This document shows positions 1 to 64,000 of a DNA stretch of 64,000 nucleotides, in pieces. This DNA comes from Caldifarciminota bacterium (GTDB taxonomy: Bacteria > Hydrothermota > Tepidihabitantia > SM23-42), in assembly GCA_027026255.1 (NCBI GenBank), contig JALVOT010000017.1:62001-126000 (forward strand). Direction: 5' to 3'. Positions within the stretch are counted from its first letter, which is position 1; the number at the start of each line of letters is the position of its first letter. The notes under the pieces are model-generated. The model had not been told where the DNA came from, made no database searches, and saw only the letters and a list, made by a program, of their open reading frames with translations. Made by a program: the position numbers and the translations under genes.

Positions 1-9
1 CTATCTACA

Positions 10-870
10 ATGAGTGATATGATGAAAAATTTGAATAAGAATTATATTGAATCCCTGAGCAAGATTGCCGACCTTGCCGAAGGAATGCGCAGAGGTATTG
101 AAAAGGTAGGCGAAGGAATGTATGATTCTGTGAAGGATTTGGTCGTAGAGATGAAAAAGGAGATTGGTATCCTGGAGAAACAGTATGAAAAGACATTTGG
201 CGAAATTGCCCAGATTGCCGGGAAATTTGAGGCATTGAATAATCGCATTAAAGAAATGACCCGGGAAGTTGAGCATGAATTTAAAGAATCTTTTGAACGA
301 CAGGCCAAACTTTCTGATTATACAAAGACCATTTTTGAGGATATCAAGAAATATTTTGAAAAGGAAGAGCAGCGCTATATAGAAGAACAGAAGAATCAAC
401 AGAAAAAAGAGGCACTTGACCACTTTGATCGAGCCGCTCTCTATTACTATCGTGGCAATTATGAACTCGCTCTGAATGAGATTGAGAAAGCAATTGAGAT
501 TGAGAAAACTGCAGAATATCTTAACCTGAAAGGACTTATCCTTACAGAACTGGGGAAGTTTGATGAATCTAAGAAGACCTATTTAGAGGCATTAAAACTG
601 GAACCGAATCTTGCGGAAATCCATAATAACCTGGGGCTGTTGTATATCAAGATGAAAAAATTTGATGATGCAGTAATTTCATTTCGGGATGCGACAAAGA
701 AGAATGTCCACTATGCCTCAGCCTATGTGAATCTGGGTAAGGCACTGCTTGAGATGGAAAAATTTGATGATGCAATCAAGGCATATAATAAGGCGCTGGA
801 AATTGACCCATCCAATAAAGAGGCGCTGGAAGCGATTCAATTATATAAAGAAGGCAAACTCAGTGAATAG
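10..870 (+). CDS. Coiled-coil / TPR-repeat protein
   Basis: The first ~130 residues are charged and heptad-like and should form a coiled coil. From about residue 138 to 280 there are three to four tandem TPR units with the usual signature (for example ALYYYRGNYELALNEIEKAI and AYVNLGKALLEMEKFDDAI). TPRs bind other proteins, so a scaffold or assembly role is likely, but no enzymatic motif is seen. The frame is open to the window edge, so the true start may lie upstream; the ATG at 10 has too little upstream sequence to judge a ribosome site. The next small ORF follows after 14 nt and is probably co-transcribed. Function unknown. Confidence 0.8.
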   Translation: MSDMMKNLNKNYIESLSKIADLAEGMRRGIEKVGEGMYDSVKDLVVEMKKEIGILEKQYEKTFGEIAQIAGKFEALNNRIKEMTREVEHEFKESFERQAKLSDYTKTIFEDIKKYFEKEEQRYIEEQKNQQKKEALDHFDRAALYYYRGNYELALNEIEKAIEIEKTAEYLNLKGLILTELGKFDESKKTYLEALKLEPNLAEIHNNLGLLYIKMKKFDDAVISFRDATKKNVHYASAYVNLGKALLEMEKFDDAIKAYNKALEIDPSNKEALEAIQLYKEGKLSE

Positions 871-884
871 TTCGGAGAAAAGGA

Positions 885-1274
885 ATGGATATTATTGAAC
901 GTTTGAAAAAAAAGAAGAAGGGTGATTCGGTCTTTGATACACTGATAAAAAGAAAAAAAGAAGCAGATAAACCAGAGAAAACAGAGAGACCGGGTGATAT
1001 CGAAGTCCGGGAACTATCCGATACTGCGCATACTCCAGTTCCGGAATCACCTGAAGAGATGATGGATACTTCACAGTTAGAGGCAAAACCGGTCAGGGAA
1101 TTTCGAACTGAGGGTATGCATGAATTCGATATTGAAAGTCTTGGCACCTCCACGGATGCCGCACTGAAGTCAGAATATAAATCACGCATCAACAATTTAA
1201 TTGATCATAATAACATTGATGAAGCGATTAACTTACTCAAAGAATTGAAAGAAAAGTTGGCTGAGAGTAAGTAG
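885..1274 (+). CDS. Hypothetical small charged protein
   Basis: A 129-aa protein with a GGAGAAAAGGA ribosome site just upstream and close spacing to the TPR gene. The N-terminus is very lysine-rich (RLKKKKKG), the middle is low-complexity and acidic/proline-containing, and the last ~40 residues (INNLIDHNNIDEAINLLKEL) look like a single helical hairpin resembling half a TPR. There is no signal peptide or membrane segment. I do not recognise a family. Its position suggests it works with the TPR protein before it. Confidence 0.6.
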   Translation: MDIIERLKKKKKGDSVFDTLIKRKKEADKPEKTERPGDIEVRELSDTAHTPVPESPEEMMDTSQLEAKPVREFRTEGMHEFDIESLGTSTDAALKSEYKSRINNLIDHNNIDEAINLLKELKEKLAESK

Positions 1275-1622
1275 GTTTTATTTTTAATTATTATCATAAA
1301 TAATAGCTTGAAACCGTCACCACAATTGCAGTAAAATACCGGTCAGCTTATCGACGATGGCCCGGCTCATTATCCGACCTGGATTGATAGGCCGGCATAA
1401 AGAAATAACCAAACGCGGGGTTAAGGATTAATAACCCTGCAATTTCCTGAAAATCAACGAAACCGGCCCGATAGTAATATTTGATAGCTGAGCTGTATCC
1501 TCAGGACCGGACCCTTTCTCAGCCGGTAATTTTACTTAATGAACAGCGAATTTCCCGAAGCCCGCTGGAGCAGCAGCAACATAATAATCTGTTTTATTCA
1601 TTCTCCTTATGGAACAGGGTCG
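1275..1622. other. Intergenic region, nothing recognisable
   Basis: About 350 bp between two convergent genes. No RNA gene, repeat or promoter stands out. The ORF at 1481-1690 runs into the 3' end of ppdK and has no ribosome site, so I treat it as chance. Short peptide-like stretches on the minus strand hint at old decayed coding sequence, but not enough to name it. Confidence 0.5.
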
Positions 1623-4268
1623 TCAACGCTTTTTCTTTTTCCGTGGTTTCTCCAATAATGCAGCATGGGCAGCGGAAAGGCGTGCAATAGGAACCCGGTA
1701 TGGAGAGCAGGAGACATAGTCCATTCCCAGCTTATGGCAGAAATGGATAGATTTAGGATCACCACCATGTTCACCGCAGATACCAATCTCTAAATTTGGT
1801 TTTGTCTTCCTTCCCAGTTTTATGCCGATTTCAAGAATCTTACCTACACCGTCAACATCTATGGTCTTGAATGGATCAGCCGGAAGGATCCCGAGCTCAA
1901 TATATCGGGGGGTAAATTTTGCAACATCATCACGGGAAAATCCCAATGTTGTCTGGGTCATATCATTTGTGCCGTAGGAAAAGAAATCTGCAGCCTGGGC
2001 GACCTTATCTGCAGTGAGTGCGGCACGGGGAATTTCAATCATCGTTCCCACCATATATTTTAATTTAACCCTGTATTTTTTAAATGTCTCTTCTGCAATC
2101 CGCACAACAATATCGCGTTGATGTTTCAATTCCTTTGCCTCCATTACCACCGGAATCATCACCTCCGGAATAACCTTAATGCCCTGTTTTCTACATTCAC
2201 ATGCCGCCTCAAATATTGCCCGTGCCTGCATTTCAGTAATTTCCGGATAAGTAATACCCAAACGACAGCCCCGATGTCCCAGCATGGGATTTGCCTCATG
2301 GAGTGAAATTACAATCTGTTTTAATTTCTCAAATGGAATATTCATCTCCTGACTAAGACTGCGAATTGAATCATCATCCTTGGGCAGAAATTCATGGAGA
2401 GGTGGATCAAGGGTTCTTATTATCACCGGATAGCCATCCATAACCTTGAATATGCCGATGAAGTCCTGTTTTTGCATCGGAAGTAATTTCTCTAATGCCT
2501 TTCTTCTCCCGGCCTCGTCCTGGGCAACAATCATTTCGCGCATTGCTGATACCCTTTCCGGTTTGAAGAACATATGTTCGGTTCGGCATAGCCCGATCCC
2601 CTCAGCACCGTAATCCCGGGCAACCTGGGCATCTTTGGGCCGATCCGCATTGGTCCTCACACCGAGCCGGCGGAAGCCATCCGCCCATTTCAAAAGGGTT
2701 GTAACCTCTTTTCCCATTTCTGGTTTTATCAATTTTGCTTCACCCTGAATAACCTTACCCTCAGTTCCATCAATTGTAATGGTATCTCCCTGTTTTATTG
2801 TAATTCCGTGGGCGGTGAATTCTTTTCTTTCGGTATCAACGCTGATCTCTTCACAACCGACAATACAGGGCTTTCCCATACCCCGGGCAACAACAGCGGC
2901 ATGGGATGTCATTCCACCCCGGGCTGTTAAAAATCCCTTTGCCGCCTCCATTCCATGGACATCATCGGCTGAAGTCTCAAGCCTCACCAAGATAACAGAA
3001 ACCCCGTTTTTTGCCTGTTCTACCGCCTCATCCGGGTCGAATACAACCTTACCCACTGCAGCGCCAGGCGATGCCGGCAGACCTGTAGCCAAGGTTTTAT
3101 ATTTTTGAGTTGGATCAATCATCGGATGAAGCACCTGGTCTAACTGCTCCGGGGTAACCCGTAATACCGCTTCTTTCCTGGTAATCATCTTTTGTTGTGC
3201 CATATCGACGGCAATCTTTATACTGGCTAAAGCGGTTCTCTTTCCTGCCCGGGTCTGCAGTATCCAGAGTTTACCCTGCTCAATGGTGAATTCAACATCC
3301 TGGAGGTCACGATAATGTTTTTCAAGTTTTTTCAGTATCTGCACCAGTTTTTTATAGGCCGCAGGGATTACCCGACTCAATTCACTAATCTTTTTAGGTG
3401 TTCTTATCCCGGCAACAACATCCTCGCCCTGGGCGTTCTGAAGGAACTCACCATATATCTTATTTTCGCCGGTTGCTGGATTACGGGTAAAGACAACTCC
3501 CGTGCCTGAATCGTCACCCATATTTCCAAAGACCATCATCTGAATATTTACTGCGGTTCCCCAGATATCAGGGATATTATAGATTCTGCGGTATTCTATG
3601 GCACGGGGGTTGTTCCAGGATTTGAATACAGAACCGATTGCACCCCATAACTGTTCTTCAGGATCTTCAGGAAACTCTTTCTTTGTCTCTTTCAGAACCA
3701 GTTCTTTAAATTTCTCCACGATATCTTCCCAGTCATCACCGGTTAACTCAATATCATATTTGATATCCCGCTGCTTTTTCTTATCTTCAATCAGCGCTTC
3801 AAATTTACTACGGGGAATAGCCAGAACAATATCTGAATACATCTGGATGAAACGGCGGTAGCAGTCATAGACAAATCGTTTATCCCCGGTCTTTTTCAGA
3901 AAACCCCGGACAGTCCTGTCATTTAATCCAAGGTTCAAAATTGTATCCATCATTCCTGGCATTGAGATACGTGCTCCGGAACGGACTGAGAAAAGAAGAG
4001 GATTTTGTTCGTCGCCAAAACCCTTTCCTGACAATTTTTCAACCCGCTTAATGCTTTTTTTGACCTCGCTGATAAGTGATTTAGGAAGTTTACCTTTCTT
4101 CAGGTAATCGATGCAGAGTTCTGATGATATGGTGAATCCCGGCGGAACCGGAATGCCGATATTGGTCATTTCGGCAAGATTTGCACCTTTACCTCCAAGA
4201 AGATTTTTTAATTTCGCTGAACCCTGTGCTTTCTTACCTCCAAAATTGAATACATATCTTTTAGCCAT
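1623..4268 (-). CDS. ppdK: Pyruvate, phosphate dikinase
   Basis: Interconverts pyruvate + ATP + Pi and PEP + AMP + PPi, a reversible glycolytic/gluconeogenic step common in anaerobes. At 881 aa it is full length. Domain order is as in the family: N-terminal ATP-grasp (GGKGANLAEMTNIG, then SVRSGARISMPGMMDT), a central phosphohistidine domain with GGMTSHAAVVARGMG (His near residue 455), and a C-terminal PEP/pyruvate barrel with MIEIPRAAL and the catalytic cysteine in GICGEHGG (near residue 831). The ATG overlaps the stop of the upstream cDPGS-like gene by 8 nt (ATGGCTAA), so the two are translationally coupled. No regulatory protein is adjacent. Confidence 0.97.
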   Translation of the reverse strand: MAKRYVFNFGGKKAQGSAKLKNLLGGKGANLAEMTNIGIPVPPGFTISSELCIDYLKKGKLPKSLISEVKKSIKRVEKLSGKGFGDEQNPLLFSVRSGARISMPGMMDTILNLGLNDRTVRGFLKKTGDKRFVYDCYRRFIQMYSDIVLAIPRSKFEALIEDKKKQRDIKYDIELTGDDWEDIVEKFKELVLKETKKEFPEDPEEQLWGAIGSVFKSWNNPRAIEYRRIYNIPDIWGTAVNIQMMVFGNMGDDSGTGVVFTRNPATGENKIYGEFLQNAQGEDVVAGIRTPKKISELSRVIPAAYKKLVQILKKLEKHYRDLQDVEFTIEQGKLWILQTRAGKRTALASIKIAVDMAQQKMITRKEAVLRVTPEQLDQVLHPMIDPTQKYKTLATGLPASPGAAVGKVVFDPDEAVEQAKNGVSVILVRLETSADDVHGMEAAKGFLTARGGMTSHAAVVARGMGKPCIVGCEEISVDTERKEFTAHGITIKQGDTITIDGTEGKVIQGEAKLIKPEMGKEVTTLLKWADGFRRLGVRTNADRPKDAQVARDYGAEGIGLCRTEHMFFKPERVSAMREMIVAQDEAGRRKALEKLLPMQKQDFIGIFKVMDGYPVIIRTLDPPLHEFLPKDDDSIRSLSQEMNIPFEKLKQIVISLHEANPMLGHRGCRLGITYPEITEMQARAIFEAACECRKQGIKVIPEVMIPVVMEAKELKHQRDIVVRIAEETFKKYRVKLKYMVGTMIEIPRAALTADKVAQAADFFSYGTNDMTQTTLGFSRDDVAKFTPRYIELGILPADPFKTIDVDGVGKILEIGIKLGRKTKPNLEIGICGEHGGDPKSIHFCHKLGMDYVSCSPYRVPIARLSAAHAALLEKPRKKKKR

Positions 4269-5592
4269 CTTGCTCCTTTCTTTTTCTCAAAACCTTTTTT
4301 ATTATATCTTTTAAATTGGGCCCGGAAAGTTGTTTTAATTCATAATTAACCTTAACTCCGGGTTTATTCAGAACAAGAAATTTTCTCAGGTCCACAGGCG
4401 TCGCAATGACGATTGAATCGGCCGGAGTTTTATTGATACTTCTCTCAAGCTCTTTGATTTGCTTCGCACCGTATCCAAGCGCAGGAATTAATGGACCGAT
4501 ATGGGGATATTTTTTATATGCCTTTTTGATTGAACCCACAACATAAGGACGGGGGTCGATGATATTACGCGCCTTATATTTTTCTGCCGCAACGATTCCG
4601 GCACCAAATGACATCTCACCATGGGTAAGGGTTGGACCATCCTCAACCACCACGACATTTTTATTTCTTATTAAATCTGCATGGTCAACTGATGTTGGTG
4701 ATGCCGCCTCAATGACCTTGGCCCCGGGATTGAGAAGTTTGATATTTGCCTTTAACTGTTTTATATTTTTCTTCGGAGCAGTATCAACTTTATTGATTAT
4801 TATAACATCTGCCGACCTGATATTTGCCTCACCGGGATGATAACTTTCTTCATTACCGACACGGAATGGGTCAACCACAACGATATGGAGGTCAGGTTTG
4901 TAAAATGAGAGATCATTATTGCCGCCATCCCAGATGATAACATCAGATATCTCTTCCGCCTTTTTTAAGATTAGTCCATAATCAACTCCAGCAAAGACCG
5001 TGGTTCCCATCTTTATATGGGGTTCATATTCTTCCCTTTCCTCAATCGTGCATTTATAACGGTCCAGATCCTGCAGGGTTGAGAATTTCTGGACAATCTG
5101 TTCTCTTAAGTCACCATAAGGCATTGGGTGCCGAATAACCGAAAACTTCATCTTAAGTTTACTTAAAATCTCGCAGACCAGTCTGGTGGTCTGACTTTTT
5201 CCCGAACCGGTTCTTACTGCACAGATTGAGATTACCGGAAGCCGTGATTTCAACATCGATGAGTTCGGTCCTAATAACCAGAAATCTGCACCCGCAGCGA
5301 GTGCAATTGATGCCTTGTGCATTACATAATTATGAGAAACATCCGAATAGGCGAATACGACGATATCCACCTTGAATTTCTTTATCAATTCAGTAAGTTC
5401 GGATTCAGGATATATAGGAATGCCCCGGGGATATCTTTTCCCGGATAGTTCCTTGGGATATTTTCGATTTTCAATATTTGGTATCTGGGTTGCTGTAAAA
5501 CAGATAACCTTAAAATCAGGATTATTTCTGAAAAAAATATTAAAATTGTGAAAATCCCTTCCAGCCGCACCCATAATGATAACTCGACGCAT
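4261..5592 (-). CDS. Cyclic 2,3-diphosphoglycerate synthetase-like P-loop protein
   Basis: 443 aa with an N-terminal nucleotide-binding-like fold (MRRVIIMGAAGRDFHNFN) and a P-loop near residue 126 (VRTGSGKSQTTR), followed by ATPase-like motifs (IIWDGGNNDLSFY, IIINKVD). This layout matches the cyclic 2,3-diphosphoglycerate synthetase family of methanogens, whose many bacterial members are of unproven function. Start chosen at the ATG after AAAGGAGGC. A promoter lies just upstream, and the downstream ppdK overlaps it, so it leads a two-gene operon of PEP/phosphoglycerate metabolism. Family assignment is good; making cDPG in this organism is inference. Confidence 0.8.
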   Translation of the reverse strand: MRRVIIMGAAGRDFHNFNIFFRNNPDFKVICFTATQIPNIENRKYPKELSGKRYPRGIPIYPESELTELIKKFKVDIVVFAYSDVSHNYVMHKASIALAAGADFWLLGPNSSMLKSRLPVISICAVRTGSGKSQTTRLVCEILSKLKMKFSVIRHPMPYGDLREQIVQKFSTLQDLDRYKCTIEEREEYEPHIKMGTTVFAGVDYGLILKKAEEISDVIIWDGGNNDLSFYKPDLHIVVVDPFRVGNEESYHPGEANIRSADVIIINKVDTAPKKNIKQLKANIKLLNPGAKVIEAASPTSVDHADLIRNKNVVVVEDGPTLTHGEMSFGAGIVAAEKYKARNIIDPRPYVVGSIKKAYKKYPHIGPLIPALGYGAKQIKELERSINKTPADSIVIATPVDLRKFLVLNKPGVKVNYELKQLSGPNLKDIIKKVLRKRKEQDG

Positions 5593-5614
5593 AAAAGCCT
5601 CCTTTCAAAGTGCT

Positions 5615-5643
5615 ATTATAGACCAAAATAGGAAAAAAGTCAA
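5615..5643 (-). promoter_or_regulatory. Promoter of the cDPGS-like/ppdK operon
   Basis: On the minus strand TTGACT and a perfect TATAAT are separated by 17 nt, upstream of the GGAGG and ATG of the cDPGS-like gene. Predicted start of transcription about 15-20 nt before the ATG. Confidence 0.7.
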
Positions 5644-5758
5644 TAATGAACCGCACTGATTTCACCTGTTTTTTCTCATATTCGGTTTACCTGATTTATT
5701 TGGTGTTCAAATCCCTGACTTGCAACAGAACTTCCCGGGAATTATTCGATAAAAAGAC

Positions 5759-6601
5759 CTAATCAAATAGGGCATCAATAAATGCCCGGGGGTCAAACGG
5801 AACCAGATCTTCAATCCTCTCCCCCACACCAAGATAGAGCACCGGAAGATTCAGTTCCTGGCAAATGGGGATTATTGCCCCACCCTTTGCCGTGCCGTCA
5901 AATTTTGTAAGCACCAGCCCATTAATGGCAATCTCCTGGGTGAATATACGCGCCTGCTGAATCGAATTCTGACCAAGTGTTGCATCGATAGTTAAAAGAT
6001 TAAAATCCGGTTCTTTATTCAACAATTTTTTCACCACCCGAACAATCTTTTTCAATTCAGCCATAAGGTCAGTCCGGGTATGGAGTCGACCTGCAGTATC
6101 GACGATTACAGTATTAAAATTCCTGGCCTGCGCCTTGGATATTGCATCATAGACCACCGCCCCGGCATCCTGTCCCTTTTGTGAAGCAACAAGTTCAACC
6201 CCGGTCTTTGCTGCCCAGAATGAAAGTTGTTCATTTGCGGCATCACGATAGGTATCAGCACTCGCCAATATTACCCGGGAATTTTTCAGATGAAGATAGG
6301 CAAGTTTTGCAACCGTTGTTGTTTTTCCTGATCCATTTACACCACTCACCATTATTACCATTGGCGCAGTATCTTCCGGTCGGGGTAGTGGGATATTTAT
6401 ATATTTATAGAGCTCTGCTTTTAATGCCGTAACCGGGTCCTTCCGGCTTTTTTTTATTTCTTCTATTATTCTATGGGTATACTTTACTCCGACATCGGCC
6501 CTGAGTAGTATCTCTTCAATCTCATCAATCGACCCCTTATGAACCGGAGCAAATATTTTTTTGACACGGGATAAGACTTTTGTTAATCGGTTAAATGCCA
6601 A
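5759..6601 (-). CDS. ftsY: Signal recognition particle receptor FtsY
   Basis: SRP-type GTPase that docks ribosome-SRP complexes at the inner membrane for co-translational insertion. The 280-aa protein has the NG domains only, without the long acidic A domain. GTPase motifs: G1 GVNGSGKTTT (near residue 86), DTYRDAANEQL, DTAGRLHT, and TKFDGTAKGG near the C-terminus. The usual DATTGQNA loop reads DATLGQNS. It starts 3 nt after the smc stop, so it is the last gene of an smc-ftsY operon, a common bacterial pairing. Confidence 0.95.
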   Translation of the reverse strand: MAFNRLTKVLSRVKKIFAPVHKGSIDEIEEILLRADVGVKYTHRIIEEIKKSRKDPVTALKAELYKYINIPLPRPEDTAPMVIMVSGVNGSGKTTTVAKLAYLHLKNSRVILASADTYRDAANEQLSFWAAKTGVELVASQKGQDAGAVVYDAISKAQARNFNTVIVDTAGRLHTRTDLMAELKKIVRVVKKLLNKEPDFNLLTIDATLGQNSIQQARIFTQEIAINGLVLTKFDGTAKGGAIIPICQELNLPVLYLGVGERIEDLVPFDPRAFIDALFD

Positions 6602-6604
6602 TTT

Positions 6605-9600
6605 CTACTCTACCGCACCAATCTTTTCAAGATCGGCAAGCCTTGCTGATATTATTTTACTCTGACCGGGTTTTTCCATAGTAAGTCCGTAAAGGTAATC
6701 TGCATATTCCATTGTCGCCCGATTATGGGTGATAATAATCACCTGGGTTCTCTGGGAGAGGTCGCGCAGGAATTTATTGAATCGAACAACATTGGCATCA
6801 TCAAGCGGCGCATCAATTTCATCCAGAATACAGAACGGCGCAGGTTTTACCAAATAAAACGCCAAAAGAAGACTTATTGCCAGAAGTGTCCTTTCGCCAC
6901 CGGATAGCTGGTTTATTGTCTTCAATTTTTTCCCTCTCATTCGAACAACAATTTGAATCTTACTCTGGAGGGTATTTTCTGGATTGGTCAAAATGAGGTC
7001 GGCCTGGCCTCCCTCAAAGAAGTTTGCAAAAACAAAGTTGAATTCTTTTTTTACCTGTTCAAATACCGTTATAAATCTCTCCCGGGCGCGTTGATCCAGT
7101 TCCTCAATTGTTTTAATTAAATGCTTTTTGGCGGCAATAATATCATTGCGTTGATTGAGAAAATCATCGAGCCGTTTTTTTTCGTTTTCGTATACCTGGA
7201 GGGCTAAGGGATTTATTTCACCCAATCTTTCCAGCTTTCCTTTTATTACCCCGAGCCTTTCTCCGGGATCTTCAAATGTCTGTTCGGCAATATATTCCTT
7301 CAATTCAACATCAAATTCTTCCCGTGCCTTTTTTATATATTCTTCCTGTCGGTGCTGAAGTTGGAAGAGACGGTATTTTAATTCTAAAAGTTGATTGTTC
7401 ACTTCTTCATACTGTTTCTGTTTCCGGGTAAGCTGGTCATATAGCATCTCCTGTTGCTGGGTATAGGAACGCAGTTTCTCATCAGAGAGTTCCAATTCGT
7501 ATTCAAGTCTCTGTTTCTTTTTGTTGTTCAGTTCCTGTTCCAATGCAGCAATGGTATTATTCAATTCCTGGAGCTCCTGGGTATCCTGAAACCTATCAAG
7601 TTGCTCAATCTCGGCACGGATTGTTTGAATTCCATGCTGCACCTGATTTATAGTGCGCGCCAGATTATCACGACGCTCAATCAGAATTGCCGTTTCCGTA
7701 GTCAATTCATTCAGATACTGATTCTTTTTATCAATCTCGGTGCGTAGTGAATCAAGTTCCTTTGAAATTTCGTCAATTCCTTCATTAACTAAATTCAGTT
7801 CCTTTTCATAACCATCAATCCTTTTCTCATTCTGCTGCGAATGTGTTTTAAGACCCTCCAGTTCGGAATTCAGTTCAGAAATTTCGTTTTTTAATCCATT
7901 AAGTTCTTTATTGTTCCTTTCGATTGCCCGCTCAATTTCTGATTTGCGTAATGAATATTCTGATTTTTTTATATTAAAAGAGAAGAGTTTTTCTTTCTTT
8001 TCCTCGATTTCCTTTTTTGCTGCATCGAGTTCCTTTTCCAAACGTTCCTTTTCCTGGGTAAGGAAGATTATTTCATTCTTCAATGATTCAAGTTTCCGGC
8101 GTTGTTCTTCAAGACGCTGGGTTATACGAAAGTAACCCATTTCTCCTTTTTCTACTATTACAACTCCCCGGCGAAAGAGGATTGGTCCCGGGGCGACAAA
8201 ACCATAATCAGGATATCGCAGAGAAAGGGAATCGGCCGCATCAATATCTTTAACCAGATAATAATCTTTAATATAATGAAAAAGGCGCTCTTTATTGTTT
8301 TTGAATTTGATAAATTCTATTATCGACCGAGCCCCTTCTATTTCATCTACGGCGCTTTCTAAGGCTGGAGATTTCAATCTGATAAAACCGTATCTCCCTT
8401 CGGGTAATCGTTCAAAGTCATCCTCTTGAAAATCTGTTAATAGATAAAAATTCAATATATCACCCAGACATATATCTACTATCGCCTCATAATTGGATGC
8501 AACATTAATACTTTCCCGAAACAGACCGAGGATTCTTTTTTCAAACTGAGACTTCAATTTCTTTTCATCCGGCAGCAGGATACGATGCTGCAGGGTATCG
8601 ATAAGAATCTTACAGTTATTTTTTTCCTGTTCACGCTCGGACAGACCATTCTGAACCTCGGCAAGATTTTCTTCTGTTTTTTGTAACCTTTCAGTGATTT
8701 CGTCCAGTTGCTGGCTGAGTTGATTCTGCTCCACTATAATTTTATGCAATTCTTCTTTAATCTCCTGTTGAGTCCTGAGGTTGCGGTCGAGTTCCTCTTT
8801 TTCTTTTATGTATTCTTCATTAATATGGGAAAGTGCAGCATTTTTGTTTTCTATCTCCAGGTTAAATCGGGAGAGTTCATTTTTGAGATTGCCAAGTTCT
8901 TTGAGGATTCCGGACCTTTTCGTGGTCTTATCTCTTAATACTTCCTTTTTTGAAAAATACTTTTGGTTCAGTGATTCAATGGCCTCTTTTTCACTATTTA
9001 TCAGTTTGTTAAATTCTTCAATCTTTTTCTCAACCTCTTTAATTTCCTGCTGGAGGTTATTCAATCTTGCGGATTCACTATCAAGGTATGATTTCTTTTC
9101 TTTTATGCTTGTCGCCTGTCTTTCGCGAAACAGGGTAATCTCGCGCACCCTTTTCTCTTTTTCTTTTAATATATTACTCAGTTTTTCAATCTCTTCATCT
9201 AATTGATTCAGGTAATCCTGGTGCCGCTTCTTCTTTTCCTGTATTTCCGCCAGACTATTCTTCATCCGGGTCCGTTCGTTCTCTAAGTTCTTTATCTCCT
9301 GATTGATGGTCTGAACCGTCTGTTCAAGTTTAACCTTTTCATTCTTCACCAGTGCCGCCTCTTTTTGAGTTTCCCCGTATTCCTTCTGAAGAATAAAGAG
9401 ACTAAGTTCTTTATACTCATCACGCAGTTCTTGATACAGTCTTGCCTGACGCACCTGCCTTTTCAAACTACGCAGGCTTCTCTGCATTTCTGCGATGATA
9501 TCTTCAAGGCGAAGCAGGTCCTGTTCAGTCGCCTCTAATCGCCTTTTTGTCTGTTCCCGGCGTTCCCGATAGCGCAAAATCCCTGAAACATCATCAAACA

Positions 9601-10060
9601 TCTCCTTGGTATCACCGCGAATAATCTTTTCAATCTCAGCCAGTTCTAAAAATGAGTAGGTAAGGGTACCAGAATTGAGGAAGAGTGCCTGGATATCCTG
9701 AAGACGACATTTTACCCGATTCAGAAAGAACTCACTTTCGCCATCACGGTAGAATCTTCTTTTTATTTCAAATTCACTTCCAAATTGAGGAAAATAATCT
9801 TCATTTTCAATAATCACCGCGACCTCGGTAAACCGCACATTATTCTTTGCATCTGGTGATGTATGGATTAAATCCTCAATACGCTCGCAGCGCAGCGCCT
9901 TCATACTCTGTTCACCAAACACCCATCTTAAGGCATCAAAAATATTCGATTTTCCGCTTCCATTCGGCCCAACAAATGCTGTAACCCCGGTATTGAGGAT
10001 GATACGGCTTTCTTCACAAAAAGATTTAAAACCGTATACTCTTATTTCTTTAATTTTCAT
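6605..10060 (-). CDS. smc: Chromosome segregation ATPase SMC
   Basis: Condensin core subunit that loops and compacts the chromosome. At 1151 aa it has the full architecture: N-terminal Walker A (GPNGSGKSNIFDALRW, near residue 31), a long coiled coil, a globular hinge at roughly residues 500-660, a return coiled coil, and a C-terminal head with the ABC signature LSGGERTLLAISLLLAF and Walker B FCILDEIDAPLDD. Internal ORFs on the plus strand are shadows of the repetitive coiled coil. It lies between a YhaM-type exonuclease and ftsY in one minus-strand operon. ScpA and ScpB are not in the window. Confidence 0.97.
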   Translation of the reverse strand: MKIKEIRVYGFKSFCEESRIILNTGVTAFVGPNGSGKSNIFDALRWVFGEQSMKALRCERIEDLIHTSPDAKNNVRFTEVAVIIENEDYFPQFGSEFEIKRRFYRDGESEFFLNRVKCRLQDIQALFLNSGTLTYSFLELAEIEKIIRGDTKEMFDDVSGILRYRERREQTKRRLEATEQDLLRLEDIIAEMQRSLRSLKRQVRQARLYQELRDEYKELSLFILQKEYGETQKEAALVKNEKVKLEQTVQTINQEIKNLENERTRMKNSLAEIQEKKKRHQDYLNQLDEEIEKLSNILKEKEKRVREITLFRERQATSIKEKKSYLDSESARLNNLQQEIKEVEKKIEEFNKLINSEKEAIESLNQKYFSKKEVLRDKTTKRSGILKELGNLKNELSRFNLEIENKNAALSHINEEYIKEKEELDRNLRTQQEIKEELHKIIVEQNQLSQQLDEITERLQKTEENLAEVQNGLSEREQEKNNCKILIDTLQHRILLPDEKKLKSQFEKRILGLFRESINVASNYEAIVDICLGDILNFYLLTDFQEDDFERLPEGRYGFIRLKSPALESAVDEIEGARSIIEFIKFKNNKERLFHYIKDYYLVKDIDAADSLSLRYPDYGFVAPGPILFRRGVVIVEKGEMGYFRITQRLEEQRRKLESLKNEIIFLTQEKERLEKELDAAKKEIEEKKEKLFSFNIKKSEYSLRKSEIERAIERNNKELNGLKNEISELNSELEGLKTHSQQNEKRIDGYEKELNLVNEGIDEISKELDSLRTEIDKKNQYLNELTTETAILIERRDNLARTINQVQHGIQTIRAEIEQLDRFQDTQELQELNNTIAALEQELNNKKKQRLEYELELSDEKLRSYTQQQEMLYDQLTRKQKQYEEVNNQLLELKYRLFQLQHRQEEYIKKAREEFDVELKEYIAEQTFEDPGERLGVIKGKLERLGEINPLALQVYENEKKRLDDFLNQRNDIIAAKKHLIKTIEELDQRARERFITVFEQVKKEFNFVFANFFEGGQADLILTNPENTLQSKIQIVVRMRGKKLKTINQLSGGERTLLAISLLLAFYLVKPAPFCILDEIDAPLDDANVVRFNKFLRDLSQRTQVIIITHNRATMEYADYLYGLTMEKPGQSKIISARLADLEKIGAVE

Positions 10061-10092
10061 AATAAAAATCGGAAGAGCGGTTATTTGAAGGT

Positions 10093-11040
10093 TTAATCAC
10101 CTTCGCTGAGGTAAATCTCACGTTCAAAATAGGGATGATAATCACTCCATTCCTTTTCCTTACCTCTGTTTGTCTTGAATGCCTTAGCCATTATATCCAC
10201 CTTGGAATCAAGGTTGTCGAGAAAGTGAAGGATTAAGGCCTCGGGAAATACCGGTAATTTTGGAGAACCCCATTCGAATTCACCGTGGTGGGAAAGAATC
10301 ATATGAAGAATTTTCAATCTCAAATCCCTGGGAAATTCCGGAATCTTATTGATATGTTCAGAGACCATTTCATAGCCAATCACAATGTGGCCGAGCATCT
10401 TTCCCTGGGTGGAGATGTCAATCATATTTTTGTAGGTATATTCATATATCTTCCCGATATCATGAAGCAGGGTGGCGGTGATCAGTAGTTCTTTATTACA
10501 GAAGGGATAAACAAGTTCAATATGAGAAATCAGTTTAAGAATATTGAGGGTGTGGACAGCCAGACCACCAAGATATGCATGGTGTAATTTCTTTGCCCCG
10601 GGTGAAGTGCGAAATTTTTTTGCAAATTCCGGTTCCTTCAAGAAAGAATCAATCAATTTTTTCAGGTATTTGTTTTTTACCATTGCACAGAACTCTTCAA
10701 TATCCGCCATAACCTCATCAATATCCTGTTCCGCCTGGGGCAGAAAGTCATCAGGCTCAATTTCGTCCTCAGAAACCGGGGATATGGAACTGATGACGAT
10801 TTCCAGTTTTTGCTGATATTCAGTAACATTACCGGTTATAAAGACAAAATCACCGGTTGATACTGAACCGAGTTGTTCAATATCCCAGATAATACCCTCG
10901 ATTGTGCCGGTGCGGTCTGAAAATTCGAGTAAGGCAAATTTACTGCCGTCCTTTCGAGACCTTATTATTTTCTTGGAGAGAACAAACTTCTCCTTAACAA
11001 GCTGGCCTGATTTTAATTCGTTGACATATTGACTTTTCAA
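10093..11040 (-). CDS. 3'-5' exoribonuclease, YhaM family (OB fold + HD domain)
   Basis: The N-terminal ~100 residues form an OB-fold nucleic-acid-binding domain (SRKDGSKFALLEFSDRTG, GNVTEYQQKLEI). The C-terminal part is a metal-dependent HD phosphohydrolase: HHAYLGGLAVHTLNI, then the HD pair in TLLHDIGKIYEY and a later histidine pair in ILSHHGEFEWGSPKLP. This order and the 315-aa length match YhaM/CBF1-type 3'-5' exonucleases, which shorten RNA or single-stranded DNA. It sits 32 nt before smc and is probably co-transcribed. Substrate preference cannot be read from the sequence. Confidence 0.85.
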   Translation of the reverse strand: MKSQYVNELKSGQLVKEKFVLSKKIIRSRKDGSKFALLEFSDRTGTIEGIIWDIEQLGSVSTGDFVFITGNVTEYQQKLEIVISSISPVSEDEIEPDDFLPQAEQDIDEVMADIEEFCAMVKNKYLKKLIDSFLKEPEFAKKFRTSPGAKKLHHAYLGGLAVHTLNILKLISHIELVYPFCNKELLITATLLHDIGKIYEYTYKNMIDISTQGKMLGHIVIGYEMVSEHINKIPEFPRDLRLKILHMILSHHGEFEWGSPKLPVFPEALILHFLDNLDSKVDIMAKAFKTNRGKEKEWSDYHPYFEREIYLSEGD

Positions 11041-11102
11041 ACTATTTTCCCTGGTATTCTTTTAAAAGGTTCTATACCCAGATCCAGAACATATCACAAT
11101 AA

Positions 11103-12095
11103 TTATTTACCGGGTGTTTCCAGGTGGAGAATTTTCTTTTTAATCAAGTCGAGTTTGTCATGAAGATTTTTCTCTTCTTTCTTTTCAGCCTCTAATGCAC
11201 TGCGCACTTCTTCACGCTTTTGATTAAGCAGGGTAACCTCATTTTTTAAATTCTGTTCTTCCTGTTTCAGGGTTTCAAGTCTCTTGATCAATTCCGCCTC
11301 GGTCGCCTTCAATTTCTCTACCGATTGCGTTACCGGACTACTCTCGAATTCCTGTTTTCTCTTTTCATATTCTTCATTCAATCTTCTGAGACCATCTTTC
11401 GCCGCTTCTATCTTGTTATTCAGTTCCTCCAGTTTCTTCTGGGCGTTTTCCTGTTCAGATTTTAAGGCTTCAATCTTGGGCGAGAACACCTCTTCCTGCC
11501 GTTTATTGATATCCTCAATTAACTTTGCTTCAAGACTTTTACCCGAACTTAAGGTAATAAAGAAGGCAATGATACCGATGATAATTCCCACAATAAGGAC
11601 TATTGGATTTGAAGCAGTGGCGACCTTGATTTGAGAAATTTGTGGTGCTATCCCGAGATAAAGGGTGCCGATTGTTCTCTTACCGACTTTAATCTTGAAT
11701 GCCCCCTCATAAATTCCATCATTTTCCCGGACTTCATCACCAGTTTTCCCAAGATTGGAGTGGTATTTTTGACCAACAATATCTGACGATGATGAGGCGA
11801 TTACAGTATTATCTTTATTGGTAAAATGGATAAATTTGATATCCGGTTCATCATTTTTTATTCTTGTAATAATCTCACCAAGATTCGCCTCTTCTCCCAT
11901 AATGATGGCATCTTCAACAAATGAAGCGTGGGCAATGACATGACCAAGACTCTCAAGCCGTTTGCTCAACAGTTTATCCAGAATCTCTTTTTCATTTGCT
12001 GCCTTCTGGGCAAAAAATCTCGGGCTTAAGAAAAAGAAGACCGACAATATAATGATTAATACCAAGGAAATTACTGCTGAACTGATTCTCGACAT
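11103..12095 (-). CDS. Membrane protein with Cache-like sensor and coiled coil
   Basis: 330 aa with two membrane segments, residues ~8-28 (SAVISLVLIIILSVFFFLS) and ~172-195 (IVLIVGIIIGIIAFFITL), around an extracytoplasmic region resembling a small Cache/PAS sensor (IKFIHFTNKDNTVIASSSSD, GTLYLGIAP). After the second segment comes only a ~120-residue cytoplasmic coiled coil; no kinase, cyclase or methyl-accepting domain is present. The ATG directly follows the stop of the upstream barrel gene, with the ribosome site AGGAGG inside that gene's end. It may be a truncated-type receptor or an envelope scaffold. Function unknown. Confidence 0.65.
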   Translation of the reverse strand: MSRISSAVISLVLIIILSVFFFLSPRFFAQKAANEKEILDKLLSKRLESLGHVIAHASFVEDAIIMGEEANLGEIITRIKNDEPDIKFIHFTNKDNTVIASSSSDIVGQKYHSNLGKTGDEVRENDGIYEGAFKIKVGKRTIGTLYLGIAPQISQIKVATASNPIVLIVGIIIGIIAFFITLSSGKSLEAKLIEDINKRQEEVFSPKIEALKSEQENAQKKLEELNNKIEAAKDGLRRLNEEYEKRKQEFESSPVTQSVEKLKATEAELIKRLETLKQEEQNLKNEVTLLNQKREEVRSALEAEKKEEKNLHDKLDLIKKKILHLETPGK

Positions 12096-12944
12096 TTAGC
12101 CTCCTATGCTAATTGTTAATCTATGACCTTGACCAAGGTCAAAATATGGTGCATAGCAATAGCTGAGATGAAAACGGCCCTTGCTTATGGAAAATCCTAT
12201 TACTAAACCAGTAAGAAAATCAAATCCATTACTTCCGGTCCGCATTGAAGATTGCAGACTATTATAAGAAAGATTCAGTTTAAAATTTGGGGTAACCTCA
12301 TAGGAACCGCCGATCCTCAGTCCCATACCCTGAAGTGCATTCTGGACCAGGTCAAGGCCAATCCATGTTTCATCAAATTTTTTGACCCCGGAAAGGTCAA
12401 TTTCATAAGGAAAAAGTTCTTTTTTGTCGGTGAATGATTTGATACCCAGACCAATATTCTTGACTGTAATGCCGACCTGAATCTCGTTTTCAGAAAGGAG
12501 GTATAAAAGTCCAAGGTCCATACCCAAACCTGCAGAATAAAGAGAATCTATATTTTCATAGACTCCTTTTATTGTAACCCCGGCCCCGAATTCACCCAGG
12601 AAGAACCCTTTTCCAACACTGAGGTCAAGGAAATTAGCCGAGAAACTACCGTATTCATTTCCTGAGACATCGGTCTTTTTCATTAAACCACTATAAAAAT
12701 AGTGCACACCCGCACCAAGTTGGTGATTTTCATAACCGAGATAACCGAGATGTGTTCCGGCAATATAATTTAAATAGGAAACCGAATAATAGGGTTCAAA
12801 GGAGAAAGCAAGGCCTGCAGGATTATAGTAGACCGAATAACCATCTCCAAATAGAGCATATCCCATCGCAGTTCTCTGGGCAACCGGGTCGACATTCAGG
12901 TACTCATACCCGGTTATCGCGAGCAGAAATAAAAATATCGGCAT
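12096..12944 (-). CDS. PorV/PorQ-like outer membrane beta-barrel
   Basis: Short signal-like N-terminus (MPIFLFLLAITGYEYL) followed by VDPVAQRTAMGYALFGDGYSVYYNPAGLAF, the typical start of PorV/PorQ-like barrels. Alternating beta strands then run through to the end. Family members work in type IX secretion or related outer-membrane transport. Two secreted proteins with T9SS-type sorting domains in this window support such a system. First gene of an operon with a clear promoter and a GGAGG ribosome site. Confidence 0.75.
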   Translation of the reverse strand: MPIFLFLLAITGYEYLNVDPVAQRTAMGYALFGDGYSVYYNPAGLAFSFEPYYSVSYLNYIAGTHLGYLGYENHQLGAGVHYFYSGLMKKTDVSGNEYGSFSANFLDLSVGKGFFLGEFGAGVTIKGVYENIDSLYSAGLGMDLGLLYLLSENEIQVGITVKNIGLGIKSFTDKKELFPYEIDLSGVKKFDETWIGLDLVQNALQGMGLRIGGSYEVTPNFKLNLSYNSLQSSMRTGSNGFDFLTGLVIGFSISKGRFHLSYCYAPYFDLGQGHRLTISIGG

Positions 12945-12962
12945 TAAACCTCCAATAATGTA

Positions 12963-12990
12963 ATTATATAAACAAAAATGAAAAAGTCAA
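12963..12990 (-). promoter_or_regulatory. Promoter of the PorV-like/yhaM/smc/ftsY operon
   Basis: Minus strand TTGACT, 16 nt, TATAAT, ending about 18 nt before the start codon of the barrel gene. No other convincing promoter is seen before smc or ftsY. Confidence 0.7.
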
Positions 12991-13110
12991 GGCACAGTTT
13001 ATCCTGGTTATTAAAAGGCAAAAATCTTCCCCGGCTATGAACCGACCGATATCTCACACACATCTTATTTCTGGTTTATTTAATTTGATGTTTGAATATG
13101 ACCAATCACC

Positions 13111-15045
13111 TTATGAAGGCCTGACCTCCTTATCCGCTGTCTTATTTGCCAGACGGTGCGTGCCTTCGGTGCGGGTCGTTATCCCTTTTTCCAGGAAATA
13201 GTCAAGGATATCACGCGCAATATGGCGAGGAACCTGTAAAATCTTTTTATACTGCACGATCCTGATCGTTCCATTCTTTTTTAAATATCCGATCAATTCT
13301 GACTTCGCCCTCATTATGATATCTCGATGAAGGTAAGCCTTTTCTGTAATTTCAATAATCACTTCATTCTTTAAAAGATAATCTATAATCTCTTTTATTC
13401 TATTCATATTTTCTTCAGAGATTATTTTACATATATCATTGAGTTTACAGGGACGATACCCGGATTGACGAACAAGTATTTCAATCCGGTCAGCCAATTT
13501 TTTACTCGGCGCAGACAGTTTGACCGATAACCCGGTTATACCCACATTGTCACCCTTTATTTTTATCTTCCCTTCCTTTTTTAATTCACTGAGAATCTCC
13601 TCCAGAAGTATTGAATTACCCACCTTCAACTCTTTGGATAGAACTCCTTTATTCATAAAGACCTTTAGAGGATTCGCCCGTATAAAATTCTCGATTGCTG
13701 TAAGACATCGCTTTTTTAAAATTGCAAAATGGTCTCTATGGATAAACGAATTATCTTTCAGTAGGATGAGTATCTTTTCTTGAAGCAATTTATCTACAAA
13801 AGCATCTATTTTTTTTATCGGCAGATTGGTCAGGGTCATCAACACTTTCTTTTCTCGCACTGGAGCTGAAATATTTCTGATTAACAGTTCAACAAGTGCC
13901 TCACCGGTCGTCTCCTTAATCTTACGGAGATATTGTGCGTGGGCTTTTTTAAATTTTCCGCCTTTTCTTGTGGTGTAAATTTCTATAAACTCGCCGCCCC
14001 CGATAACCATTATCGGAGAGTAAGACCTGACAATAAACCTTTCACCTCTGACTCCAACAACCGGTTTCTCCAATTTCAATTGGATGTATCCTTGTTCACC
14101 GGGCAGTATTCTATCTTGCTCCAGCATAATGATTCGGCCTATCACCTCTACCGTCCCTTTATGAATCCTGACCCTTTCATTATTGCGTAAAGGCTTAAGG
14201 GCATTGGGCGAGAGCATCAGGTAAGCATCGATAAGCCGTGTTGGTCTTAGATAATCGGGTATACTCAATTCACTGCCCCGACTGATCTCATCAGTCTTTA
14301 TACCAGCCAGATTAAATGCCGCCCGCTGTCCGGCGAAAACCCCGGAAACCGGCTGATTATGAACTTGAAGATTACGGATCCTCAAAATTTTACACAGGGG
14401 CAGGATTTCAACCAGTTCGGATTTCATTATTTTTCCGGAAATAACTGTACCGGCGACTACGGTTCCAAAGCCTTTCATACTGAAGATACGGTCGATTGGA
14501 CATCTAAAGATCCCATCTGAAGGTAGCGGTTCAATCTTCTGACACAACGATTTTATTGCATTCTGCAGTTCATTAATCCCCTGCCCGGTCAGACTGGAAA
14601 CAGGAAAAATCGGCGCCTGCTCTAAAAAACTTCCTTTGACAAATTTTCTAATTTGATGTTTTACAGTCATCAGATATTCGGGTTTCACCTTATCTGTTTT
14701 GGTAATGACAATTATACCTTTATTTATCTTCATCAGTTTCAGGACATCAAAATGTTCTATGGTCTGAGATTTGATGCCTTCATCCGCAGCGACAACAAAT
14801 AGTGCCATTCTAATACTCGAAGCACCGGCAATCATAGTGCGCAGGAATCGTTCATGACCGGGCACATCGATAATCGCCACTTCTTCATCACGGGTTATGG
14901 GCATAAAGACAAAGCCGAGATCGATGGTCATCTCCCGCTCTTTTTCTTCAGGTAGACGATCAGGATTCACCCCGGTGAGTGCTTTTACCAGAGCACTCTT
15001 TCCATGGTCTATATGACCGGCAGTTCCAATAATTATCCTTTGCAT
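13111..15045 (-). CDS. selB: Selenocysteine-specific elongation factor SelB
   Basis: Delivers Sec-tRNA to ribosomes at UGA codons marked by a SECIS hairpin. GTPase motifs: GHIDHGKSALVKAL (G1, residue ~9), EREMTIDLGF (G2), DVPGHERFLRTM (G3), TKTDKV (G4). Elongation-factor domains 2 and 3 follow, then winged-helix repeats (about residues 390-640) that bind SECIS RNA. 644 aa is normal. The start has a GGAGG site. Last gene of the minus-strand selenium operon, separated from DUF3343 by a decayed hdrA/mvhD. Its presence supports reading the two selD UGA codons as Sec. Confidence 0.95.
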   Translation of the reverse strand: MQRIIIGTAGHIDHGKSALVKALTGVNPDRLPEEKEREMTIDLGFVFMPITRDEEVAIIDVPGHERFLRTMIAGASSIRMALFVVAADEGIKSQTIEHFDVLKLMKINKGIIVITKTDKVKPEYLMTVKHQIRKFVKGSFLEQAPIFPVSSLTGQGINELQNAIKSLCQKIEPLPSDGIFRCPIDRIFSMKGFGTVVAGTVISGKIMKSELVEILPLCKILRIRNLQVHNQPVSGVFAGQRAAFNLAGIKTDEISRGSELSIPDYLRPTRLIDAYLMLSPNALKPLRNNERVRIHKGTVEVIGRIIMLEQDRILPGEQGYIQLKLEKPVVGVRGERFIVRSYSPIMVIGGGEFIEIYTTRKGGKFKKAHAQYLRKIKETTGEALVELLIRNISAPVREKKVLMTLTNLPIKKIDAFVDKLLQEKILILLKDNSFIHRDHFAILKKRCLTAIENFIRANPLKVFMNKGVLSKELKVGNSILLEEILSELKKEGKIKIKGDNVGITGLSVKLSAPSKKLADRIEILVRQSGYRPCKLNDICKIISEENMNRIKEIIDYLLKNEVIIEITEKAYLHRDIIMRAKSELIGYLKKNGTIRIVQYKKILQVPRHIARDILDYFLEKGITTRTEGTHRLANKTADKEVRPS

Positions 15046-15126
15046 ATAACCTCCTAACTATTTTCGCGAAGACCAGGGGTCCTTCACTATTTGCTTCAAT
15101 GTTTCCATAGTTTTTTGCTTTCTTCC

Positions 15127-15520
15127 TCAGTCACCTTTTTGTATCTCATTCAATCCCTTTATTACTTTAACAAATTTTGCAGCCTCATAAACAGCAATCC
15201 ATTCCGGCTGTAATCTTTCTGGCCTTATACCTGATTTCCCAATTCAATCCCACAATTTTTCAATTCACCTCAGGATCCAGCGGCTGGCATAAATATAATG
15301 ACAGTCTGCAACACAGCAACCAGATACCGGAACTATATGGGCATCATATCAGAATACCCTATCTCACCCTGTCCCGGGTCTGAACAGGAATATTTATTCT
15401 TACAGACAAAGAGCACATCAGAAAGTTTTTTAAATTGATGCCCTGATTACAAGCAGTTGAACCGACGATATTGGAACCGCATCGGCGAACAAGAACACCT
15501 ATTTTTAAAGATTCAGCCAT
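15127..15520 (-). pseudogene. Decayed hdrA-mvhD remnant
   Basis: Translation from an ATG with GGAGG gives MAESLKIGVLVRRCGSNIVG, the N-terminus of heterodisulfide reductase subunit A. After a one-frame shift it reads KNKYSCSDPGQGEI, the next conserved HdrA block. About 20 residues later the frame jumps to VADCHYIYA and then GIRPERLQPEWIAVYEAAK, the C-terminal half of the MvhD-type hydrogenase/Hdr electron-transfer subunit, broken by two in-frame TGA codons and ending in a TGA. Most of hdrA (usually ~1000 residues) has been deleted between the two. The start overlaps the end of DUF3343, so it was once an operon member. Identification rests on motif recognition by eye. Confidence 0.75.
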
Positions 15521-15791
15521 TTATACCTCCCTGAAAACTCAGTTTTTTAATTTCTGAAACATATCTGTCACCCACTTTAAGAAAAACACCTGCAGGATTT
15601 AATGCATTCTTCCTTAGAGTGTCTGCGATTACATCAAAGTCCTCCTCAACTTTCAAGGCGATGCCGCAGTCGGCGCTTAGCTGGCGGGGCGGTGGAATTA
15701 TTTTAACCTTCAGACCGTCGTTCTGGAAAAATTTGTCTGCCCTGAGAACTTCGTGAATAGAATCAAAGATAATTATTCGATAATCTGACAT
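15513..15791 (-). CDS. DUF3343 family protein (selenium-operon associated)
   Basis: 92-aa soluble protein: YRIIIFDSIHEVLRADKFFQ at the start and PPPRQLSADCGIALKVEEDF in the middle, which match the small DUF3343 family often found next to selD, yedE, cysteine desulfurase and TusA/YedF-like genes. The conserved DCG cysteine could carry sulfur or selenium; that is inference. It overlaps the cysteine desulfurase end by 19 nt and continues into the hdrA remnant. Confidence 0.8.
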   Translation of the reverse strand: MSDYRIIIFDSIHEVLRADKFFQNDGLKVKIIPPPRQLSADCGIALKVEEDFDVIADTLRKNALNPAGVFLKVGDRYVSEIKKLSFQGGING

Positions 15792-16918
15792 AGTGCCTCA
15801 CAAAATTTATTTACATCCTGAACAGTATTAAATATGCCCAGACTTACTCGTATAGTCCCGGATGGAAAGGTTTGAATTGTCTTATGCGCCTGGGGCGAGC
15901 AGTGTAAACCTACTCTTACTGCAATATCAAACTCTCTGTCCAGAATCTCACCTGCCTCTGCGGGCGTCATACCCTTTAAATTTATTGAAACCACACCGGT
16001 CTGTAAATCTTTATGCTGTGGTCCATAAATAATTATATCTTTTATTTTTCTTAATTGTTCAATCAGTTCACCAGTAAGATTTTGAATATGTTTATGAATA
16101 TTAGATATTCCGCGCTCCAGAACAAATTTAACTGCCGCTCTTAACCCGGCAATTCCCGGAAGATTTAGGGTGCCACTCTCATATCTATCGGGAAGAAAAT
16201 CGGGTTGATATTCAGACCCTGAATTTGAACCGGTTCCACCAAATCTTAATGGAACTAAATCAAAGTTTTCTCTTATATAAAGACAACCTACACCCTGTGG
16301 ACCAAGAAGCCCTTTATGCCCGGAAAAAGCAAGCAGGTCGATAAAATTTTTCTCCACATCCATCGGCAGGCACCCGATGGATTGAGCCGCATCAACAAGG
16401 TAGGGAATATTATGCACCCTGGCAATTTGACCGATTTCAGCAATTGGCAGAATTGTTCCGACAACATTTGAAGCATGATTGACAACAATCAACTTTGTCC
16501 GTGCCGTGATTTTTTTTCTGATTTCATCCGCTTCCAGAAATCCTGCCCGGTTACATTGGATAATATCGAGAATAATCCCTCGTGTTTTTTCCAGAAAACG
16601 AAGCGGTCGCATTACCGCATTATGCTCAATACTTGAAGTAATAACCCGATCACCTCTGGAAAGGCTAAGTCCAAAAATGGCGGTGTTAAGAGCCTCAGTA
16701 GCATTCTGGAGGAAAATTATGCGTGAAGAATTTTCAGCCCCAATTATATCCGCCACCAATTCTCTGGTTTCGAAAACCATTCGTGACGCCTCTACCGCCT
16801 TTTTATGTGCAGAACGGCCCGCATTTGCCCCAATCTCTTCAAGAAAGTATTTCATTGCCTCCAGGACACAAGCCGGCTTGGGGTGACTGGTTGATGCATT
16901 GTCAAGATAAATACTCAT
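15773..16918 (-). CDS. Cysteine desulfurase / selenocysteine lyase family
   Basis: PLP-dependent class V aminotransferase fold, 381 aa. The PLP lysine is in AFSGHKGLLGPQGVG (residue ~204), the N-terminal IYLDNASTSHPKP and NATEALNTAIFGL motifs are present, and the active-site cysteine lies in RVGLHCSPQAHKTI near residue 340. This matches the short desulfurase group found in selenium operons, where it is thought to release S or Se from (seleno)cysteine for SelD. The neighbours TusA-like, DUF3343, YedE and SelD support a role in selenium supply. Substrate choice between cysteine and selenocysteine cannot be decided here. Confidence 0.9.
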   Translation of the reverse strand: MSIYLDNASTSHPKPACVLEAMKYFLEEIGANAGRSAHKKAVEASRMVFETRELVADIIGAENSSRIIFLQNATEALNTAIFGLSLSRGDRVITSSIEHNAVMRPLRFLEKTRGIILDIIQCNRAGFLEADEIRKKITARTKLIVVNHASNVVGTILPIAEIGQIARVHNIPYLVDAAQSIGCLPMDVEKNFIDLLAFSGHKGLLGPQGVGCLYIRENFDLVPLRFGGTGSNSGSEYQPDFLPDRYESGTLNLPGIAGLRAAVKFVLERGISNIHKHIQNLTGELIEQLRKIKDIIIYGPQHKDLQTGVVSINLKGMTPAEAGEILDREFDIAVRVGLHCSPQAHKTIQTFPSGTIRVSLGIFNTVQDVNKFCEALCQIIE

Positions 16919-16920
16919 TG

Positions 16921-17130
16921 CTATCGCTTCAATAATAGTATTATATTGTCATCATCTTTATCAACCTCCACCCTGAATCCGCGGTTCTTTCCCAATCGCT
17001 GAACATTACTTACTGCAGCTGAATCATTTGTGATTACCTTAATTTCAACTTCTCCTGCATCAATGGCTTTTTTCACCAACATCACCGGTAAAGGACAGGA
17101 AAGCCCTCGAACATCAATTTCCTTGGCCAT
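16921..17130 (-). CDS. TusA/SirA-like sulfur (selenium) carrier protein
   Basis: 69 aa starting MAKEIDVRGLSCPLPVMLVKK; the CPxP cysteine (residue ~12) carries persulfide or perselenide in this family. I move the start 16 codons inside the reported ORF because this ATG lies one base after the yedE stop (TGA A ATG), has AGGGG upstream, and gives the usual TusA N-terminus. In selenium operons with YedE and a desulfurase it is thought to pass selenium toward SelD. Confidence 0.88.
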   Translation of the reverse strand: MAKEIDVRGLSCPLPVMLVKKAIDAGEVEIKVITNDSAAVSNVQRLGKNRGFRVEVDKDDDNIILLLKR

Positions 17131-17131
17131 T

Positions 17132-18178
17132 TCAACCCCTGTTATCAAACTTTCGGTTTGTAAAACCGAGTACCACAAGGATTATGATTCCAATAATCAC
17201 TGCCGCCTTTCCATTATTCGGAACCCCGGCGGGTGAAGCAACCAGTTTAAAATTGTGTGCAACTCCGGCACCGAACAGCATACCCAGAACCGTAATTCCC
17301 GCATCAGTGTTTCCATACCCACTCATTACCATCTGCCGAAATGGACAGCCGCCAAGCATAACAAGTCCTAATCCGGCTAAAAACATACCTGCAAAATTCC
17401 ATATAAAATCAGTATGGGCAATAAAAAATCTACCCGGATGAAATTGACCTAAGATTAGATTAAGGATGAAGGCGGAAATAAGCAGTGCTGCAATCCCCTG
17501 CAATAGATAGGTATCTGCCATAAGGATAAGGTCTCTAATTCCACCAATAGTGCAGAACCTTGAACGATTTGCAAGGCCGCCCAAAATAAGACCGGCAATA
17601 AGTGAAATAATCAATGGTGCATGGGTCCCTTTCAATACAATAAAATCAGGCCGGGTCAGAAACAATATTAAAAGGCCGAGGGCAATTACCGGCATCACCC
17701 AACCGTTTGAGCCGGGCAGAACCTGCATCCTGCCCAGATTGAATCCGGCTTTCAAGAATTGAGTGCCGACATATATCCCTGATACAAGACCGAGTAAACC
17801 TTCCAAGGCAGTCCAGTCACCGCCCGCAATTCTTCCCAGCATTCGGATGGGGCAACCTAAAAAGACAAGTGCACCGATTGTCACAAAGATCCCAATTATG
17901 AAACGGAGTAAGGGTGAAGAACCACCCGTTGCCTTGAATTCCCTGGTAATTAAAGCAATTATTGTCGAACCCAGGATAAAACCTATTATCTCCGGCCGAA
18001 TATAGCTCAACTTATTAATAGTGTGGAGTCCCAGGGCACCTGCTGTATCTCTTAAAAAACAGATTGCACAGACACCCATATTGGGCGGATTTCCCAATTT
18101 TATTAACAGGGCAAACAGCACACCAAAGACTGCCCCGGTTGTTATAACCCACCATGCAGGTCTAAACTTACCTGACAT
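17132..18178 (-). CDS. yedE: YedE-family selenium/sulfur membrane transporter
   Basis: A 348-aa polytopic membrane protein with about ten hydrophobic segments and two YeeE/YedE half repeats. Each carries conserved cysteines: LGCPIRMLGRIAGGDW and MLGGCPFRQMVMSGYGNTD, plus NRSRFCTIGGIRD. These cysteine-containing pore motifs are typical of YedE, proposed to import selenium species. I start at MSGKFRPAWW, four bases after AGGAGG and overlapping the selD end by 11 nt, rather than 7 codons earlier. Position between selD and tusA supports selenium transport. Confidence 0.88.
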   Translation of the reverse strand: MSGKFRPAWWVITTGAVFGVLFALLIKLGNPPNMGVCAICFLRDTAGALGLHTINKLSYIRPEIIGFILGSTIIALITREFKATGGSSPLLRFIIGIFVTIGALVFLGCPIRMLGRIAGGDWTALEGLLGLVSGIYVGTQFLKAGFNLGRMQVLPGSNGWVMPVIALGLLILFLTRPDFIVLKGTHAPLIISLIAGLILGGLANRSRFCTIGGIRDLILMADTYLLQGIAALLISAFILNLILGQFHPGRFFIAHTDFIWNFAGMFLAGLGLVMLGGCPFRQMVMSGYGNTDAGITVLGMLFGAGVAHNFKLVASPAGVPNNGKAAVIIGIIILVVLGFTNRKFDNRG

Positions 18179-19208
18179 AAATCCTCCTTGCACCGGCATC
18201 CCTTACTTCCCCGATAACCGAAACAGACCTTATCCCCCGCTTCTTTAAAATCTCAAGAAGGGTAGAAACCCGATTTTCAGAAACTGAAATAAGCAGACCA
18301 CCTGAAGTCTGGGCGTCGCAGAGTAGAAGTTGAACTTCTTCACTTATACCCTGAGCAAAATCAACTCTATCCCTTACGAACTCAAAATTCTTTATTGAAC
18401 CGGCCGGAAACAGCCCCTGACGAGCAAACTCCAGCGCCCCTTTAATAATCGGAACCTGCTCAGCATTAATATATAAACTCACACCACTGCATTCAGCCAT
18501 CTCCATTGCATGACCCAATAGTCCAAACCCGGTTACATCGGTCGCGCTCGAAACACCGGTTTCTAACATCGCTTCTGCAGCATATCTATTCAGCTGACAC
18601 ATAACTCTGTTCATTTCGTTAACCACCGATGATCCGGCACACCCGGCCTTCAACGCCGTTGAGATAACACCGGTCCCCAGCGGTTTTGTTAACACAATTT
18701 TATCCCCGGGCCGGGCATTGCCATTTGTAATGATTTCAGAAGGTTTTGCTATACCACATACTGCTAATCCACATTTTATTTCTTGATTTCTAAGGGTATG
18801 GCCGCCGAGAATACAGGCGCCTGCTTCCTTTACCTTTTCACTTACTCCTTTAAGGATTTCAACTACCGTATCCACGCCAATCTTCTTCGGTGGATAGGAC
18901 AATATCGTCAGGGCGGTAATCGGTTTTGCAGCCATTGCATAAATATCACTGAGCGCATTTGCCGCTGCAATCTGACCAAAGATAGTCGGGTCATCAGCAA
19001 TCGGAGTAAGGATATCAACACTCTGCACAATCGCCGTATCATCATTTATTGCATAAACTCCGGCATCGTCCATATCAACACCACCCACAATAATCTTTGG
19101 ATCATAAAATTTCGGCAGCTGACGCAATACCTGCATCAGGTCACTCTGACAGAGTTTGCCGGCTCAACCCGCTGCTCTTGTGAAACCTGTTAACCTGATC
19201 GGCTTCAT
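18168..19208 (-). CDS. selD: Selenide, water dikinase SelD (Sec-containing)
   Basis: Makes selenophosphate from selenide and ATP. The ORF track starts it at an internal Met, but the frame continues upstream through a TGA (19164-19166) to an ATG with GAGGA: MKPIRLTGFTRAAG-U-AGKL. The TGA aligns with catalytic Cys17 of E. coli SelD, and the essential lysine follows at +3, as expected; Sec at this site is common in SelD. The full protein is 346 aa, with the AIRS fold motifs DMDDAGVYAINDD, ANALSDIYAM and GAGG-like DVTGFGLLGHAMEM. SelB in the same operon supports Sec insertion. The start ATG overlaps the stop of a 57-aa upstream ORF. Confidence 0.93.
19129..19166 (-). promoter_or_regulatory. Sec UGA and candidate SECIS region in selD
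   Basis: Downstream of the UGA the minus strand can form several mutually exclusive hairpins: ACTCT-GTC-AGAGT (8 nt after UGA), GTCA-GAG-TGAC (13 nt after) and ACCTG-ATG-CAGGT (22 nt after). The first two put a G first in the loop, as the bacterial SECIS consensus likes. Which one SelB binds cannot be told by eye. Confidence 0.5.
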
Positions 19209-19378
19209 TTTTCCTCGTTTTTTAATTTTTCTTTAACTTTTAATCTGAAAGTAGCGGATGGATGTTGAATTGATAATCTCTGCGGCTTTAAATCGGAAAT
19301 TTTTATCTTACCATAAGGCCGGTACGATATTCTGATTTTGGAACCGAGGCAACTGCTTCGGAATATCTGGTCAGTCAT
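19205..19378 (-). CDS. 57-aa small ORF coupled to selD
   Basis: Too short for the ORF track. It starts MTDQIFRSSCLGSK and ends KLKNEEK, with a strong ribosome site (GGAGGGG, 6 nt before ATG). Its TGA overlaps the selD ATG as ATGA, so selD would be translationally coupled to it. The protein is basic with one cysteine, no membrane segment and no family I recognise. It lies between the operon promoter and selD. It could be a real small protein, a leader peptide, or the tail of a lost gene. Confidence 0.5.
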   Translation of the reverse strand: MTDQIFRSSCLGSKIRISYRPYGKIKISDLKPQRLSIQHPSATFRLKVKEKLKNEEK

Positions 19379-19442
19379 TGCCGACCCCTCCAGATATATT
19401 TTATAGCCTCACGATTCATACCAGGGGTAATAAACATAGAGA

Positions 19443-19470
19443 ATTATATACAAAAAAAAATCCGTGTCAA
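19443..19470 (-). promoter_or_regulatory. Promoter of the selenium operon
   Basis: Minus strand TTGACA, 16 nt, TATAAT. It would start transcription near 19436, giving a ~55-nt leader before the 57-aa ORF and ~230 nt before selD. Confidence 0.75.
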
Positions 19471-19547
19471 TATTTCCTAAAAATATCAGCTAATTCTTAA
19501 AGAAAAAATGACATTTTCCCCTTGCAATAACATAGAAAATCGACCCC

Positions 19548-19575
19548 TTGACATTTTACCTGTTTTTATTATAAT
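19548..19575 (+). promoter_or_regulatory. Promoter of the secreted-protein operon
   Basis: Perfect TTGACA and TATAAT boxes 16 nt apart, diverging from the selenium operon promoter. Transcription should start near 19582, leaving a ~195-nt leader before the GTG at 19777. Confidence 0.75.
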
Positions 19576-19666
19576 AGAACACTATGTTACCTTATTATGG
19601 GATAACAAAAATCTGTGAAGAGGACACAGGATTTGTGATCCATTATACCCACTTCTGTGCGTTAAA

Positions 19667-19728
19667 AAGGGGTGGGCAATGACTTCATTACGGTTCAGAG
19701 CCGGTCGGCTCTATGAATTAATCCCCTT
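19667..19728 (+). promoter_or_regulatory. Nested hairpin in the leader (possible structured RNA)
   Basis: Outer arms AAGGGG and CCCCTT enclose an inner perfect hairpin AGAGCC-GGTC-GGCTCT. The structure lies in the 5' leader and overlaps a small ORF. I compared it by memory with common riboswitch cores and found no match, so a regulatory role is only possible. Confidence 0.3.
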
Positions 19729-19780
19729 AATATATTTCTCAACAATTCTAAAAAAGATAAAAGAGAGGAGGTTTATGTGA
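19679..19780 (+). CDS. 33-aa small ORF coupled to the secreted protein gene
   Basis: ATG preceded by AAGGGGTGGGCA; encodes MTSLRFRAGRLYELIPLIYF and a basic tail. Its TGA overlaps the next GTG start (ATGTGA). Hydrophobic middle with basic ends. It may be only a leader peptide, or chance. The start context GGGGTGGGCAATGACT is nearly the same as that of the 57-aa ORF before selD. Confidence 0.35.
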   Translation: MTSLRFRAGRLYELIPLIYFSTILKKIKERRFM

Positions 19781-21573
19781 AACAATTGCTTATGATATTA
19801 GCAATACTGGCAACAGGACTGTATGCCAGCCAGCGGGTTGTGGTAATGGAAGAGTTTACTGCAACCTGGTGTACCTATTGTCCAGGCGTCGCAAGGGCAT
19901 TAGATGAAAACTATGAAAGGAGTTATGATTCTTTGGTGGTGATTGCCTATCATCCTTCAAGCAGTGGTGACCCCTTCTATTCAGCCGAGGCAAGATCAAG
20001 GGCAAGATTTTATAATATAGGCGGCTATCCCACCGCTATCGCTGATGGAATAGACACCGTATCTGGAGGTATGCATTCAGGCACTGCCTATCCACCCTTT
20101 CGTAAGTATCTGACTACACGCCTTGGTGTATCCAGCCCTCTGGAGATTGCCTTAGCCTGTAATTATGATTCAGCCGGCAATAATGGAACAGTTCAAGCGA
20201 TTATACATAATACATCAGGCAGTTCGATAAGTGGTTATCTCTATTATGTTATTGTGGAAAATGATATCTCTTACAACTGGCAGGGAATGAACCGACTGGA
20301 TTTTGTGATGCGTGATATGCTGCCCGATACTATTGGAGAATCAGTGACGATTCCGGCATCTGATACAATTATCAGGTCAACCAATTTTACAATCAATTCC
20401 AGCTGGAATGAACATAAATGCAAGATTGTGGTCTTTGTCCAGGCGTCAAATCATGAAATCTACCAGGGGGCTGAAATCGGACTGTTTGATACCCCGGAGA
20501 TGACTTACTATGGAATGGACCTTACTGAAACCAGTGGAAACGGTAACGGAATCGCTGAACCTGGAGAAACGATATCAATAAGTGCCTACGGCAAAAATAT
20601 GGGAGATGGTATTTATACCGGAAACGCCTCTGTCAGTTGTTCTGATTCATATATAACAATAACCAATTCATCACCTCAATCTGTTTCCCTTGGTTCTGGT
20701 GATATGGGAAATGTATTGAATTTCACATTCAATATCAGGGCAAATTGTCCTGTTCCCCATCAGGTTCATTTTAATCTTAACTTTGGCAATGGGCATACCT
20801 CTTCAATTCCGTTTATCATTACCACCCGACCAGGATTTTCTGATAACATCGAATCAGGCCAGGGCAATTGGACACATTCCGGCATTAATGATAACTGGCA
20901 TATTACCACCCATAAAAGCAATTCACCATCCCATTCCTGGTATTGTGGGGCAGAAGGTTCCTGGCAATATACCAATGAAAATGATGCCAGGCTTGTATCC
21001 CAATACTTTGTTGCGACTCCGGATAGTCTTTTGTATTTTTACCATCAATATAATTTAGAGGCAGATTATGACTACGGATATATTGAGGTAGATGATGGTT
21101 CAGGCTGGTTTCATATTCTTGATGATGTAACCGGTTCCCAGACTTCCTGGACCCGGGCTTCCTATTCACTATCAAACTATACCGGGGAAACCATCCGGCT
21201 TAGATTCAGATTTATCAGTGATTATAATCAAAAACAGGAAGGCTGGTATATTGATGATATTCTGGTTCCTACATATATTGGGGTCAAAGAAAATCAGAAA
21301 GAATCGGCTGACCGTGTAAGTCTTCAGGTTATACCCAATCCATTTTCAAATCAGGCAATAATTCAATTCCAGACACCGCAAAACAACAAAGATACAGGGA
21401 TAAAAATCTATGATTCCTCAGGAAGACTGCTCAGGCAGTTCAACAACATTAAAAATCAGGTAGTCTGGAATGGAACCGATACTAAAGGAAGAACAGTTTC
21501 TGATGGTATCTACTTTGTCAAACTGAGCACTGATAATCGACAACTAATCAAAAAAATAATTTTAGTAAAATAA
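19777..21573 (+). CDS. Secreted Omp28/thioredoxin-like protein with T9SS sorting domain
   Basis: 598 aa from a GTG start with GAGGAGG. Signal peptide (KQLLMILAILATGLYAS), then an Omp28/thioredoxin-like domain to about residue 240 with the redox-type motif TATWCTYCPGVARALD. A beta-sandwich with NGIAEPGETISISAYG follows, then a MAM/jelly-roll-like region (IESGQGNWTHSG ... GWYIDDILVP). The C-terminus (VIPNPFSNQAIIQF ... DGIYFVKLSTD) is a type IX secretion sorting domain. The protein is probably exported and anchored at the cell surface. The role of the CTYC thiol pair is unknown; a paralogue lies two genes downstream. Confidence 0.82.
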   Translation: MKQLLMILAILATGLYASQRVVVMEEFTATWCTYCPGVARALDENYERSYDSLVVIAYHPSSSGDPFYSAEARSRARFYNIGGYPTAIADGIDTVSGGMHSGTAYPPFRKYLTTRLGVSSPLEIALACNYDSAGNNGTVQAIIHNTSGSSISGYLYYVIVENDISYNWQGMNRLDFVMRDMLPDTIGESVTIPASDTIIRSTNFTINSSWNEHKCKIVVFVQASNHEIYQGAEIGLFDTPEMTYYGMDLTETSGNGNGIAEPGETISISAYGKNMGDGIYTGNASVSCSDSYITITNSSPQSVSLGSGDMGNVLNFTFNIRANCPVPHQVHFNLNFGNGHTSSIPFIITTRPGFSDNIESGQGNWTHSGINDNWHITTHKSNSPSHSWYCGAEGSWQYTNENDARLVSQYFVATPDSLLYFYHQYNLEADYDYGYIEVDDGSGWFHILDDVTGSQTSWTRASYSLSNYTGETIRLRFRFISDYNQKQEGWYIDDILVPTYIGVKENQKESADRVSLQVIPNPFSNQAIIQFQTPQNNKDTGIKIYDSSGRLLRQFNNIKNQVVWNGTDTKGRTVSDGIYFVKLSTDNRQLIKKIILVK

Positions 21574-21581
21574 AAAAACTA

Positions 21582-21616
21582 TTGTCAGGGCAGAGATTCG
21601 GACTCTGCCCTGACAA
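21582..21616. terminator. 14-bp perfect inverted repeat between two secreted-protein genes
   Basis: TTGTCAGGGCAGAG and its exact complement flank a 7-nt loop. On the plus strand no T-run follows; on the minus strand a run of seven T does. It may stabilise or partly terminate the plus-strand message within the operon. Confidence 0.6.
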
Positions 21617-21635
21617 ACCAAACAAAGGAGATGCT

Positions 21636-22319
21636 ATGAAAAAGTTGTTTATAATTATGTTAATCAATATATTACCGCTCTTCGCCCAATACGGTTTCAA
21701 TTTTTCTTGCATTAATGATACGATTCAATCCGGCAATAATAATGAAGTAAAATTCTATTTTCGTTTAGAAAATACCGGAGCGGTGCCTGACAGTTATCTA
21801 TTTGATTGTCGGGTTGTTGATTCAGTCCCCGGATGGGGTGAAATCTATTGTGTAGGTGGGCGCTGTGCTGAACCTGGAATACCCCTTTATGATTATCTTG
21901 ATTCCGGTGCGGTAGATACCACAATTGATGTCGCCGTCTACCCTAAACCGTCTTCTGCCACCGAAATTATCAACCTTTTCTGTCAATCAATCGGTGATCC
22001 CACGCTCAAGGATTCTATAAATATCTATGTAGTTGGTGTCCAGGCGGTCCAGGAAAAAGAAAAAGACAATGAAAACATAATACTTAACCTCTATCCTGTT
22101 CCATTCAAAAACAGGCTTATTATCGGCTCAACACAACCTGGACAGATAGAAATCTTTGATGTCACGGGAAAAAGGATAAAGGCGTTTGAAATCAAAAAAG
22201 AGGCGCTCTGGGACGGCACTGATATTTTTGGGAAAACACTGCCATCAGGAGTCTATGTCATAGGGCTAAAATACAATAATAAATGTATTCAGCGCAAAGT
22301 GATAAAACTTAAAAGATGA
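21636..22319 (+). CDS. Secreted protein with T9SS-type C-terminal domain
   Basis: 227 aa. I start at MKKLFIIMLINILPLFAQ (ATG after GGAGATGCT), which gives a clean signal peptide; the ORF track start 18 codons earlier falls in the hairpin. The middle (~residues 20-140) is a beta-rich domain with two cysteines in VGGRCAEPG and one in INLFCQS, resembling a small Ig-like fold. The C-terminus (LNLYPVPFKNRLIIG ... LPSGVYVIGLKYN) is a T9SS sorting domain. It overlaps the next gene by ATGA. Confidence 0.72.
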   Translation: MKKLFIIMLINILPLFAQYGFNFSCINDTIQSGNNNEVKFYFRLENTGAVPDSYLFDCRVVDSVPGWGEIYCVGGRCAEPGIPLYDYLDSGAVDTTIDVAVYPKPSSATEIINLFCQSIGDPTLKDSINIYVVGVQAVQEKEKDNENIILNLYPVPFKNRLIIGSTQPGQIEIFDVTGKRIKAFEIKKEALWDGTDIFGKTLPSGVYVIGLKYNNKCIQRKVIKLKR

Positions 22320-23104
22320 AAATAAAGTTTCTTTTTTTCCTCAGCCTTATCTTTCTGATTCATTGTTCCGAGGCACCGATACCTGAAAAAGAAACAACCG
22401 GCCGGGTTGTTCTTGCTGAGCTTTTCACCTTTGCCCGATGCACCTATTGCCCCTTTGCCGAGGCGGCATTAGACAGCCTTTCTGAAGAGTATGGTGATAG
22501 TCTGGCAGTAATCGCCTATCATCGTCAGGTTACCGGTGATACATTAAGTCCAACTTATGTTGCGGTTCGGGAATCTCTATACCAGATTGACCTTTCTCCT
22601 ACGGTGGTGTTTGACGGCACCCATTCGGTTCAGACTGAAGACCCAAAACAGGACTATGCGATATATAAAGGCTGGATTGAAAGTGAACGACAGCAAGAAC
22701 CCAGAATAGAATTAAATCTTGAGGTCGGTCTTATCGGTTCTGCAATGAATACGACCATTGATATAATACCGATTGACTCGATTCCGGATGGAGAATTCAG
22801 ACTATTTGTTGTTATTTATGAAGATAGTGTCCATTTTCATCAAGCCGGGGCAACCGATTCAATCTATAATTTTGTAATGCGGGCAATGGCACCGGATGAA
22901 TATGGGGTACCGATTCAATTTGCTGGTTCGGATACGATTAGCCGGGAGTTCAATATCAATATTAAGCCTTTCTGGAATCATGAAAAACTCGGTGTGGTTG
23001 CATTTGTGCAGAATATGGATAATAAAGAAATTTTACAGACGGTGGTGGAAAAATCTAATGCGCACATACGTCCTCAACATCTTTCCGGAAAGAACCCTGA
23101 CTGA
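22316..23104 (+). CDS. Omp28/thioredoxin-like lipoprotein
   Basis: 262 aa with a lipoprotein signal (FLFFLSLIFLIHCSEAP; lipobox cysteine at ~17). The Omp28-like thioredoxin fold carries FTFARCTYCPFAEAALDS, then AVIAYHRQ and a SPTVVFDGTHSV strand matching the cis-Pro region. It resembles the first domain of the gene two upstream but lacks the long C-terminal extensions. It should sit on the periplasmic face of a membrane. Its ATG overlaps the previous stop (ATGA). Function not known beyond a probable thiol role. Confidence 0.75.
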   Translation: MKIKFLFFLSLIFLIHCSEAPIPEKETTGRVVLAELFTFARCTYCPFAEAALDSLSEEYGDSLAVIAYHRQVTGDTLSPTYVAVRESLYQIDLSPTVVFDGTHSVQTEDPKQDYAIYKGWIESERQQEPRIELNLEVGLIGSAMNTTIDIIPIDSIPDGEFRLFVVIYEDSVHFHQAGATDSIYNFVMRAMAPDEYGVPIQFAGSDTISREFNINIKPFWNHEKLGVVAFVQNMDNKEILQTVVEKSNAHIRPQHLSGKNPD

Positions 23105-23116
23105 GATTATCAAGGA

Positions 23117-23230
23117 TTAACGGCGTAAATCCTGTATAATCTCTTCAGTATAGTCAATCGGTGTCTTGTTGTCAAACTTATGACCACGGTGTCGGTGTTG
23201 GCTATTATAGTACCCGGGCTGTAAAACGGT
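23117..23230 (-). pseudogene. Transposase C-terminal remnant
   Basis: The minus strand reads QPGYYNSQHRHRGHKFDNK followed by TPIDYTEEIIQDLRR and a stop, the typical end of IS481/IS3-like integrase-core transposases. No upstream catalytic region or terminal repeats are seen, so only a fragment is left. Confidence 0.6.
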
Positions 23231-23322
23231 GAAAGATGAAAATCGATTTCTGCAGGCAGAGTATCTCCATTTCATATCCGACTGAATAACTTCAAAAAGC
23301 CGGCAGAATTACCACCAACAAC

Positions 23323-23347
23323 TGCCTCCCCCTTGCTGGGGGAGGCA
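23323..23347. repeat. 10-bp GC-rich inverted repeat (REP-like or terminator)
   Basis: TGCCTCCCCC and its exact complement around a TTGCT loop, followed by GGGTGGGGGTGG and a T-run. The motif resembles short dispersed palindromes known in many bacteria. It could also end transcription of the secreted-protein operon. Confidence 0.6.
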
Positions 23348-23445
23348 GGGTGGGGGTGGTTTTTATTTATGTAATATAATTATTCAAAAAAATAAAACAC
23401 ACCCTCCCCTTAATCCTTTCCCATCAAGGTCGGGAAGATAGGGGA

Positions 23446-23473
23446 TTGACAATCAATGGTTTTTGTGTATATT
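23446..23473 (+). promoter_or_regulatory. Promoter of the FTR-selD gene
   Basis: TTGACA, 16 nt, TATATT. Transcription should start near 23480, about 150 nt before the FTR-selD ATG. Confidence 0.65.
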
Positions 23474-23516
23474 TACAATATATGTGCCGATTTCAATGCT
23501 TTAGTGGAGGCAAAAG

Positions 23517-23630
23517 ATGATGCCGACCACCAGGAGGTTGGGTCAACCTCAAAAAATTTTTTACTGCATTTTATTTCAGCATTTAGTCTTCTCCAATAAC
23601 AGGTTTAAAATTATCAAAGGAGGCCTTTAA
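23517..23630 (+). CDS. 37-aa small ORF coupled to FTR-selD
   Basis: Two ATGs after GTGGAGG; encodes MMPTTRRLGQPQKIFYCILF and a basic tail. Its TAA overlaps the next ATG (TAATG), as for the small ORFs before selD and the ABC operon. A terminator-like hairpin lies inside it, so a leader-peptide role is possible. No homology recognised. Confidence 0.4.
   Translation: MMPTTRRLGQPQKIFYCILFQHLVFSNNRFKIIKGGL
23534..23562 (+). terminator. Attenuator-like hairpin in the FTR-selD leader
   Basis: GAGGTTG-GGT-CAACCTC, then six A and six T. It lies inside the 37-aa ORF, so translation could prevent it from forming. The T-run is not directly after the stem, which makes termination uncertain. Confidence 0.35.
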
Positions 23631-24934
23631 TGGCGGATATTGAAGAAATTTACAAAAATAATTATGCCCGTCTTAAAAGGTTTGCAGAAAAAAAGGGATT
23701 GGTCTTCAATTCCAATCAAGACTGGGTTGAACAGATTATAAGACTGATGGCAAACAATTACCTTGAATATAAAAAATATTATTGTCCCTGTAAACAACAC
23801 CATCCCTTAGACCCGGAAAAGGATGCAGTCTGCCCCTGCAGTGACCTTGACAATGAGATAAAGAAAGACGGCCATTGTCATTGTCGTCTGTTTTATCGTC
23901 TTGATGCAGAAACCGCCCGGATGAATATACTGGAAACAATAACCTGTCCGGGTTGAGCAAGTAAATTATCATCTGCACAGTTAGTGCAGGCCCTTTCAAT
24001 ACTACCGGAGATTAAAGACGAAAATCTCCTGGTAGGGATGAATACTGCAGATGACGCCGGCGTCTACAGACTGAGTAATAATGTCGCAGTCGGTCTGACT
24101 GTCGACCTCTTAACCCCGATGGTTGATGACCCCTATATCTATGGTGCAGTTGCCACAGCAAATTCTATTTCTGATATATATGCAATGGGTGGTGAGCCGA
24201 AACTTGCCCTTAATATAATTGGATTTCCTGGCAACGGCAATCCTGAAACCCTTGGGATGATATTAAAAGGCGGTCAGGATAAGGCAACCGAAGCCGGAGT
24301 TTTAATCCTGGGCGGCCATACATTCGTAACATCAGAAATCAAATATGGACTCTGCGTGATTGGATATCTCCATCCAGATAAGATTATTTCCAATGCAAAG
24401 GCAAAACCCGGCGATATTTTGATATTGACCAAGCCGATTGGTGTGGGCACGATTATTCAATCCACGCTTGTAGGCAAAAAAGATAAAAAATTATTAAAAC
24501 CAGTAATTAAGGCGATGACTGCACTAAATCGGGATGCCTCAATAGCAATGCGTAAGGCTGGAGCGAGTGCCGCAACTGATATTACCGGGTACGGTCTGGC
24601 CGGACACCTGGTTGAAATGGCAAGGGCAGGTGGGGTTGGTATTGAACTTGATGCCGAAAAGATACCGGTTCATAAGGGCGCATTAGCATTATTAAAAGAA
24701 GGATTAAAAGAACCGGGCATTGCAATGAACCTTGGTTCATTTAAAGAAGCGGTTGACCTGGATAAAATCGACCCGGTACTGGGTCAACTCATTTTCGGTT
24801 CTGAGACCTCCGGCGGGCTGGTGATTGCAATTTCTGAATCTAAACTGGCACGATTTGGAGAGGTCTATACTGATAAATACTGGGTCATTGGTAGAATCAC
24901 AAAAGAGCACCCAGAAAGGTTGAGGGTTTTGTGA
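23630..24934 (+). CDS. selD: FTR-SelD fusion: ferredoxin:thioredoxin-reductase domain joined to Sec-containing SelD
   Basis: The ORF track splits this in two, but both parts share one frame and are joined by a TGA at 23954-23956. Residues 1-~92 are an FTR catalytic-chain domain (YYCPCKQHHPLDPEKD, CPC, CHCRLFY), holding a 4Fe-4S cluster and redox thiols. A short linker leads to TCPG-U-ASKLSSAQLVQAL, the SelD N-terminus with Sec at the catalytic position and lysine at +3. SelD motifs follow (NTADDAGVYRLSNN, ANSISDIYAMGG, DITGYGLAGHLVEM). Total 434 residues. A SECIS-like hairpin follows the UGA. An internal ATG 12 codons before the Sec has no ribosome site, so fusion is the simplest reading. Presumably it makes selenophosphate, with the FTR domain reducing the Sec or a selenium donor. 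Confidence 0.82.
23954..23989 (+). promoter_or_regulatory. Sec UGA with SECIS-like hairpin in FTR-selD
   Basis: UGA, 16 nt, then a perfect 6-bp stem CTGCAC / GTGCAG closing the 5-nt loop AGTTA. The loop begins 22 nt after the UGA and has G at its second position, both as in the bacterial SECIS consensus. Confidence 0.75.
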
Positions 24935-24968
24935 GTATAGTTATCTTTGTATATCAGAGGGGAAAGAT

Positions 24969-25097
24969 ATGAGGAGCAAGAACAAAGGGCCGGGCTGGCC
25001 CTCTGGAAAGAGGATCTCCTCAAGTAAATATCATATCAAAAGATATGATCAAAGGATAAATCCAACCATAAAATCATCAAGAAAGGAGGTAAGATGA
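24969..25097 (+). CDS. 42-aa small basic ORF coupled to the ABC importer
   Basis: Begins MRSKNKGPGWPSGKRISSSK, with AGAGGGGAAAG before the ATG and a TGA that overlaps the next gene's start (ATGA). It is very basic and has no membrane segment. Two hairpins lie inside it (AGGGCC/GGCCCT and ATCATATC/GATATGAT). It may be a small protein or a translated leader. No family recognised with confidence. Confidence 0.45.
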   Translation: MRSKNKGPGWPSGKRISSSKYHIKRYDQRINPTIKSSRKEVR

Positions 25098-26227
25098 AGC
25101 AGATCCTTGGATCTATATTCGCTTTTATATTACTGTTTATCGGTTGTGCACCAACCGAGGTGCCGGTTCTTAAAGTCGGTTATGTGGGTCATGACCATCA
25201 ATCTGCCTTGTATGTCGCCTGTTTAGAATCGCAGAGGACAAAGACGGATTGTGGTGTCTATCTCAAGGAAATAGAGCCGAAAAAGCATTACGAATTGATT
25301 AAGAATAACAAAAAGATTGCGGATGTTGAACTCATTCTATGTGGTGGTGGTTCCAAGATGCCCACGATGATGTCCCAGGGCACATTCGAGGTCGGCTTCG
25401 GCGGTGTTGCGGCGGTTGCCTTTTTTACTGACAAAGGCGCACCGATGAAGATTATATCACCTCTGCATACCAAGGGTGATATGTTGGTTCTTCAGCCGGA
25501 TAATCCGGTCAACTCCTGGAAAGAATTTGTCGCCTGGGTTAAAAAAGAGAAAAAGCCTGTTAGAATCGGTTTTAAGAATCCGGTTGCGGTTGCCAAATTG
25601 ATATTTGAAAGGGCATTGGAAGCTGAAGGACTTACCTATACCAGTGATAAGTCAGACCGCAAAAAGGATGTTTTGATGGTGCTTTTAAAAGGTGAAAAGA
25701 ACCTTGTTCCCGGTCTCCAGAATAAGATAATCGACGGCTATGTCTCAAATAATCCCTGGTGTGCGATTGCCGAGAGTAAGGGTATCGGTAAGATTGTTGC
25801 AGATTTAAATGACCTCCCACCCGGAATCTGGAAGGACCATCCCTGTTGTTGCATTGCAGCTACAGATTCAGCAATGGTCAATAAAAAAGAGGTGATAGAA
25901 GAGTTTCTCAAACTGATTATCTTGGCAACCCAATACGCAAACGAAGACCCTGAGATGCACGCACGGGACGCCTCAAAATGGATTGGAACATCATTAGAGG
26001 TTGAAAAGAAATCCTTACCCACATCAGGGTTCACTACTAATCCTACAGAAAAATGGAAGCAGTCGATGCAGGTCTGGATTGATGAGATGACGCGACTGGG
26101 TAAATTAAAGGGCAAATTAAAGGGTAAAAATGGTAAAGAGGTTGAAAATATCCTCTATGACTTCAGTCTTCTTAATAAGGCAGCAAAAGAACTGAAGACA
26201 AAAGGAATTTTAAAGACCTGGTATTAA
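25094..26227 (+). CDS. ABC importer substrate-binding lipoprotein (NitT/TauT-like)
   Basis: 377 aa. Lipoprotein signal FAFILLFIGCAPTEV (cysteine ~18), then a two-lobed periplasmic binding fold of the NMT1/SsuA type: LKVGYVGHDHQSALYVACLE, GTFEVGFGGVAAVAFF, IIDGYVSNNPWCAIAESKG. A run of cysteines (DHPCCCIAATD) is unusual. It heads a tightly spaced set with permease, ATPase, FTR protein and outer-membrane barrel. Relatives bind sulfonates, nitrate, or thiamine/riboflavin precursors. The ligand here cannot be read from sequence; neighbours suggest a methylated or S/Se-containing compound. Confidence 0.85.
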   Translation: MKQILGSIFAFILLFIGCAPTEVPVLKVGYVGHDHQSALYVACLESQRTKTDCGVYLKEIEPKKHYELIKNNKKIADVELILCGGGSKMPTMMSQGTFEVGFGGVAAVAFFTDKGAPMKIISPLHTKGDMLVLQPDNPVNSWKEFVAWVKKEKKPVRIGFKNPVAVAKLIFERALEAEGLTYTSDKSDRKKDVLMVLLKGEKNLVPGLQNKIIDGYVSNNPWCAIAESKGIGKIVADLNDLPPGIWKDHPCCCIAATDSAMVNKKEVIEEFLKLIILATQYANEDPEMHARDASKWIGTSLEVEKKSLPTSGFTTNPTEKWKQSMQVWIDEMTRLGKLKGKLKGKNGKEVENILYDFSLLNKAAKELKTKGILKTWY

Positions 26228-26230
26228 AGA

Positions 26231-27049
26231 GTGAAGACGGTTCTGCTTGGACTCATCATTCCCATTCTAATCCTTATAGTCTGGGAATATTTTGCGGTTA
26301 AAGTGGATAATACATCGCTCCTGCCCCGGGTTGAGGCGGTATTTGATCGACTTGCTCATCCCTTTACCAATCTTCTGGATACGGGTAGTTTTGTCCATCA
26401 TATTCTGGTGAGCGCAACCCGGGTTTTACTGGGATTTCTGCTTGCCGTGATTATCGGGGTGCCTCTGGGTCTGCTTGTGGGCAGGATATTGCTATTCCAC
26501 AGGTTATTCAGTCCCATCATTGAAATTCTGAGGCCGCTCTGCCCAATCGCCTGGATTCCATTTGCAATGGCGATATTCAAAACCTATACAATCGCTGATA
26601 TCTTCGGTTTACATTATACTACAAATATCTTTGGCCAGATTCAGCTGGGTATGCTTTTTGTCATATTCTACGGTGGATTCTTTCCGATATTTTTAAATAC
26701 GGTGCACGGTGTGAAATCGGTGAAATCACTCTATATTGAATCTGCATTATTGCTCGGAGCAAACCAGCGCGATATATTTAAAAAGATTATCCTGCCCTCG
26801 TCAGCACCGGCAATCCTCACCGGGTTGAGGGTTGGCCTGGGTATTTCCTGGATGGTTATTATTGCGGCTGAGATGTTACCGGGTAGTGATGCAGGTATCG
26901 GTTATCTCATAATGTTCTCATACGAACTGGCTGAGATGGACATTCTGATTGCCAGTATGATTCTGATTGGTGCGGTTGGTGCAGTATTGAGTTATGGGGT
27001 TAAGGTGATTGCGGACCGCACCGGCCGCTGGCAGGCAAGGGAGCGGTGA
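26231..27049 (+). CDS. ABC importer permease (SsuC/TauC-like)
   Basis: 272 aa with a GTG start 3 nt after the previous stop. About six membrane helices; the conserved EAA loop is ESALLLGANQRDIFKKIILPSSAPAIL. Forms the inner-membrane channel for the binding protein before it and the ATPase after it. Its stop overlaps the ATPase start (TGATG). Confidence 0.9.
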   Translation: MKTVLLGLIIPILILIVWEYFAVKVDNTSLLPRVEAVFDRLAHPFTNLLDTGSFVHHILVSATRVLLGFLLAVIIGVPLGLLVGRILLFHRLFSPIIEILRPLCPIAWIPFAMAIFKTYTIADIFGLHYTTNIFGQIQLGMLFVIFYGGFFPIFLNTVHGVKSVKSLYIESALLLGANQRDIFKKIILPSSAPAILTGLRVGLGISWMVIIAAEMLPGSDAGIGYLIMFSYELAEMDILIASMILIGAVGAVLSYGVKVIADRTGRWQARER

Positions 27050-27822
27050 TGGGATTTGTTGAGGTTGAAGCGGTAAAGAAGATATTTTATGGAGAAAAAA
27101 AAGAGGTGGTTGCCCTGGATAACCTTTACCTTACGGTGAATGAAGGTGAATTTCTGTGCATTGTTGGACCAACCGGTTGTGGTAAAACGAGCCTTTTGAG
27201 ATTGATTGCCGGACTTGAAAAACCATCTGCCGGTAAAATATTGATTGCCGATAAAATGGTTGACGGTATAAGTCGGGATGTGACACTTGTCTTCCAGCAA
27301 TATTCTCTTTTTCCCTGGCGTAATGTTCTGAATAATGTGGCATTTGGTCTTGAGATGAAAGGAATGCAAAAATCAGAACGTTATGACTATGCAAGGGGGC
27401 TTATCGAACTGATGGGACTTACCGGATTTGAAAATGCTTATCCTTATGAACTCTCCGGCGGAATGCAGCAGCGGATAGCAATTGCAAGGGCATTGGCGTA
27501 TAATTCAAAGGTTCTTTTACTTGATGAACCCTTCGGCGCCCTGGATGAAAGGACAAGACACCGACTTCAGGAACAGCTGCTTGAAATATGGGAGCGTGAA
27601 AAGAAGACGATTATCTTTGTTACCCATAATATCGATGAGGCGATATTCCTTGCAACCAGGGTGCTGATAATGAGGGATCGACCAGGCAGAATTGAAAAAG
27701 AGGTTAAGGTTAACCTGAAAAAACCTCGCGACCGTCGTTCCCGGGAGTTTTTACAGCTCCATATAAAAATACGGGAAATTCTTGAAACCATTCTAACTGA
27801 ATCAGGAGGTAATAATGTTTGA
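27049..27822 (+). CDS. ABC importer ATP-binding protein (SsuB/TauB-like)
   Basis: Walker A GPTGCGKTSLLRLIAG, Q-loop FQQYSLFPW, signature LSGGMQQRIAIARALA, Walker B VLLLDEPFGALD, H-loop FVTHNIDEA. About 257 aa from the ATG at 27049; the ORF track starts one codon earlier at GTG. Overlaps the FTR gene after it by 8 nt. Typical of nitrate/taurine-type importers. Confidence 0.92.
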   Translation: MGFVEVEAVKKIFYGEKKEVVALDNLYLTVNEGEFLCIVGPTGCGKTSLLRLIAGLEKPSAGKILIADKMVDGISRDVTLVFQQYSLFPWRNVLNNVAFGLEMKGMQKSERYDYARGLIELMGLTGFENAYPYELSGGMQQRIAIARALAYNSKVLLLDEPFGALDERTRHRLQEQLLEIWEREKKTIIFVTHNIDEAIFLATRVLIMRDRPGRIEKEVKVNLKKPRDRRSREFLQLHIKIREILETILTESGGNNV

Positions 27823-28099
27823 AGAAAACAGCGCATACAAAGAAAATTATCAGAGGTTAGAAAAAATCGCCCGGGAAAAGGGCTATGTTTTTAATTCTGA
27901 TAAAGAGAGGGTCAATAAGGTAATCAGCCTGATGACCAATAACTACAAAGAATTTGGAAAATATTACTGTCCCTGCAAACAACATCATCCCTTAGACCCG
28001 GAAAAAGATACGCTCTGTCCCTGCCCAGAACTTGATGAAGAAGTAGCAAGGGACGGTAACTGTTATTGTCGGTTGTTCTATAAAAAGGAGGCAAAATGA
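27815..28099 (+). CDS. Ferredoxin:thioredoxin reductase catalytic-chain-like protein
   Basis: 94 aa, with KYYCPCKQHHPLDPEKDTLC, a second CPC and CYCRLFY: the seven-cysteine FTR pattern that holds a 4Fe-4S cluster and a redox disulfide. It closely resembles the FTR half of the FTR-SelD fusion a few kb upstream, so the two are recent relatives. Start is the ATG after AGGAGG inside the ATPase gene; end overlaps the barrel gene (ATGA). Being inside a transporter operon is odd. It may reduce the imported compound or a partner disulfide. No FTR variable chain is present. Confidence 0.85.
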   Translation: MFEENSAYKENYQRLEKIAREKGYVFNSDKERVNKVISLMTNNYKEFGKYYCPCKQHHPLDPEKDTLCPCPELDEEVARDGNCYCRLFYKKEAK

Positions 28100-28935
28100 A
28101 AAAAACAACCTATCTGATTCTTGCAATCCTTTTGATTGCGGGAATTACCAATGCTACACCGCTTTTATGGCGGGGACCGAAAACAATCGGTAAGGGTAAA
28201 TTCATTGCAATGCTGGGGCTTGGATACTGGAAGGTAAATCAGAAATATGATTGGCCGAACAAAGAATGGCAGTCCCTGGATTCAGACAAACAAACTACGG
28301 TAATCAACGGACACTTTATGCTCGGGTATGCACCAATCAAAAAATTTGAATTGCTGGCACATATCCCGCTGATGAGCAAAACCAAAGATACCTTAAGCTC
28401 ATTTGGAATGCAGGATATCTGGCTCAAGGCACGTTACAATGTCATCGGCGGTAAGGCAAAGCCATTCTTGACCGGGGTGATTACCGGACGCTTTCCAACC
28501 AGCAGTAAGGATGCACGTCCGCGGCTTGATGACCAGACCTTAGATTTTGCACTCGGTGCAATGTTTATGAAAAAGATGAAGCCTGTTGTTTTGCATCTGA
28601 AGGGTGGATACTGGCTCAATGGAAAGAAAGAAGATGAAACTGATGTCGGTGATGCGGTCGAAGGTATTTTCAAACTTGATTACATCTTCGGGAAAAAGAT
28701 AAAGGGCTTTCTGAATATAAATGGTATGTATACCTTCCAGAAAAAAGACAGCACCGGTGCAGCAATTGAAAATTCTGAAAAACTCCGAATGAACATAACC
28801 CCGGGGCTGGTCCTGAAACCGATTCCCGGACTAATCGTTCGACCCAAGTTAATTATTCCTCTTAAGATGGTAAATAAAGGCGGGGCTGCCTTTACCTGGA
28901 AGGCAGGTCTGGATTTCTGGTTTGTGCCGAAATAG
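28096..28935 (+). CDS. Outer membrane beta-barrel protein, transporter-associated
   Basis: 279 aa with signal peptide (TTYLILAILLIAGITNA) and then repeated amphipathic beta strands ending in an aromatic residue (LDFWFVPK), as expected for an outer-membrane barrel. Last gene of the ABC/FTR set and followed by a strong terminator. It may let the ABC substrate cross the outer membrane. Specific family not recognised. Confidence 0.65.
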   Translation: MKKTTYLILAILLIAGITNATPLLWRGPKTIGKGKFIAMLGLGYWKVNQKYDWPNKEWQSLDSDKQTTVINGHFMLGYAPIKKFELLAHIPLMSKTKDTLSSFGMQDIWLKARYNVIGGKAKPFLTGVITGRFPTSSKDARPRLDDQTLDFALGAMFMKKMKPVVLHLKGGYWLNGKKEDETDVGDAVEGIFKLDYIFGKKIKGFLNINGMYTFQKKDSTGAAIENSEKLRMNITPGLVLKPIPGLIVRPKLIIPLKMVNKGGAAFTWKAGLDFWFVPK

Positions 28936-28943
28936 CTTGATTT

Positions 28944-28984
28944 AATCTCTGCCCCTATGAAAAACATAGGGGCAGAGATTTTTT
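28944..28984 (+). terminator. Rho-independent terminator after the ABC operon
   Basis: 16-bp perfect stem (AATCTCTGCCCCTATG and complement), loop AAAAA, then a run of T. Confidence 0.88.
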
Positions 28985-29010
28985 GGAATTTAACTATATT
29001 TATATATAAA
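28983..29010 (+). promoter_or_regulatory. Candidate promoter of the methyltransferase gene
   Basis: TTGGAA, 16 nt, TATAAA, directly after the terminator and about 20 nt before the ATG with AAGGAGG. Confidence 0.45.
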
Positions 29011-29030
29011 AATAGATAAAGGAGGTTTTT

Positions 29031-29825
29031 ATGGAAAGACACATTAAAGACTACACAATAAAGGATGTCCAGGATGTCTATGATGGTCCGGGTGGTCTAC
29101 TCTGGGAAGCGGTAATGGGTGAGCAGATTCATTCTGGCGGCCCGGAGATGACCGATGTTCTGGCACAAAAAATCGGTCTTGAAAAGGGAATGGTGGTGGC
29201 TGATTTGTGCAGTGCCCTTGGTGCACCGGCCCGGCATCTTGCAAAGAAATACGGTGTTATGGTAAAAGGGGTTGATGCAACAAAGACGATGATTCAGAAG
29301 GCGATACAGAGGACGAAAGAAGCAGGCCTTGATAAGATGATTGAGTATTATGAAGGTAATGTTCTGGACCTGCCGTTCAAGGCTGAATCGATTGATGTGG
29401 TCTGGGGACAGGAAGCCTGGTGTTATGTTACCGATAAAAACAGGTTGATTCAGGAGGCGTATCGGGTGCTTAAACCGGGTGGTAAAATTGGATTCACCGA
29501 CTGGATAATCACCGGTGATATATCAAAGGCAGAACTTGACCCTCTTTATGATACAATGGCATTCCCATATATGGAAACCTTTGAGGGTTATCAGGAACTG
29601 CTAAAGAAAAATGGTTTTAAGGTCTTGGAGGCGATTGACCAGACTGAAGAATTTGCCAAATGCTTTGATGAATACTATAAAAAGGTTCATATCGATTTGA
29701 AACCAACTATACTTGAAAATTTCGGTCAGGAGCTCTTCGATTTTGCATCAAACCTGGTAACAATCTGGCGGAAGGCGGCATACGAACATAAGGTAGGAAG
29801 AGGCCTTTTTATTGGACAGAAATAG
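29031..29825 (+). CDS. SAM-dependent methyltransferase (sarcosine/dimethylglycine type)
   Basis: 264 aa class I methyltransferase. Motif I VVADLCSALGAPARHLA, acidic VKGVDAT, motif II/III VVWGQEAWCYV and LKPGGKIGFTDWI. The N-terminal YDGPGGLLWEAVMGEQIHSG is typical of sarcosine/dimethylglycine N-methyltransferases, which make or use glycine betaine. It has its own terminator, so it is a single-gene unit between the importer and the corrinoid genes. The acceptor is not certain; a methylamine- or thiol-type acceptor is equally possible. Confidence 0.82.
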   Translation: MERHIKDYTIKDVQDVYDGPGGLLWEAVMGEQIHSGGPEMTDVLAQKIGLEKGMVVADLCSALGAPARHLAKKYGVMVKGVDATKTMIQKAIQRTKEAGLDKMIEYYEGNVLDLPFKAESIDVVWGQEAWCYVTDKNRLIQEAYRVLKPGGKIGFTDWIITGDISKAELDPLYDTMAFPYMETFEGYQELLKKNGFKVLEAIDQTEEFAKCFDEYYKKVHIDLKPTILENFGQELFDFASNLVTIWRKAAYEHKVGRGLFIGQK

Positions 29826-29832
29826 CGGATAC

Positions 29833-29873
29833 AGGGGCTGTAAAGGGGTAATCATACTCCGAATACAGCCCCT
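29833..29873 (+). terminator. Terminator after the methyltransferase gene
   Basis: AGGGGCTGTA and TACAGCCCCT form a 10-bp stem around a 21-nt loop, followed by TATTTCTT. Confidence 0.6.
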
Positions 29874-29879
29874 TATTTC

Positions 29880-29908
29880 TTGACACCGGACCAATTTTTA
29901 TATATGTT
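29880..29908 (+). promoter_or_regulatory. Promoter of the corrinoid operon
   Basis: TTGACA, 17 nt, TATGTT (or 15 nt and TATATG). It sits where the ORF track puts the start of the corrinoid gene, which argues against that start. Confidence 0.55.
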
Positions 29909-29927
29909 CTATAAAAAAGGAGGCAAT

Positions 29928-30560
29928 TTGGATTTGAACGAGATTAAGACAGCGGTTATCCAGATGGATGAAAAAAGCACGGAAAAACTTGTTATTGAGG
30001 CGCTTGAGGAAAAATATAATCCTCTTGATATCTTGAATAATGGATTAATACCCGGGATGAAGGCGGTGGGAGAACTCTTTACCCGAAAGGAATATTTTGT
30101 TCCTGAAATCTTACTTGCATCTGATGCATTCTACCGGGGATTTAACCTCCTTACCCCCTATCTTAAGAAGGCATCTTACCGGAAAAAAGATAAGGTCTTA
30201 ATCTGTGTTGTGCAGGGTGATATCCATGATATCGGTAAGAATATCGTTAAGGTGATGATTGAATCTGCAGGTTTTCAGGTTATTGATTTGGGAAGGGATG
30301 TTCCGATTGACGAAATTATTAAGGCGGTTAAAACTGCCAAACCACAGATTCTGGCACTCTCCAGTCTGATGACGACAACGATGCTTCAGATGGGTGAGAT
30401 TATAAACCGGCTGGAAAAAGAAAATCTGAGAAAGAATATAAAGATTATTATTGGTGGAGCACCCCTGAATCAGGAATTCGCCCGAAAGATTAAGGCTGAT
30501 GGTTATGGTGAGGATGCAGCCGGGGCCGTAGACTTAATCGAAAAGTTAATCCGTGAATAA
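29928..30560 (+). CDS. Corrinoid-binding methyltransferase protein (MtaC/MtbC-like)
   Basis: Carries a cobamide as methyl carrier. A helical cap domain at residues ~1-90 (GMKAVGELFTRKEYFVPEIL) is followed by the B12-binding fold with the cobalt-ligand motif GDIHDIGKNIVKVM (DxHxxG), then SSLMTTTM and IIIGGAPLN. I start at the TTG 5 nt after AAGGAGG, giving the family's usual ~210 aa; the reported start is inside the promoter. It overlaps the next gene by 8 nt. Confidence 0.9.
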   Translation: MDLNEIKTAVIQMDEKSTEKLVIEALEEKYNPLDILNNGLIPGMKAVGELFTRKEYFVPEILLASDAFYRGFNLLTPYLKKASYRKKDKVLICVVQGDIHDIGKNIVKVMIESAGFQVIDLGRDVPIDEIIKAVKTAKPQILALSSLMTTTMLQMGEIINRLEKENLRKNIKIIIGGAPLNQEFARKIKADGYGEDAAGAVDLIEKLIRE

Positions 30561-31512
30561 AATAAGAGAAATAATAAAAGGCAGAAGAGAACTTGCGGTA
30601 TTCCCTATGATAGGTGCGGACCATTGCGCCCGATTGATGGGCCTTAACCTGAGTGATGTATGCAGAAGCGGTGAAAGGCTTGCCGGGGTACTGGAATATG
30701 GCTATAACTATTATAACTATGATATGGTATTGGTCTTCTCTGACCCTTATGTTGAAGCCGAGGCTATGGGATGTTCGATTGTCTATAGTCCATCACCGAT
30801 AATAATCGGACCCTGCCCCGATGCCGGGGAGATTTTAGATAAGAATCGGGAATGGAATTTTCCTGAAGATTCAGCCTTAAATGTAATGATAGAAGCGGCG
30901 AGGATATTAAAAAGGCGATTGAAGGTTCCAATATTTTTTTCTATAAAGGGACCGTTTTCACTCTCTTCTTTTCTTTATGGAATTGAAGATTTTTTGAAAT
31001 TGATAAAAACAGCGCCTGAAAAGGCGGCAAGATTTATTCATAAGACAAACAATCTTTTATTAAAGTATATAGAAAAAGTTCTTTCCCTTAATATCAATAT
31101 ATTTATCGGCGACCCGATGGCTTCCACAAGTGTAATCTCACCGGATGATTTTAAAAGATTCGCCCTCCCACCATTAAGGGTGCTGACCGGGTTTATTAAA
31201 GAAAAAGATGCAATGCTCGGTCTTCATATATGTGGTAATACAAAACCCATTATAAAATTACTTGATTACCTCGGGGTTGATATTTTAAGCCTTGAAGATA
31301 TAACCCCGAAAACCCGGACATTAAGAATGGGCGGTGTATCAACCCGGACAATATTCAACGATTCTTCTGAGCAGATAAAAGCCGAGGTGGAAAGGGCATT
31401 AAAAAAGCCCCCTTTAATACTATCAACCGGCTGTGATGTGCCCCAGGATACAAAACCGGAAAATGTTAAATCGCTGATAAAGGCATTTTATGAAATTGGT
31501 GGTTGTAAATAA
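30553..31512 (+). CDS. UroD-family corrinoid methyltransferase (MtaA/CmuA-like)
   Basis: 319 aa TIM barrel of the uroporphyrinogen decarboxylase superfamily. The zinc site of the methyltransferase branch is visible: HICGN (His-x-Cys) and, later, STGCDVP; DPMASTSVISPDDFKRF is also conserved. Such enzymes move a methyl group between a corrinoid protein and a thiol. A second UroD-type enzyme lies further downstream. Acceptor unknown; this bacterium need not use coenzyme M. Confidence 0.85.
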   Translation: MNKIREIIKGRRELAVFPMIGADHCARLMGLNLSDVCRSGERLAGVLEYGYNYYNYDMVLVFSDPYVEAEAMGCSIVYSPSPIIIGPCPDAGEILDKNREWNFPEDSALNVMIEAARILKRRLKVPIFFSIKGPFSLSSFLYGIEDFLKLIKTAPEKAARFIHKTNNLLLKYIEKVLSLNINIFIGDPMASTSVISPDDFKRFALPPLRVLTGFIKEKDAMLGLHICGNTKPIIKLLDYLGVDILSLEDITPKTRTLRMGGVSTRTIFNDSSEQIKAEVERALKKPPLILSTGCDVPQDTKPENVKSLIKAFYEIGGCK

Positions 31513-32911
31513 TTCAATAAAGATACACGCAAGGACAGGAACCCTGCTCATAAATGCGCTTCAACGCAAAGCCTTACCTGTTAATGCATTATGCGCTGGG
31601 AATGGAAGATGTGGAAGTTGCCGGGTGAAAATTATTGGTAAAAGCAGACCCGCCGATGAAATAGAAAAAATTTTTATTCCGCACAAACTTCTGAAGATGG
31701 GATATCGCCTTGCCTGTCGATACCGGATAGAGGATGATATCAAAATACAAATACCCCTGATAAAAAAAAGAAAAAGGATGACCCCATCCGATGCCGGGTT
31801 TGCCCTTGACCTGGGAACCACATTAATCAAAGGTGCAGGAATTGATATCAGCAGCGGTAGACTGCTTGAAAAGGCAAAGACCCAGAATCTCCAGAACTCA
31901 TTTGGTGGTGATGTTGTATCAAGGATAGGCGAAGCGCTCAAGGGGAATTACCAAAAACTGAGAAATTTGATGATGCTGAGTATTAAAAACATTAAGAACC
32001 AAATTGGAATTAAAAAACCGATTCTCACTGTGGTTGTCGGCAATCCGGTTATGCTCTCATTCTATCTTAATAAACCTGTTGCCGGACTCGGCTCATATCC
32101 CTTCAAATCGGAAATCAAGGGACTCATTCTAAAGAAAAATCCGGTGCGCATTGTCCTTCCGATCATTAAGGGGTTTGTAGGTAGTGATACTGTAGCAGGA
32201 ATTGTCGCCGCCGACTTATACAACAAAAAGAAAAACTTTCTATATATCGACCTTGGCACCAATGGAGAGGTGGTCTTGATAAAAAATGACAGCATTATTG
32301 CAACATCCACTGCAGCCGGCCCGGCATTTGAAGGGGTTGGCCTTTCGTGTGGTAGTCCCGCTGTTGACGGTGCAATCGACCGCATTACATATAATAAGGG
32401 ATTCAGGATTAAGACAATCAATAATAAAGAACCGACTGGTATCTGTGCATCAGGAATTATTGATTTATTGGCAGTCCTCCTTAATCTACACTGGCTGACA
32501 CCGGACGGCAGGCTGTTAAAAAAACCCCGATTTAACAACATTACAATTGAACAGGGTGATGTCAGAAAATTGCAGCTCGCCATCGGAGCGATTCATACCG
32601 GCATTAAAATTCTTTTAAAGAAGGCAAAATTGAGTTCCTGCGAAATTGATGGGGCAGTGCTTACCGGTGAATTCGGTTCACATTTAGACCCGTCTTCGCT
32701 GTATAGGATTGGACTTCTACCTCGGAAAATCAAAAAGGTATATCTTAAAACCGACCTACCGCTCAAGGGTGCGATTATGTGTATAAAGGATAGTCGAACA
32801 ATCAAACAGGCTGAGGAAATATCCAGAAAAAGTGAACATTTAGAACTGGCACTGGAATCTGATTTTGAGAGGATATTTGTTCAATCGATGAAATTTTCCA
32901 TATGGAATTAA
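31490..32911 (+). CDS. RACo-type corrinoid activation protein (2Fe-2S + ASKHA ATPase)
   Basis: ATP-dependent reductive activator that returns Co(II) corrinoid to Co(I). The N-terminal ~90 residues form a 2Fe-2S ferredoxin domain (LCAGNGRCGSCRVKI, fourth Cys in LACRY). From residue ~102 the ASKHA ATPase begins (FALDLGTTLIKGAGIDI) with the DUF4445 motif AAGPAFEGVGLSCGSPAVDG. At 473 aa it is shorter than the classic ~600-aa RACo and seems to lack most of the linker/middle domain. Overlaps the upstream UroD gene by 23 nt. Confidence 0.88.
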   Translation: MKLVVVNNSIKIHARTGTLLINALQRKALPVNALCAGNGRCGSCRVKIIGKSRPADEIEKIFIPHKLLKMGYRLACRYRIEDDIKIQIPLIKKRKRMTPSDAGFALDLGTTLIKGAGIDISSGRLLEKAKTQNLQNSFGGDVVSRIGEALKGNYQKLRNLMMLSIKNIKNQIGIKKPILTVVVGNPVMLSFYLNKPVAGLGSYPFKSEIKGLILKKNPVRIVLPIIKGFVGSDTVAGIVAADLYNKKKNFLYIDLGTNGEVVLIKNDSIIATSTAAGPAFEGVGLSCGSPAVDGAIDRITYNKGFRIKTINNKEPTGICASGIIDLLAVLLNLHWLTPDGRLLKKPRFNNITIEQGDVRKLQLAIGAIHTGIKILLKKAKLSSCEIDGAVLTGEFGSHLDPSSLYRIGLLPRKIKKVYLKTDLPLKGAIMCIKDSRTIKQAEEISRKSEHLELALESDFERIFVQSMKFSIWN

Positions 32912-33882
32912 TTGGTTATACCTGCTCCTATATCCCGGTTGAGATATTATCAGCCGCCGGTTATCGTCCCTATCGTCTACTCCATGGTGATTTCGGGTTA
33001 ATGGAAAAATCAGACCCCTGGCTTCGGGTTGATGCCTGCCCTTTGGTGCGTTCAAACCTCGGTTTTCTTTTAGAACACCAGCAACGGTTTGTTGCTGTTG
33101 TCGGCTCAACCGGTTGTGATATGTCGAGACGGATGCTTGAAATTGTAGATGCCATCACAGATATTCCAACAATTATTATTAATATGCCGAGAACTGACAG
33201 ACTGGAAATCTATTATGATGAAATAGATTATCTAATCAAAAGGCTGGCAGAGCTGTCAGGCGGCAGGATTGATGATGAACAAATAAATCGGCAGATACGG
33301 GTATGGGAAGGTCTGAGAAATTTCTACAGGCATTATAGCGAAAAAAGAAGAGAAAATCCCTCCCGGCTCTCAACCGTCTCATTCCATCATCTTGTTGCAA
33401 ACTTTCACCAGGGTAATACTCAGCCCGTCTCCTATTCTCAGCTTGAAGTATCGAACCTGCCGCGTGTCTTTCTGCTCGGCAGTCCTGTAGGATATGAGTC
33501 TACTTTCCTGTTGAAGATTATTGAAAAGTATTTGCGTATTATCTGGGATTATAATTGCGGCTTATCCCGCTTCCTCAATGTGAAAATCAAAGGAAAAGGG
33601 GTTGATGGGATTAAATCAGCATATTATCAACAACCCCCCTGTATCCTGAGGAGGCCAAATAAAAAATTTTATGAATTTATTAAAAAGAAGATTGTCGAGT
33701 ATAAACCGACCGGTATGGTTCTCTCAACCCTTGATTATTGCGATGCGTATGAATTTGAACTGATAAAGATTGGAAATATTTTTGGTCTTCCCACACTGAA
33801 TTTGCGCAGCGACTTCTCCTTCCAGAATAGAAGTCAGCTCGAAACAAGGATTAATGCATTCCAGGAGATGATAAATACTTAG
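32902..33882 (+). CDS. 2-hydroxyacyl-CoA dehydratase/benzoyl-CoA reductase-like subunit A
   Basis: 326 aa of the HgdB/BcrC/double-cubane cluster family. N-terminal IGYTCSYIPVEILSAAGYRP, then DACPLVRSNLGF and GSTGCDMSRRMLEIVDAI provide the three cysteines that typically hold the iron-sulfur cluster. It pairs with the next gene and the activator ATPase at the operon end. No CoA-ester pathway genes are near, so a reductase role other than dehydration is likely. Overlaps RACo by 10 nt. Confidence 0.85.
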   Translation: MELIGYTCSYIPVEILSAAGYRPYRLLHGDFGLMEKSDPWLRVDACPLVRSNLGFLLEHQQRFVAVVGSTGCDMSRRMLEIVDAITDIPTIIINMPRTDRLEIYYDEIDYLIKRLAELSGGRIDDEQINRQIRVWEGLRNFYRHYSEKRRENPSRLSTVSFHHLVANFHQGNTQPVSYSQLEVSNLPRVFLLGSPVGYESTFLLKIIEKYLRIIWDYNCGLSRFLNVKIKGKGVDGIKSAYYQQPPCILRRPNKKFYEFIKKKIVEYKPTGMVLSTLDYCDAYEFELIKIGNIFGLPTLNLRSDFSFQNRSQLETRINAFQEMINT

Positions 33883-33884
33883 TT

Positions 33885-35237
33885 ATGAATAATATCCCCG
33901 GAAAAATCACAATGTCGGAGTGGAGTGAAATATTTAACAGTCTACCTGAAAAGATAATTGAACGATACTGCTATTACAACAACAATGAATGGGGCAGATA
34001 TCTTCAACCACCCGCAACATTTTTCGTTTATGGCGCCAGGGAGTTGAAAAGATTAAAGTTTGATAATTCCCTTGCCGCCCTCAGGATGTGGGGATTTGTC
34101 TTTAATGAATCAGAAAGACTATTCCGCGCAAAACAATCAGGTAAGAAGGTTATTGCGACCTGCGGTGACCTCGGCACGGTTCCGGTCATCATTATGGGTT
34201 TTCCTGACTGTATCCCGTTCTATCCTGAATGTATCTGGTGGACACCATTTTTTAATGAATCTAATGTTTTACTGGAACCGGCGCATCAACTCGGGGCACC
34301 GGAGGCGGCCTGTTTTTCCAAGGCGGCACTCGGTGCATTTTATAAGCGGGCGTATTTTCCAAAACCGGATTTAATCTTTGCCTCAACCGGTGCCTCCTGT
34401 GATGACTATTCCTGTGTTCTGCAGCTTATTGAAGGTCTCGGTTATGAGATTGAATGGCTTGAGATTCCCTATCGTCGGGGGTTTGATTATCCAGAACGGT
34501 TTGTTAAATATCTCACGAATGAATATGAGCGGGTCTATAAAAAAATGAAGAACTTAACCAATTTTGATAAACCTGAACAGCTGGCTGAAACAATAAAAAA
34601 GATAAATAGATTAAGACTCAGGGTTGAAGAGATTAAAGCTCTGGTCTACAATGCTGATATCTCTCCCCTGCCCGCCCTGGAATTGATGGTCATCGAATTC
34701 GGTAATCTTTATGGTTATGCTGATATTGATGAGTGGCTCGATATCGTCGATATGATTTATGAGACAGTAAAGCAGAGGGTTGCTGCCCATCAGGGGGTCC
34801 TGAGTCCGGATGCTGTTCCGGTGGCGTGGATAACACCGTCCGCCGACCCATATCTTCTTAACCTGATTGAGGATTATGGTATGAGGGTGGTTGAGACCGA
34901 ATATGTTATTAACCAGGCACTGGTCAAAATTGAAGAGGCGATTGAACCCTTTACCGCCTTGGCAAAGTCCTTTATGAAGGCTTCACTCATCGGTTCAACC
35001 CGGGAAAGGATTGCAAGGATTCAAAAGGCGGTTGCCGCAGGAAGGATCAAAGGGATTATTATCACCAATATGCTTGGTGCCTCACACTGTGCGATGGAGA
35101 CCGGATTAATTGGATATTATCTAAGGGATGTTCCAAGTATAACGATTGATGTTCCTGCGCCGTCCGGTATTACCGAACAGATAAAAAACCGGCTTATGGC
35201 ATTTGCTGAAACCCTGAGGCAGGGATATTATGAATGA
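33885..35237 (+). CDS. 2-hydroxyacyl-CoA dehydratase/benzoyl-CoA reductase-like subunit B
   Basis: 450 aa, same family as the previous gene and longer. Conserved blocks: VIATCGDLGTVPVIIMGFPD, FASTGASCDDYSCVLQLIEG, and IITNMLGASHCAMETGLI near the end, with cysteines at cluster positions. Starts 2 nt after the previous stop and overlaps the next gene by 8 nt. It probably forms a heterodimer with its neighbour, reduced by the HgdC-like ATPase. Substrate unknown. Confidence 0.83.
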   Translation: MNNIPGKITMSEWSEIFNSLPEKIIERYCYYNNNEWGRYLQPPATFFVYGARELKRLKFDNSLAALRMWGFVFNESERLFRAKQSGKKVIATCGDLGTVPVIIMGFPDCIPFYPECIWWTPFFNESNVLLEPAHQLGAPEAACFSKAALGAFYKRAYFPKPDLIFASTGASCDDYSCVLQLIEGLGYEIEWLEIPYRRGFDYPERFVKYLTNEYERVYKKMKNLTNFDKPEQLAETIKKINRLRLRVEEIKALVYNADISPLPALELMVIEFGNLYGYADIDEWLDIVDMIYETVKQRVAAHQGVLSPDAVPVAWITPSADPYLLNLIEDYGMRVVETEYVINQALVKIEEAIEPFTALAKSFMKASLIGSTRERIARIQKAVAAGRIKGIIITNMLGASHCAMETGLIGYYLRDVPSITIDVPAPSGITEQIKNRLMAFAETLRQGYYE

Positions 35238-36261
35238 TATCTTGAATGCACGTGAAAGATTTGGGCTTCTGGTTATTGATGAAAAGCCGGATCGGTGCAA
35301 TATTATTCCCCTTATTACCTCTCATGCAGCAATGGTAAATAAAACCAGACTGCGGGATTATTATACTGATGGCGAGATTATGGCACGGGCGCAGATTGCC
35401 GCAATTGAGGAATACGGCCATGATGCAATCTCGATATTTTCTGAGGTGGGGATAATTGCTGAGGCGATGGGTTCAAAATTCGATTATCCTGATGATGACC
35501 TTCCCATCCTTAGAACACCAGCATTGAGCCGTCAATCTATTGGTGAAATAAAAATTCCAGAACCAGAAAATGATGGTCGATTACCAATTTATTTAGATGC
35601 AATCAACTATGCCTACCGGGCTGTAGGTGATAGAATTCCTATTCTCGCCTATATTCCCGCACCATTTACCACCGGGATGATGCTATCTGAACCTGAAAAT
35701 TTTTTGATTCAGACTATTCGTGAACCAGATAGGGTAAAAGAGATTATGGATAAGGCACTTGATGCAGCAATAAAATTCAGTTACGAAATTATCAATGCCG
35801 GAGCACTTCCAATGATTGTCGACCCCCTTGCATCCTCCAGTGTAATCAGTCCCCGGATATTTAAAGAATTTGTCCTTCCCTATGAGAGGCGTCTGATTAA
35901 TTTCCTGCATCGATATGACCTTGATATAATCCTCCATATATGCGGTGAAACAGGACCTATTTTAGACATTCTACCCGAGACCGGAGCTGATCTTATCAGT
36001 CTTGATCAAGTTGACCTTAAGAAAGCAATAAACTCTTTATCAAAGAGGATGAGGATAATAGGCAATTTTGACACTTCAGAGCTGGCAATGATGATGCCGG
36101 GGGAAATATCTCAAGCGGTCAAGCATATGGTTGCTCAGGCCAAAAATTCAACAAAGGGTTATATTGCAGCGACCGGTTGTGAGGTTCCGATAAGGACCCC
36201 CCGGGAAAATATAAAGGCATTTATCAAATCTGCAAAGGAGGCAGGATGGTATTGGGAATAG
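35230..36261 (+). CDS. Second UroD-family corrinoid methyltransferase
   Basis: 343 aa. Zinc motif ILHICGETGPI and ATGCEVPIRTPREN, with DPLASSSVISPRIFKEFVLP as in the first UroD gene; the two differ clearly elsewhere, so they are old paralogues. One may take the methyl from the substrate and the other pass it on. Overlaps the next gene by 16 nt. Confidence 0.84.
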   Translation: MNDILNARERFGLLVIDEKPDRCNIIPLITSHAAMVNKTRLRDYYTDGEIMARAQIAAIEEYGHDAISIFSEVGIIAEAMGSKFDYPDDDLPILRTPALSRQSIGEIKIPEPENDGRLPIYLDAINYAYRAVGDRIPILAYIPAPFTTGMMLSEPENFLIQTIREPDRVKEIMDKALDAAIKFSYEIINAGALPMIVDPLASSSVISPRIFKEFVLPYERRLINFLHRYDLDIILHICGETGPILDILPETGADLISLDQVDLKKAINSLSKRMRIIGNFDTSELAMMMPGEISQAVKHMVAQAKNSTKGYIAATGCEVPIRTPRENIKAFIKSAKEAGWYWE

Positions 36262-36986
36262 ATATTGGTTCCTGTTATACTAAGGCGGTTCTGTTTGACG
36301 GCCAGATAAAAGAAAAAATGGTTATCAAAACTTCCCTCCGACCTGTGGAGGCGATTGAACAGGTAAAAGAAAAACTTACGGGTTACAAAGAAATTGCGGC
36401 AACTGGATACGGACGCAATTTAATTCATAATGCCCAAAAAGTAATAACCGAAATCACCGCCTTTGCATATGGTGCTATGTATATTGAGCCCGGTATAAAG
36501 ACGATTATTGACATCGGAGGTCAGGATAGTAAGGTGATAAAATTGAATAGGGGTGTAGTAGAGCGGTTTGTAATGAATGACCGCTGTGCTGCAGGAACCG
36601 GAAACTTTATTGAGAAAACGGCCCGGGCATTGGACCTCAGCCTTGAATCCTTCGGTCAACTTGCAGTAAAGTCAGATAAGCCGGAGACAATCGATTCCCT
36701 CTGTGTTGTAATGGCAGAAACCGAGATATTGAGTTTAGCTGCGGAGAATAAAAAATTAGAAGATATCGTGGCTGGACTTTGTGATGCCCTGGTTCGAAGA
36801 ATCGCTGCCCTGGGTGCCCAGGTGAAGATTGAACCTCCAATCCTGCTCTGTGGAGGTGGTGCCTTGAATCAGGGTATCATAAAATCTATGAATCGTATAC
36901 TCGGTAAGGTTATTGTGCCTGAGGCACCGCAATTCCTCGGCGCCCTCGGTGCGGCACTCTGTTTAAACCCGATTTGCAGAAATTAA
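36246..36986 (+). CDS. HgdC/BadF-type activator ATPase
   Basis: 246 aa ASKHA ATPase: VLGIDIGSCYTKAVLFDG, IIDIGGQDSKVIKL, and the cluster cysteines in NDRCAAGTGNFIE and SLCVVMAETE, which hold a 4Fe-4S cluster between two subunits. It drives single electrons at very low potential into HgdB/BcrC-type enzymes at the cost of ATP. Last gene of the corrinoid operon, converging on wecB with 3 nt between. Its partner is the pair of HgdB-like proteins three and two genes earlier. Confidence 0.9.
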   Translation: MVLGIDIGSCYTKAVLFDGQIKEKMVIKTSLRPVEAIEQVKEKLTGYKEIAATGYGRNLIHNAQKVITEITAFAYGAMYIEPGIKTIIDIGGQDSKVIKLNRGVVERFVMNDRCAAGTGNFIEKTARALDLSLESFGQLAVKSDKPETIDSLCVVMAETEILSLAAENKKLEDIVAGLCDALVRRIAALGAQVKIEPPILLCGGGALNQGIIKSMNRILGKVIVPEAPQFLGALGAALCLNPICRN

Positions 36987-36989
36987 TCT

Positions 36990-38105
36990 TTAATGCTGGG
37001 TTCGGAGATAGTCATAGACAATCTTGCAGATTCTTTCGGCGGTCCGGCCATCCCAGAATTCAGGAATATTTCCTTTTTTCGCCTTACCCTGTAATATCTT
37101 CTTTACCTCAGAAATTATGTGCGTCGGCTCATTACCCACCACAGTATTGGTTCCGACACTGAATGTGATTGGCCGCTCAGTATTTTTACGCAGGGTCAGG
37201 CAGGGTATACCAAGCACCGTGGTCTCTTCCTGGATACCGCCCGAATCGGTAAGGACAAATTTTGCATCGCTCATCAATCTGAGAAAATCAAGATAGCCCA
37301 GGGCGGGAACGGTCCTTAAAAAATCGATACTTATCTTATAATCCTCAAGCATCTTTCTGGTCCGGGGATGGATGGGAAAAACAATCTCAATTGAATCAGC
37401 AATCTTTTTCAATACCTGAAGCAGCTTTTCTAAATCTTTTTTGTCATCTACATTGGTGGGCCGATGTATTGTGAGGAGTGCGTAATTTTTCTCTTTTAAT
37501 TTCAGTTCTTTCAGGATTTTTGATTTCCTCGCCTGTGCTTTAAATTTTAATAATGAATCAATCATCACATTGCCGACATAGAAGATGCGATTCGGTTCAA
37601 TACCCTCTTTTAACAGATTATCATTGGCCTGGGGTTCAGTGGTGAAGAGTAAATCCGATAGCGCATCGGTGAGTCTTCGATTTATCTCCTCAGGCATACG
37701 CCAATCAAAACTGCGCAGGCCGGCCTCAATATGGGCGATTAATGGTTGATAGACCTTATTCAGACATCGGTATTTTGCCGCACTCAGGGCACAGGCAAGG
37801 GTGGAGTTGACATCACCGACAACCACAATCATATTGGGTTTTTGTTTTTGTAATATCGTTTCAAATTCAATCATTATTTTTGCGGTCTGTATGCTGTGGC
37901 TTCCTGAACCGACGCCGAGATAGAACTTCGGCTCCGGCAGTTTCAATTCATCAAAAAAGACCCGGGAGAGATTCTGGTCATAGTGCTGGCCGGTATGAAT
38001 CAGGATAGTTTTTATCTCAGGATATTTCTTAAACTCTTCATAGACGGGCGCTGCCTTCATAAAGTTTGGCCGTGCACCGACCACAATAATTATCTTATAC
38101 TTCAT
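36990..38105 (-). CDS. wecB: UDP-N-acetylglucosamine 2-epimerase (non-hydrolysing)
   Basis: Converts UDP-GlcNAc to UDP-ManNAc for surface polysaccharides. 371 aa; GARPNFMKAAPVYEEF, HTGQHYDQNLSRVFFDEL, HIEAGLRSFDWRMPEEINRR and TDSGGIQEETTVLGIP are the family signatures. Overlaps a small ORF upstream by 11 nt. Probably in an operon with the DUF4412 gene. No other sugar-nucleotide genes are near. Confidence 0.94.
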   Translation of the reverse strand: MKYKIIIVVGARPNFMKAAPVYEEFKKYPEIKTILIHTGQHYDQNLSRVFFDELKLPEPKFYLGVGSGSHSIQTAKIMIEFETILQKQKPNMIVVVGDVNSTLACALSAAKYRCLNKVYQPLIAHIEAGLRSFDWRMPEEINRRLTDALSDLLFTTEPQANDNLLKEGIEPNRIFYVGNVMIDSLLKFKAQARKSKILKELKLKEKNYALLTIHRPTNVDDKKDLEKLLQVLKKIADSIEIVFPIHPRTRKMLEDYKISIDFLRTVPALGYLDFLRLMSDAKFVLTDSGGIQEETTVLGIPCLTLRKNTERPITFSVGTNTVVGNEPTHIISEVKKILQGKAKKGNIPEFWDGRTAERICKIVYDYLRTQH

Positions 38106-38319
38106 TTTTTCCCTTTCTTTTTATTTTCGGAGCAAGGTCGGGATAGACCCCTGCCCTCTTTCCTGAAATTGTTGATGCAGAAACCTCCTTATCGATTAAT
38201 CTGTTTTCCCGGACTTTATCTTTTTCGGACTGGCGGGTTTTACCGGCGGTAGATTTCGCTTTTGCCGTTTCCGACACCCCTTTAATCAATTCCTCATCAC
38301 TCTCTATTTTGTTATACAC
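38095..38319 (-). CDS. Hypothetical small charged protein
   Basis: 74 aa with a GTG start (VYNKIESDEELIKG) and no good ribosome site; rich in K, E, S and T with a basic tail overlapping the wecB start. It looks disordered. It is either a small unstructured protein or chance coding between two genes. Confidence 0.3.
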   Translation of the reverse strand: MYNKIESDEELIKGVSETAKAKSTAGKTRQSEKDKVRENRLIDKEVSASTISGKRAGVYPDLAPKIKRKGKNEV

Positions 38320-38355
38320 CGACCGGAATGAATTATTTATTCCCGATAAAACCGG

Positions 38356-39120
38356 CTATTTATCCTCAGCCTTTTTCAATTTATAACCTCTGGGAATCTC
38401 AAACACCTTTGCGTTTATGGGCTTGGCATCAATTTTTGATACCTCAGTATGCACCTTGAATGAAAACGGCATCTCCTTAGAACCCATTGACATATCCATC
38501 TCCATCTCTAAGGGAAAACCCTGGATGGATTCACTCTTCTTTTTGAATTCCTCAAGAAATTTTTTTGATATCGGAAGCATTGAAGAGGACGGCTGAAGTC
38601 CCAATTCCGCCACCATTTTCTGGAATGCCTCAAGTTCTTTATACCGGGGCACATCCTTGGTAACCCACATCGTCTGGGTGAAATTGACACCGCCCTGTTC
38701 TGAATTTACCTTCATACTCAGGACCACCTTTTCACAATCGTAATTTAGAATCTTTTTCTTCTCTCCGGTCTTCCGGACACTGATTTCGGGCACAACATTC
38801 TTCTGGGTATCTGTGTATGCCTGTTCCATCCGCTTCTTCAAATCAGCAAGATTCAATTCTGTATACTGCTTCTTCTCTGGATCCAATATCCAGATTACTT
38901 CTTTATCAAGACGGGTAATTGAGACGCTTGTCATCTCACCGGTCATTGAAGATTTTGCTGTTGTTTCTGTTCTTACTTTATTACCTTTGAGAAAGATCTT
39001 ACTCATCGATTCAACACTCATCCCCTGAGGACCCTGGGTGGTGATTAGCATTTCATACATTACATCACCAAAGAGAAAAGCTCCCACCGTCAGCAAAAAC
39101 ATAATGCGTAATAATTTCAC
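38356..39120 (-). CDS. DUF4412 periplasmic protein
   Basis: 254 aa with a GTG start after AAGGAGG. Signal peptide (KLLRIMFLLTVGAFLFGD), then a beta-rich domain with VRTETTAKSSMTGE, VIWILDPEKKQYTEL and NYDCEKVVLSMKV, matching the DUF4412 family. Likely exported. Role not known. A perfect promoter lies upstream. Confidence 0.75.
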   Translation of the reverse strand: MKLLRIMFLLTVGAFLFGDVMYEMLITTQGPQGMSVESMSKIFLKGNKVRTETTAKSSMTGEMTSVSITRLDKEVIWILDPEKKQYTELNLADLKKRMEQAYTDTQKNVVPEISVRKTGEKKKILNYDCEKVVLSMKVNSEQGGVNFTQTMWVTKDVPRYKELEAFQKMVAELGLQPSSSMLPISKKFLEEFKKKSESIQGFPLEMEMDMSMGSKEMPFSFKVHTEVSKIDAKPINAKVFEIPRGYKLKKAEDK

Positions 39121-39141
39121 AATTGCCTCCTTAATTTCACA

Positions 39142-39169
39142 ATTATAACATAAATAAAGGATTTGTCAA
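39142..39169 (-). promoter_or_regulatory. Promoter of the DUF4412/wecB unit
   Basis: Minus strand TTGACA, 16 nt, TATAAT, about 20 nt before the GTG of DUF4412. Confidence 0.75.
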
Positions 39170-39204
39170 CTCATCGTCCGGCTCAAATCTTCGCTTGCAG
39201 GTTC

Positions 39205-39227
39205 ATTTCCACTTCGCAAGTGGAAAT
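39205..39227. terminator. 10-bp hairpin between radical SAM gene and DUF4412
   Basis: ATTTCCACTT-CGC-AAGTGGAAAT, perfect stem with a 3-nt loop, 3 nt beyond the radical SAM stop. There is no T-run on the minus strand, so it may act only as an mRNA 3'-end stabiliser. Confidence 0.55.
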
Positions 39228-39230
39228 TCT

Positions 39231-40526
39231 TTATAGATTCTGGGTTACTGCGATTTCCTTCCGGAAACTGAAGTTCAACAACAACAGAGGCAAGACCTGA
39301 ATGGGAAATCTCTTACCCAGTTTAAGAAGCCGCAGCATTACCTTATCAAAGCGGTAAAAATCACGCCACAGTTTGTCCACCTCTTTTTTTAATCTATCGG
39401 CGGACATTTTCAGGGGATGAAATACCGCATTCCCGGCGTCGTATTTTTCCCAGTTGAAATTGAAGATTCTATTTTCTTTGATAAGTTTCTTATAGATTGC
39501 GGTCCCGGGATAAGGCGTAAGGATTGCAAATTGGGCAAGGTCGATATTTATCTTTTCTGCAAATTCAAGGGTCTTCTTAAAGATTGAGGTATCTTCATTA
39601 TCATTACCCAGGACAAAGGCACCCAAAATTCCAATCCCCTCATCATGAAAACGGGAAACCGCATCCTTGAACTTTTGGGGCTTTAAAAATCCCTTATTCA
39701 TCCGGGTTAAGGATTCGGCGTCCGATGATTCAAGTCCCACAAAAAGCCCCTTGCATCCACTCCGCGCCGCAAGATGGAGAAGTTCAGGGTCATCAGCAAT
39801 ATTTATTGATGATTGCGCCATCCAGATGACACCTTCGTATCTCAGGGCATTAAATAGTTTTTTTGCATAAATTCGATTACCGAAAATATTATCATCGGAA
39901 AAGCCGAGAAATTTGGTCCTCATACTCCTTATCTCTTCAATAACTGATTCCACCGGCCTTGTCCGGAATGTCCGACCAAAAAATTTTGTCACACTGCAAA
40001 AACTGCAGTTAAAAGGACATCCCCGGGTGGTCTGGATTAAATGGGTGAAGAGATAGCGGTCTTTTCTGTAGAGGTCGCGCCGGGGAAGTTTTACCGTAGA
40101 TAAATCGATAAAACCCTTACACCGATAGAATTTTTTCAGTCTATTTTTTTGAAGGTCTTTTATCACCTGAGGCCAGACCCCTTCTGCCTCGCCAATGACC
40201 ACTGCATCGGCATGTTTTATCGCCTCTTCAGGCAGTGCCGAGGGATGCATTCCGCCCAGCACCACCTTTACTCCTTCTTTACGAAATCGATCCGCAATCT
40301 CATAACCGTGGGGAGCAAATCTCGTAAGGATGGTAATGCCGACCAGGTCGGCATCCGCCCTATAATTTATCGGTTCAATTGCCTCATCAATGATTTCAAT
40401 ATCAATCTTATCCGGTGTGGCGGCAGCTACAGTAGCTAAGGACAGCGGCGGTAATTGAAATGCCCTTCCCTGCATTCCCCGTCTTTTTTCGTCCACGATT
40501 GCCGGGGCGATCAACCTTATTTTCAT
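39231..40526 (-). CDS. B12-binding radical SAM protein
   Basis: 431 aa. The N-terminal ~140 residues form a cobalamin-binding fold (ADLVGITILTRFAPHGYEIA, VVLGGMHPSALPEEAI). The radical SAM core starts with RGCPFNCSFCSVTKFFGR (CxxxCxxC). Such enzymes methylate, or join or cut carbon bonds, with B12. The C-terminus is hydrophobic. The substrate is unknown, and no lipid or antibiotic cluster is around it. The -10 box ends 5 nt before the ATG and there is no ribosome site, so the mRNA is probably leaderless. Confidence 0.88.
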   Translation of the reverse strand: MKIRLIAPAIVDEKRRGMQGRAFQLPPLSLATVAAATPDKIDIEIIDEAIEPINYRADADLVGITILTRFAPHGYEIADRFRKEGVKVVLGGMHPSALPEEAIKHADAVVIGEAEGVWPQVIKDLQKNRLKKFYRCKGFIDLSTVKLPRRDLYRKDRYLFTHLIQTTRGCPFNCSFCSVTKFFGRTFRTRPVESVIEEIRSMRTKFLGFSDDNIFGNRIYAKKLFNALRYEGVIWMAQSSINIADDPELLHLAARSGCKGLFVGLESSDAESLTRMNKGFLKPQKFKDAVSRFHDEGIGILGAFVLGNDNEDTSIFKKTLEFAEKINIDLAQFAILTPYPGTAIYKKLIKENRIFNFNWEKYDAGNAVFHPLKMSADRLKKEVDKLWRDFYRFDKVMLRLLKLGKRFPIQVLPLLLLNFSFRKEIAVTQNL

Positions 40527-40531
40527 AGTCG

Positions 40532-40559
40532 ATTATATTCAAGACATTTTAAATGTCAA
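40532..40559 (-). promoter_or_regulatory. Leaderless-type promoter of the radical SAM gene
   Basis: Minus strand TTGACA, 16 nt, TATAAT, then CGACT and the ATG. Confidence 0.75.
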
Positions 40560-40585
40560 TTATGGCCTGTTCTAATTACTTATCG

Positions 40586-41863
40586 TCAATTTATGATTGC
40601 TTCCTGAATTTGGGCCGCCTCTTTTTTGTCTATCGGACCGATTGCGGCAACCGTATAGCTTGCTGGATTGAGGTATTGTTTACTCAATTCATTAATCTGC
40701 TCCGTGCTAACCGCACGAATCTCTTTTATTACCTCGGATATCGGTTTTATACGATTCAGATATATCATACTCCTTGCCAGACGCAGCATCCGATTTGTTG
40801 AACTCTCCAGACTTAAAAGCAAATTTCCCGAAAGGTAGGTCTTGGCAAGTTCAACCTCTTCCCGTTTAAAACCATTTTCTTTTATATCCTGAAAAATCTT
40901 TTTAAGTCGTTTTGTAATTCTGGGCAGATTTTTTTTATCACAGGCAAAATAGAAACCAATAACACCGCAGTCTTCATACATATCAAGAAACGACTGGACA
41001 TTGTATACAAGGCCGATCTCTTCACGCAGCCCCTGAAAAAGCCTTGAAGACATTCCCCCACCGAATGCGGTATTCATAATCGATAATTGATATCTCTTTG
41101 GTGAAGAAAACGGCAGACCAGGCAGTCCAAAGATGAAATGGACCTGGGATATCTCATCCCGGGGCTGGACGATTATCTTACCCCTCTGATAAATCGGTCC
41201 TTTTCTCTCTCGCTGGAGAAATTTTCTTGAGGAAAATTTTTTCTCTGCCAGTTCAATCAGCCGGTGATGGTCAAAATTACCACTTATTGCAATGGTAATT
41301 TTTCTTTTTAGTAATCTATGGTAATGTGCCCGGGTCATCCGAAGGTTGATATTCTTCACACTCTCCACCGTCCCGGCAATCGGACGTCCTATCGGATGTT
41401 TTGGAAACAGGGATTTGAAAAAAAGGTCAAAGATATGTTCCTGAGGGTCATCCCTGCCGGTCTTTATCTCTTCAAGTATCACCTTCTTTTCTTTATTGAA
41501 TTCTTCCTGCTCAATCTTTGATTCAAACAGTAATTCACAGATTAATCCAAAGACATTATTTAGATGTTCAGAGAGAAATTTTGTGATGATAACCAGATTT
41601 TCCTTGGATGTGTATGCATCGAAAGAACCACCCAGACCTTCAATGAATTTTACAATCTCAAAAGAAGACTTTTTAGAAGTGCCTTTGAATAGCATATGTT
41701 CAATAAGATGGGTGATACCATTTTCCTTAAGGGTTTCATCCCGGGAACCGAGGTTTATAAATAATCCTAAGGAGAATGAATAGTATTTGGGTATCTTTTC
41801 ACAAACTAAAGAAATGCCTTCACCGACTTCTTTCTGGACAATTTTATTCTCTACGGATGAGAT
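40586..41863 (-). CDS. M16-family zinc peptidase
   Basis: The ORF track starts at an internal Met, which would cut off the zinc motif. The frame continues upstream through NGITHLIEHMLFKGT (HxxEH), with the distal glutamate in KKVILEEIKTG, to a TAA at 41864. No ATG, GTG or TTG occurs in that stretch. GGGGAGG lies 4 nt before an ATC codon at 41863, so initiation at ATC, or at ATT at 41842, is likely; I give the longest frame (~425 aa), the usual M16 length. It overlaps the pnp end, so coupling to pnp may help. rpsO-pnp-M16 is a common bacterial order. Confidence 0.8.
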   Translation of the reverse strand: MSSVENKIVQKEVGEGISLVCEKIPKYYSFSLGLFINLGSRDETLKENGITHLIEHMLFKGTSKKSSFEIVKFIEGLGGSFDAYTSKENLVIITKFLSEHLNNVFGLICELLFESKIEQEEFNKEKKVILEEIKTGRDDPQEHIFDLFFKSLFPKHPIGRPIAGTVESVKNINLRMTRAHYHRLLKRKITIAISGNFDHHRLIELAEKKFSSRKFLQRERKGPIYQRGKIIVQPRDEISQVHFIFGLPGLPFSSPKRYQLSIMNTAFGGGMSSRLFQGLREEIGLVYNVQSFLDMYEDCGVIGFYFACDKKNLPRITKRLKKIFQDIKENGFKREEVELAKTYLSGNLLLSLESSTNRMLRLARSMIYLNRIKPISEVIKEIRAVSTEQINELSKQYLNPASYTVAAIGPIDKKEAAQIQEAIIN

Positions 41864-43907
41864 TTATCCTCCCCTGTTCATCAATATCCATAACCTTAAC
41901 AATCACCTCATCACCGATATGGACAACATCCTCTACCTTACGCACCCTCTTCTTGGAAAGCCTTGATATATGAATCAGACCTTCCTTACCCGGGAGTATT
42001 TCTACAAACGCACCAAAGTTTGTAATCCTTTTGACCTTCCCAATATAGGTGCGGCCAACCTCCACCTCCTGGACAATCGTCTTGATAATCTCCTTTGCCT
42101 TTTCTACATTCTGGCTCTTTGGTCCGGCAATGGTTACTTTACCGTCATCATCAATATCAATTTCCACATCATTATCCGCGATGATTTTACGAATCATTTT
42201 ACCACCGGGACCAATGACCTCACCAATCTTCTCCTTGGGAATAGAAAAGGCAACAATCTTGGGTGCATATTTAGAAAGCTCGCCGCGGGGAGAACTTATA
42301 GTTCGATTCATTATTTCCAAGATTGCAAGCCTTGCCTTATACGCCTTCTCAACTGCCTGGCTAAGAATATCCACTGCCAGCCCACGGATTTTCAGGTCGA
42401 GCTGGATTGCGGTAATCCCCTGTTTGGTTCCTGCAACCTTGAAATCCATATCACCATAATGATCCTCATCGCCGACAATATCAACAAGAAGTTCATATTT
42501 TTCGCCCTCTTTTATCAACCCGATTGAAATACCAGCAACCGCATCCTTTATCGGCACCCCTGCATCCATAAGGGATAAGGATGAACCACAAACCGTAGCC
42601 ATTGATGACGAACCATTAGATTCAAGGATATTGGAAACAACCCTGATTGTATAGGGGAATGTTTCTTCATCCGGCAACAAGGGAACGATTGACTTTTCAG
42701 CTAAGGCGCCATGGCCGATCTCTCTTCGACCCGGCCCACGGACCGGTTTTACATCACCCGTAGAAAACGGTGGGAAATTGTAATGAAGCATAAACGATTT
42801 TGTTTCCTCACCATAAATCGCATCAATACGCTGTTCATCACTTGCCGTGCCCAGGGTGGTAACTGCAAGGCTCTGGGTCTGACCCCGGGTGAAGATAGCT
42901 GAACCATGGGTTCTTGGCAGAACACCAATCTCACAGGAGACCGGTCTGATTTCATCAAGGGCCCGGCCGTCAATTCGCTTCTTTTCTTCTATAACCATAG
43001 TACGCATCTTTGTGCGCATAATCTCATCGACCACATATTTTACTTTTGCCTCAATATTTTCGTCTTCTTCAGTCATCTTTTCTGCCAGGGTCTTTATCAC
43101 CTGCATTTTTGCCTGATCCCGTGCGGTCTTTTCCTTGAAAACAAATACCTGGTCGATTAACGGTGCGGCATTTTCAGAAATCTTTTTGTGGAGTTCTTCA
43201 TCTACAAACGGAGCGACCAAATCGAGTTTTTCCTTACCGGCTCTTTTTACAAGTTCCTTTTCAATTTGAATTATTCGGGTTATATGAGGTTGGGCGAATT
43301 TTATTGCACCAATTACCTCCTCATTTGATGCCTCCTTCGCACCTCCTTCAATCATTACGATAGAATCTTCGGTTCCTGCAATAACCAGATTAACCTTGCA
43401 CCTTTCCTGAACCTGAAGGCTGGGATTTATCACATATTCACCATCCACCAGGCCCACCTTTACCCCGGCAATCGGAGTAGTAAAAGGAATTTCTGAAAGC
43501 AGAAGGGCGGTTGCGGCCCCGATAATACCGAGGCCGTCTGCTTCATGTTCAACATCTGAGGAAAGGAGATGGGCAATAATTTGAACCTCATTTCTGAATC
43601 CTTCAGGAAATAAGGGACGAAGGGGCCGGTCAATAAGTCTGGAAACAAGAATCTCATACTCTGAAGGTCTGGTCTCGCGTTTTATAAATCCACCTGGAAT
43701 TTTACCCGCTGCAAAGGAGAGTTCCCGATAATCAACAATCAGGGGTAAAAAATCGATATGCTCGGCAATATCCTGTTTATATGTAACGCATACCAGAAGC
43801 ACGGTATCACCATAGGATACCAGGCATTCACCTGCGGCCTGTTTTGCAAGCCGACCAGTCTCCAGTCTTAATACCCTTTCACCGAGCTCTAAATCTATAT
43901 AGTGCAA
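41844..43907 (-). CDS. pnp: Polynucleotide phosphorylase
   Basis: 3'-5' exoribonuclease using phosphate. 687 aa: two RNase PH domains (FAAGKIPGGFIKRETRPSEY; ILPRTHGS-like VLPRTHGSAIFTRGQTQSLA), a KH domain (EVIGPGGKMIRKI) and a C-terminal S1 domain (GRTYIGKVKRITNFGAFVEI). TTG start, with AGAGG 5 nt upstream inside the rpsO end; one base separates it from the rpsO stop. Confidence 0.96.
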   Translation of the reverse strand: MHYIDLELGERVLRLETGRLAKQAAGECLVSYGDTVLLVCVTYKQDIAEHIDFLPLIVDYRELSFAAGKIPGGFIKRETRPSEYEILVSRLIDRPLRPLFPEGFRNEVQIIAHLLSSDVEHEADGLGIIGAATALLLSEIPFTTPIAGVKVGLVDGEYVINPSLQVQERCKVNLVIAGTEDSIVMIEGGAKEASNEEVIGAIKFAQPHITRIIQIEKELVKRAGKEKLDLVAPFVDEELHKKISENAAPLIDQVFVFKEKTARDQAKMQVIKTLAEKMTEEDENIEAKVKYVVDEIMRTKMRTMVIEEKKRIDGRALDEIRPVSCEIGVLPRTHGSAIFTRGQTQSLAVTTLGTASDEQRIDAIYGEETKSFMLHYNFPPFSTGDVKPVRGPGRREIGHGALAEKSIVPLLPDEETFPYTIRVVSNILESNGSSSMATVCGSSLSLMDAGVPIKDAVAGISIGLIKEGEKYELLVDIVGDEDHYGDMDFKVAGTKQGITAIQLDLKIRGLAVDILSQAVEKAYKARLAILEIMNRTISSPRGELSKYAPKIVAFSIPKEKIGEVIGPGGKMIRKIIADNDVEIDIDDDGKVTIAGPKSQNVEKAKEIIKTIVQEVEVGRTYIGKVKRITNFGAFVEILPGKEGLIHISRLSKKRVRKVEDVVHIGDEVIVKVMDIDEQGRINLIRRE

Positions 43908-43908
43908 A

Positions 43909-44178
43909 TTATCCTCTTAATTTAAGGGTATCAATAACCCTTAAATATTTTGCCCGATCTTTTTTCATTAAATAGTTAAGATGGCGCCGACGATCATTCA
44001 CCATCTTAATTAATCCCCGACGCGAATGCTTATCCTTCGGGAACTGTTTCAGATGCTCGGTAAGGTTCTTTATTCGTTCGGTCAGGATTGCAACCTGAAC
44101 CTCAGGCGAACCAGTATCCCTGGTATGCCTCTGAAAGTTCTGGATCAATTCCTGTTTTTTCGTTTTTTCAAATGCCAT
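43909..44178 (-). CDS. rpsO: Ribosomal protein S15
   Basis: 89 aa from [15 protein letters not shown], with GGAGAAATTAAT before the ATG; the reported ORF adds 10 upstream codons that run into the promoter. Conserved [16 protein letters not shown] and [20 protein letters not shown] bind 16S rRNA. First gene of rpsO-pnp. Confidence 0.96.
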
Positions 44179-44199
44179 ATTAATTTCTCCTTTGTTCCT

Positions 44200-44227
44200 A
44201 TTATGCACATTTTTTAAAAAAAGTCAA
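44200..44227 (-). promoter_or_regulatory. Promoter of rpsO-pnp
   Basis: Minus strand TTGACT, 16 nt, CATAAT, leaving a leader of only ~15 nt before the rpsO ATG. Confidence 0.65.
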
Positions 44228-44319
44228 CTGTTTAATATCAGACATCCGGTTTGTCCGGTTAAATCAGCGATACGTAGCGATATTTTTTACTTATTTATTT
44301 ATATGTGATTCTTCATCCG

Positions 44320-44342
44320 CCGTCCGTCAACAGAACGGACGG
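44320..44342. repeat. 8-bp inverted repeat
   Basis: CCGTCCGT-caacaga-ACGGACGG in the 270-bp stretch between rpsO and the mobile element; no T-run follows. The rest of that stretch shows nothing I can identify. Confidence 0.5.
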
Positions 44343-44489
44343 ACCCGGAATGAAAATGAAAAAGAGAAAGGTATGGACGGACATCCCGAGGTAAAAATCA
44401 AGCTAAAATAAAAGCACGATATCAAGAAACAAGATTATAATCTCAACAGCCAAATCACATTAAACAAATCTTCATAATCCGGTTTCAAT

Positions 44490-44859
44490 CCTGACTCCTC
44501 TCCACTTTTTTCATTATGCCTTCTGGATTAATTGTAACGGTATTCTGGACAGAATAAACTTCCCCGAGATTATTAAACCAAGACGAAAAATACTCAACAA
44601 CTTCGTTTTACTTTATATTATTTTATTGGTCATTTGAAAAATTTCTCTACCATCTTTGCGCGTTTCCATTTTTCTCAGCGCGGGCGGCGGTTCCATTTTT
44701 CTCAGCGCGGGCGGCGTCCCCGCCGCCCGCTGGAGGTTTGTCATCCTTAACTCCTTTCAGAATCTCCTGCAGCTCGCCAGGCGCCCTGCCTCGGGGCGAG
44801 ACGCCCCCCGGCTATATTGTAATTACAAAAACCGGGACAAAAAGTGGAGAGGAGTCCGG
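44490..44859 (+). mobile_element. MITE-like element, copy A
   Basis: 370 bp without a credible gene. It is bounded by CCTGACTCCTCTCCACTTTTT and its complement with one mismatch (~21-22 bp terminal inverted repeats). A 7-nt imperfect direct repeat (TTTCAAT / TTTCAGT) flanks it, as after insertion. Inside are two tandem copies of a 26-nt unit (TTCCATTTTTCTCAGCGCGG...) and a very GC-rich hairpin (CGGGCGGCG/CGCCGCCCG). A second copy occurs at 61976-62360. The ORF 44656-44874 inside it is a repeat translation and not a gene. Confidence 0.8.
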
Positions 44860-44870
44860 TTTCAGTCGCA

Positions 44871-44898
44871 TTGACAATGAATATATTCTCATTATAAT
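44871..44898 (+). promoter_or_regulatory. Promoter of the YIP1-family gene
   Basis: TTGACA, 16 nt, TATAAT. The -35 box is exactly 11 nt from the end of the mobile element. Confidence 0.75.
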
Positions 44899-44928
44899 TA
44901 AAATATTATTATCAAAAAAGGAGCAGCT

Positions 44929-45603
44929 ATGGGTGATTTATTAAATATTTTTACTGAACCAGCAGGGGTCTTTGAAAAACTTAAAGCACATCCGCATTGG
45001 TTAACACCTTTTCTGGTGGTTTTGATTATCGTTGCCCTGAGTTCGGCATTAACCTTTAAATTGGGTCGAGAAAAGATTATGGTCCGACAGGAACAGTTAA
45101 TGCGGGATCGCGGTATGACCGATGAAGAGATTGAAAAAACCCTGGAGATTTCCCGCGGTCCTTTACCGATTATCTTCAGTCTAATCGGAGGCGCATTTTA
45201 TACAGCGGTTATAATCTTATTATTATCTCTGGTGCTCCACCTTTTTACTCCGGTCTTTGGCGGAGAGAGTAATTTTCGTCTTACCTTCTCTGTAGTCTGT
45301 TATAGTTCACTTATACTCGCCGTGGCGGCAATACTGAAAATTGTTCTGGTTGCCGTAACACATTCTCCTTATATATCAACATCCTTAACCCTTTTTTCAC
45401 CCCGGCTTTCTGAAAAAACCTTCCTCTATAAACTCCTTGCCGGCTTCGATTTCTTTGTAATCTGGGAAATGATTCTGGTGGCATTGGGGATATCCATTAC
45501 CAACAAAATAAGAAAAGATAATGCATATATCTTGGTCTTTGCAATCTGGATTGTTTCGGTATTTATCGGTATTGGCCTGGGCAGCCTGCACGGGCAGGGA
45601 TAG
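44929..45603 (+). CDS. YIP1-family membrane protein
   Basis: 224 aa with five hydrophobic segments (WLTPFLVVLIIVALSSAL, LIGGAFYTAVIILLLSLVL, and three more in the C-terminal half) and the YIP1-like start LLNIFTEPAGVFEKLKAHPH. Ribosome site AAGGAG. The role in bacteria is unclear. It precedes an efflux operon, possibly co-transcribed. Confidence 0.75.
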   Translation: MGDLLNIFTEPAGVFEKLKAHPHWLTPFLVVLIIVALSSALTFKLGREKIMVRQEQLMRDRGMTDEEIEKTLEISRGPLPIIFSLIGGAFYTAVIILLLSLVLHLFTPVFGGESNFRLTFSVVCYSSLILAVAAILKIVLVAVTHSPYISTSLTLFSPRLSEKTFLYKLLAGFDFFVIWEMILVALGISITNKIRKDNAYILVFAIWIVSVFIGIGLGSLHGQG

Positions 45604-45654
45604 ATTGAATCTTTTGTTTAAATATTATGTCTAAATTATAATGGAGACGGAGTG

Positions 45655-46893
45655 ATGATAATCCTTTTTTTATTTTTTCAGGTTGATTCCCTTTCTCTAA
45701 GTCAGGCGATCGACTGTGCCCTGGCGGGGAGTCCGGTCTATAATGAATCCCGGGCTTCACTCTCCCTGGTGCGTATCCAATTCTATAAAAGTTTATCAAA
45801 TCTTTTACCGACAATAACCACCCGGGCCCGATATACAAAGAGCACTTTCCAGGGCTTTGATACCGATTCGTATACCGGTTCGATAAATCTGACGGTTCCG
45901 ATATTTGATATCGATGTAATTGGCTCAATCATCCTCTCCAAGGAACAATTGAGCAGCAGTGAAATAAATTATAAGACGGAAATTGCGCGCCTGATATTGA
46001 ATCTCAAGACTGCATACTACAAACTTGTCAATACCCGGGAATTTCTCAAGGCTTCAGAAATCACCATTAAACATGCCCGGGAGAATCTTAAGTTGATAAA
46101 GACAAAATATTCAATCGGTTCGGCATCCCGACTGGAAAAACTCCAGGCTGAGGTCTTTTATCTCCGTGCCCTTGAAAATAAGGCAAATGCAATTACCCGG
46201 AGGGTTAACGCCCGGGAAGAACTGAAATCACTCCTGGGGGTTGAACATAATATCTATGCCACTGATTCCCTTGTTATGCCCGACCGCATTGACCTGCCAG
46301 ACCTTGATTCAATACTGACAATAATTGATCGGGTAAACCTTGACATTCAATCAGCCCATAAACTTGCCGGTATCGCCCGCACCGGTCTGGTCCTTTCTTA
46401 TTTAGCATTCCTGCCCAAAGTCTCTTTCTTTTATGGATATAACACCACCGCCGATTCTTTGATTTTTGATTTTCAATACTACAGGGATAATCATACAACC
46501 GACTACGGCATCAATATTTCCCCGCCCCTTTTTGAAATAAAGACCATTATCTTTAACTGGCTAACCGCAAAAAAAGAGTATCATATCAAGCAGTTTACTG
46601 AACGGCGTGTTGAACTGGAGACCAAAAAGGCATTGCGGACATCTTATTATACATTAAAAGGAGCAATCGATAAATTGCACTACGCCCGGCGGGCATTTGA
46701 GGCGGCAAACGAGGCGGCAACAATCGCCCGGGAGCAGTTCCGACTCGGTGCGGTTTCCTTACTCGATTTACTCCAGAGTGAAGAGGAATTATACGATGCC
46801 AAACTCTCTTTCAATACTGCATTAGAAAATTATTACCTGCAGAAGGCAAACTTTTCATATCTGGCCGGGGAGTTTGTTCTTAAAAAGGAGTGA
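45655..46893 (+). CDS. TolC-family outer membrane efflux protein
   Basis: 412 aa from the ATG after GGAGACGGAG; the track starts one codon earlier at GTG. Short signal peptide (MIILFLFFQVDS), then the two TolC repeats with long helices (LSQAIDCALAGSPVYNESRA; LGAVSLLDLLQSEEELYDA). Forms the outer-membrane tunnel for the adaptor and MacB-type pump encoded next. Stop followed closely by the adaptor start. Confidence 0.9.
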   Translation: MIILFLFFQVDSLSLSQAIDCALAGSPVYNESRASLSLVRIQFYKSLSNLLPTITTRARYTKSTFQGFDTDSYTGSINLTVPIFDIDVIGSIILSKEQLSSSEINYKTEIARLILNLKTAYYKLVNTREFLKASEITIKHARENLKLIKTKYSIGSASRLEKLQAEVFYLRALENKANAITRRVNAREELKSLLGVEHNIYATDSLVMPDRIDLPDLDSILTIIDRVNLDIQSAHKLAGIARTGLVLSYLAFLPKVSFFYGYNTTADSLIFDFQYYRDNHTTDYGINISPPLFEIKTIIFNWLTAKKEYHIKQFTERRVELETKKALRTSYYTLKGAIDKLHYARRAFEAANEAATIAREQFRLGAVSLLDLLQSEEELYDAKLSFNTALENYYLQKANFSYLAGEFVLKKE

Positions 46894-46895
46894 TT

Positions 46896-48035
46896 ATGAA
46901 AAAGATAATTTTTATTATTGGGATCATTGTGATTATCATCCTGGTTGTGGTGCTGAACCTTTCCCATAAAGAATCGGGAAAAGATGTCGAGGTTGCATTG
47001 GTTAAAAAAGGAGCGATTGTATCAAGGGTATCGGCTTCAGGAAATCTTAAGGCAAAAAGTCAAATCGATATCTCGGCTGAGACCATAGGACGGATTAAAA
47101 AAATTTATTATAAAGAGGGTGACTATGTAAAAAAGGGGAATTTGATAATTGAACTTGATGATATTAAAGCCCGGGCCAATAAAAAACTTGCCCGGGCACA
47201 ACTTGCCCAGGCAAAACAGGATTTTACCCGCGCCAAAGAACTTTTTGAAAAAAAATTGATTTCTGAAGAAAATTTTGAGAAGGCAAAACTGCATTATGAA
47301 AGTGCCCGGGCAAGTTATGAGCAGGCGCTTGATGCCTATAATAAGACAAAGATTTATGCCCCGATCTCCGGAAAAATAATGAAGATAAATGTTGAGGAAG
47401 GAGAGACCGCGGTGATGGGCACAATGAATTACCAGGGCACCGTCCTTATGACGATTGCTGATTTATCCAGGATGATTGCTGTGGTTAAGGTTGATGAAAC
47501 TGATATTCCTCAGATTAAGATAGGCCAGGCCGCGGAGGTAGTTGCAGACGCCCTGCCCGATTCTGCATTTAAAGGGAAAGTAACCAAAGTTGGATTGATG
47601 CCGATTGTAAGTCACCTTGCTACAGAGACCGCAACCGAATTTGAAGTTGAGATTGAACTGGATGAATTTTCACCGAGATTGAGACCCGGAATGAATGTTA
47701 AGGCTGATATCATCGTGAACAAAAAGTCTGATGTTTTAACCATCCCGCTTCAGGCCGTAGGCAGAAAAAAGAAGAAAAAGGATACGGTATTTTTGGTGAA
47801 AGACGGCCGGGCTGAGTTAAAGGAAGTGGAAATCGGTGCCCGAAGTGATACCGATGCTGAAATAATATCGGGGCTGGTCGAAGGAGATACAGTAATCATC
47901 GGACCTTATCGAATCCTTTCAAAGTTGAAAGATGGTGATCTGATTCAGTTTGAAGAATCAGAAGAATCAAAAGAAAAGGCGCCATCCCGTAAAAGGGCGC
48001 ACCGACTTATTCGCTTTATCAAAAAATATGGCTGA
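46896..48035 (+). CDS. Efflux periplasmic adaptor (MacA/HlyD family)
   Basis: 379 aa from MKKIIFIIGIIVIIILVVV (ATG after AAGGAG). One N-terminal membrane anchor, a lipoyl-like half (ISAETIGRIKKIYYKEGDYV), a helical hairpin, the second lipoyl half (TKIYAPISGKIMKI) and a beta barrel (GMNVKADIIVNKKSDVLTIP). Links the MacB-type ABC pump to TolC. Confidence 0.92.
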   Translation: MKKIIFIIGIIVIIILVVVLNLSHKESGKDVEVALVKKGAIVSRVSASGNLKAKSQIDISAETIGRIKKIYYKEGDYVKKGNLIIELDDIKARANKKLARAQLAQAKQDFTRAKELFEKKLISEENFEKAKLHYESARASYEQALDAYNKTKIYAPISGKIMKINVEEGETAVMGTMNYQGTVLMTIADLSRMIAVVKVDETDIPQIKIGQAAEVVADALPDSAFKGKVTKVGLMPIVSHLATETATEFEVEIELDEFSPRLRPGMNVKADIIVNKKSDVLTIPLQAVGRKKKKKDTVFLVKDGRAELKEVEIGARSDTDAEIISGLVEGDTVIIGPYRILSKLKDGDLIQFEESEESKEKAPSRKRAHRLIRFIKKYG

Positions 48036-48720
48036 GAAAACAGAAAAATCGGTTGTTTGTAAGGGTATCAATATTCATAAGACCTACTGGCGGGGTAAAA
48101 TTGAGGTGCATGCCCTGCAGGGTGTGGATATTGAAATCAGAAGGAATGAATATATATCGATTATGGGTGCATCAGGTTCAGGAAAATCGACATTAATCCA
48201 TATCCTGGGCTGTCTTGATACCCCGACCAGAGGTGAATATTACTTAGAAGAAAAAAGGGTTTCTGAATTCAGTGATGATGAACTGGCACGGATAAGGAAT
48301 CAGTCGATAGGATTTGTTTTTCAGGAATTTAATCTTCTGCCCAGACTTTCGGCTTTAGAGAATGTAGCATTACCTTTGGTATATGCAGGTAAAAAAAGGA
48401 TAGAACGAATAAAGAAAAGTCGGGCAATCTTAGAAAAACTCGGCCTGGGTGAAAGAATCCATCATCGACCCAATGAACTCTCCGGCGGAGAATGCCAGCG
48501 TGTTGCGATTGCCCGGGCGCTTATTAATGAACCCAAAATTATCTTCGCCGATGAGCCAACCGGAAATCTTGATTCCAAAACCGGTCAGGAGATAATGGCG
48601 ATATTTGATAAACTTGTTGAAGAGGGAAACACCTTGGTGATGGTTACCCATGACCCCGATATTGCCCGAAGTGCCCGGCGTATCATAAAATTAAAAGACG
48701 GCAGAATTGGTGATGCATAA
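48028..48720 (+). CDS. MacB-type ABC exporter ATP-binding protein
   Basis: 230 aa from [13 protein letters not shown]; overlaps the adaptor stop by 8 nt, so the longer reported start is not used. Walker [16 protein letters not shown], signature [16 protein letters not shown], Walker [14 protein letters not shown]-loop VTHDPD. LolD/MacB group. Confidence 0.93.
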
Positions 48721-49960
48721 TATACTGGAATCCATAGCCCTTGCCCTTCAGACCTTCAAGACCCATAAGTTACGCTCATTTTTAACAATCCTTGGTGTCA
48801 TTATTGGTGTGAGCACGGTCATCGCCATTCTCTCTCTGATTGAGGGATTGAACCAGGCGGTTACCGGTCAGATTCGTTCCCTTGGTTCGGATGTAATATA
48901 TCTTACAAAATATTCAATGGTGCGAAGGGGACCGGCTGAGATTGAGAAGATTGCGCGGCGTCGGGACTTTACTCCGGATGATGCAATTGCAATCAGTCGT
49001 CTGCCTTCAGTGGCTGCGACTGCCCCGGTAATCGAGAGACAGTGGAATAAATTGAAGTATCATAATAAAGAATCCGGGCAGATTTCCATCATCGGCTCGA
49101 ATCAATATTTTTCAAAGGTGAGCAACCGCACCGTGCAAAGCGGTCGGGACCTGACTGAGAGCGATGTTGCACACAGACGCAATGTCGGAGTAATCGGTTC
49201 CAAAGTGGCGGCTGACCTGTTTGAAGAAGAATCACCGATTGGAAAGGAGTTGACTATCCGGGGTAAACGGATTCGGATTGTCGGGGTATTCGAAGAGAAG
49301 GGCGCCTTTCTTGGTCAGAGTATGGACAATTTTATTCTTGTCCCTTATTCATTCTTTGAGAAACTATTTCCCGGCAAAACCCTTTCGATATTTGACAGGG
49401 CTTTCTCCACCTATTCAATTCATATTATGCCCCGACCGAAGAAGTTGGATTCGGCGATCGATGAGGTGCGGGAATTGATGCGGAGAAGAAGGGGTTTGAC
49501 ATTTGATAAACCGGATGATTTTGAATTGAATACCCAGGAGATGTTACTGGATATTTATCATAGTATTACCCAGGTGGGATTTGTAGCAATTGTCGCCATC
49601 GCGGCGATTTCATTGATTGTTGGGGGAATTGGGATTATGAATATTATGCTCGTTTCAGTAGCGGAAAGGACCCGGGAAATCGGTATCCGCAAGGCGGTCG
49701 GTGCATCAAACAGAAACATCCTACTACAATTTCTCTTTGAATCAGTAGTCCTGGCATTAATAGGTGGAATTATCGGTATCGTCTTTGGAATACTTCTGGC
49801 AAAGTTGATTTCTGCTGTTTCCCCCCTTAAGGCGGCGGTTGCTTTATGGATGGTCCTTTTGGGATTCGGCTTTTCTGCGGCGGTGGGGATTTTCTTCGGT
49901 ATCTACCCGGCGCATCGTGCTGCCGGACTCAATCCGATTGAGGCATTAAGATACGAATAG
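48713..49960 (+). CDS. MacB-type ABC exporter permease
   Basis: 415 aa. An N-terminal helix (HKLRSFLTILGVIIGVSTVIAIL), a large periplasmic MacB core domain, then three C-terminal helices with the FtsX motif VAERTREIGIRKAVGASNRN. Exports peptides, lipids or drugs with the adaptor and TolC. Ends 1 nt from the convergent PBP gene. Confidence 0.92.
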   Translation: MHNILESIALALQTFKTHKLRSFLTILGVIIGVSTVIAILSLIEGLNQAVTGQIRSLGSDVIYLTKYSMVRRGPAEIEKIARRRDFTPDDAIAISRLPSVAATAPVIERQWNKLKYHNKESGQISIIGSNQYFSKVSNRTVQSGRDLTESDVAHRRNVGVIGSKVAADLFEEESPIGKELTIRGKRIRIVGVFEEKGAFLGQSMDNFILVPYSFFEKLFPGKTLSIFDRAFSTYSIHIMPRPKKLDSAIDEVRELMRRRRGLTFDKPDDFELNTQEMLLDIYHSITQVGFVAIVAIAAISLIVGGIGIMNIMLVSVAERTREIGIRKAVGASNRNILLQFLFESVVLALIGGIIGIVFGILLAKLISAVSPLKAAVALWMVLLGFGFSAAVGIFFGIYPAHRAAGLNPIEALRYE

Positions 49961-49961
49961 G

Positions 49962-52034
49962 TTATCGTATACCTTCAAAGTCTTCCTGAAATTTTGTGCC
50001 TGATTTGAAGATATGAAGGTCACAGGAATCCTTGGGTTCAGTGCCTTTTATGAATATTTCATACCTTGCCTTAGGGCAATATTTTCGCGCCAATTTACCG
50101 GACTTGGTGCATATCCGGCACCAGGCCAGGCCGGACGAAGGTCTGGGAAAGTCTTTGTTCTGAACTGTATCAATATGTGCCATCAGGTCTCCCCATATGG
50201 GCGCTGATACTACACCACCTGTAGCACCCCTGAATATCCTTCGGTTATCATCATAACCAATCCATATCCCACAGGCATAATCCGGTGTAAATCCAATGAA
50301 CCAGGCATCACTGTAATTATTTGTAGTGCCGGTTTTACCTGCAGCCGGCCCTTTATAATATCTTCTAATTCGATATGCGGTTCCCCCATCTACGACAGAA
50401 CGCATAAGGTCCGTCATCACATATGCAGTCTGAGGTGAAATTCTCTTTTCAGGAATCGGATTTGAAGTTTCAATAACTGTGCCATCGCGGTCTGTAATCC
50501 TGCGGATAAGTATCGGTTTCACACTTTCGCCAAGATTGGCAATGGTTCCTGCAGCATTTACCATCTCCAGAAGGTTTACCTCGCAGGCACCGAGTGCCAG
50601 AGAGATAACCGGTAAAAGGGGTGATTCCACACCAAGATTATGGGCATACTGAACCACCAGCTCCGGACCGAGACTGCGTATCAATCTTATTGCAACAAGA
50701 TTGCGGGAAAGTTGTAACGCCTTCCTTAAGGTTATTGGTCCCAAAAATTTTCGGTCATAATTTGAAGGACGATATATAGAATCCACGCCTGGAATCTCTA
50801 AGACAATGGGGAGGTCGAGGACGATATCAGCCGGGGTAAAGCCATTATCAATCGCTGCCGTAAAGACAAATATCTTAAAGGCACTGCCCGCCTGCCTGCG
50901 CGCCTGGGTTGCGCGATTGAATTGGCTCTGGGAAAAATCCCTGCCGCCGATCAATGCCTTCACCTCGCCGGTGTGATAGTCCATAAGCACCAGGGCAGCC
51001 TGGAGATAAGGAATCGCCATTATTGTATCATTTATGCTTAGAGAATCGTATTTTGACTTGGGGTCGGGCAGGTGATAATCTTTTTCCAGTGTGCTCAGAT
51101 GTCGGTTTAAAATCTCTTCGGCAACCCTCTGGATATTGGAATTCATAGTTGTATAGATATTCGCCCCGCTTCGATAGAGAAATTCCGGACCATATTTTAA
51201 TTGCAAATATCTTCTTACCTCTTCAAGGAAATATGGTCCGACCTGTTCTGTTTTATTATGTTCAACAACATTTAATGATTCCTGAACCGCCTTTTGATAC
51301 TGAGTCCGGGTGATTACTTTATTGTCCAGCATCTTTTTAAGAATGAAATTACGCCTCTTCTTTGCCCGGTCCGGATGTTTATATGGCGAGTAGTATTCAG
51401 GTGATTTTGGCAGGGCGATTAGCAGCGCCGATTCACTTATATCAACCGAAGAGATATTTTTATTAAAGTAGTATTTGGCAGCGGTAGCAACACCATAACG
51501 ACCCTGCCCAAAATTAATCTGATTGAGATACATTTCTAAAATCTCATCCTTGGTATATGTTCTCTCAATACGGATTGCCAGTGCAATCTCTTTTAATTTT
51601 CGCACCAGGGTCTGTTCCATCGTGAGAAACATATTTCGGGCAAGTTGCATTGTAATTGTGCTTCCCCCCTGGACGATTCTCATATGAGTGAGGTTCAGTA
51701 AAAATGATTTGAAAAGACGTAAAATATCCACCCCCCAGTGCTTGTAAAAACGTTTATCCTCAATACAGATAAAACCATTTTTCAGATATTCCGGCACCTG
51801 ATCAAGACTTGCCAGTTCCCGCCGTTCAATAAAAAATTCGCGGACCAGATTGCCCTGGTCATCAAAGATTTTTGTTGCAACCGGTGGGGCAAAAAATGAG
51901 ATCGATTCTGCAGGCGGGAGGTCGCTGACAATATATAGATAGGTGCCCAGACCAAAACCCAGCACAAGGGCGAGCACAAAGAGCAGAATCCAGGTGCGAA
52001 GTTTTAGTTTAAAGCCTCTTTTCGGTCTGCGCAT
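49962..52034 (-). CDS. Penicillin-binding protein 1A (bifunctional)
   Basis: 690 aa class A PBP: N-terminal membrane anchor (WILLFVLALVLGFGLGTYLY), glycosyltransferase domain (ICIEDKRFYKHWGVD, QGGSTITMQLARNMF), transpeptidase with SxxK in GSAFKIF, SRN and GKTGTTN. A cysteine-containing tail (CRICTKSGKLARKYCPKARY) is common in this group. Builds and cross-links peptidoglycan in the periplasm. Overlaps the ABC ATPase gene by 26 nt. Confidence 0.95.
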   Translation of the reverse strand: MRRPKRGFKLKLRTWILLFVLALVLGFGLGTYLYIVSDLPPAESISFFAPPVATKIFDDQGNLVREFFIERRELASLDQVPEYLKNGFICIEDKRFYKHWGVDILRLFKSFLLNLTHMRIVQGGSTITMQLARNMFLTMEQTLVRKLKEIALAIRIERTYTKDEILEMYLNQINFGQGRYGVATAAKYYFNKNISSVDISESALLIALPKSPEYYSPYKHPDRAKKRRNFILKKMLDNKVITRTQYQKAVQESLNVVEHNKTEQVGPYFLEEVRRYLQLKYGPEFLYRSGANIYTTMNSNIQRVAEEILNRHLSTLEKDYHLPDPKSKYDSLSINDTIMAIPYLQAALVLMDYHTGEVKALIGGRDFSQSQFNRATQARRQAGSAFKIFVFTAAIDNGFTPADIVLDLPIVLEIPGVDSIYRPSNYDRKFLGPITLRKALQLSRNLVAIRLIRSLGPELVVQYAHNLGVESPLLPVISLALGACEVNLLEMVNAAGTIANLGESVKPILIRRITDRDGTVIETSNPIPEKRISPQTAYVMTDLMRSVVDGGTAYRIRRYYKGPAAGKTGTTNNYSDAWFIGFTPDYACGIWIGYDDNRRIFRGATGGVVSAPIWGDLMAHIDTVQNKDFPRPSSGLAWCRICTKSGKLARKYCPKARYEIFIKGTEPKDSCDLHIFKSGTKFQEDFEGIR

Positions 52035-53073
52035 CGAATAGATAAATTTTATCCTGTGGAACCTTTAACTTAAATGATTCTTCAGGCTCAGGATATAGGT
52101 CAGGAGGGATACGTGCACACAATGTTATCCCTTCACAATGGCCGTAGATATATTTTTCGTTTCCCATTGGTTGAATTAAATCAACAATAATTTCAATCTC
52201 CAAACCATCTTCAGAAAAATCATCCGGTCTGATTCCCAATTCCACCTCTTTGCCTGCCGATGATAAAAACCTTTTTTTCAATTTCAGTTTTAATGGAGGA
52301 TGGACAAAGATTGCTTCTCCGTTATTGTTTTCTATCTTACCCCGGATAAAATTCATCGGCGGGCTGCCGATAAAACCGGCGACAAATTTATTATCAGGGT
52401 TATTATAGAGGGTGAGAGGGTCGGCAATCTGCTGGACCTCACCGTCCTTAAGCACAATGATCTTCTGTCCCAGAGTCATCGCCTCAACCTGATCATGGGT
52501 TACATAGATGATTGTAGCAGATAGTCTTTTATGAATTCGTGCCAGTTCAGTTCTCATCTGAACCCTCAATGTTGCATCAAGATTGGATAACGGCTCATCA
52601 AAAAGAAACAACCTTGGTTCTCGAACAATCGCCCTTCCCAGGGCAACCCGCTGGCGCTGACCGCCAGAAAGCTTTGCTGGTTTTCTCTTCAAAAAGCTGG
52701 TAAGACCAAGAATATCGGCGGCATTTTTGACCCGCTTTTCTATCTCATCACTGTCATAGCCGCGCATCTTAAGAGCAAATGCCATATTGTCATATACATT
52801 CATATGGGGATAAAGGGCATAATTCTGAAATACCATTGCCACATTCCGCTCTCCGGGTGATAATTTATCGATACATTCATTATCAATAAAGATATTTCCA
52901 GAGGTAAGCTGCTCAAGCCCGGCGATTAACCTTAAGGTCGTTGTCTTACCGCATCCGGATGGACCGACCAGCACTATAAATTCTTTATCCTTCGCCTGGA
53001 ATGTAATCTCCTTTGCCCCATAGATTTTGTGGTCGAATATTTTTGTCACCTTTTCCAATCTGAGTTCAGCCAC
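52009..53073 (-). CDS. UgpC/MalK-type ABC transporter ATP-binding protein
   Basis: 354 aa, GTG start overlapping the accD stop. Walker A GPSGCGKTTTLRLIAG, signature LSGGQRQRVALGRAIV, Walker B LFLFDEPLSNLDATLR, and C-terminal TOBE-like repeats. Members energise sugar or glycerol-3-phosphate importers. No permease or binding protein is near, so it may serve several transporters as MsmX does. Confidence 0.92.
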   Translation of the reverse strand: MAELRLEKVTKIFDHKIYGAKEITFQAKDKEFIVLVGPSGCGKTTTLRLIAGLEQLTSGNIFIDNECIDKLSPGERNVAMVFQNYALYPHMNVYDNMAFALKMRGYDSDEIEKRVKNAADILGLTSFLKRKPAKLSGGQRQRVALGRAIVREPRLFLFDEPLSNLDATLRVQMRTELARIHKRLSATIIYVTHDQVEAMTLGQKIIVLKDGEVQQIADPLTLYNNPDNKFVAGFIGSPPMNFIRGKIENNNGEAIFVHPPLKLKLKKRFLSSAGKEVELGIRPDDFSEDGLEIEIIVDLIQPMGNEKYIYGHCEGITLCARIPPDLYPEPEESFKLKVPQDKIYLFDAQTEKRL

Positions 53074-53896
53074 TTTCCCAGATAATATTTAATATTTTAA
53101 TCAAAATATTGCGCATCTCTTTTCTTGAGACAACAAGGTCGACCAGACCATGTTCAAGCATAAACTTAGACCGTTGAAATCCTGGAGGGAGTTTTTCTCC
53201 AATGGTCTGCTCAATCACCCGGGGTCCGGTAAATCCCAGGAGGGCGCCGGGTTCAGCAATTATTATATCACCGAGTGAGGCATAGGATGCCATAACCCCG
53301 GCAGTAGTCGGGTGGGTAAGGATTGACAAAAATGGGATTCTTTCTTTTGCCAAGAGGGCAAGTTCCGCCGAGGTCTTTGCCATCTGCATTAAAGAAAAAA
53401 TACCTTCCTGCATCCGGGCACCACCGGATGCCGAGAGGATGATCAAAGGGAAGCGTCTTGCCCGGGCCAATCTGATTGCCCGGGCGATCTTTTCACCCAC
53501 TACCGAACCCATACTTCCGCCCATAAATCCGAAATCCATTGCGGTAAACACTACCGGGATTCCACCGATTCGGGCAAGACCGTAAACAACAGCATCTTTC
53601 ATACCGGTCTTTTTCTGGGCAGATTTTATCTTCTTTTTATATTCTGGAAAGTTAAGTGGGTCAACAGCTTCCAGGTCTTTATCCTTCTCATCCAGGTGGG
53701 CATCATCCAGAAGCAGGGTAATATAGTTTCGACAGCCAATCCTGAAATGGAAATTGCACCGGGGGCAGATCCAGAGGTTTTTTTGTAATTCTTTACGATA
53801 AAGAATTTCACCACATGGCTCACACTTCACCCAGAGGCCGTCAGGTAACTTGAGTTTCTCCTCAGGCCTTGCCTTAACCTTTTTCCGAAACCACAT
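53066..53896 (-). CDS. accD: Acetyl-CoA carboxylase carboxyltransferase subunit beta
   Basis: Transfers carboxyl from biotin to acetyl-CoA for fatty-acid synthesis. 276 aa: N-terminal zinc ribbon (VKCEPCGEILYRK, WICPRCNFHF), then the crotonase-like core with FTAMDFGFMGGSMGSVVGEK and ASGGARMQEGIFSLMQMAKT. No ribosome site; the -10 box ends 7 nt before the ATG, so the mRNA is likely leaderless. Leads an operon with the ABC ATPase and PBP1A. accA is not in the window. Confidence 0.95.
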   Translation of the reverse strand: MWFRKKVKARPEEKLKLPDGLWVKCEPCGEILYRKELQKNLWICPRCNFHFRIGCRNYITLLLDDAHLDEKDKDLEAVDPLNFPEYKKKIKSAQKKTGMKDAVVYGLARIGGIPVVFTAMDFGFMGGSMGSVVGEKIARAIRLARARRFPLIILSASGGARMQEGIFSLMQMAKTSAELALLAKERIPFLSILTHPTTAGVMASYASLGDIIIAEPGALLGFTGPRVIEQTIGEKLPPGFQRSKFMLEHGLVDLVVSRKEMRNILIKILNIIWESG

Positions 53897-53903
53897 AGTA
53901 TCT

Positions 53904-53931
53904 ATTCTAACTCAATTTATAAGATTGTCAA
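53904..53931 (-). promoter_or_regulatory. Leaderless-type promoter of accD
   Basis: Minus strand TTGACA, 16 nt, TAGAAT, then 7 nt to the ATG. Confidence 0.7.
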
Positions 53932-54042
53932 TAATGTTTATGCGGAATCAGCAATAATAAAGGATTGGCCGCAGTGGCCCGATATCAAGAAGGAAAAAAC
54001 AGGAAAGATTTTATATGTTGAAATCTATCTGAATCTTTTTGC

Positions 54043-54071
54043 TTGACAGACCGATTACCGACATATATAAT
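54043..54071 (+). promoter_or_regulatory. Consensus promoter of the 53-aa membrane protein
   Basis: Perfect TTGACA and TATAAT with a 17-nt spacer. Confidence 0.8.
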
Positions 54072-54095
54072 TAGCGGTTTCAAAAGGAGGTTAAA

Positions 54096-54257
54096 ATGAA
54101 ATTTTTATTTATCGCCTTAATTGTGGTTATCTTATTCTGGCTTATCTCAATATTCATCCAGCATGCAGATAAGGCGAAACGGGAGCGGCTGATAAAGAAA
54201 CGGTTAGAAGAGAAGAAAAGGGAGGAAGCGGAAAAGGAAAAGGGCATCTTTAGATAG
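54096..54257 (+). CDS. 53-aa single-span membrane protein
   Basis: Too short for the ORF track. ATG after AAGGAGG; one membrane helix (FLFIALIVVILFWLISIF) followed by a strongly charged K/E/R tail ending in GIFR. A perfect promoter and ribosome site argue that it is real and well expressed. No family recognised. Convergent with the HD-GYP gene. Confidence 0.72.
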   Translation: MKFLFIALIVVILFWLISIFIQHADKAKRERLIKKRLEEKKREEAEKEKGIFR

Positions 54258-54395
54258 TCTATTTTTAGGCACCGCAGATATTTTAATAAAATATGCAGAT
54301 GCGTTGAGTTCTGTTTTTATTTATTTCCACTTTTTATCGGTAAAAATGTAATATTCTATATTTTAATCGCAACTCAAACCAGATTAAAGAATCAT

Positions 54396-55688
54396 CTATA
54401 CTGAGATGACCTCAATGAATTTATCCACAACCTCCTCATCAAGTTGAGTTCCTTTTACCTTTTCCAGCTCCTTAATTGCCTCTTCTTTGGTTCTGGCAGG
54501 ACGGTATGGCCTTTCTGAACGCATCGCATCATAGGCGTCAGCAACCGCCAGGATTCGTGCGAGAAGTGGAATATCCTCCCGCTTTCTTCCATTAGGATAA
54601 CCCTTACCATCCACCCGCTCGTGATGATAATAGATAATATCAAGGATATTACGAAAATCACTCACTGAACTCAATATCTGTCGGGCGACGACCGGATGCT
54701 GATATATATATTCTTTTTCTTCAGCGGTCAGGGCTGAAGATTTATTCAGTATACCATCAGGAATACTTATCTTACCAATATCGTGGAGTAAGGCGGCCTG
54801 TTTTAACAATTCAACCTGGCTTCGAGGTAACCCCATGGCGTTGGCGATTTTAACGGCATACGCCATAACCCTGAGGGCATGGCCTGCAGTGTAATGGTCT
54901 TTGGCGTCAAGGGTTTTGGCGATGAGATTAACAAACTCGACAAAACTCTTGTTTGACTTCCTTACGAGTTCATCAATCTCGGTATAGGACTTTGTAAGGG
55001 CACTCAATACCCCGGAGTAACGGGAAAGGAATGTCCAGGCAAAACCCACGGCAAGGACGAACATACCGAAGATAAACGGTTCGCTAATTCCCGGGATAAG
55101 TATGGAATGGGTTACAATATCATAGAAATCGACGAGCCCACCGAAGATACATATACCAACTCCGACAAAGAGCGGATAATAATTTACTTCTGTGCCTTCC
55201 TCTTTTTTTATCATCATAATCATATATATATAAAAAATTATCAAGATAATAACCAGCAATCCGATTGATGGATAAAAAAGTGGTCCGGGTGCGGCTCGTA
55301 TCAGCCCCCTGTTCATAATCGGTTTATTGATTATAATCAGGTCGCTGAAACCGATTAGTGCAAAAACCGCCAGGGTTATAATCCTTAATACCCAGCGGAG
55401 ACTAACCGGCATCTGCTTCTTCGTAATACTGATCACCAGAATCGGTGCAGTATAAATAAGAGAAAATACACCGATATATTCAAACTTATTCCAGAATAGC
55501 GCCCACATCACTTCTGGTTTCAACTCAATATGAAATTGGGCGAATATAATGGCGGATGTCGAGAGGAAAAAAAGTCCTGCGTCGAAAAATTCCCTGGCTT
55601 TACGATTTTTAAAGTAGAGATAAAATAATCCCATAGCAAATAAGGTATTAACAATTCCAAATGCCAGGGTGATTTTTTGGGTCAGCAT
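54396..55688 (-). CDS. Membrane-bound HD-GYP phosphodiesterase
   Basis: 430 aa. Seven or so N-terminal membrane helices (to ~residue 235) of the 7TM sensor type, then an HD-GYP domain: HALRVMAYAVKIANAM, LLHDIGKISIPDGIL, HPVVARQIL, YYHHERVDGKGYPNG, ADAYDAMRSERPY. It should degrade cyclic di-GMP or a related cyclic dinucleotide. The -10 box ends 5 nt before the ATG, suggesting a leaderless mRNA. Diverges from addB. Confidence 0.92.
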   Translation of the reverse strand: MLTQKITLAFGIVNTLFAMGLFYLYFKNRKAREFFDAGLFFLSTSAIIFAQFHIELKPEVMWALFWNKFEYIGVFSLIYTAPILVISITKKQMPVSLRWVLRIITLAVFALIGFSDLIIINKPIMNRGLIRAAPGPLFYPSIGLLVIILIIFYIYMIMMIKKEEGTEVNYYPLFVGVGICIFGGLVDFYDIVTHSILIPGISEPFIFGMFVLAVGFAWTFLSRYSGVLSALTKSYTEIDELVRKSNKSFVEFVNLIAKTLDAKDHYTAGHALRVMAYAVKIANAMGLPRSQVELLKQAALLHDIGKISIPDGILNKSSALTAEEKEYIYQHPVVARQILSSVSDFRNILDIIYYHHERVDGKGYPNGRKREDIPLLARILAVADAYDAMRSERPYRPARTKEEAIKELEKVKGTQLDEEVVDKFIEVISV

Positions 55689-55693
55689 TGTCT

Positions 55694-55721
55694 AATATAC
55701 CTGTTTTTTTTGATTTGTCAA
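55694..55721 (-). promoter_or_regulatory. Leaderless-type promoter of the HD-GYP gene
   Basis: Minus strand TTGACA, 16 nt, TATATT, 5 nt, ATG. Confidence 0.75.
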
Positions 55722-55728
55722 TAAATAT

Positions 55729-55756
55729 TTGACAATCCTGTAAGATTATCTATAAT
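55729..55756 (+). promoter_or_regulatory. Leaderless-type promoter of addB
   Basis: TTGACA, 16 nt, TATAAT, 6 nt, ATG. Its -35 box is 7 nt from the divergent -35 box of the HD-GYP gene. Confidence 0.75.
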
Positions 55757-55762
55757 AAATTG

Positions 55763-58516
55763 ATGAAGGTTAAGGTAATTCCAATTGACGCCCCATTCCT
55801 TCGCACACTGGCTGAATACCTATGCGGAAAATTTTCTGAGTTGCTTCCTGACTTTTCCCGGATACTCATTGTATTTCCATCCCAGCGGAATAAATACTAT
55901 TTTCGGCGCTACCTGCTTGAGGCATCAAAAAAGAGAGGTATCATCCTGCCTGCAATGCACACCATCGATGAACTCATTAATCACTACTATCAATCTTTCG
56001 AGGGCAAAAAAGGATTAACCCTGAATAAACTCGAGAGAAATTTCATTTTAAAATATACGATTGACAAACTAAGGATTGAATTCTGGAGGGAACTACCCTT
56101 TTTAAACTTTTTATCCATAGGCGACCGTCTGCAGAGTTTCTTTGATGAACTTGCCCGGGAAAGGGTTGGTCTTAATCAGATTGAAGAAGTTGTTCTTAAC
56201 GGTCATTATCCTGAGCGTTATGTAAAAAATGAACTGCCGATTATAAAAGAGATATTTAAAAATTATCGTCGGCATATAAAAGAGCAAGGATTTTTTGATG
56301 AAGTCGACCGGTGTAATCTCGTCTATGAAAAATTTTCCGCCCGAATATTTAAAGCATATAAATATATCTGTATCGCCGGTCTTGTGGCGGCGACTACATT
56401 AGAAAACAGATTACTTAAAGAAATATTAAAAAATTTAAACAGTGAATTAATCCTCCATTCCGAATCTGAGAAACTAAAGGTTGGAGGTTATGTAGAAAAT
56501 CCATTCTACCAGCACCATAAGATTCTAAAGAATTTAGAAACTGAAGAGGTTATAGAGATATCGTCTTTTTCACCACCCAAAACCCCGAAGCCGAATATCC
56601 ATTTAATACGGACTGAATCGATTGCTGAACAGAGTGCCGGCATCAGTCAGATTCTTTCACGGATAAAAAACTATTATGAACCGCACCGTATTGCCATTAT
56701 TATTACAGATGAATCAACAATCTATTCCATCACCGAAGCCGTAAAGGGAAGCGGATTAGAATATAACATCTCTATCGGTCTGCCTTTCAGTCATTCACTA
56801 CTCTATTCATTTCTTGACCAATTAATCTCGGCGATAACAAAGAATCTCCATTTCCAGGAATTCTTCGCCTTTTTGAAACATCCGCTGGTGAAAAATGCGG
56901 TCATTGGAGATAATCCATTAAGACCACTTATTTATCGACTTATAGAAAAAATGGTAAAGGATAAGGCAAATTATTTTACATCCGAAGAGTATACCAATAA
57001 TAATTTTGAGCCCTTAATTAAATTCATCACCGAATGCATCGATAAGGTTTCTAAAAGAATGGAAATCCGTGAATATATCAATAATATAATCGAACTTCTT
57101 AATAGAATATTGATTTATAATCAGGAATTTCTCGCTTCCGGTGCCCTGGGTATAAATGAATTCTTTGAGCGGTTGAATTCATTGAGTAAATTGAGGATTC
57201 CCGGGGCCGTTATTGAACCGGGAATGGATACACTAAAATTTATCTTGAGGGTGCTCAGGGATGAAAAATTTCATATTCGGGGCGAACCGATGAGAGGTAT
57301 CCAGGTCATTGGACTTCTTGAGGCAAGAAATCTTGATTTTGATTGTATTATTCTACCGTCAATGAATGAAGGGGTCTTTCCGGCACGAAGTGAAAAGGAT
57401 TTATTTGTTAACCAGGCGGTAAGAAAAAAACTCGGGCTCCCATATGATAAAGAAAGGGAAAATCTTTATTACTACTATTTTGAGGAAATGAGAGCCGGGA
57501 AAAAAGAGGTTTTTATAATCTATGTTGAGGAAAAGAAGAAGGATATCCCCTCACGCTTTGTCAATTTTCTATTTGATGAAGGAAAGGAGATTCATCGTTC
57601 CCGGCTGGAAATTAAGGGTGTCAATATTCGCACCATAAAAAGGATGGTGAAAAAGGATTTTACGGTCTTAAGGACATTGGAAAGATTATTGGCGAAAAAA
57701 ATTTCGCCTACGGATCTTAAAAATTATCGAGAATGCCCTTATCGATTTTACCTCAGTTATGTGCTTAATATAGAAGAACCAGAAGAGATTGTTGAAGAAG
57801 CCGGACCCCGGGAATGGGGAATAATTTTACATTATGCCCTTAAGGAATTCTATAAATACGACTTCCCTTCCGGTTTTACTGAAGCGCAGCTTACCCGGGC
57901 ACAAAAAAAATTGGCGTATAGACTTGATTATGCCCTGAAGAAGCATATCGCCCGGAAGCCTGCATCAACCACAGTATTCAATTTGAAAGACCAAAAAAGC
58001 ATATTGAATGAATTTTTAAGGAATGAGATTAAAAGATTTAAAGAAGGCTATCGCATTGACCGCGCCGTCCTGGAAGGAAAATTGGATTATCAGATAATTT
58101 ACAATGGACATAGCATCCAATTTAAAGGGTTTTTAGACCGCGTTGATCAATATCAGGGCAGATTCTATATCATCGATTACAAAAGGAGCGCCCCGGACAA
58201 AAAGGATTATAAAATTGGTAAAGATTTTAAGGAATTTCAATTACCCCTGTATGCAATAATACTCTCCAGGGATCGGCCGGAGATGGTATGTGGTATGGCA
58301 TACTATCAATTATCAAAAGAGATTAAAATGTATAGTATTGTGTCTGACCGGAATGAAATTGTCCCGTATCTGAATGATTTTAAAGAAAAGATTCTTAAAC
58401 CTACAATTGATGAAATCTTCAACCCTGAGAAGGATTTTTATCAAACCGATAATCCCGATAATTGTAAATATTGTTCATATAAATCTCTGTGCGGGGTAGA
58501 ATATGGAAGGGATTAA
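55763..58516 (+). CDS. addB: AddB-like helicase-nuclease subunit
   Basis: 917 aa. Partner of AddA in double-strand break repair. The N-terminal helicase-like part is degenerate (RILIVFPSQRNKYYFRRYLL); GIQVIGLLEARNLDFDCIIL is helicase-like motif V. The C-terminal nuclease has PTDLKNYRECPYRFYLSYVL, YIIDYKRSAPDKKDYK and a cysteine set (CKYCSYKSLC) with the upstream Cys that hold a 4Fe-4S cluster. I start at the ATG one codon after the reported TTG. Leaderless promoter. Overlaps addA by 14 nt. Confidence 0.88.
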   Translation: MKVKVIPIDAPFLRTLAEYLCGKFSELLPDFSRILIVFPSQRNKYYFRRYLLEASKKRGIILPAMHTIDELINHYYQSFEGKKGLTLNKLERNFILKYTIDKLRIEFWRELPFLNFLSIGDRLQSFFDELARERVGLNQIEEVVLNGHYPERYVKNELPIIKEIFKNYRRHIKEQGFFDEVDRCNLVYEKFSARIFKAYKYICIAGLVAATTLENRLLKEILKNLNSELILHSESEKLKVGGYVENPFYQHHKILKNLETEEVIEISSFSPPKTPKPNIHLIRTESIAEQSAGISQILSRIKNYYEPHRIAIIITDESTIYSITEAVKGSGLEYNISIGLPFSHSLLYSFLDQLISAITKNLHFQEFFAFLKHPLVKNAVIGDNPLRPLIYRLIEKMVKDKANYFTSEEYTNNNFEPLIKFITECIDKVSKRMEIREYINNIIELLNRILIYNQEFLASGALGINEFFERLNSLSKLRIPGAVIEPGMDTLKFILRVLRDEKFHIRGEPMRGIQVIGLLEARNLDFDCIILPSMNEGVFPARSEKDLFVNQAVRKKLGLPYDKERENLYYYYFEEMRAGKKEVFIIYVEEKKKDIPSRFVNFLFDEGKEIHRSRLEIKGVNIRTIKRMVKKDFTVLRTLERLLAKKISPTDLKNYRECPYRFYLSYVLNIEEPEEIVEEAGPREWGIILHYALKEFYKYDFPSGFTEAQLTRAQKKLAYRLDYALKKHIARKPASTTVFNLKDQKSILNEFLRNEIKRFKEGYRIDRAVLEGKLDYQIIYNGHSIQFKGFLDRVDQYQGRFYIIDYKRSAPDKKDYKIGKDFKEFQLPLYAIILSRDRPEMVCGMAYYQLSKEIKMYSIVSDRNEIVPYLNDFKEKILKPTIDEIFNPEKDFYQTDNPDNCKYCSYKSLCGVEYGRD

Positions 58517-61500
58517 AAATACCGCATTGACATCCTCAGCCGGGGCGGGAAAGACATTCGCCCTCACCAAAAGGTTTCTCCGTCTCCTGTTTGAAGCACA
58601 AGATTGCCCATTAAAATCGCTTTATGGTATTACCTTCACCAATGAAGCAGCATTTGAAATGAAACAGAGGATTATCCGTTATCTTGATACTTTAATAAAT
58701 GAACCAGGCAATCCGACTCCGGATGAGAAGGAAATCATTCAGTTCTTTAACCATTCTTTGCCGGATATAAAAAAGAGGGCGAGAAAGAAAAGACATTTAC
58801 TTTTGAACAATATGTCCGATTTCAACATCAGCACCTTCCACAGCCTTTTTTCTTCATTCCTTTCGAGCATTCCGTTTTCCGCAGGAATTCTACCGGGGTT
58901 TAAGATTATCGATGATATCCAGGAGGCGATTCTTTTTGAGGATACTCTGAATAAATTCTTTGAAATTGCAATCGGTGATACAAGAATCTATGAATTTATC
59001 AATCACCTGCCCGATAATAAGGGAACTGATGTCAAGTATGAAATCCAGAGATACTATAGGGAGCTGAAACCCTGGCTCGGATTTCTCGAAGACCTCATAA
59101 AAAATGAGGACAGAGTAAAACAGAAACTACAGGAATGTGAAGAGGAACTATTTAGCGCAATCGATTCATTCAGGAATTTTGTAATAGAAAATAAATCCTG
59201 TGGTTATACGAAAAAGGGCTACCTTAACAAAAATTTTGAATCATTTCTTAATTGCTTGGATGCCTTTAAACAGGATAAAGATATACTAAGACTGAAAGAT
59301 TCCCTTCTGAAATTTAACCTCAAGTCAAAATCGTATATGCAAAAATTTATGAAAAATCTCGGAATGAGAGAGATAGAATTTGTAAATCTATTGGAGAAAT
59401 TGTATGAAAATACTGAAAAATATCTGAGCGCCCTCTCTGACTACCACATCTTACTCTATCTCAAGCCCATTATTGAACTTCATAATTTATTCCAAAAAGA
59501 GAAGCAAAGACAAAACATTCTTTCTTTTGAGGATATTGAACAGTATACACTTACGGCATTAAAAAATGCCCCGGAACCGGATTACCTCTATTTTAAGATT
59601 GGTGCTGAAATCAGACATCTGCTGATTGATGAATTCCAGGACACAAGTCATCGTCAACTTGCGGTTCTTGACCCCATCATCAATGAGATAACATCGGTAT
59701 CACCGGAAGAGAAGAGTTTCTTCTATGTCGGTGATCCTCATCAGGCAATATATCGGTGGCGTGGCGGTGCACCGGAATTATTTGATTATGTAGTGGATAG
59801 ATATAAGGGGAAGATTGAGAAGGAACGATTAAAGATAAATCATCGCTGTAAAAAAGAGATTATCGATTTCGTCAATTTACTGCTGGAGAAGAATGACGAA
59901 GCAGACCCGGATAAGACCGGAGGCTGGATCAGGGTCTGTGATCTGGGAACATTTGATAACACAAAAGAAGGCTTTGAGCGGGTGAGGGAAGAAACCTGCA
60001 CCATTATAAAAAAATTATACAAAGAATACGGCTATAACTATTCAGATATCGCTGTTCTTGTTCGTAAAAATAAGAGGGGTTCCCGGATTGCCCAGGACCT
60101 TATACACCACAACATCCCCTGTGTTAGTAGGTCCCAGGCGTATATTATTTATGACAATGATATTCAGTTTATCTTTAATCTGCTGCAGTTCCTTGACGAC
60201 CCGGAAAATGATTTTGCATTATTAAATATCCTCCTTGCCCCGGCGGTTAATCTGAAGGAAGAAACCATAAGATATCTCAGGGGAAGAAGAAAATCGCTTT
60301 ATTTGGGTCTTTGCGATCTCCACCCTGATTGGGAGATTGCAAAAAAATTAAAAGACCTCCTCGCTTCGGTCCAGTTGTGTAATCCTTACGAACTTATCCA
60401 TCGCTGCATAAGAATCTTTAAGATTCCGCTTTCCTATTCCATCGCCACCCTGTTCGATATTACCCTGAATTACATTCAAGAAAACGGCAACAATCTCAGT
60501 GCATTCATCAGCTGGTTCAAACAGGCAGGTAAGAAGATCGAAATCAGGGAATTCCATACCGAGGGAGTAAATGTATTAACCGTGCATAAGGCAAAAGGGT
60601 TGGAGTTTGAGGTTGTAATTCTGCCTGATACACACTGGTCGCTGGAACAGGGTAAGCGGGATGAAATTTTGTTTTCATATAAGGACAAAGGGGCGGTTCC
60701 TGACCGCATCTACCTGAGAAAATATGGAAAATATATTAAAGGTTTGGTTGATGAAGAAAAACAAAGGGAAATCAAGGACCACCTTAATCTTTTTTATGTT
60801 GCATTAACCCGGGCGAAAACCGGTATCTATATTCTGGGATTTAGTGGTAAAAAGAGTAAAGGGTTCTGGATCGACCGGATTGAAGAAAAATTGGGCAAAG
60901 TAGAATACAGTAAGGGTATAATAAAAAAAATTGAAAAACCGAAATTTGAAAAACCGAGACCATATTATGAACCGAAAGAGGGAAAACCCGGTTATATAAG
61001 GGAGGAACGAACCCTCTATTCACCGACTGAGCGGGGTATAGAAATCATTGCACCCGAACGAAGAAAGAGTATGGAGTTTGGAACGATGATACACACTGCC
61101 TTGAGCAAAATTGAATGGCTTGATGGGCTGGAACTGAAATCTGAGATTGAAAGGCTCGTAACGATAATAAAAAATGAGTATGCCCATACCCGAAAAGAGG
61201 CAGAACAGATTGAAAAAGAACTGACTCTGTTTTTGGAAAAAATCTTTACGGACCGCCGCTTCCATTCTCTTTTCTATAAAGAAGGACGCACAATAACCTG
61301 TAAAAATGAATTACCTATCTATTTTCAAGATGGTCAGAGAGATGTTGTGGCACATATCGACAGGTTACTTATTGAGCCGGAAAAAATAACCATTATTGAT
61401 TATAAGACAGGACCAGAAAAAGCGGAATATAAACATCAGATGGCAGTATACAAGAAAGGCTTAGAAAAAATTTATCCAGAAAAAGAGGTCGTAACTAAAC

Positions 61501-61535
61501 TCGTCTTTCTGGAAAATCCTGAAGTCTCAGGGTAA
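58503..61535 (+). CDS. addA: AddA-like UvrD helicase-nuclease
   Basis: 1010 aa. SF1 helicase motifs in order: SSAGAGKTFALTKRF (I), GITFTNEAA (Ia), LLIDEFQDTSHRQL (II), YVGDPHQAIYRWRGG (III), INHRCKKEII (IV), LTVHKAKGLEFEVVIL (V), FYVALTRAK (VI). A RecB-type nuclease ends the protein (AHIDRLLIEPEKITIIDYKT). With AddB it processes broken DNA ends for RecA. Shorter than Bacillus AddA. Confidence 0.93.
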   Translation: MEGIKNTALTSSAGAGKTFALTKRFLRLLFEAQDCPLKSLYGITFTNEAAFEMKQRIIRYLDTLINEPGNPTPDEKEIIQFFNHSLPDIKKRARKKRHLLLNNMSDFNISTFHSLFSSFLSSIPFSAGILPGFKIIDDIQEAILFEDTLNKFFEIAIGDTRIYEFINHLPDNKGTDVKYEIQRYYRELKPWLGFLEDLIKNEDRVKQKLQECEEELFSAIDSFRNFVIENKSCGYTKKGYLNKNFESFLNCLDAFKQDKDILRLKDSLLKFNLKSKSYMQKFMKNLGMREIEFVNLLEKLYENTEKYLSALSDYHILLYLKPIIELHNLFQKEKQRQNILSFEDIEQYTLTALKNAPEPDYLYFKIGAEIRHLLIDEFQDTSHRQLAVLDPIINEITSVSPEEKSFFYVGDPHQAIYRWRGGAPELFDYVVDRYKGKIEKERLKINHRCKKEIIDFVNLLLEKNDEADPDKTGGWIRVCDLGTFDNTKEGFERVREETCTIIKKLYKEYGYNYSDIAVLVRKNKRGSRIAQDLIHHNIPCVSRSQAYIIYDNDIQFIFNLLQFLDDPENDFALLNILLAPAVNLKEETIRYLRGRRKSLYLGLCDLHPDWEIAKKLKDLLASVQLCNPYELIHRCIRIFKIPLSYSIATLFDITLNYIQENGNNLSAFISWFKQAGKKIEIREFHTEGVNVLTVHKAKGLEFEVVILPDTHWSLEQGKRDEILFSYKDKGAVPDRIYLRKYGKYIKGLVDEEKQREIKDHLNLFYVALTRAKTGIYILGFSGKKSKGFWIDRIEEKLGKVEYSKGIIKKIEKPKFEKPRPYYEPKEGKPGYIREERTLYSPTERGIEIIAPERRKSMEFGTMIHTALSKIEWLDGLELKSEIERLVTIIKNEYAHTRKEAEQIEKELTLFLEKIFTDRRFHSLFYKEGRTITCKNELPIYFQDGQRDVVAHIDRLLIEPEKITIIDYKTGPEKAEYKHQMAVYKKGLEKIYPEKEVVTKLVFLENPEVSG

Positions 61536-61614
61536 TATCACCTGTCGGATGATGACCCACTACTTATTTGTTAACAGATATCGTTACTATTTTAGATTTA
61601 TATTTAAAAGCAAA

Positions 61615-61635
61615 GGGCCTCCTTAATGGAGGCCC
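61615..61635 (-). terminator. Terminator of the cold-shock gene
   Basis: GGGCCTCC-ATTAA-GGAGGCCC on the minus strand, then TTTGCTTTTA, 13 nt after the csp stop. It may also end the addAB transcript. Confidence 0.82.
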
Positions 61636-61647
61636 CTGTCTCGCACA

Positions 61648-61851
61648 TTATGCGCGTTCGATTTTTGTGGCCTTTTCACCTTTTGGGGTCTTGATAATTT
61701 CGAATTTAACCCTTTCACCTTCTCTGAGTGTACGATAACCATCTCCAACTATATCCTGAAAATGGGCAAAGACATCGCCACTACCATCTTCTTTTTCAAT
61801 AAAACCGAACCCCTTCTTACTATTAAACCACTTAACCTTTCCAAACGCCAT
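61648..61851 (-). CDS. Cold-shock protein (CspA family)
   Basis: 67 aa single cold-shock domain with both RNA-binding motifs: [20 protein letters not shown] (RNP1) and DVFAHFQDI (RNP2). GAAAGGAGTAAG precedes the ATG. A predicted leader of ~80 nt is in line with cold-shock genes. Confidence 0.95.
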
Positions 61852-61936
61852 CTTACTCCTTTCAAGCCATTATTTATTAGTAGGTACAGATTGATTCTGA
61901 CCGAAATAATAAATCTACTGGCTCACTAATTATTTT

Positions 61937-61964
61937 ATTATATTCAAATATAATAGTTTGTCAA
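61937..61964 (-). promoter_or_regulatory. Promoter of the cold-shock gene
   Basis: Minus strand TTGACA, 16 nt, TATAAT. The -35 box is exactly 11 nt from the left end of mobile element copy B. Confidence 0.75.
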
Positions 61965-61975
61965 TATATATTCGC

Positions 61976-62360
61976 CCTGACTCCTCTTCACTTTTTTCAT
62001 TATGCCTCCCGGATTAATTGCAACGGTATTCTGGACAGAATAAACTTCCCTGAAATCCCTGAAATCATTAAACCAGAACGAAAAATACTCAACAACTTCG
62101 TTTTACTTTTTTTTATATTATTTATTGATCATTTGAAAAATTTCTCTGCTATTTTCGCCCGGTTCCATTTTTTTCAGCGCGGGCGGCGTTTCCATTTTTC
62201 TCAGCGCGGGCGGCGTCCCCGCCGCCCGCTGGAGATTTGTCATTCTTAACTCATTTCAGAAACCCCTGCAGCTCGCCAGGCGCCCTGCCTCGGGGCGAGA
62301 CGCCCCCCGGCTATATTGTACTTACAAAAAACCGGGACAAAAAAGTAGAAAGGAATCAGG
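61976..62360 (+). mobile_element. MITE-like element, copy B
   Basis: 385 bp, clearly the same element as copy A at 44490, with scattered substitutions and small indels. Ends CCTGACTCCTCTTCACTTTTTT and, on the complement, CCTGATTCCTTTCTACTTTTTT. It carries the same tandem TTCCATTTTT...GGGCGGCG units and GC-rich hairpin. It lies between two divergent promoters. No clear target duplication. Confidence 0.8.
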
Positions 62361-62371
62361 TCAGTTTTCAA

Positions 62372-62399
62372 TTGACATTAAAAACCTTCTGTATATAAT
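62372..62399 (+). promoter_or_regulatory. Leaderless-type promoter of the 98-aa gene
   Basis: TTGACA, 16 nt, TATAAT, 5 nt, ATG. The -35 box is exactly 11 nt from the right end of copy B. Confidence 0.75.
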
Positions 62400-62404
62400 T
62401 TTCT

Positions 62405-62701
62405 ATGCAAGAGAAAAAGGCGATTCGTTTTTTACGCAACCTTTATGCTGAGCGCGGTTATGTCAAAGTAAAAAAAGGTTACAAATCTTCCCACAGCGGG
62501 TGGGAGATACGCTTTTCCACACTTGATAGTGAAGAACGCAAAAAATTGAGAAAGGCGATGAGATTATTCGGATTTAAGTGCGGAAAACAGTTTAAAAAAC
62601 ATTCAAGGATTGTGGTCCCCTATTATGGTTTTAATCAGGTATCACAGTTTTTTAAGCGGATCAGACCAAAAACAAGCAAGGTTCCAGAACAATACTTTTA
62701 A
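62405..62701 (+). CDS. Hypothetical 98-aa basic protein
   Basis: Starts MQEKKAIRFLRNLYAERGYV; very basic, alpha/beta pattern, one cysteine, no membrane segment. The size and charge would suit nucleic-acid binding, but no motif proves it. There is no ribosome site, and the promoter abuts the ATG, so the mRNA should be leaderless. Family not recognised. Confidence 0.65.
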   Translation: MQEKKAIRFLRNLYAERGYVKVKKGYKSSHSGWEIRFSTLDSEERKKLRKAMRLFGFKCGKQFKKHSRIVVPYYGFNQVSQFFKRIRPKTSKVPEQYF

Positions 62702-62869
62702 ATCCCTATCGCTGGATTTCTGGTCTATTTAATTTTTGAGGAAAGGATTAAAACAGAACCGCCTCTCCACCGGGTAAAAAGAATATCAGGCATCGAGGCA
62801 GGGATGAAGAATCTATAATATGCAGGTTTCAGGAGAAAATGGAGAATATCAACCCCCGGCGAATAATTC

Positions 62870-62897
62870 TTGACTTTCCTTTGATTCTCTTTATAAT
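62870..62897 (+). promoter_or_regulatory. Promoter of the M23 peptidase gene
   Basis: TTGACT, 16 nt, TATAAT, then a short leader with GGAG before the TTG start. The rest of the 213-bp gap shows nothing notable. Confidence 0.65.
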
Positions 62898-62914
62898 ATG
62901 ATTGGAGATTTATA

Positions 62915-63820
62915 TTGGACATAATTTTTATCAGCGGCCGGGGGAATAGAACCCTTAAACTTCATATCAAATTTATTTTTATTGTTTTTCTGATTATCAG
63001 CGTCTTCGGGATTTTAGGGTTCTTTACCTACAGCCTGATATTTTTCGCAACGAATGAGGTGGATCAGACCCGATTGCAGAAATTGAGGGTCGAGAACCGG
63101 GTTGTGCGGCAGGAACTGAAACGGGTTGAGGGTGAAATTGCAAATCTCAACAATTTAATTGACAGTCTTGCATTATATGATAAGAAATTGAGAATCTATG
63201 CACCACTCACCCCCCTGAATGAAGATTTGAGAAATGCCGGAGTAGGTGGCTATACACCCGATTATATTAAAAAAGAGTTATCTCCTCAAACAAAGACAAA
63301 ACTTACCGAAATCTCCCAGACCCTGGATAAGATTCTCGCCCGGGCAAAAGTTCAAAAGAAGAGCTTTAATGAACTCTTTAACTATCTGGAAGAAAAGAGG
63401 CACCTCCAGAGTCATACCCCTTCCATTATTCCGGTTCAGGGCTGGTTGATTCGCGGTTTTGGTTATCATATCGACCCCTTTACCGGTAAGGTAAAGATGC
63501 ATGAAGGTCTTGATATTGCTGCACCTATAGGCACTCCAATCGTGGCATCTGCCGACGGCGTGATAAAGTTTACCGGCACCAAACAGGGTTTTGGCCGAAC
63601 CGTGGAAATCAACCATGGCTATGGATATAGTACCCTTTTTGCCCATTGTCAAAGAATCAGGGTAATTCCCGGGATGAAGGTAAAAAGGGGTGAGATAATC
63701 GCCTATGTCGGTAATACCGGAAGGTCCACCGGTCCCCATCTCCATTATGAAGTCCATGTTGCAAACCGTCCGGTCGACCCGATCCGCTTTATCCTCGTTA
63801 AACCGAGCATAAGCGATTAG
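62915..63820 (+). CDS. M23-family peptidoglycan peptidase
   Basis: 301 aa, TTG start after GGAG. One N-terminal membrane helix (FIFIVFLIISVFGILGFF), a coiled-coil stretch, and a C-terminal LytM domain with zinc ligands in MHEGLDIAAPIGTPI (HxxxD) and GPHLHYEVHV (HxH). Cuts cell-wall cross-links, or acts as a divisome/envelope scaffold. Confidence 0.92.
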   Translation: MDIIFISGRGNRTLKLHIKFIFIVFLIISVFGILGFFTYSLIFFATNEVDQTRLQKLRVENRVVRQELKRVEGEIANLNNLIDSLALYDKKLRIYAPLTPLNEDLRNAGVGGYTPDYIKKELSPQTKTKLTEISQTLDKILARAKVQKKSFNELFNYLEEKRHLQSHTPSIIPVQGWLIRGFGYHIDPFTGKVKMHEGLDIAAPIGTPIVASADGVIKFTGTKQGFGRTVEINHGYGYSTLFAHCQRIRVIPGMKVKRGEIIAYVGNTGRSTGPHLHYEVHVANRPVDPIRFILVKPSISD

Positions 63821-63836
63821 CAGTTAAATTCATCTA

Positions 63837-63864
63837 TTGACAAATTATAAATTTTAAATATAAT
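63837..63864 (+). promoter_or_regulatory. Promoter of the last, truncated gene
   Basis: TTGACA, 16 nt, TATAAT, about 50 nt before the first plausible ATG. Confidence 0.65.
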
Positions 63865-63915
63865 TTAACATCCTTTGATGTTCTCCAGATAAAGCAAATT
63901 GCTATGGGGAAAGTT

Positions 63916-64000
63916 ATGATGGTTGCCATTGTATTGGTATTAACCACAAGGATTGGAAGGATAAAAAATTTCAAAGAAATGGTAGGTGCAAATGGAAATA
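63916..64000 (+). CDS. Partial CDS cut by the window end
   Basis: Open frame from an ATG after GGGGAAAG: a short hydrophobic start (MMVAIVLVLTTRIGR), then a polar stretch. An in-frame ATG four codons earlier is also possible. Too short to assign a family. Confidence 0.4.
   Translation, partial: MMVAIVLVLTTRIGRIKNFKEMVGANGN

Follow-up and report, generated by a model that had tools for sequence, protein, structure and literature searches.

We show, by comparing insertions within and between genomes, that a family of mobile elements in candidate division WOR-3 bacteria inserts upstream of promoters that already exist, in a fixed register and with duplication of 9 bp. The repeat of about 380 bp from which this work started is, on the strength of its sequence, a MITE, a non-autonomous derivative of a Tn5-like insertion sequence (IS) of the IS4 family. 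We consider it probable that the promoter, acting as a functional unit, steers the integration of MITE and IS, most likely via the promoter-bound RNA polymerase holoenzyme.

MITE copies in the window

The window (the whole stretch of 64,000 nucleotides that was analyzed) carries two copies of the MITE, A and B, which are 88% identical and whose ends are imperfect inverted repeats (CTGACTCCTCTCCACTTTTT) (Table 1). All three outward promoters in the window are perfect 12/12 matches to TTGACA-N16-TATAAT. In copy A, the −35 box starts 12 nt past the element's right end, and the left end is the promoter-distal side of an ordinary insertion with the duplication GTTTCAATC/GTTTCAGTC. An earlier, sequence-only reading of this DNA had placed three ends (44859, 61976, and 62360) 11 nt from TTGACA. 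The promoters and the fixed distance stand, but the true value is 12 nt; the shorter one arose because the boundary took in one G outside the element. That reading had also described the intervening nucleotides (11 by its count, 12 by ours) as not conserved between copies, and their sequences do differ. A search of the window against Rfam gave no RNA family, and tRNA was ruled out as the target, there being no tRNA in the window. The palindrome GCGGGCGGCG and the tandem 27-nt GC-rich units inside the MITE vary among copies and are perhaps a nested repeat.

Table 1 MITE copies, adjoining promoters, and neighboring genes in the window
Feature	Position	Strand	Description
MITE copy A	44491..44858	+	368 bp; terminal repeats CTGACTCCTCTCCACTTTTT...AAAAAGTGGAGAGGAGTCCG
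Left target site duplication, copy A	44482..44490		GTTTCAATC; 8/9 identical to the right one
Right target site duplication, copy A	44859..44867		GTTTCAGTC
Promoter adjoining copy A	44871..44898	+	TTGACA 44871-44876, N16, TATAAT 44893-44898
Yip1-domain protein gene, 3' of the copy A promoter	44929..45603	+	PF04893, E 6e-18
MITE copy B	61977..62359	+	383 bp; without 9-bp duplication; promoters 12 nt off both ends
Promoter left of copy B	61937..61964	-	TTGACA 61964-61959, N16, TATAAT 61942-61937
Cold-shock domain gene, downstream of the left copy B promoter	61651..61851	-	PF00313, E 7e-26
Promoter right of copy B	62372..62399	+	TTGACA 62372-62377, N16, TATAAT 62394-62399
98-aa ORF downstream of the right copy B promoter	62405..62701	+	No Pfam match
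Two tandem 27-nt GC-rich units, copy B interior	62160..62213	+	Matching pair in copy A, 44660-44713

Distance to the −35 box

Element ends were set by the 9-bp duplications, at CTGA...TCAG, and distances were taken from 64 elements of the window's own genome and its relatives in which at least 7 of the 9 positions are duplicated. Shuffled pairing of ends reaches this threshold in 0.7% of cases, and the duplication is exact (9/9) in 37 of the 64. The relatives' genomes are draft assemblies, and many insertions lie at contig ends.

In 60 of the 64 elements, exactly 12 nt, of which 9 are duplicated and 3 are not, lie between one end and the −35 hexamer. At this offset 56 elements have TTGAC (own genome 22/26, relatives 34/38) and four have a variant box: TTGATT (L019, L027), TTGTCA (L065), or TTTACA (L223). 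The box is off register by one nucleotide in L007 (at 13) and in L206 (at 11), while L022 and L235 bear the duplication with no promoter at 11 to 13; L235 looks like a case of later deletion. The sequence-only reading had named random distances at other copies as the outcome that would speak against it; the distances are not random and peak at 12. Because intergenic DNA is about 10% of the own genome by crude calls (47/464 kb), any tolerated insertion would lie near some promoter, and short intergenic regions with many promoters might by coincidence give proximity. Such a coincidence is refuted by the single-base peak, and we give it practically no weight: TTGAC matches in the same 128 flanks average 0.27 per other offset from 0 to 60 and never exceed 2 at any of them, against 56 at offset 12 (log10 P about −124).

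Among the unique ends whose repeat has no more than one mismatch, half of which are expected to face away from the promoter, TTGAC lay at 12 in 31/70 ends of the own genome and 66/136 ends of the relatives; no other offset had more than 2. There is no fixed orientation; in the own genome the promoter-facing end is the left one in 10 cases and the right one in 12. Within the duplicated 9 nt the target logo is without consensus, and its best conserved part is the −35 box. The base before TTGACA is C in 37/58 insertion sites compared with 33/84 background promoters, possibly a further target preference.

Copy B, said earlier to sit symmetrically between divergent promoters, does have both of them at 12 nt, but it is atypical in having no duplication. 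TTGAC at 12 on both ends was found in five duplication-poor pairs versus 0/64 of the duplication-bearing ones. Since two-sided TTGAC occurs only among the former, recombination between two insertions is a likelier origin for copy B than a single insertion between divergent promoters.

Other genomes, a second IS, and empty sites

Several related WOR-3 genera carry the same terminal repeat in the same register, and the 12-nt register is retained by elements whose interiors differ, in other genera (family, order, class). A second IS, with the terminal repeat CTGAGTACTCCTCACTTT and a transposase about 44% identical, has TTGAC at 12 on 11/33 ends and three further variant −35 sites at that offset (TTGATT, TTGTCA, and TTTACA). 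Two copies of a distant relative in Heliobacterium chlorum, the only ones there, form a composite element and have no promoter at 12 nt; for distant homologues in a planctomycete and a gammaproteobacterium, no terminal repeats were recovered.

These comparisons bear on a suggestion of the sequence-only reading, that the element might serve as a portable activator from upstream, or as an insulator; this would require broad insertion followed by selection for the one distance at which it works. A fixed distance to the −35 box does resemble the geometry of activator binding, and the MITE has GC-rich palindromes and a stable predicted fold (z −5.8). We nevertheless found no positive support for the suggestion. 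Terminator-like signals in the window copies are weak or none, at chance level; spacing is equal for left and right ends, as the 10 and 12 own-genome cases show; and the same spacing recurs with unrelated interiors in other genera and in full IS copies of another subfamily. Selection would moreover need to have removed nearly all insertions at 9–11 or 13–15 nt, and we rate this explanation as very improbable. Because the interiors are unrelated and the spacing is the same, we conclude that spacing is set by integration rather than by a function of the element.

Three insertions (L097, L129, and L143) were compared with sister genomes. The empty sites of L097 and L129 are continuous, with one 9-nt target followed by an intact promoter; the promoter therefore predates the insertion. 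L143 also has continuous empty sites, in a region that varies by another short palindrome as well. Genomes of genus g2 have the short palindrome AGTAGGGACACGCCATGGCGTGTCCCTACT at several loci, and its presence beside the MITE varies (L143 flank, sister loci L299 and L302). Targeting of DNA immediately upstream of promoters, the other proposal of the sequence-only reading, is strongly supported by the 9-bp duplications, the single register, the other genera, the second IS, and the empty sites.

Probable recognition of the whole promoter

The register is fixed to the −35 box, the best conserved part of the logo, as would be expected if the transposase itself read TTGAC(A) and cut 3–12 bp upstream, with no part for RNA polymerase and with a −10 box present simply because intergenic TTGACA is usually borne by promoters. 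Direct reading of this kind has a parallel in other IS4 members, which, according to passages of a survey of the family, have sequence-specific targets in flanking arms (PMC2266710). We compared insertion sites, pooled from several genomes, with background promoters from 464 kb of the own genome (the window and L242–L261, with crude ORF calls). A −10 box with three or more mismatches was found in 0/56 insertion sites compared with 37/154 intergenic TTGAC (Fisher 5.7e-6). In addition, the −10 box is a perfect TATAAT in all four offset-12 sites with TTGATT, TTGTCA, or TTTACA, as promoter-level compensation predicts, versus 3/191 of the intergenic background occurrences of these hexamers. A good −10 box everywhere and a perfect one where the −35 box is poor favor recognition of the whole promoter, and it appears that the whole promoter rather than the bare hexamer is recognized; direct reading of the motif we regard as unlikely. 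The dependence on the −10 box could partly reflect purifying selection, as well as the fact that few TTGAC lie outside promoters where intergenic DNA is compact. In the same 464 kb, 84/96 strong intergenic TTGAC/TATAAT pairs have a 16-nt spacer; the spacer of Escherichia coli promoters is usually 17.

Proposed mechanism

As the comparisons show, transposition duplicates 9 bp placed 3 bp upstream of the −35 box of a pre-existing housekeeping promoter, and either end of the element can face that promoter. The lack of a consensus in the duplicated 9 bp implies that the position of strand transfer is dictated externally, by whatever occupies the −35 and −10 boxes. We infer that RNA polymerase recruits the transposase: the holoenzyme would dock the transposase or transpososome, most likely by a contact with region 4 of sigma or with the C-terminal domain of alpha. 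If both boxes are at their standard positions, the segment that is duplicated spans about −46 to −38, the region of the proximal UP subsite, which the alpha C-terminal domains contact. The benefit would likely be safe insertion, with genes spared and the promoter left intact. The yeast element Ty3 integrates at a fixed distance upstream of the transcription start, guided by the initiation complex. It works alike without kinship, being different in its retroelement integrase, its use of Pol III, and its eukaryotic host.

Transposase family and comparison with known systems

The transposases match PF01609 (E 2e-13 to 1e-16). Against the NCBIfam IS4 model NF033591, L065 scores 159.9 bits (cut-off 152) and L163 146.2, just under. 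The Y(2)R(3)E(6)K motif that marks the IS4 family is present (IYRRRMTIEEGFRDLK), and D110, D173, and E272 are invariant, as is K279; the second spacing is 99, at the edge of the 100–150 given in passages of the IS4 survey (PMC2266710). The 9-bp duplication agrees with the approximately one helix turn expected of the family (9 bp in IS10, 8–9 in IS50). Tn5 transposase or its inhibitor form was the only match in a sequence-profile search of the PDB (E 2.5e-4 to 6e-4) and the best one in a fold search (E 5.6e-9). The AlphaFold model of the transposase is of modest confidence (mean pLDDT 64), with a good core and with N- and C-terminal parts below 50; because these ends are poorly modeled, no RNA-polymerase-contacting domain can be named.

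At the level of subgroups, IS50 was rejected: the elements measure 1183 (L064) and 1260 bp (L065) versus 1350–1550 bp, although their ends agree with CW------Y---CA-A--W- except for A at position 16. With the IS10 subgroup (CT ends, 1200–1350 bp, 9-bp duplication), ends and duplication agree and size is borderline. Membership of the Mutator-type group (TnGBS, ISLre2, ISKra4) was also rejected: no Mutator, IS256, or ISLre2 model is among the Pfam and NCBIfam matches, and IS4 models match best.

The WOR-3 elements are like the IS50 and IS10 subgroups (Tn5, Tn10) in their PF01609 DDE domain, YREK motif, 9-bp duplication, and best PDB match, Tn5. Their terminal repeat starts with CTGACTC, which we take to be the start of the Tn5 outside end as well. 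They differ in the size of the IS (about 1.18–1.26 kb) and in a transposase of 360–370 aa without the long Tn5 C-terminus. To our knowledge, Tn5 and Tn10 are not known for targeting a promoter register.

TnGBS ICEs, the ISLre2 family, and the ISKra4 group, which have Mutator-type p-MULT 3/4 DDE transposases, have been described as inserting a short, constant distance before the −35 box of housekeeping sigma-A promoters; the authors propose, by analogy with Ty3, an interaction with the RNA polymerase initiation complex (PMC3942029). The WOR-3 elements share this behavior and nothing more. TnGBS lies 15–17 bp upstream of the −35 box (13–17 in the table of PMC3942029) and the WOR-3 elements at exactly 12; a majority of p-MULT 3 elements keep to a single orientation (PMC3942029), whereas the WOR-3 elements insert in both; and the former belong to the Mutator superfamily, the latter, MITEs included, to IS4. 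The WOR-3 elements are thus not members of the Mutator-type promoter-targeting group. On balance we lean toward the view that this Tn5-like IS4 lineage evolved recruitment by the polymerase holoenzyme independently of the Mutator-type elements, with strand transfer placed to the exact nucleotide in the proximal segment of the UP element.

Passages of the IS4 survey note the spectacular target specificity of some IS4-subgroup elements and of ISRm22, and those passages make no mention of promoters (PMC2266710). In the open literature searched, where promoter-upstream insertion is known for Mutator-type elements, we found no earlier IS4-family case, which is weak evidence of absence. If our reading is correct, promoters would be sought out by two unrelated lineages of bacterial transposases, and the one described here, with a register tighter than in known cases, would belong to the family of Tn5, the most used laboratory transposase. 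Coupling of a transposase to the transcription machinery would become testable, promoters of an uncultured phylum could be read out in vivo and genome-wide from the insertions, and a promoter-seeking Tn5-like tool might be possible. The insertions also show how a compact genome carries dozens of them with little damage.

Copy number and origin of the MITE

The 2.1-Mb genome from which the window comes holds at least 40 copies of the MITE; it very likely belongs to candidate division WOR-3, as does SKW300 (matching G026, of the same order), its closest relative with a name. BLAST gave 44 matches, and a pattern search found 91 end-like sites versus 5 for the reversed control. The same genome has one truncated IS4-type transposase ORF (C1:46717-47484; L042 2218-2988; PF01609), whose stop codon runs into the terminal repeat that the MITE has as well; an intact transposase was not found there. 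The left ends of the MITE align to C-terminal residues about 212–256 of the truncated transposase (the last ~45 codons). Since its left end thus matches a transposase 3' end together with the terminal repeat, the MITE is an internally deleted IS4-family IS. Intact relatives are present in genomes G026 (L064, 1183 bp between repeats) and G024 (L065, 1260 bp, 9/9 duplication).

Bacterial MITEs are short, non-coding, multi-copy, and intergenic, have terminal repeats and target duplications, and are mobilized in trans by a related IS (PMC10969869). The WOR-3 repeat has the terminal repeats, the absence of a transposase, the origin from a coding IS, and the copy number of such elements; it differs from bacterial MITEs in general in that it lands at a position which, measured from a promoter, is constant to the nucleotide.

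Three own-genome copies on C4 (L005, L006, and L012) have one common flank (GGGTTTAAG TTTTTTAAATTTTAAATTC), which suggests segmental duplication or recombination between copies. In G024, more than 40 ends of one IS (L268–L296) lie mostly at contig ends, which probably means that an IS family in this genome is young and expanding and interrupts the assembly. Finally, the ORFs adjoining transposase genes at L042 (3005-4996, beside the remnant) and at L072 in G002 (3-932) are alike and share motifs such as WCHGA..GIGL and SLCHGD.GN, a putative resemblance to LanC-like lanthipeptide cyclases.
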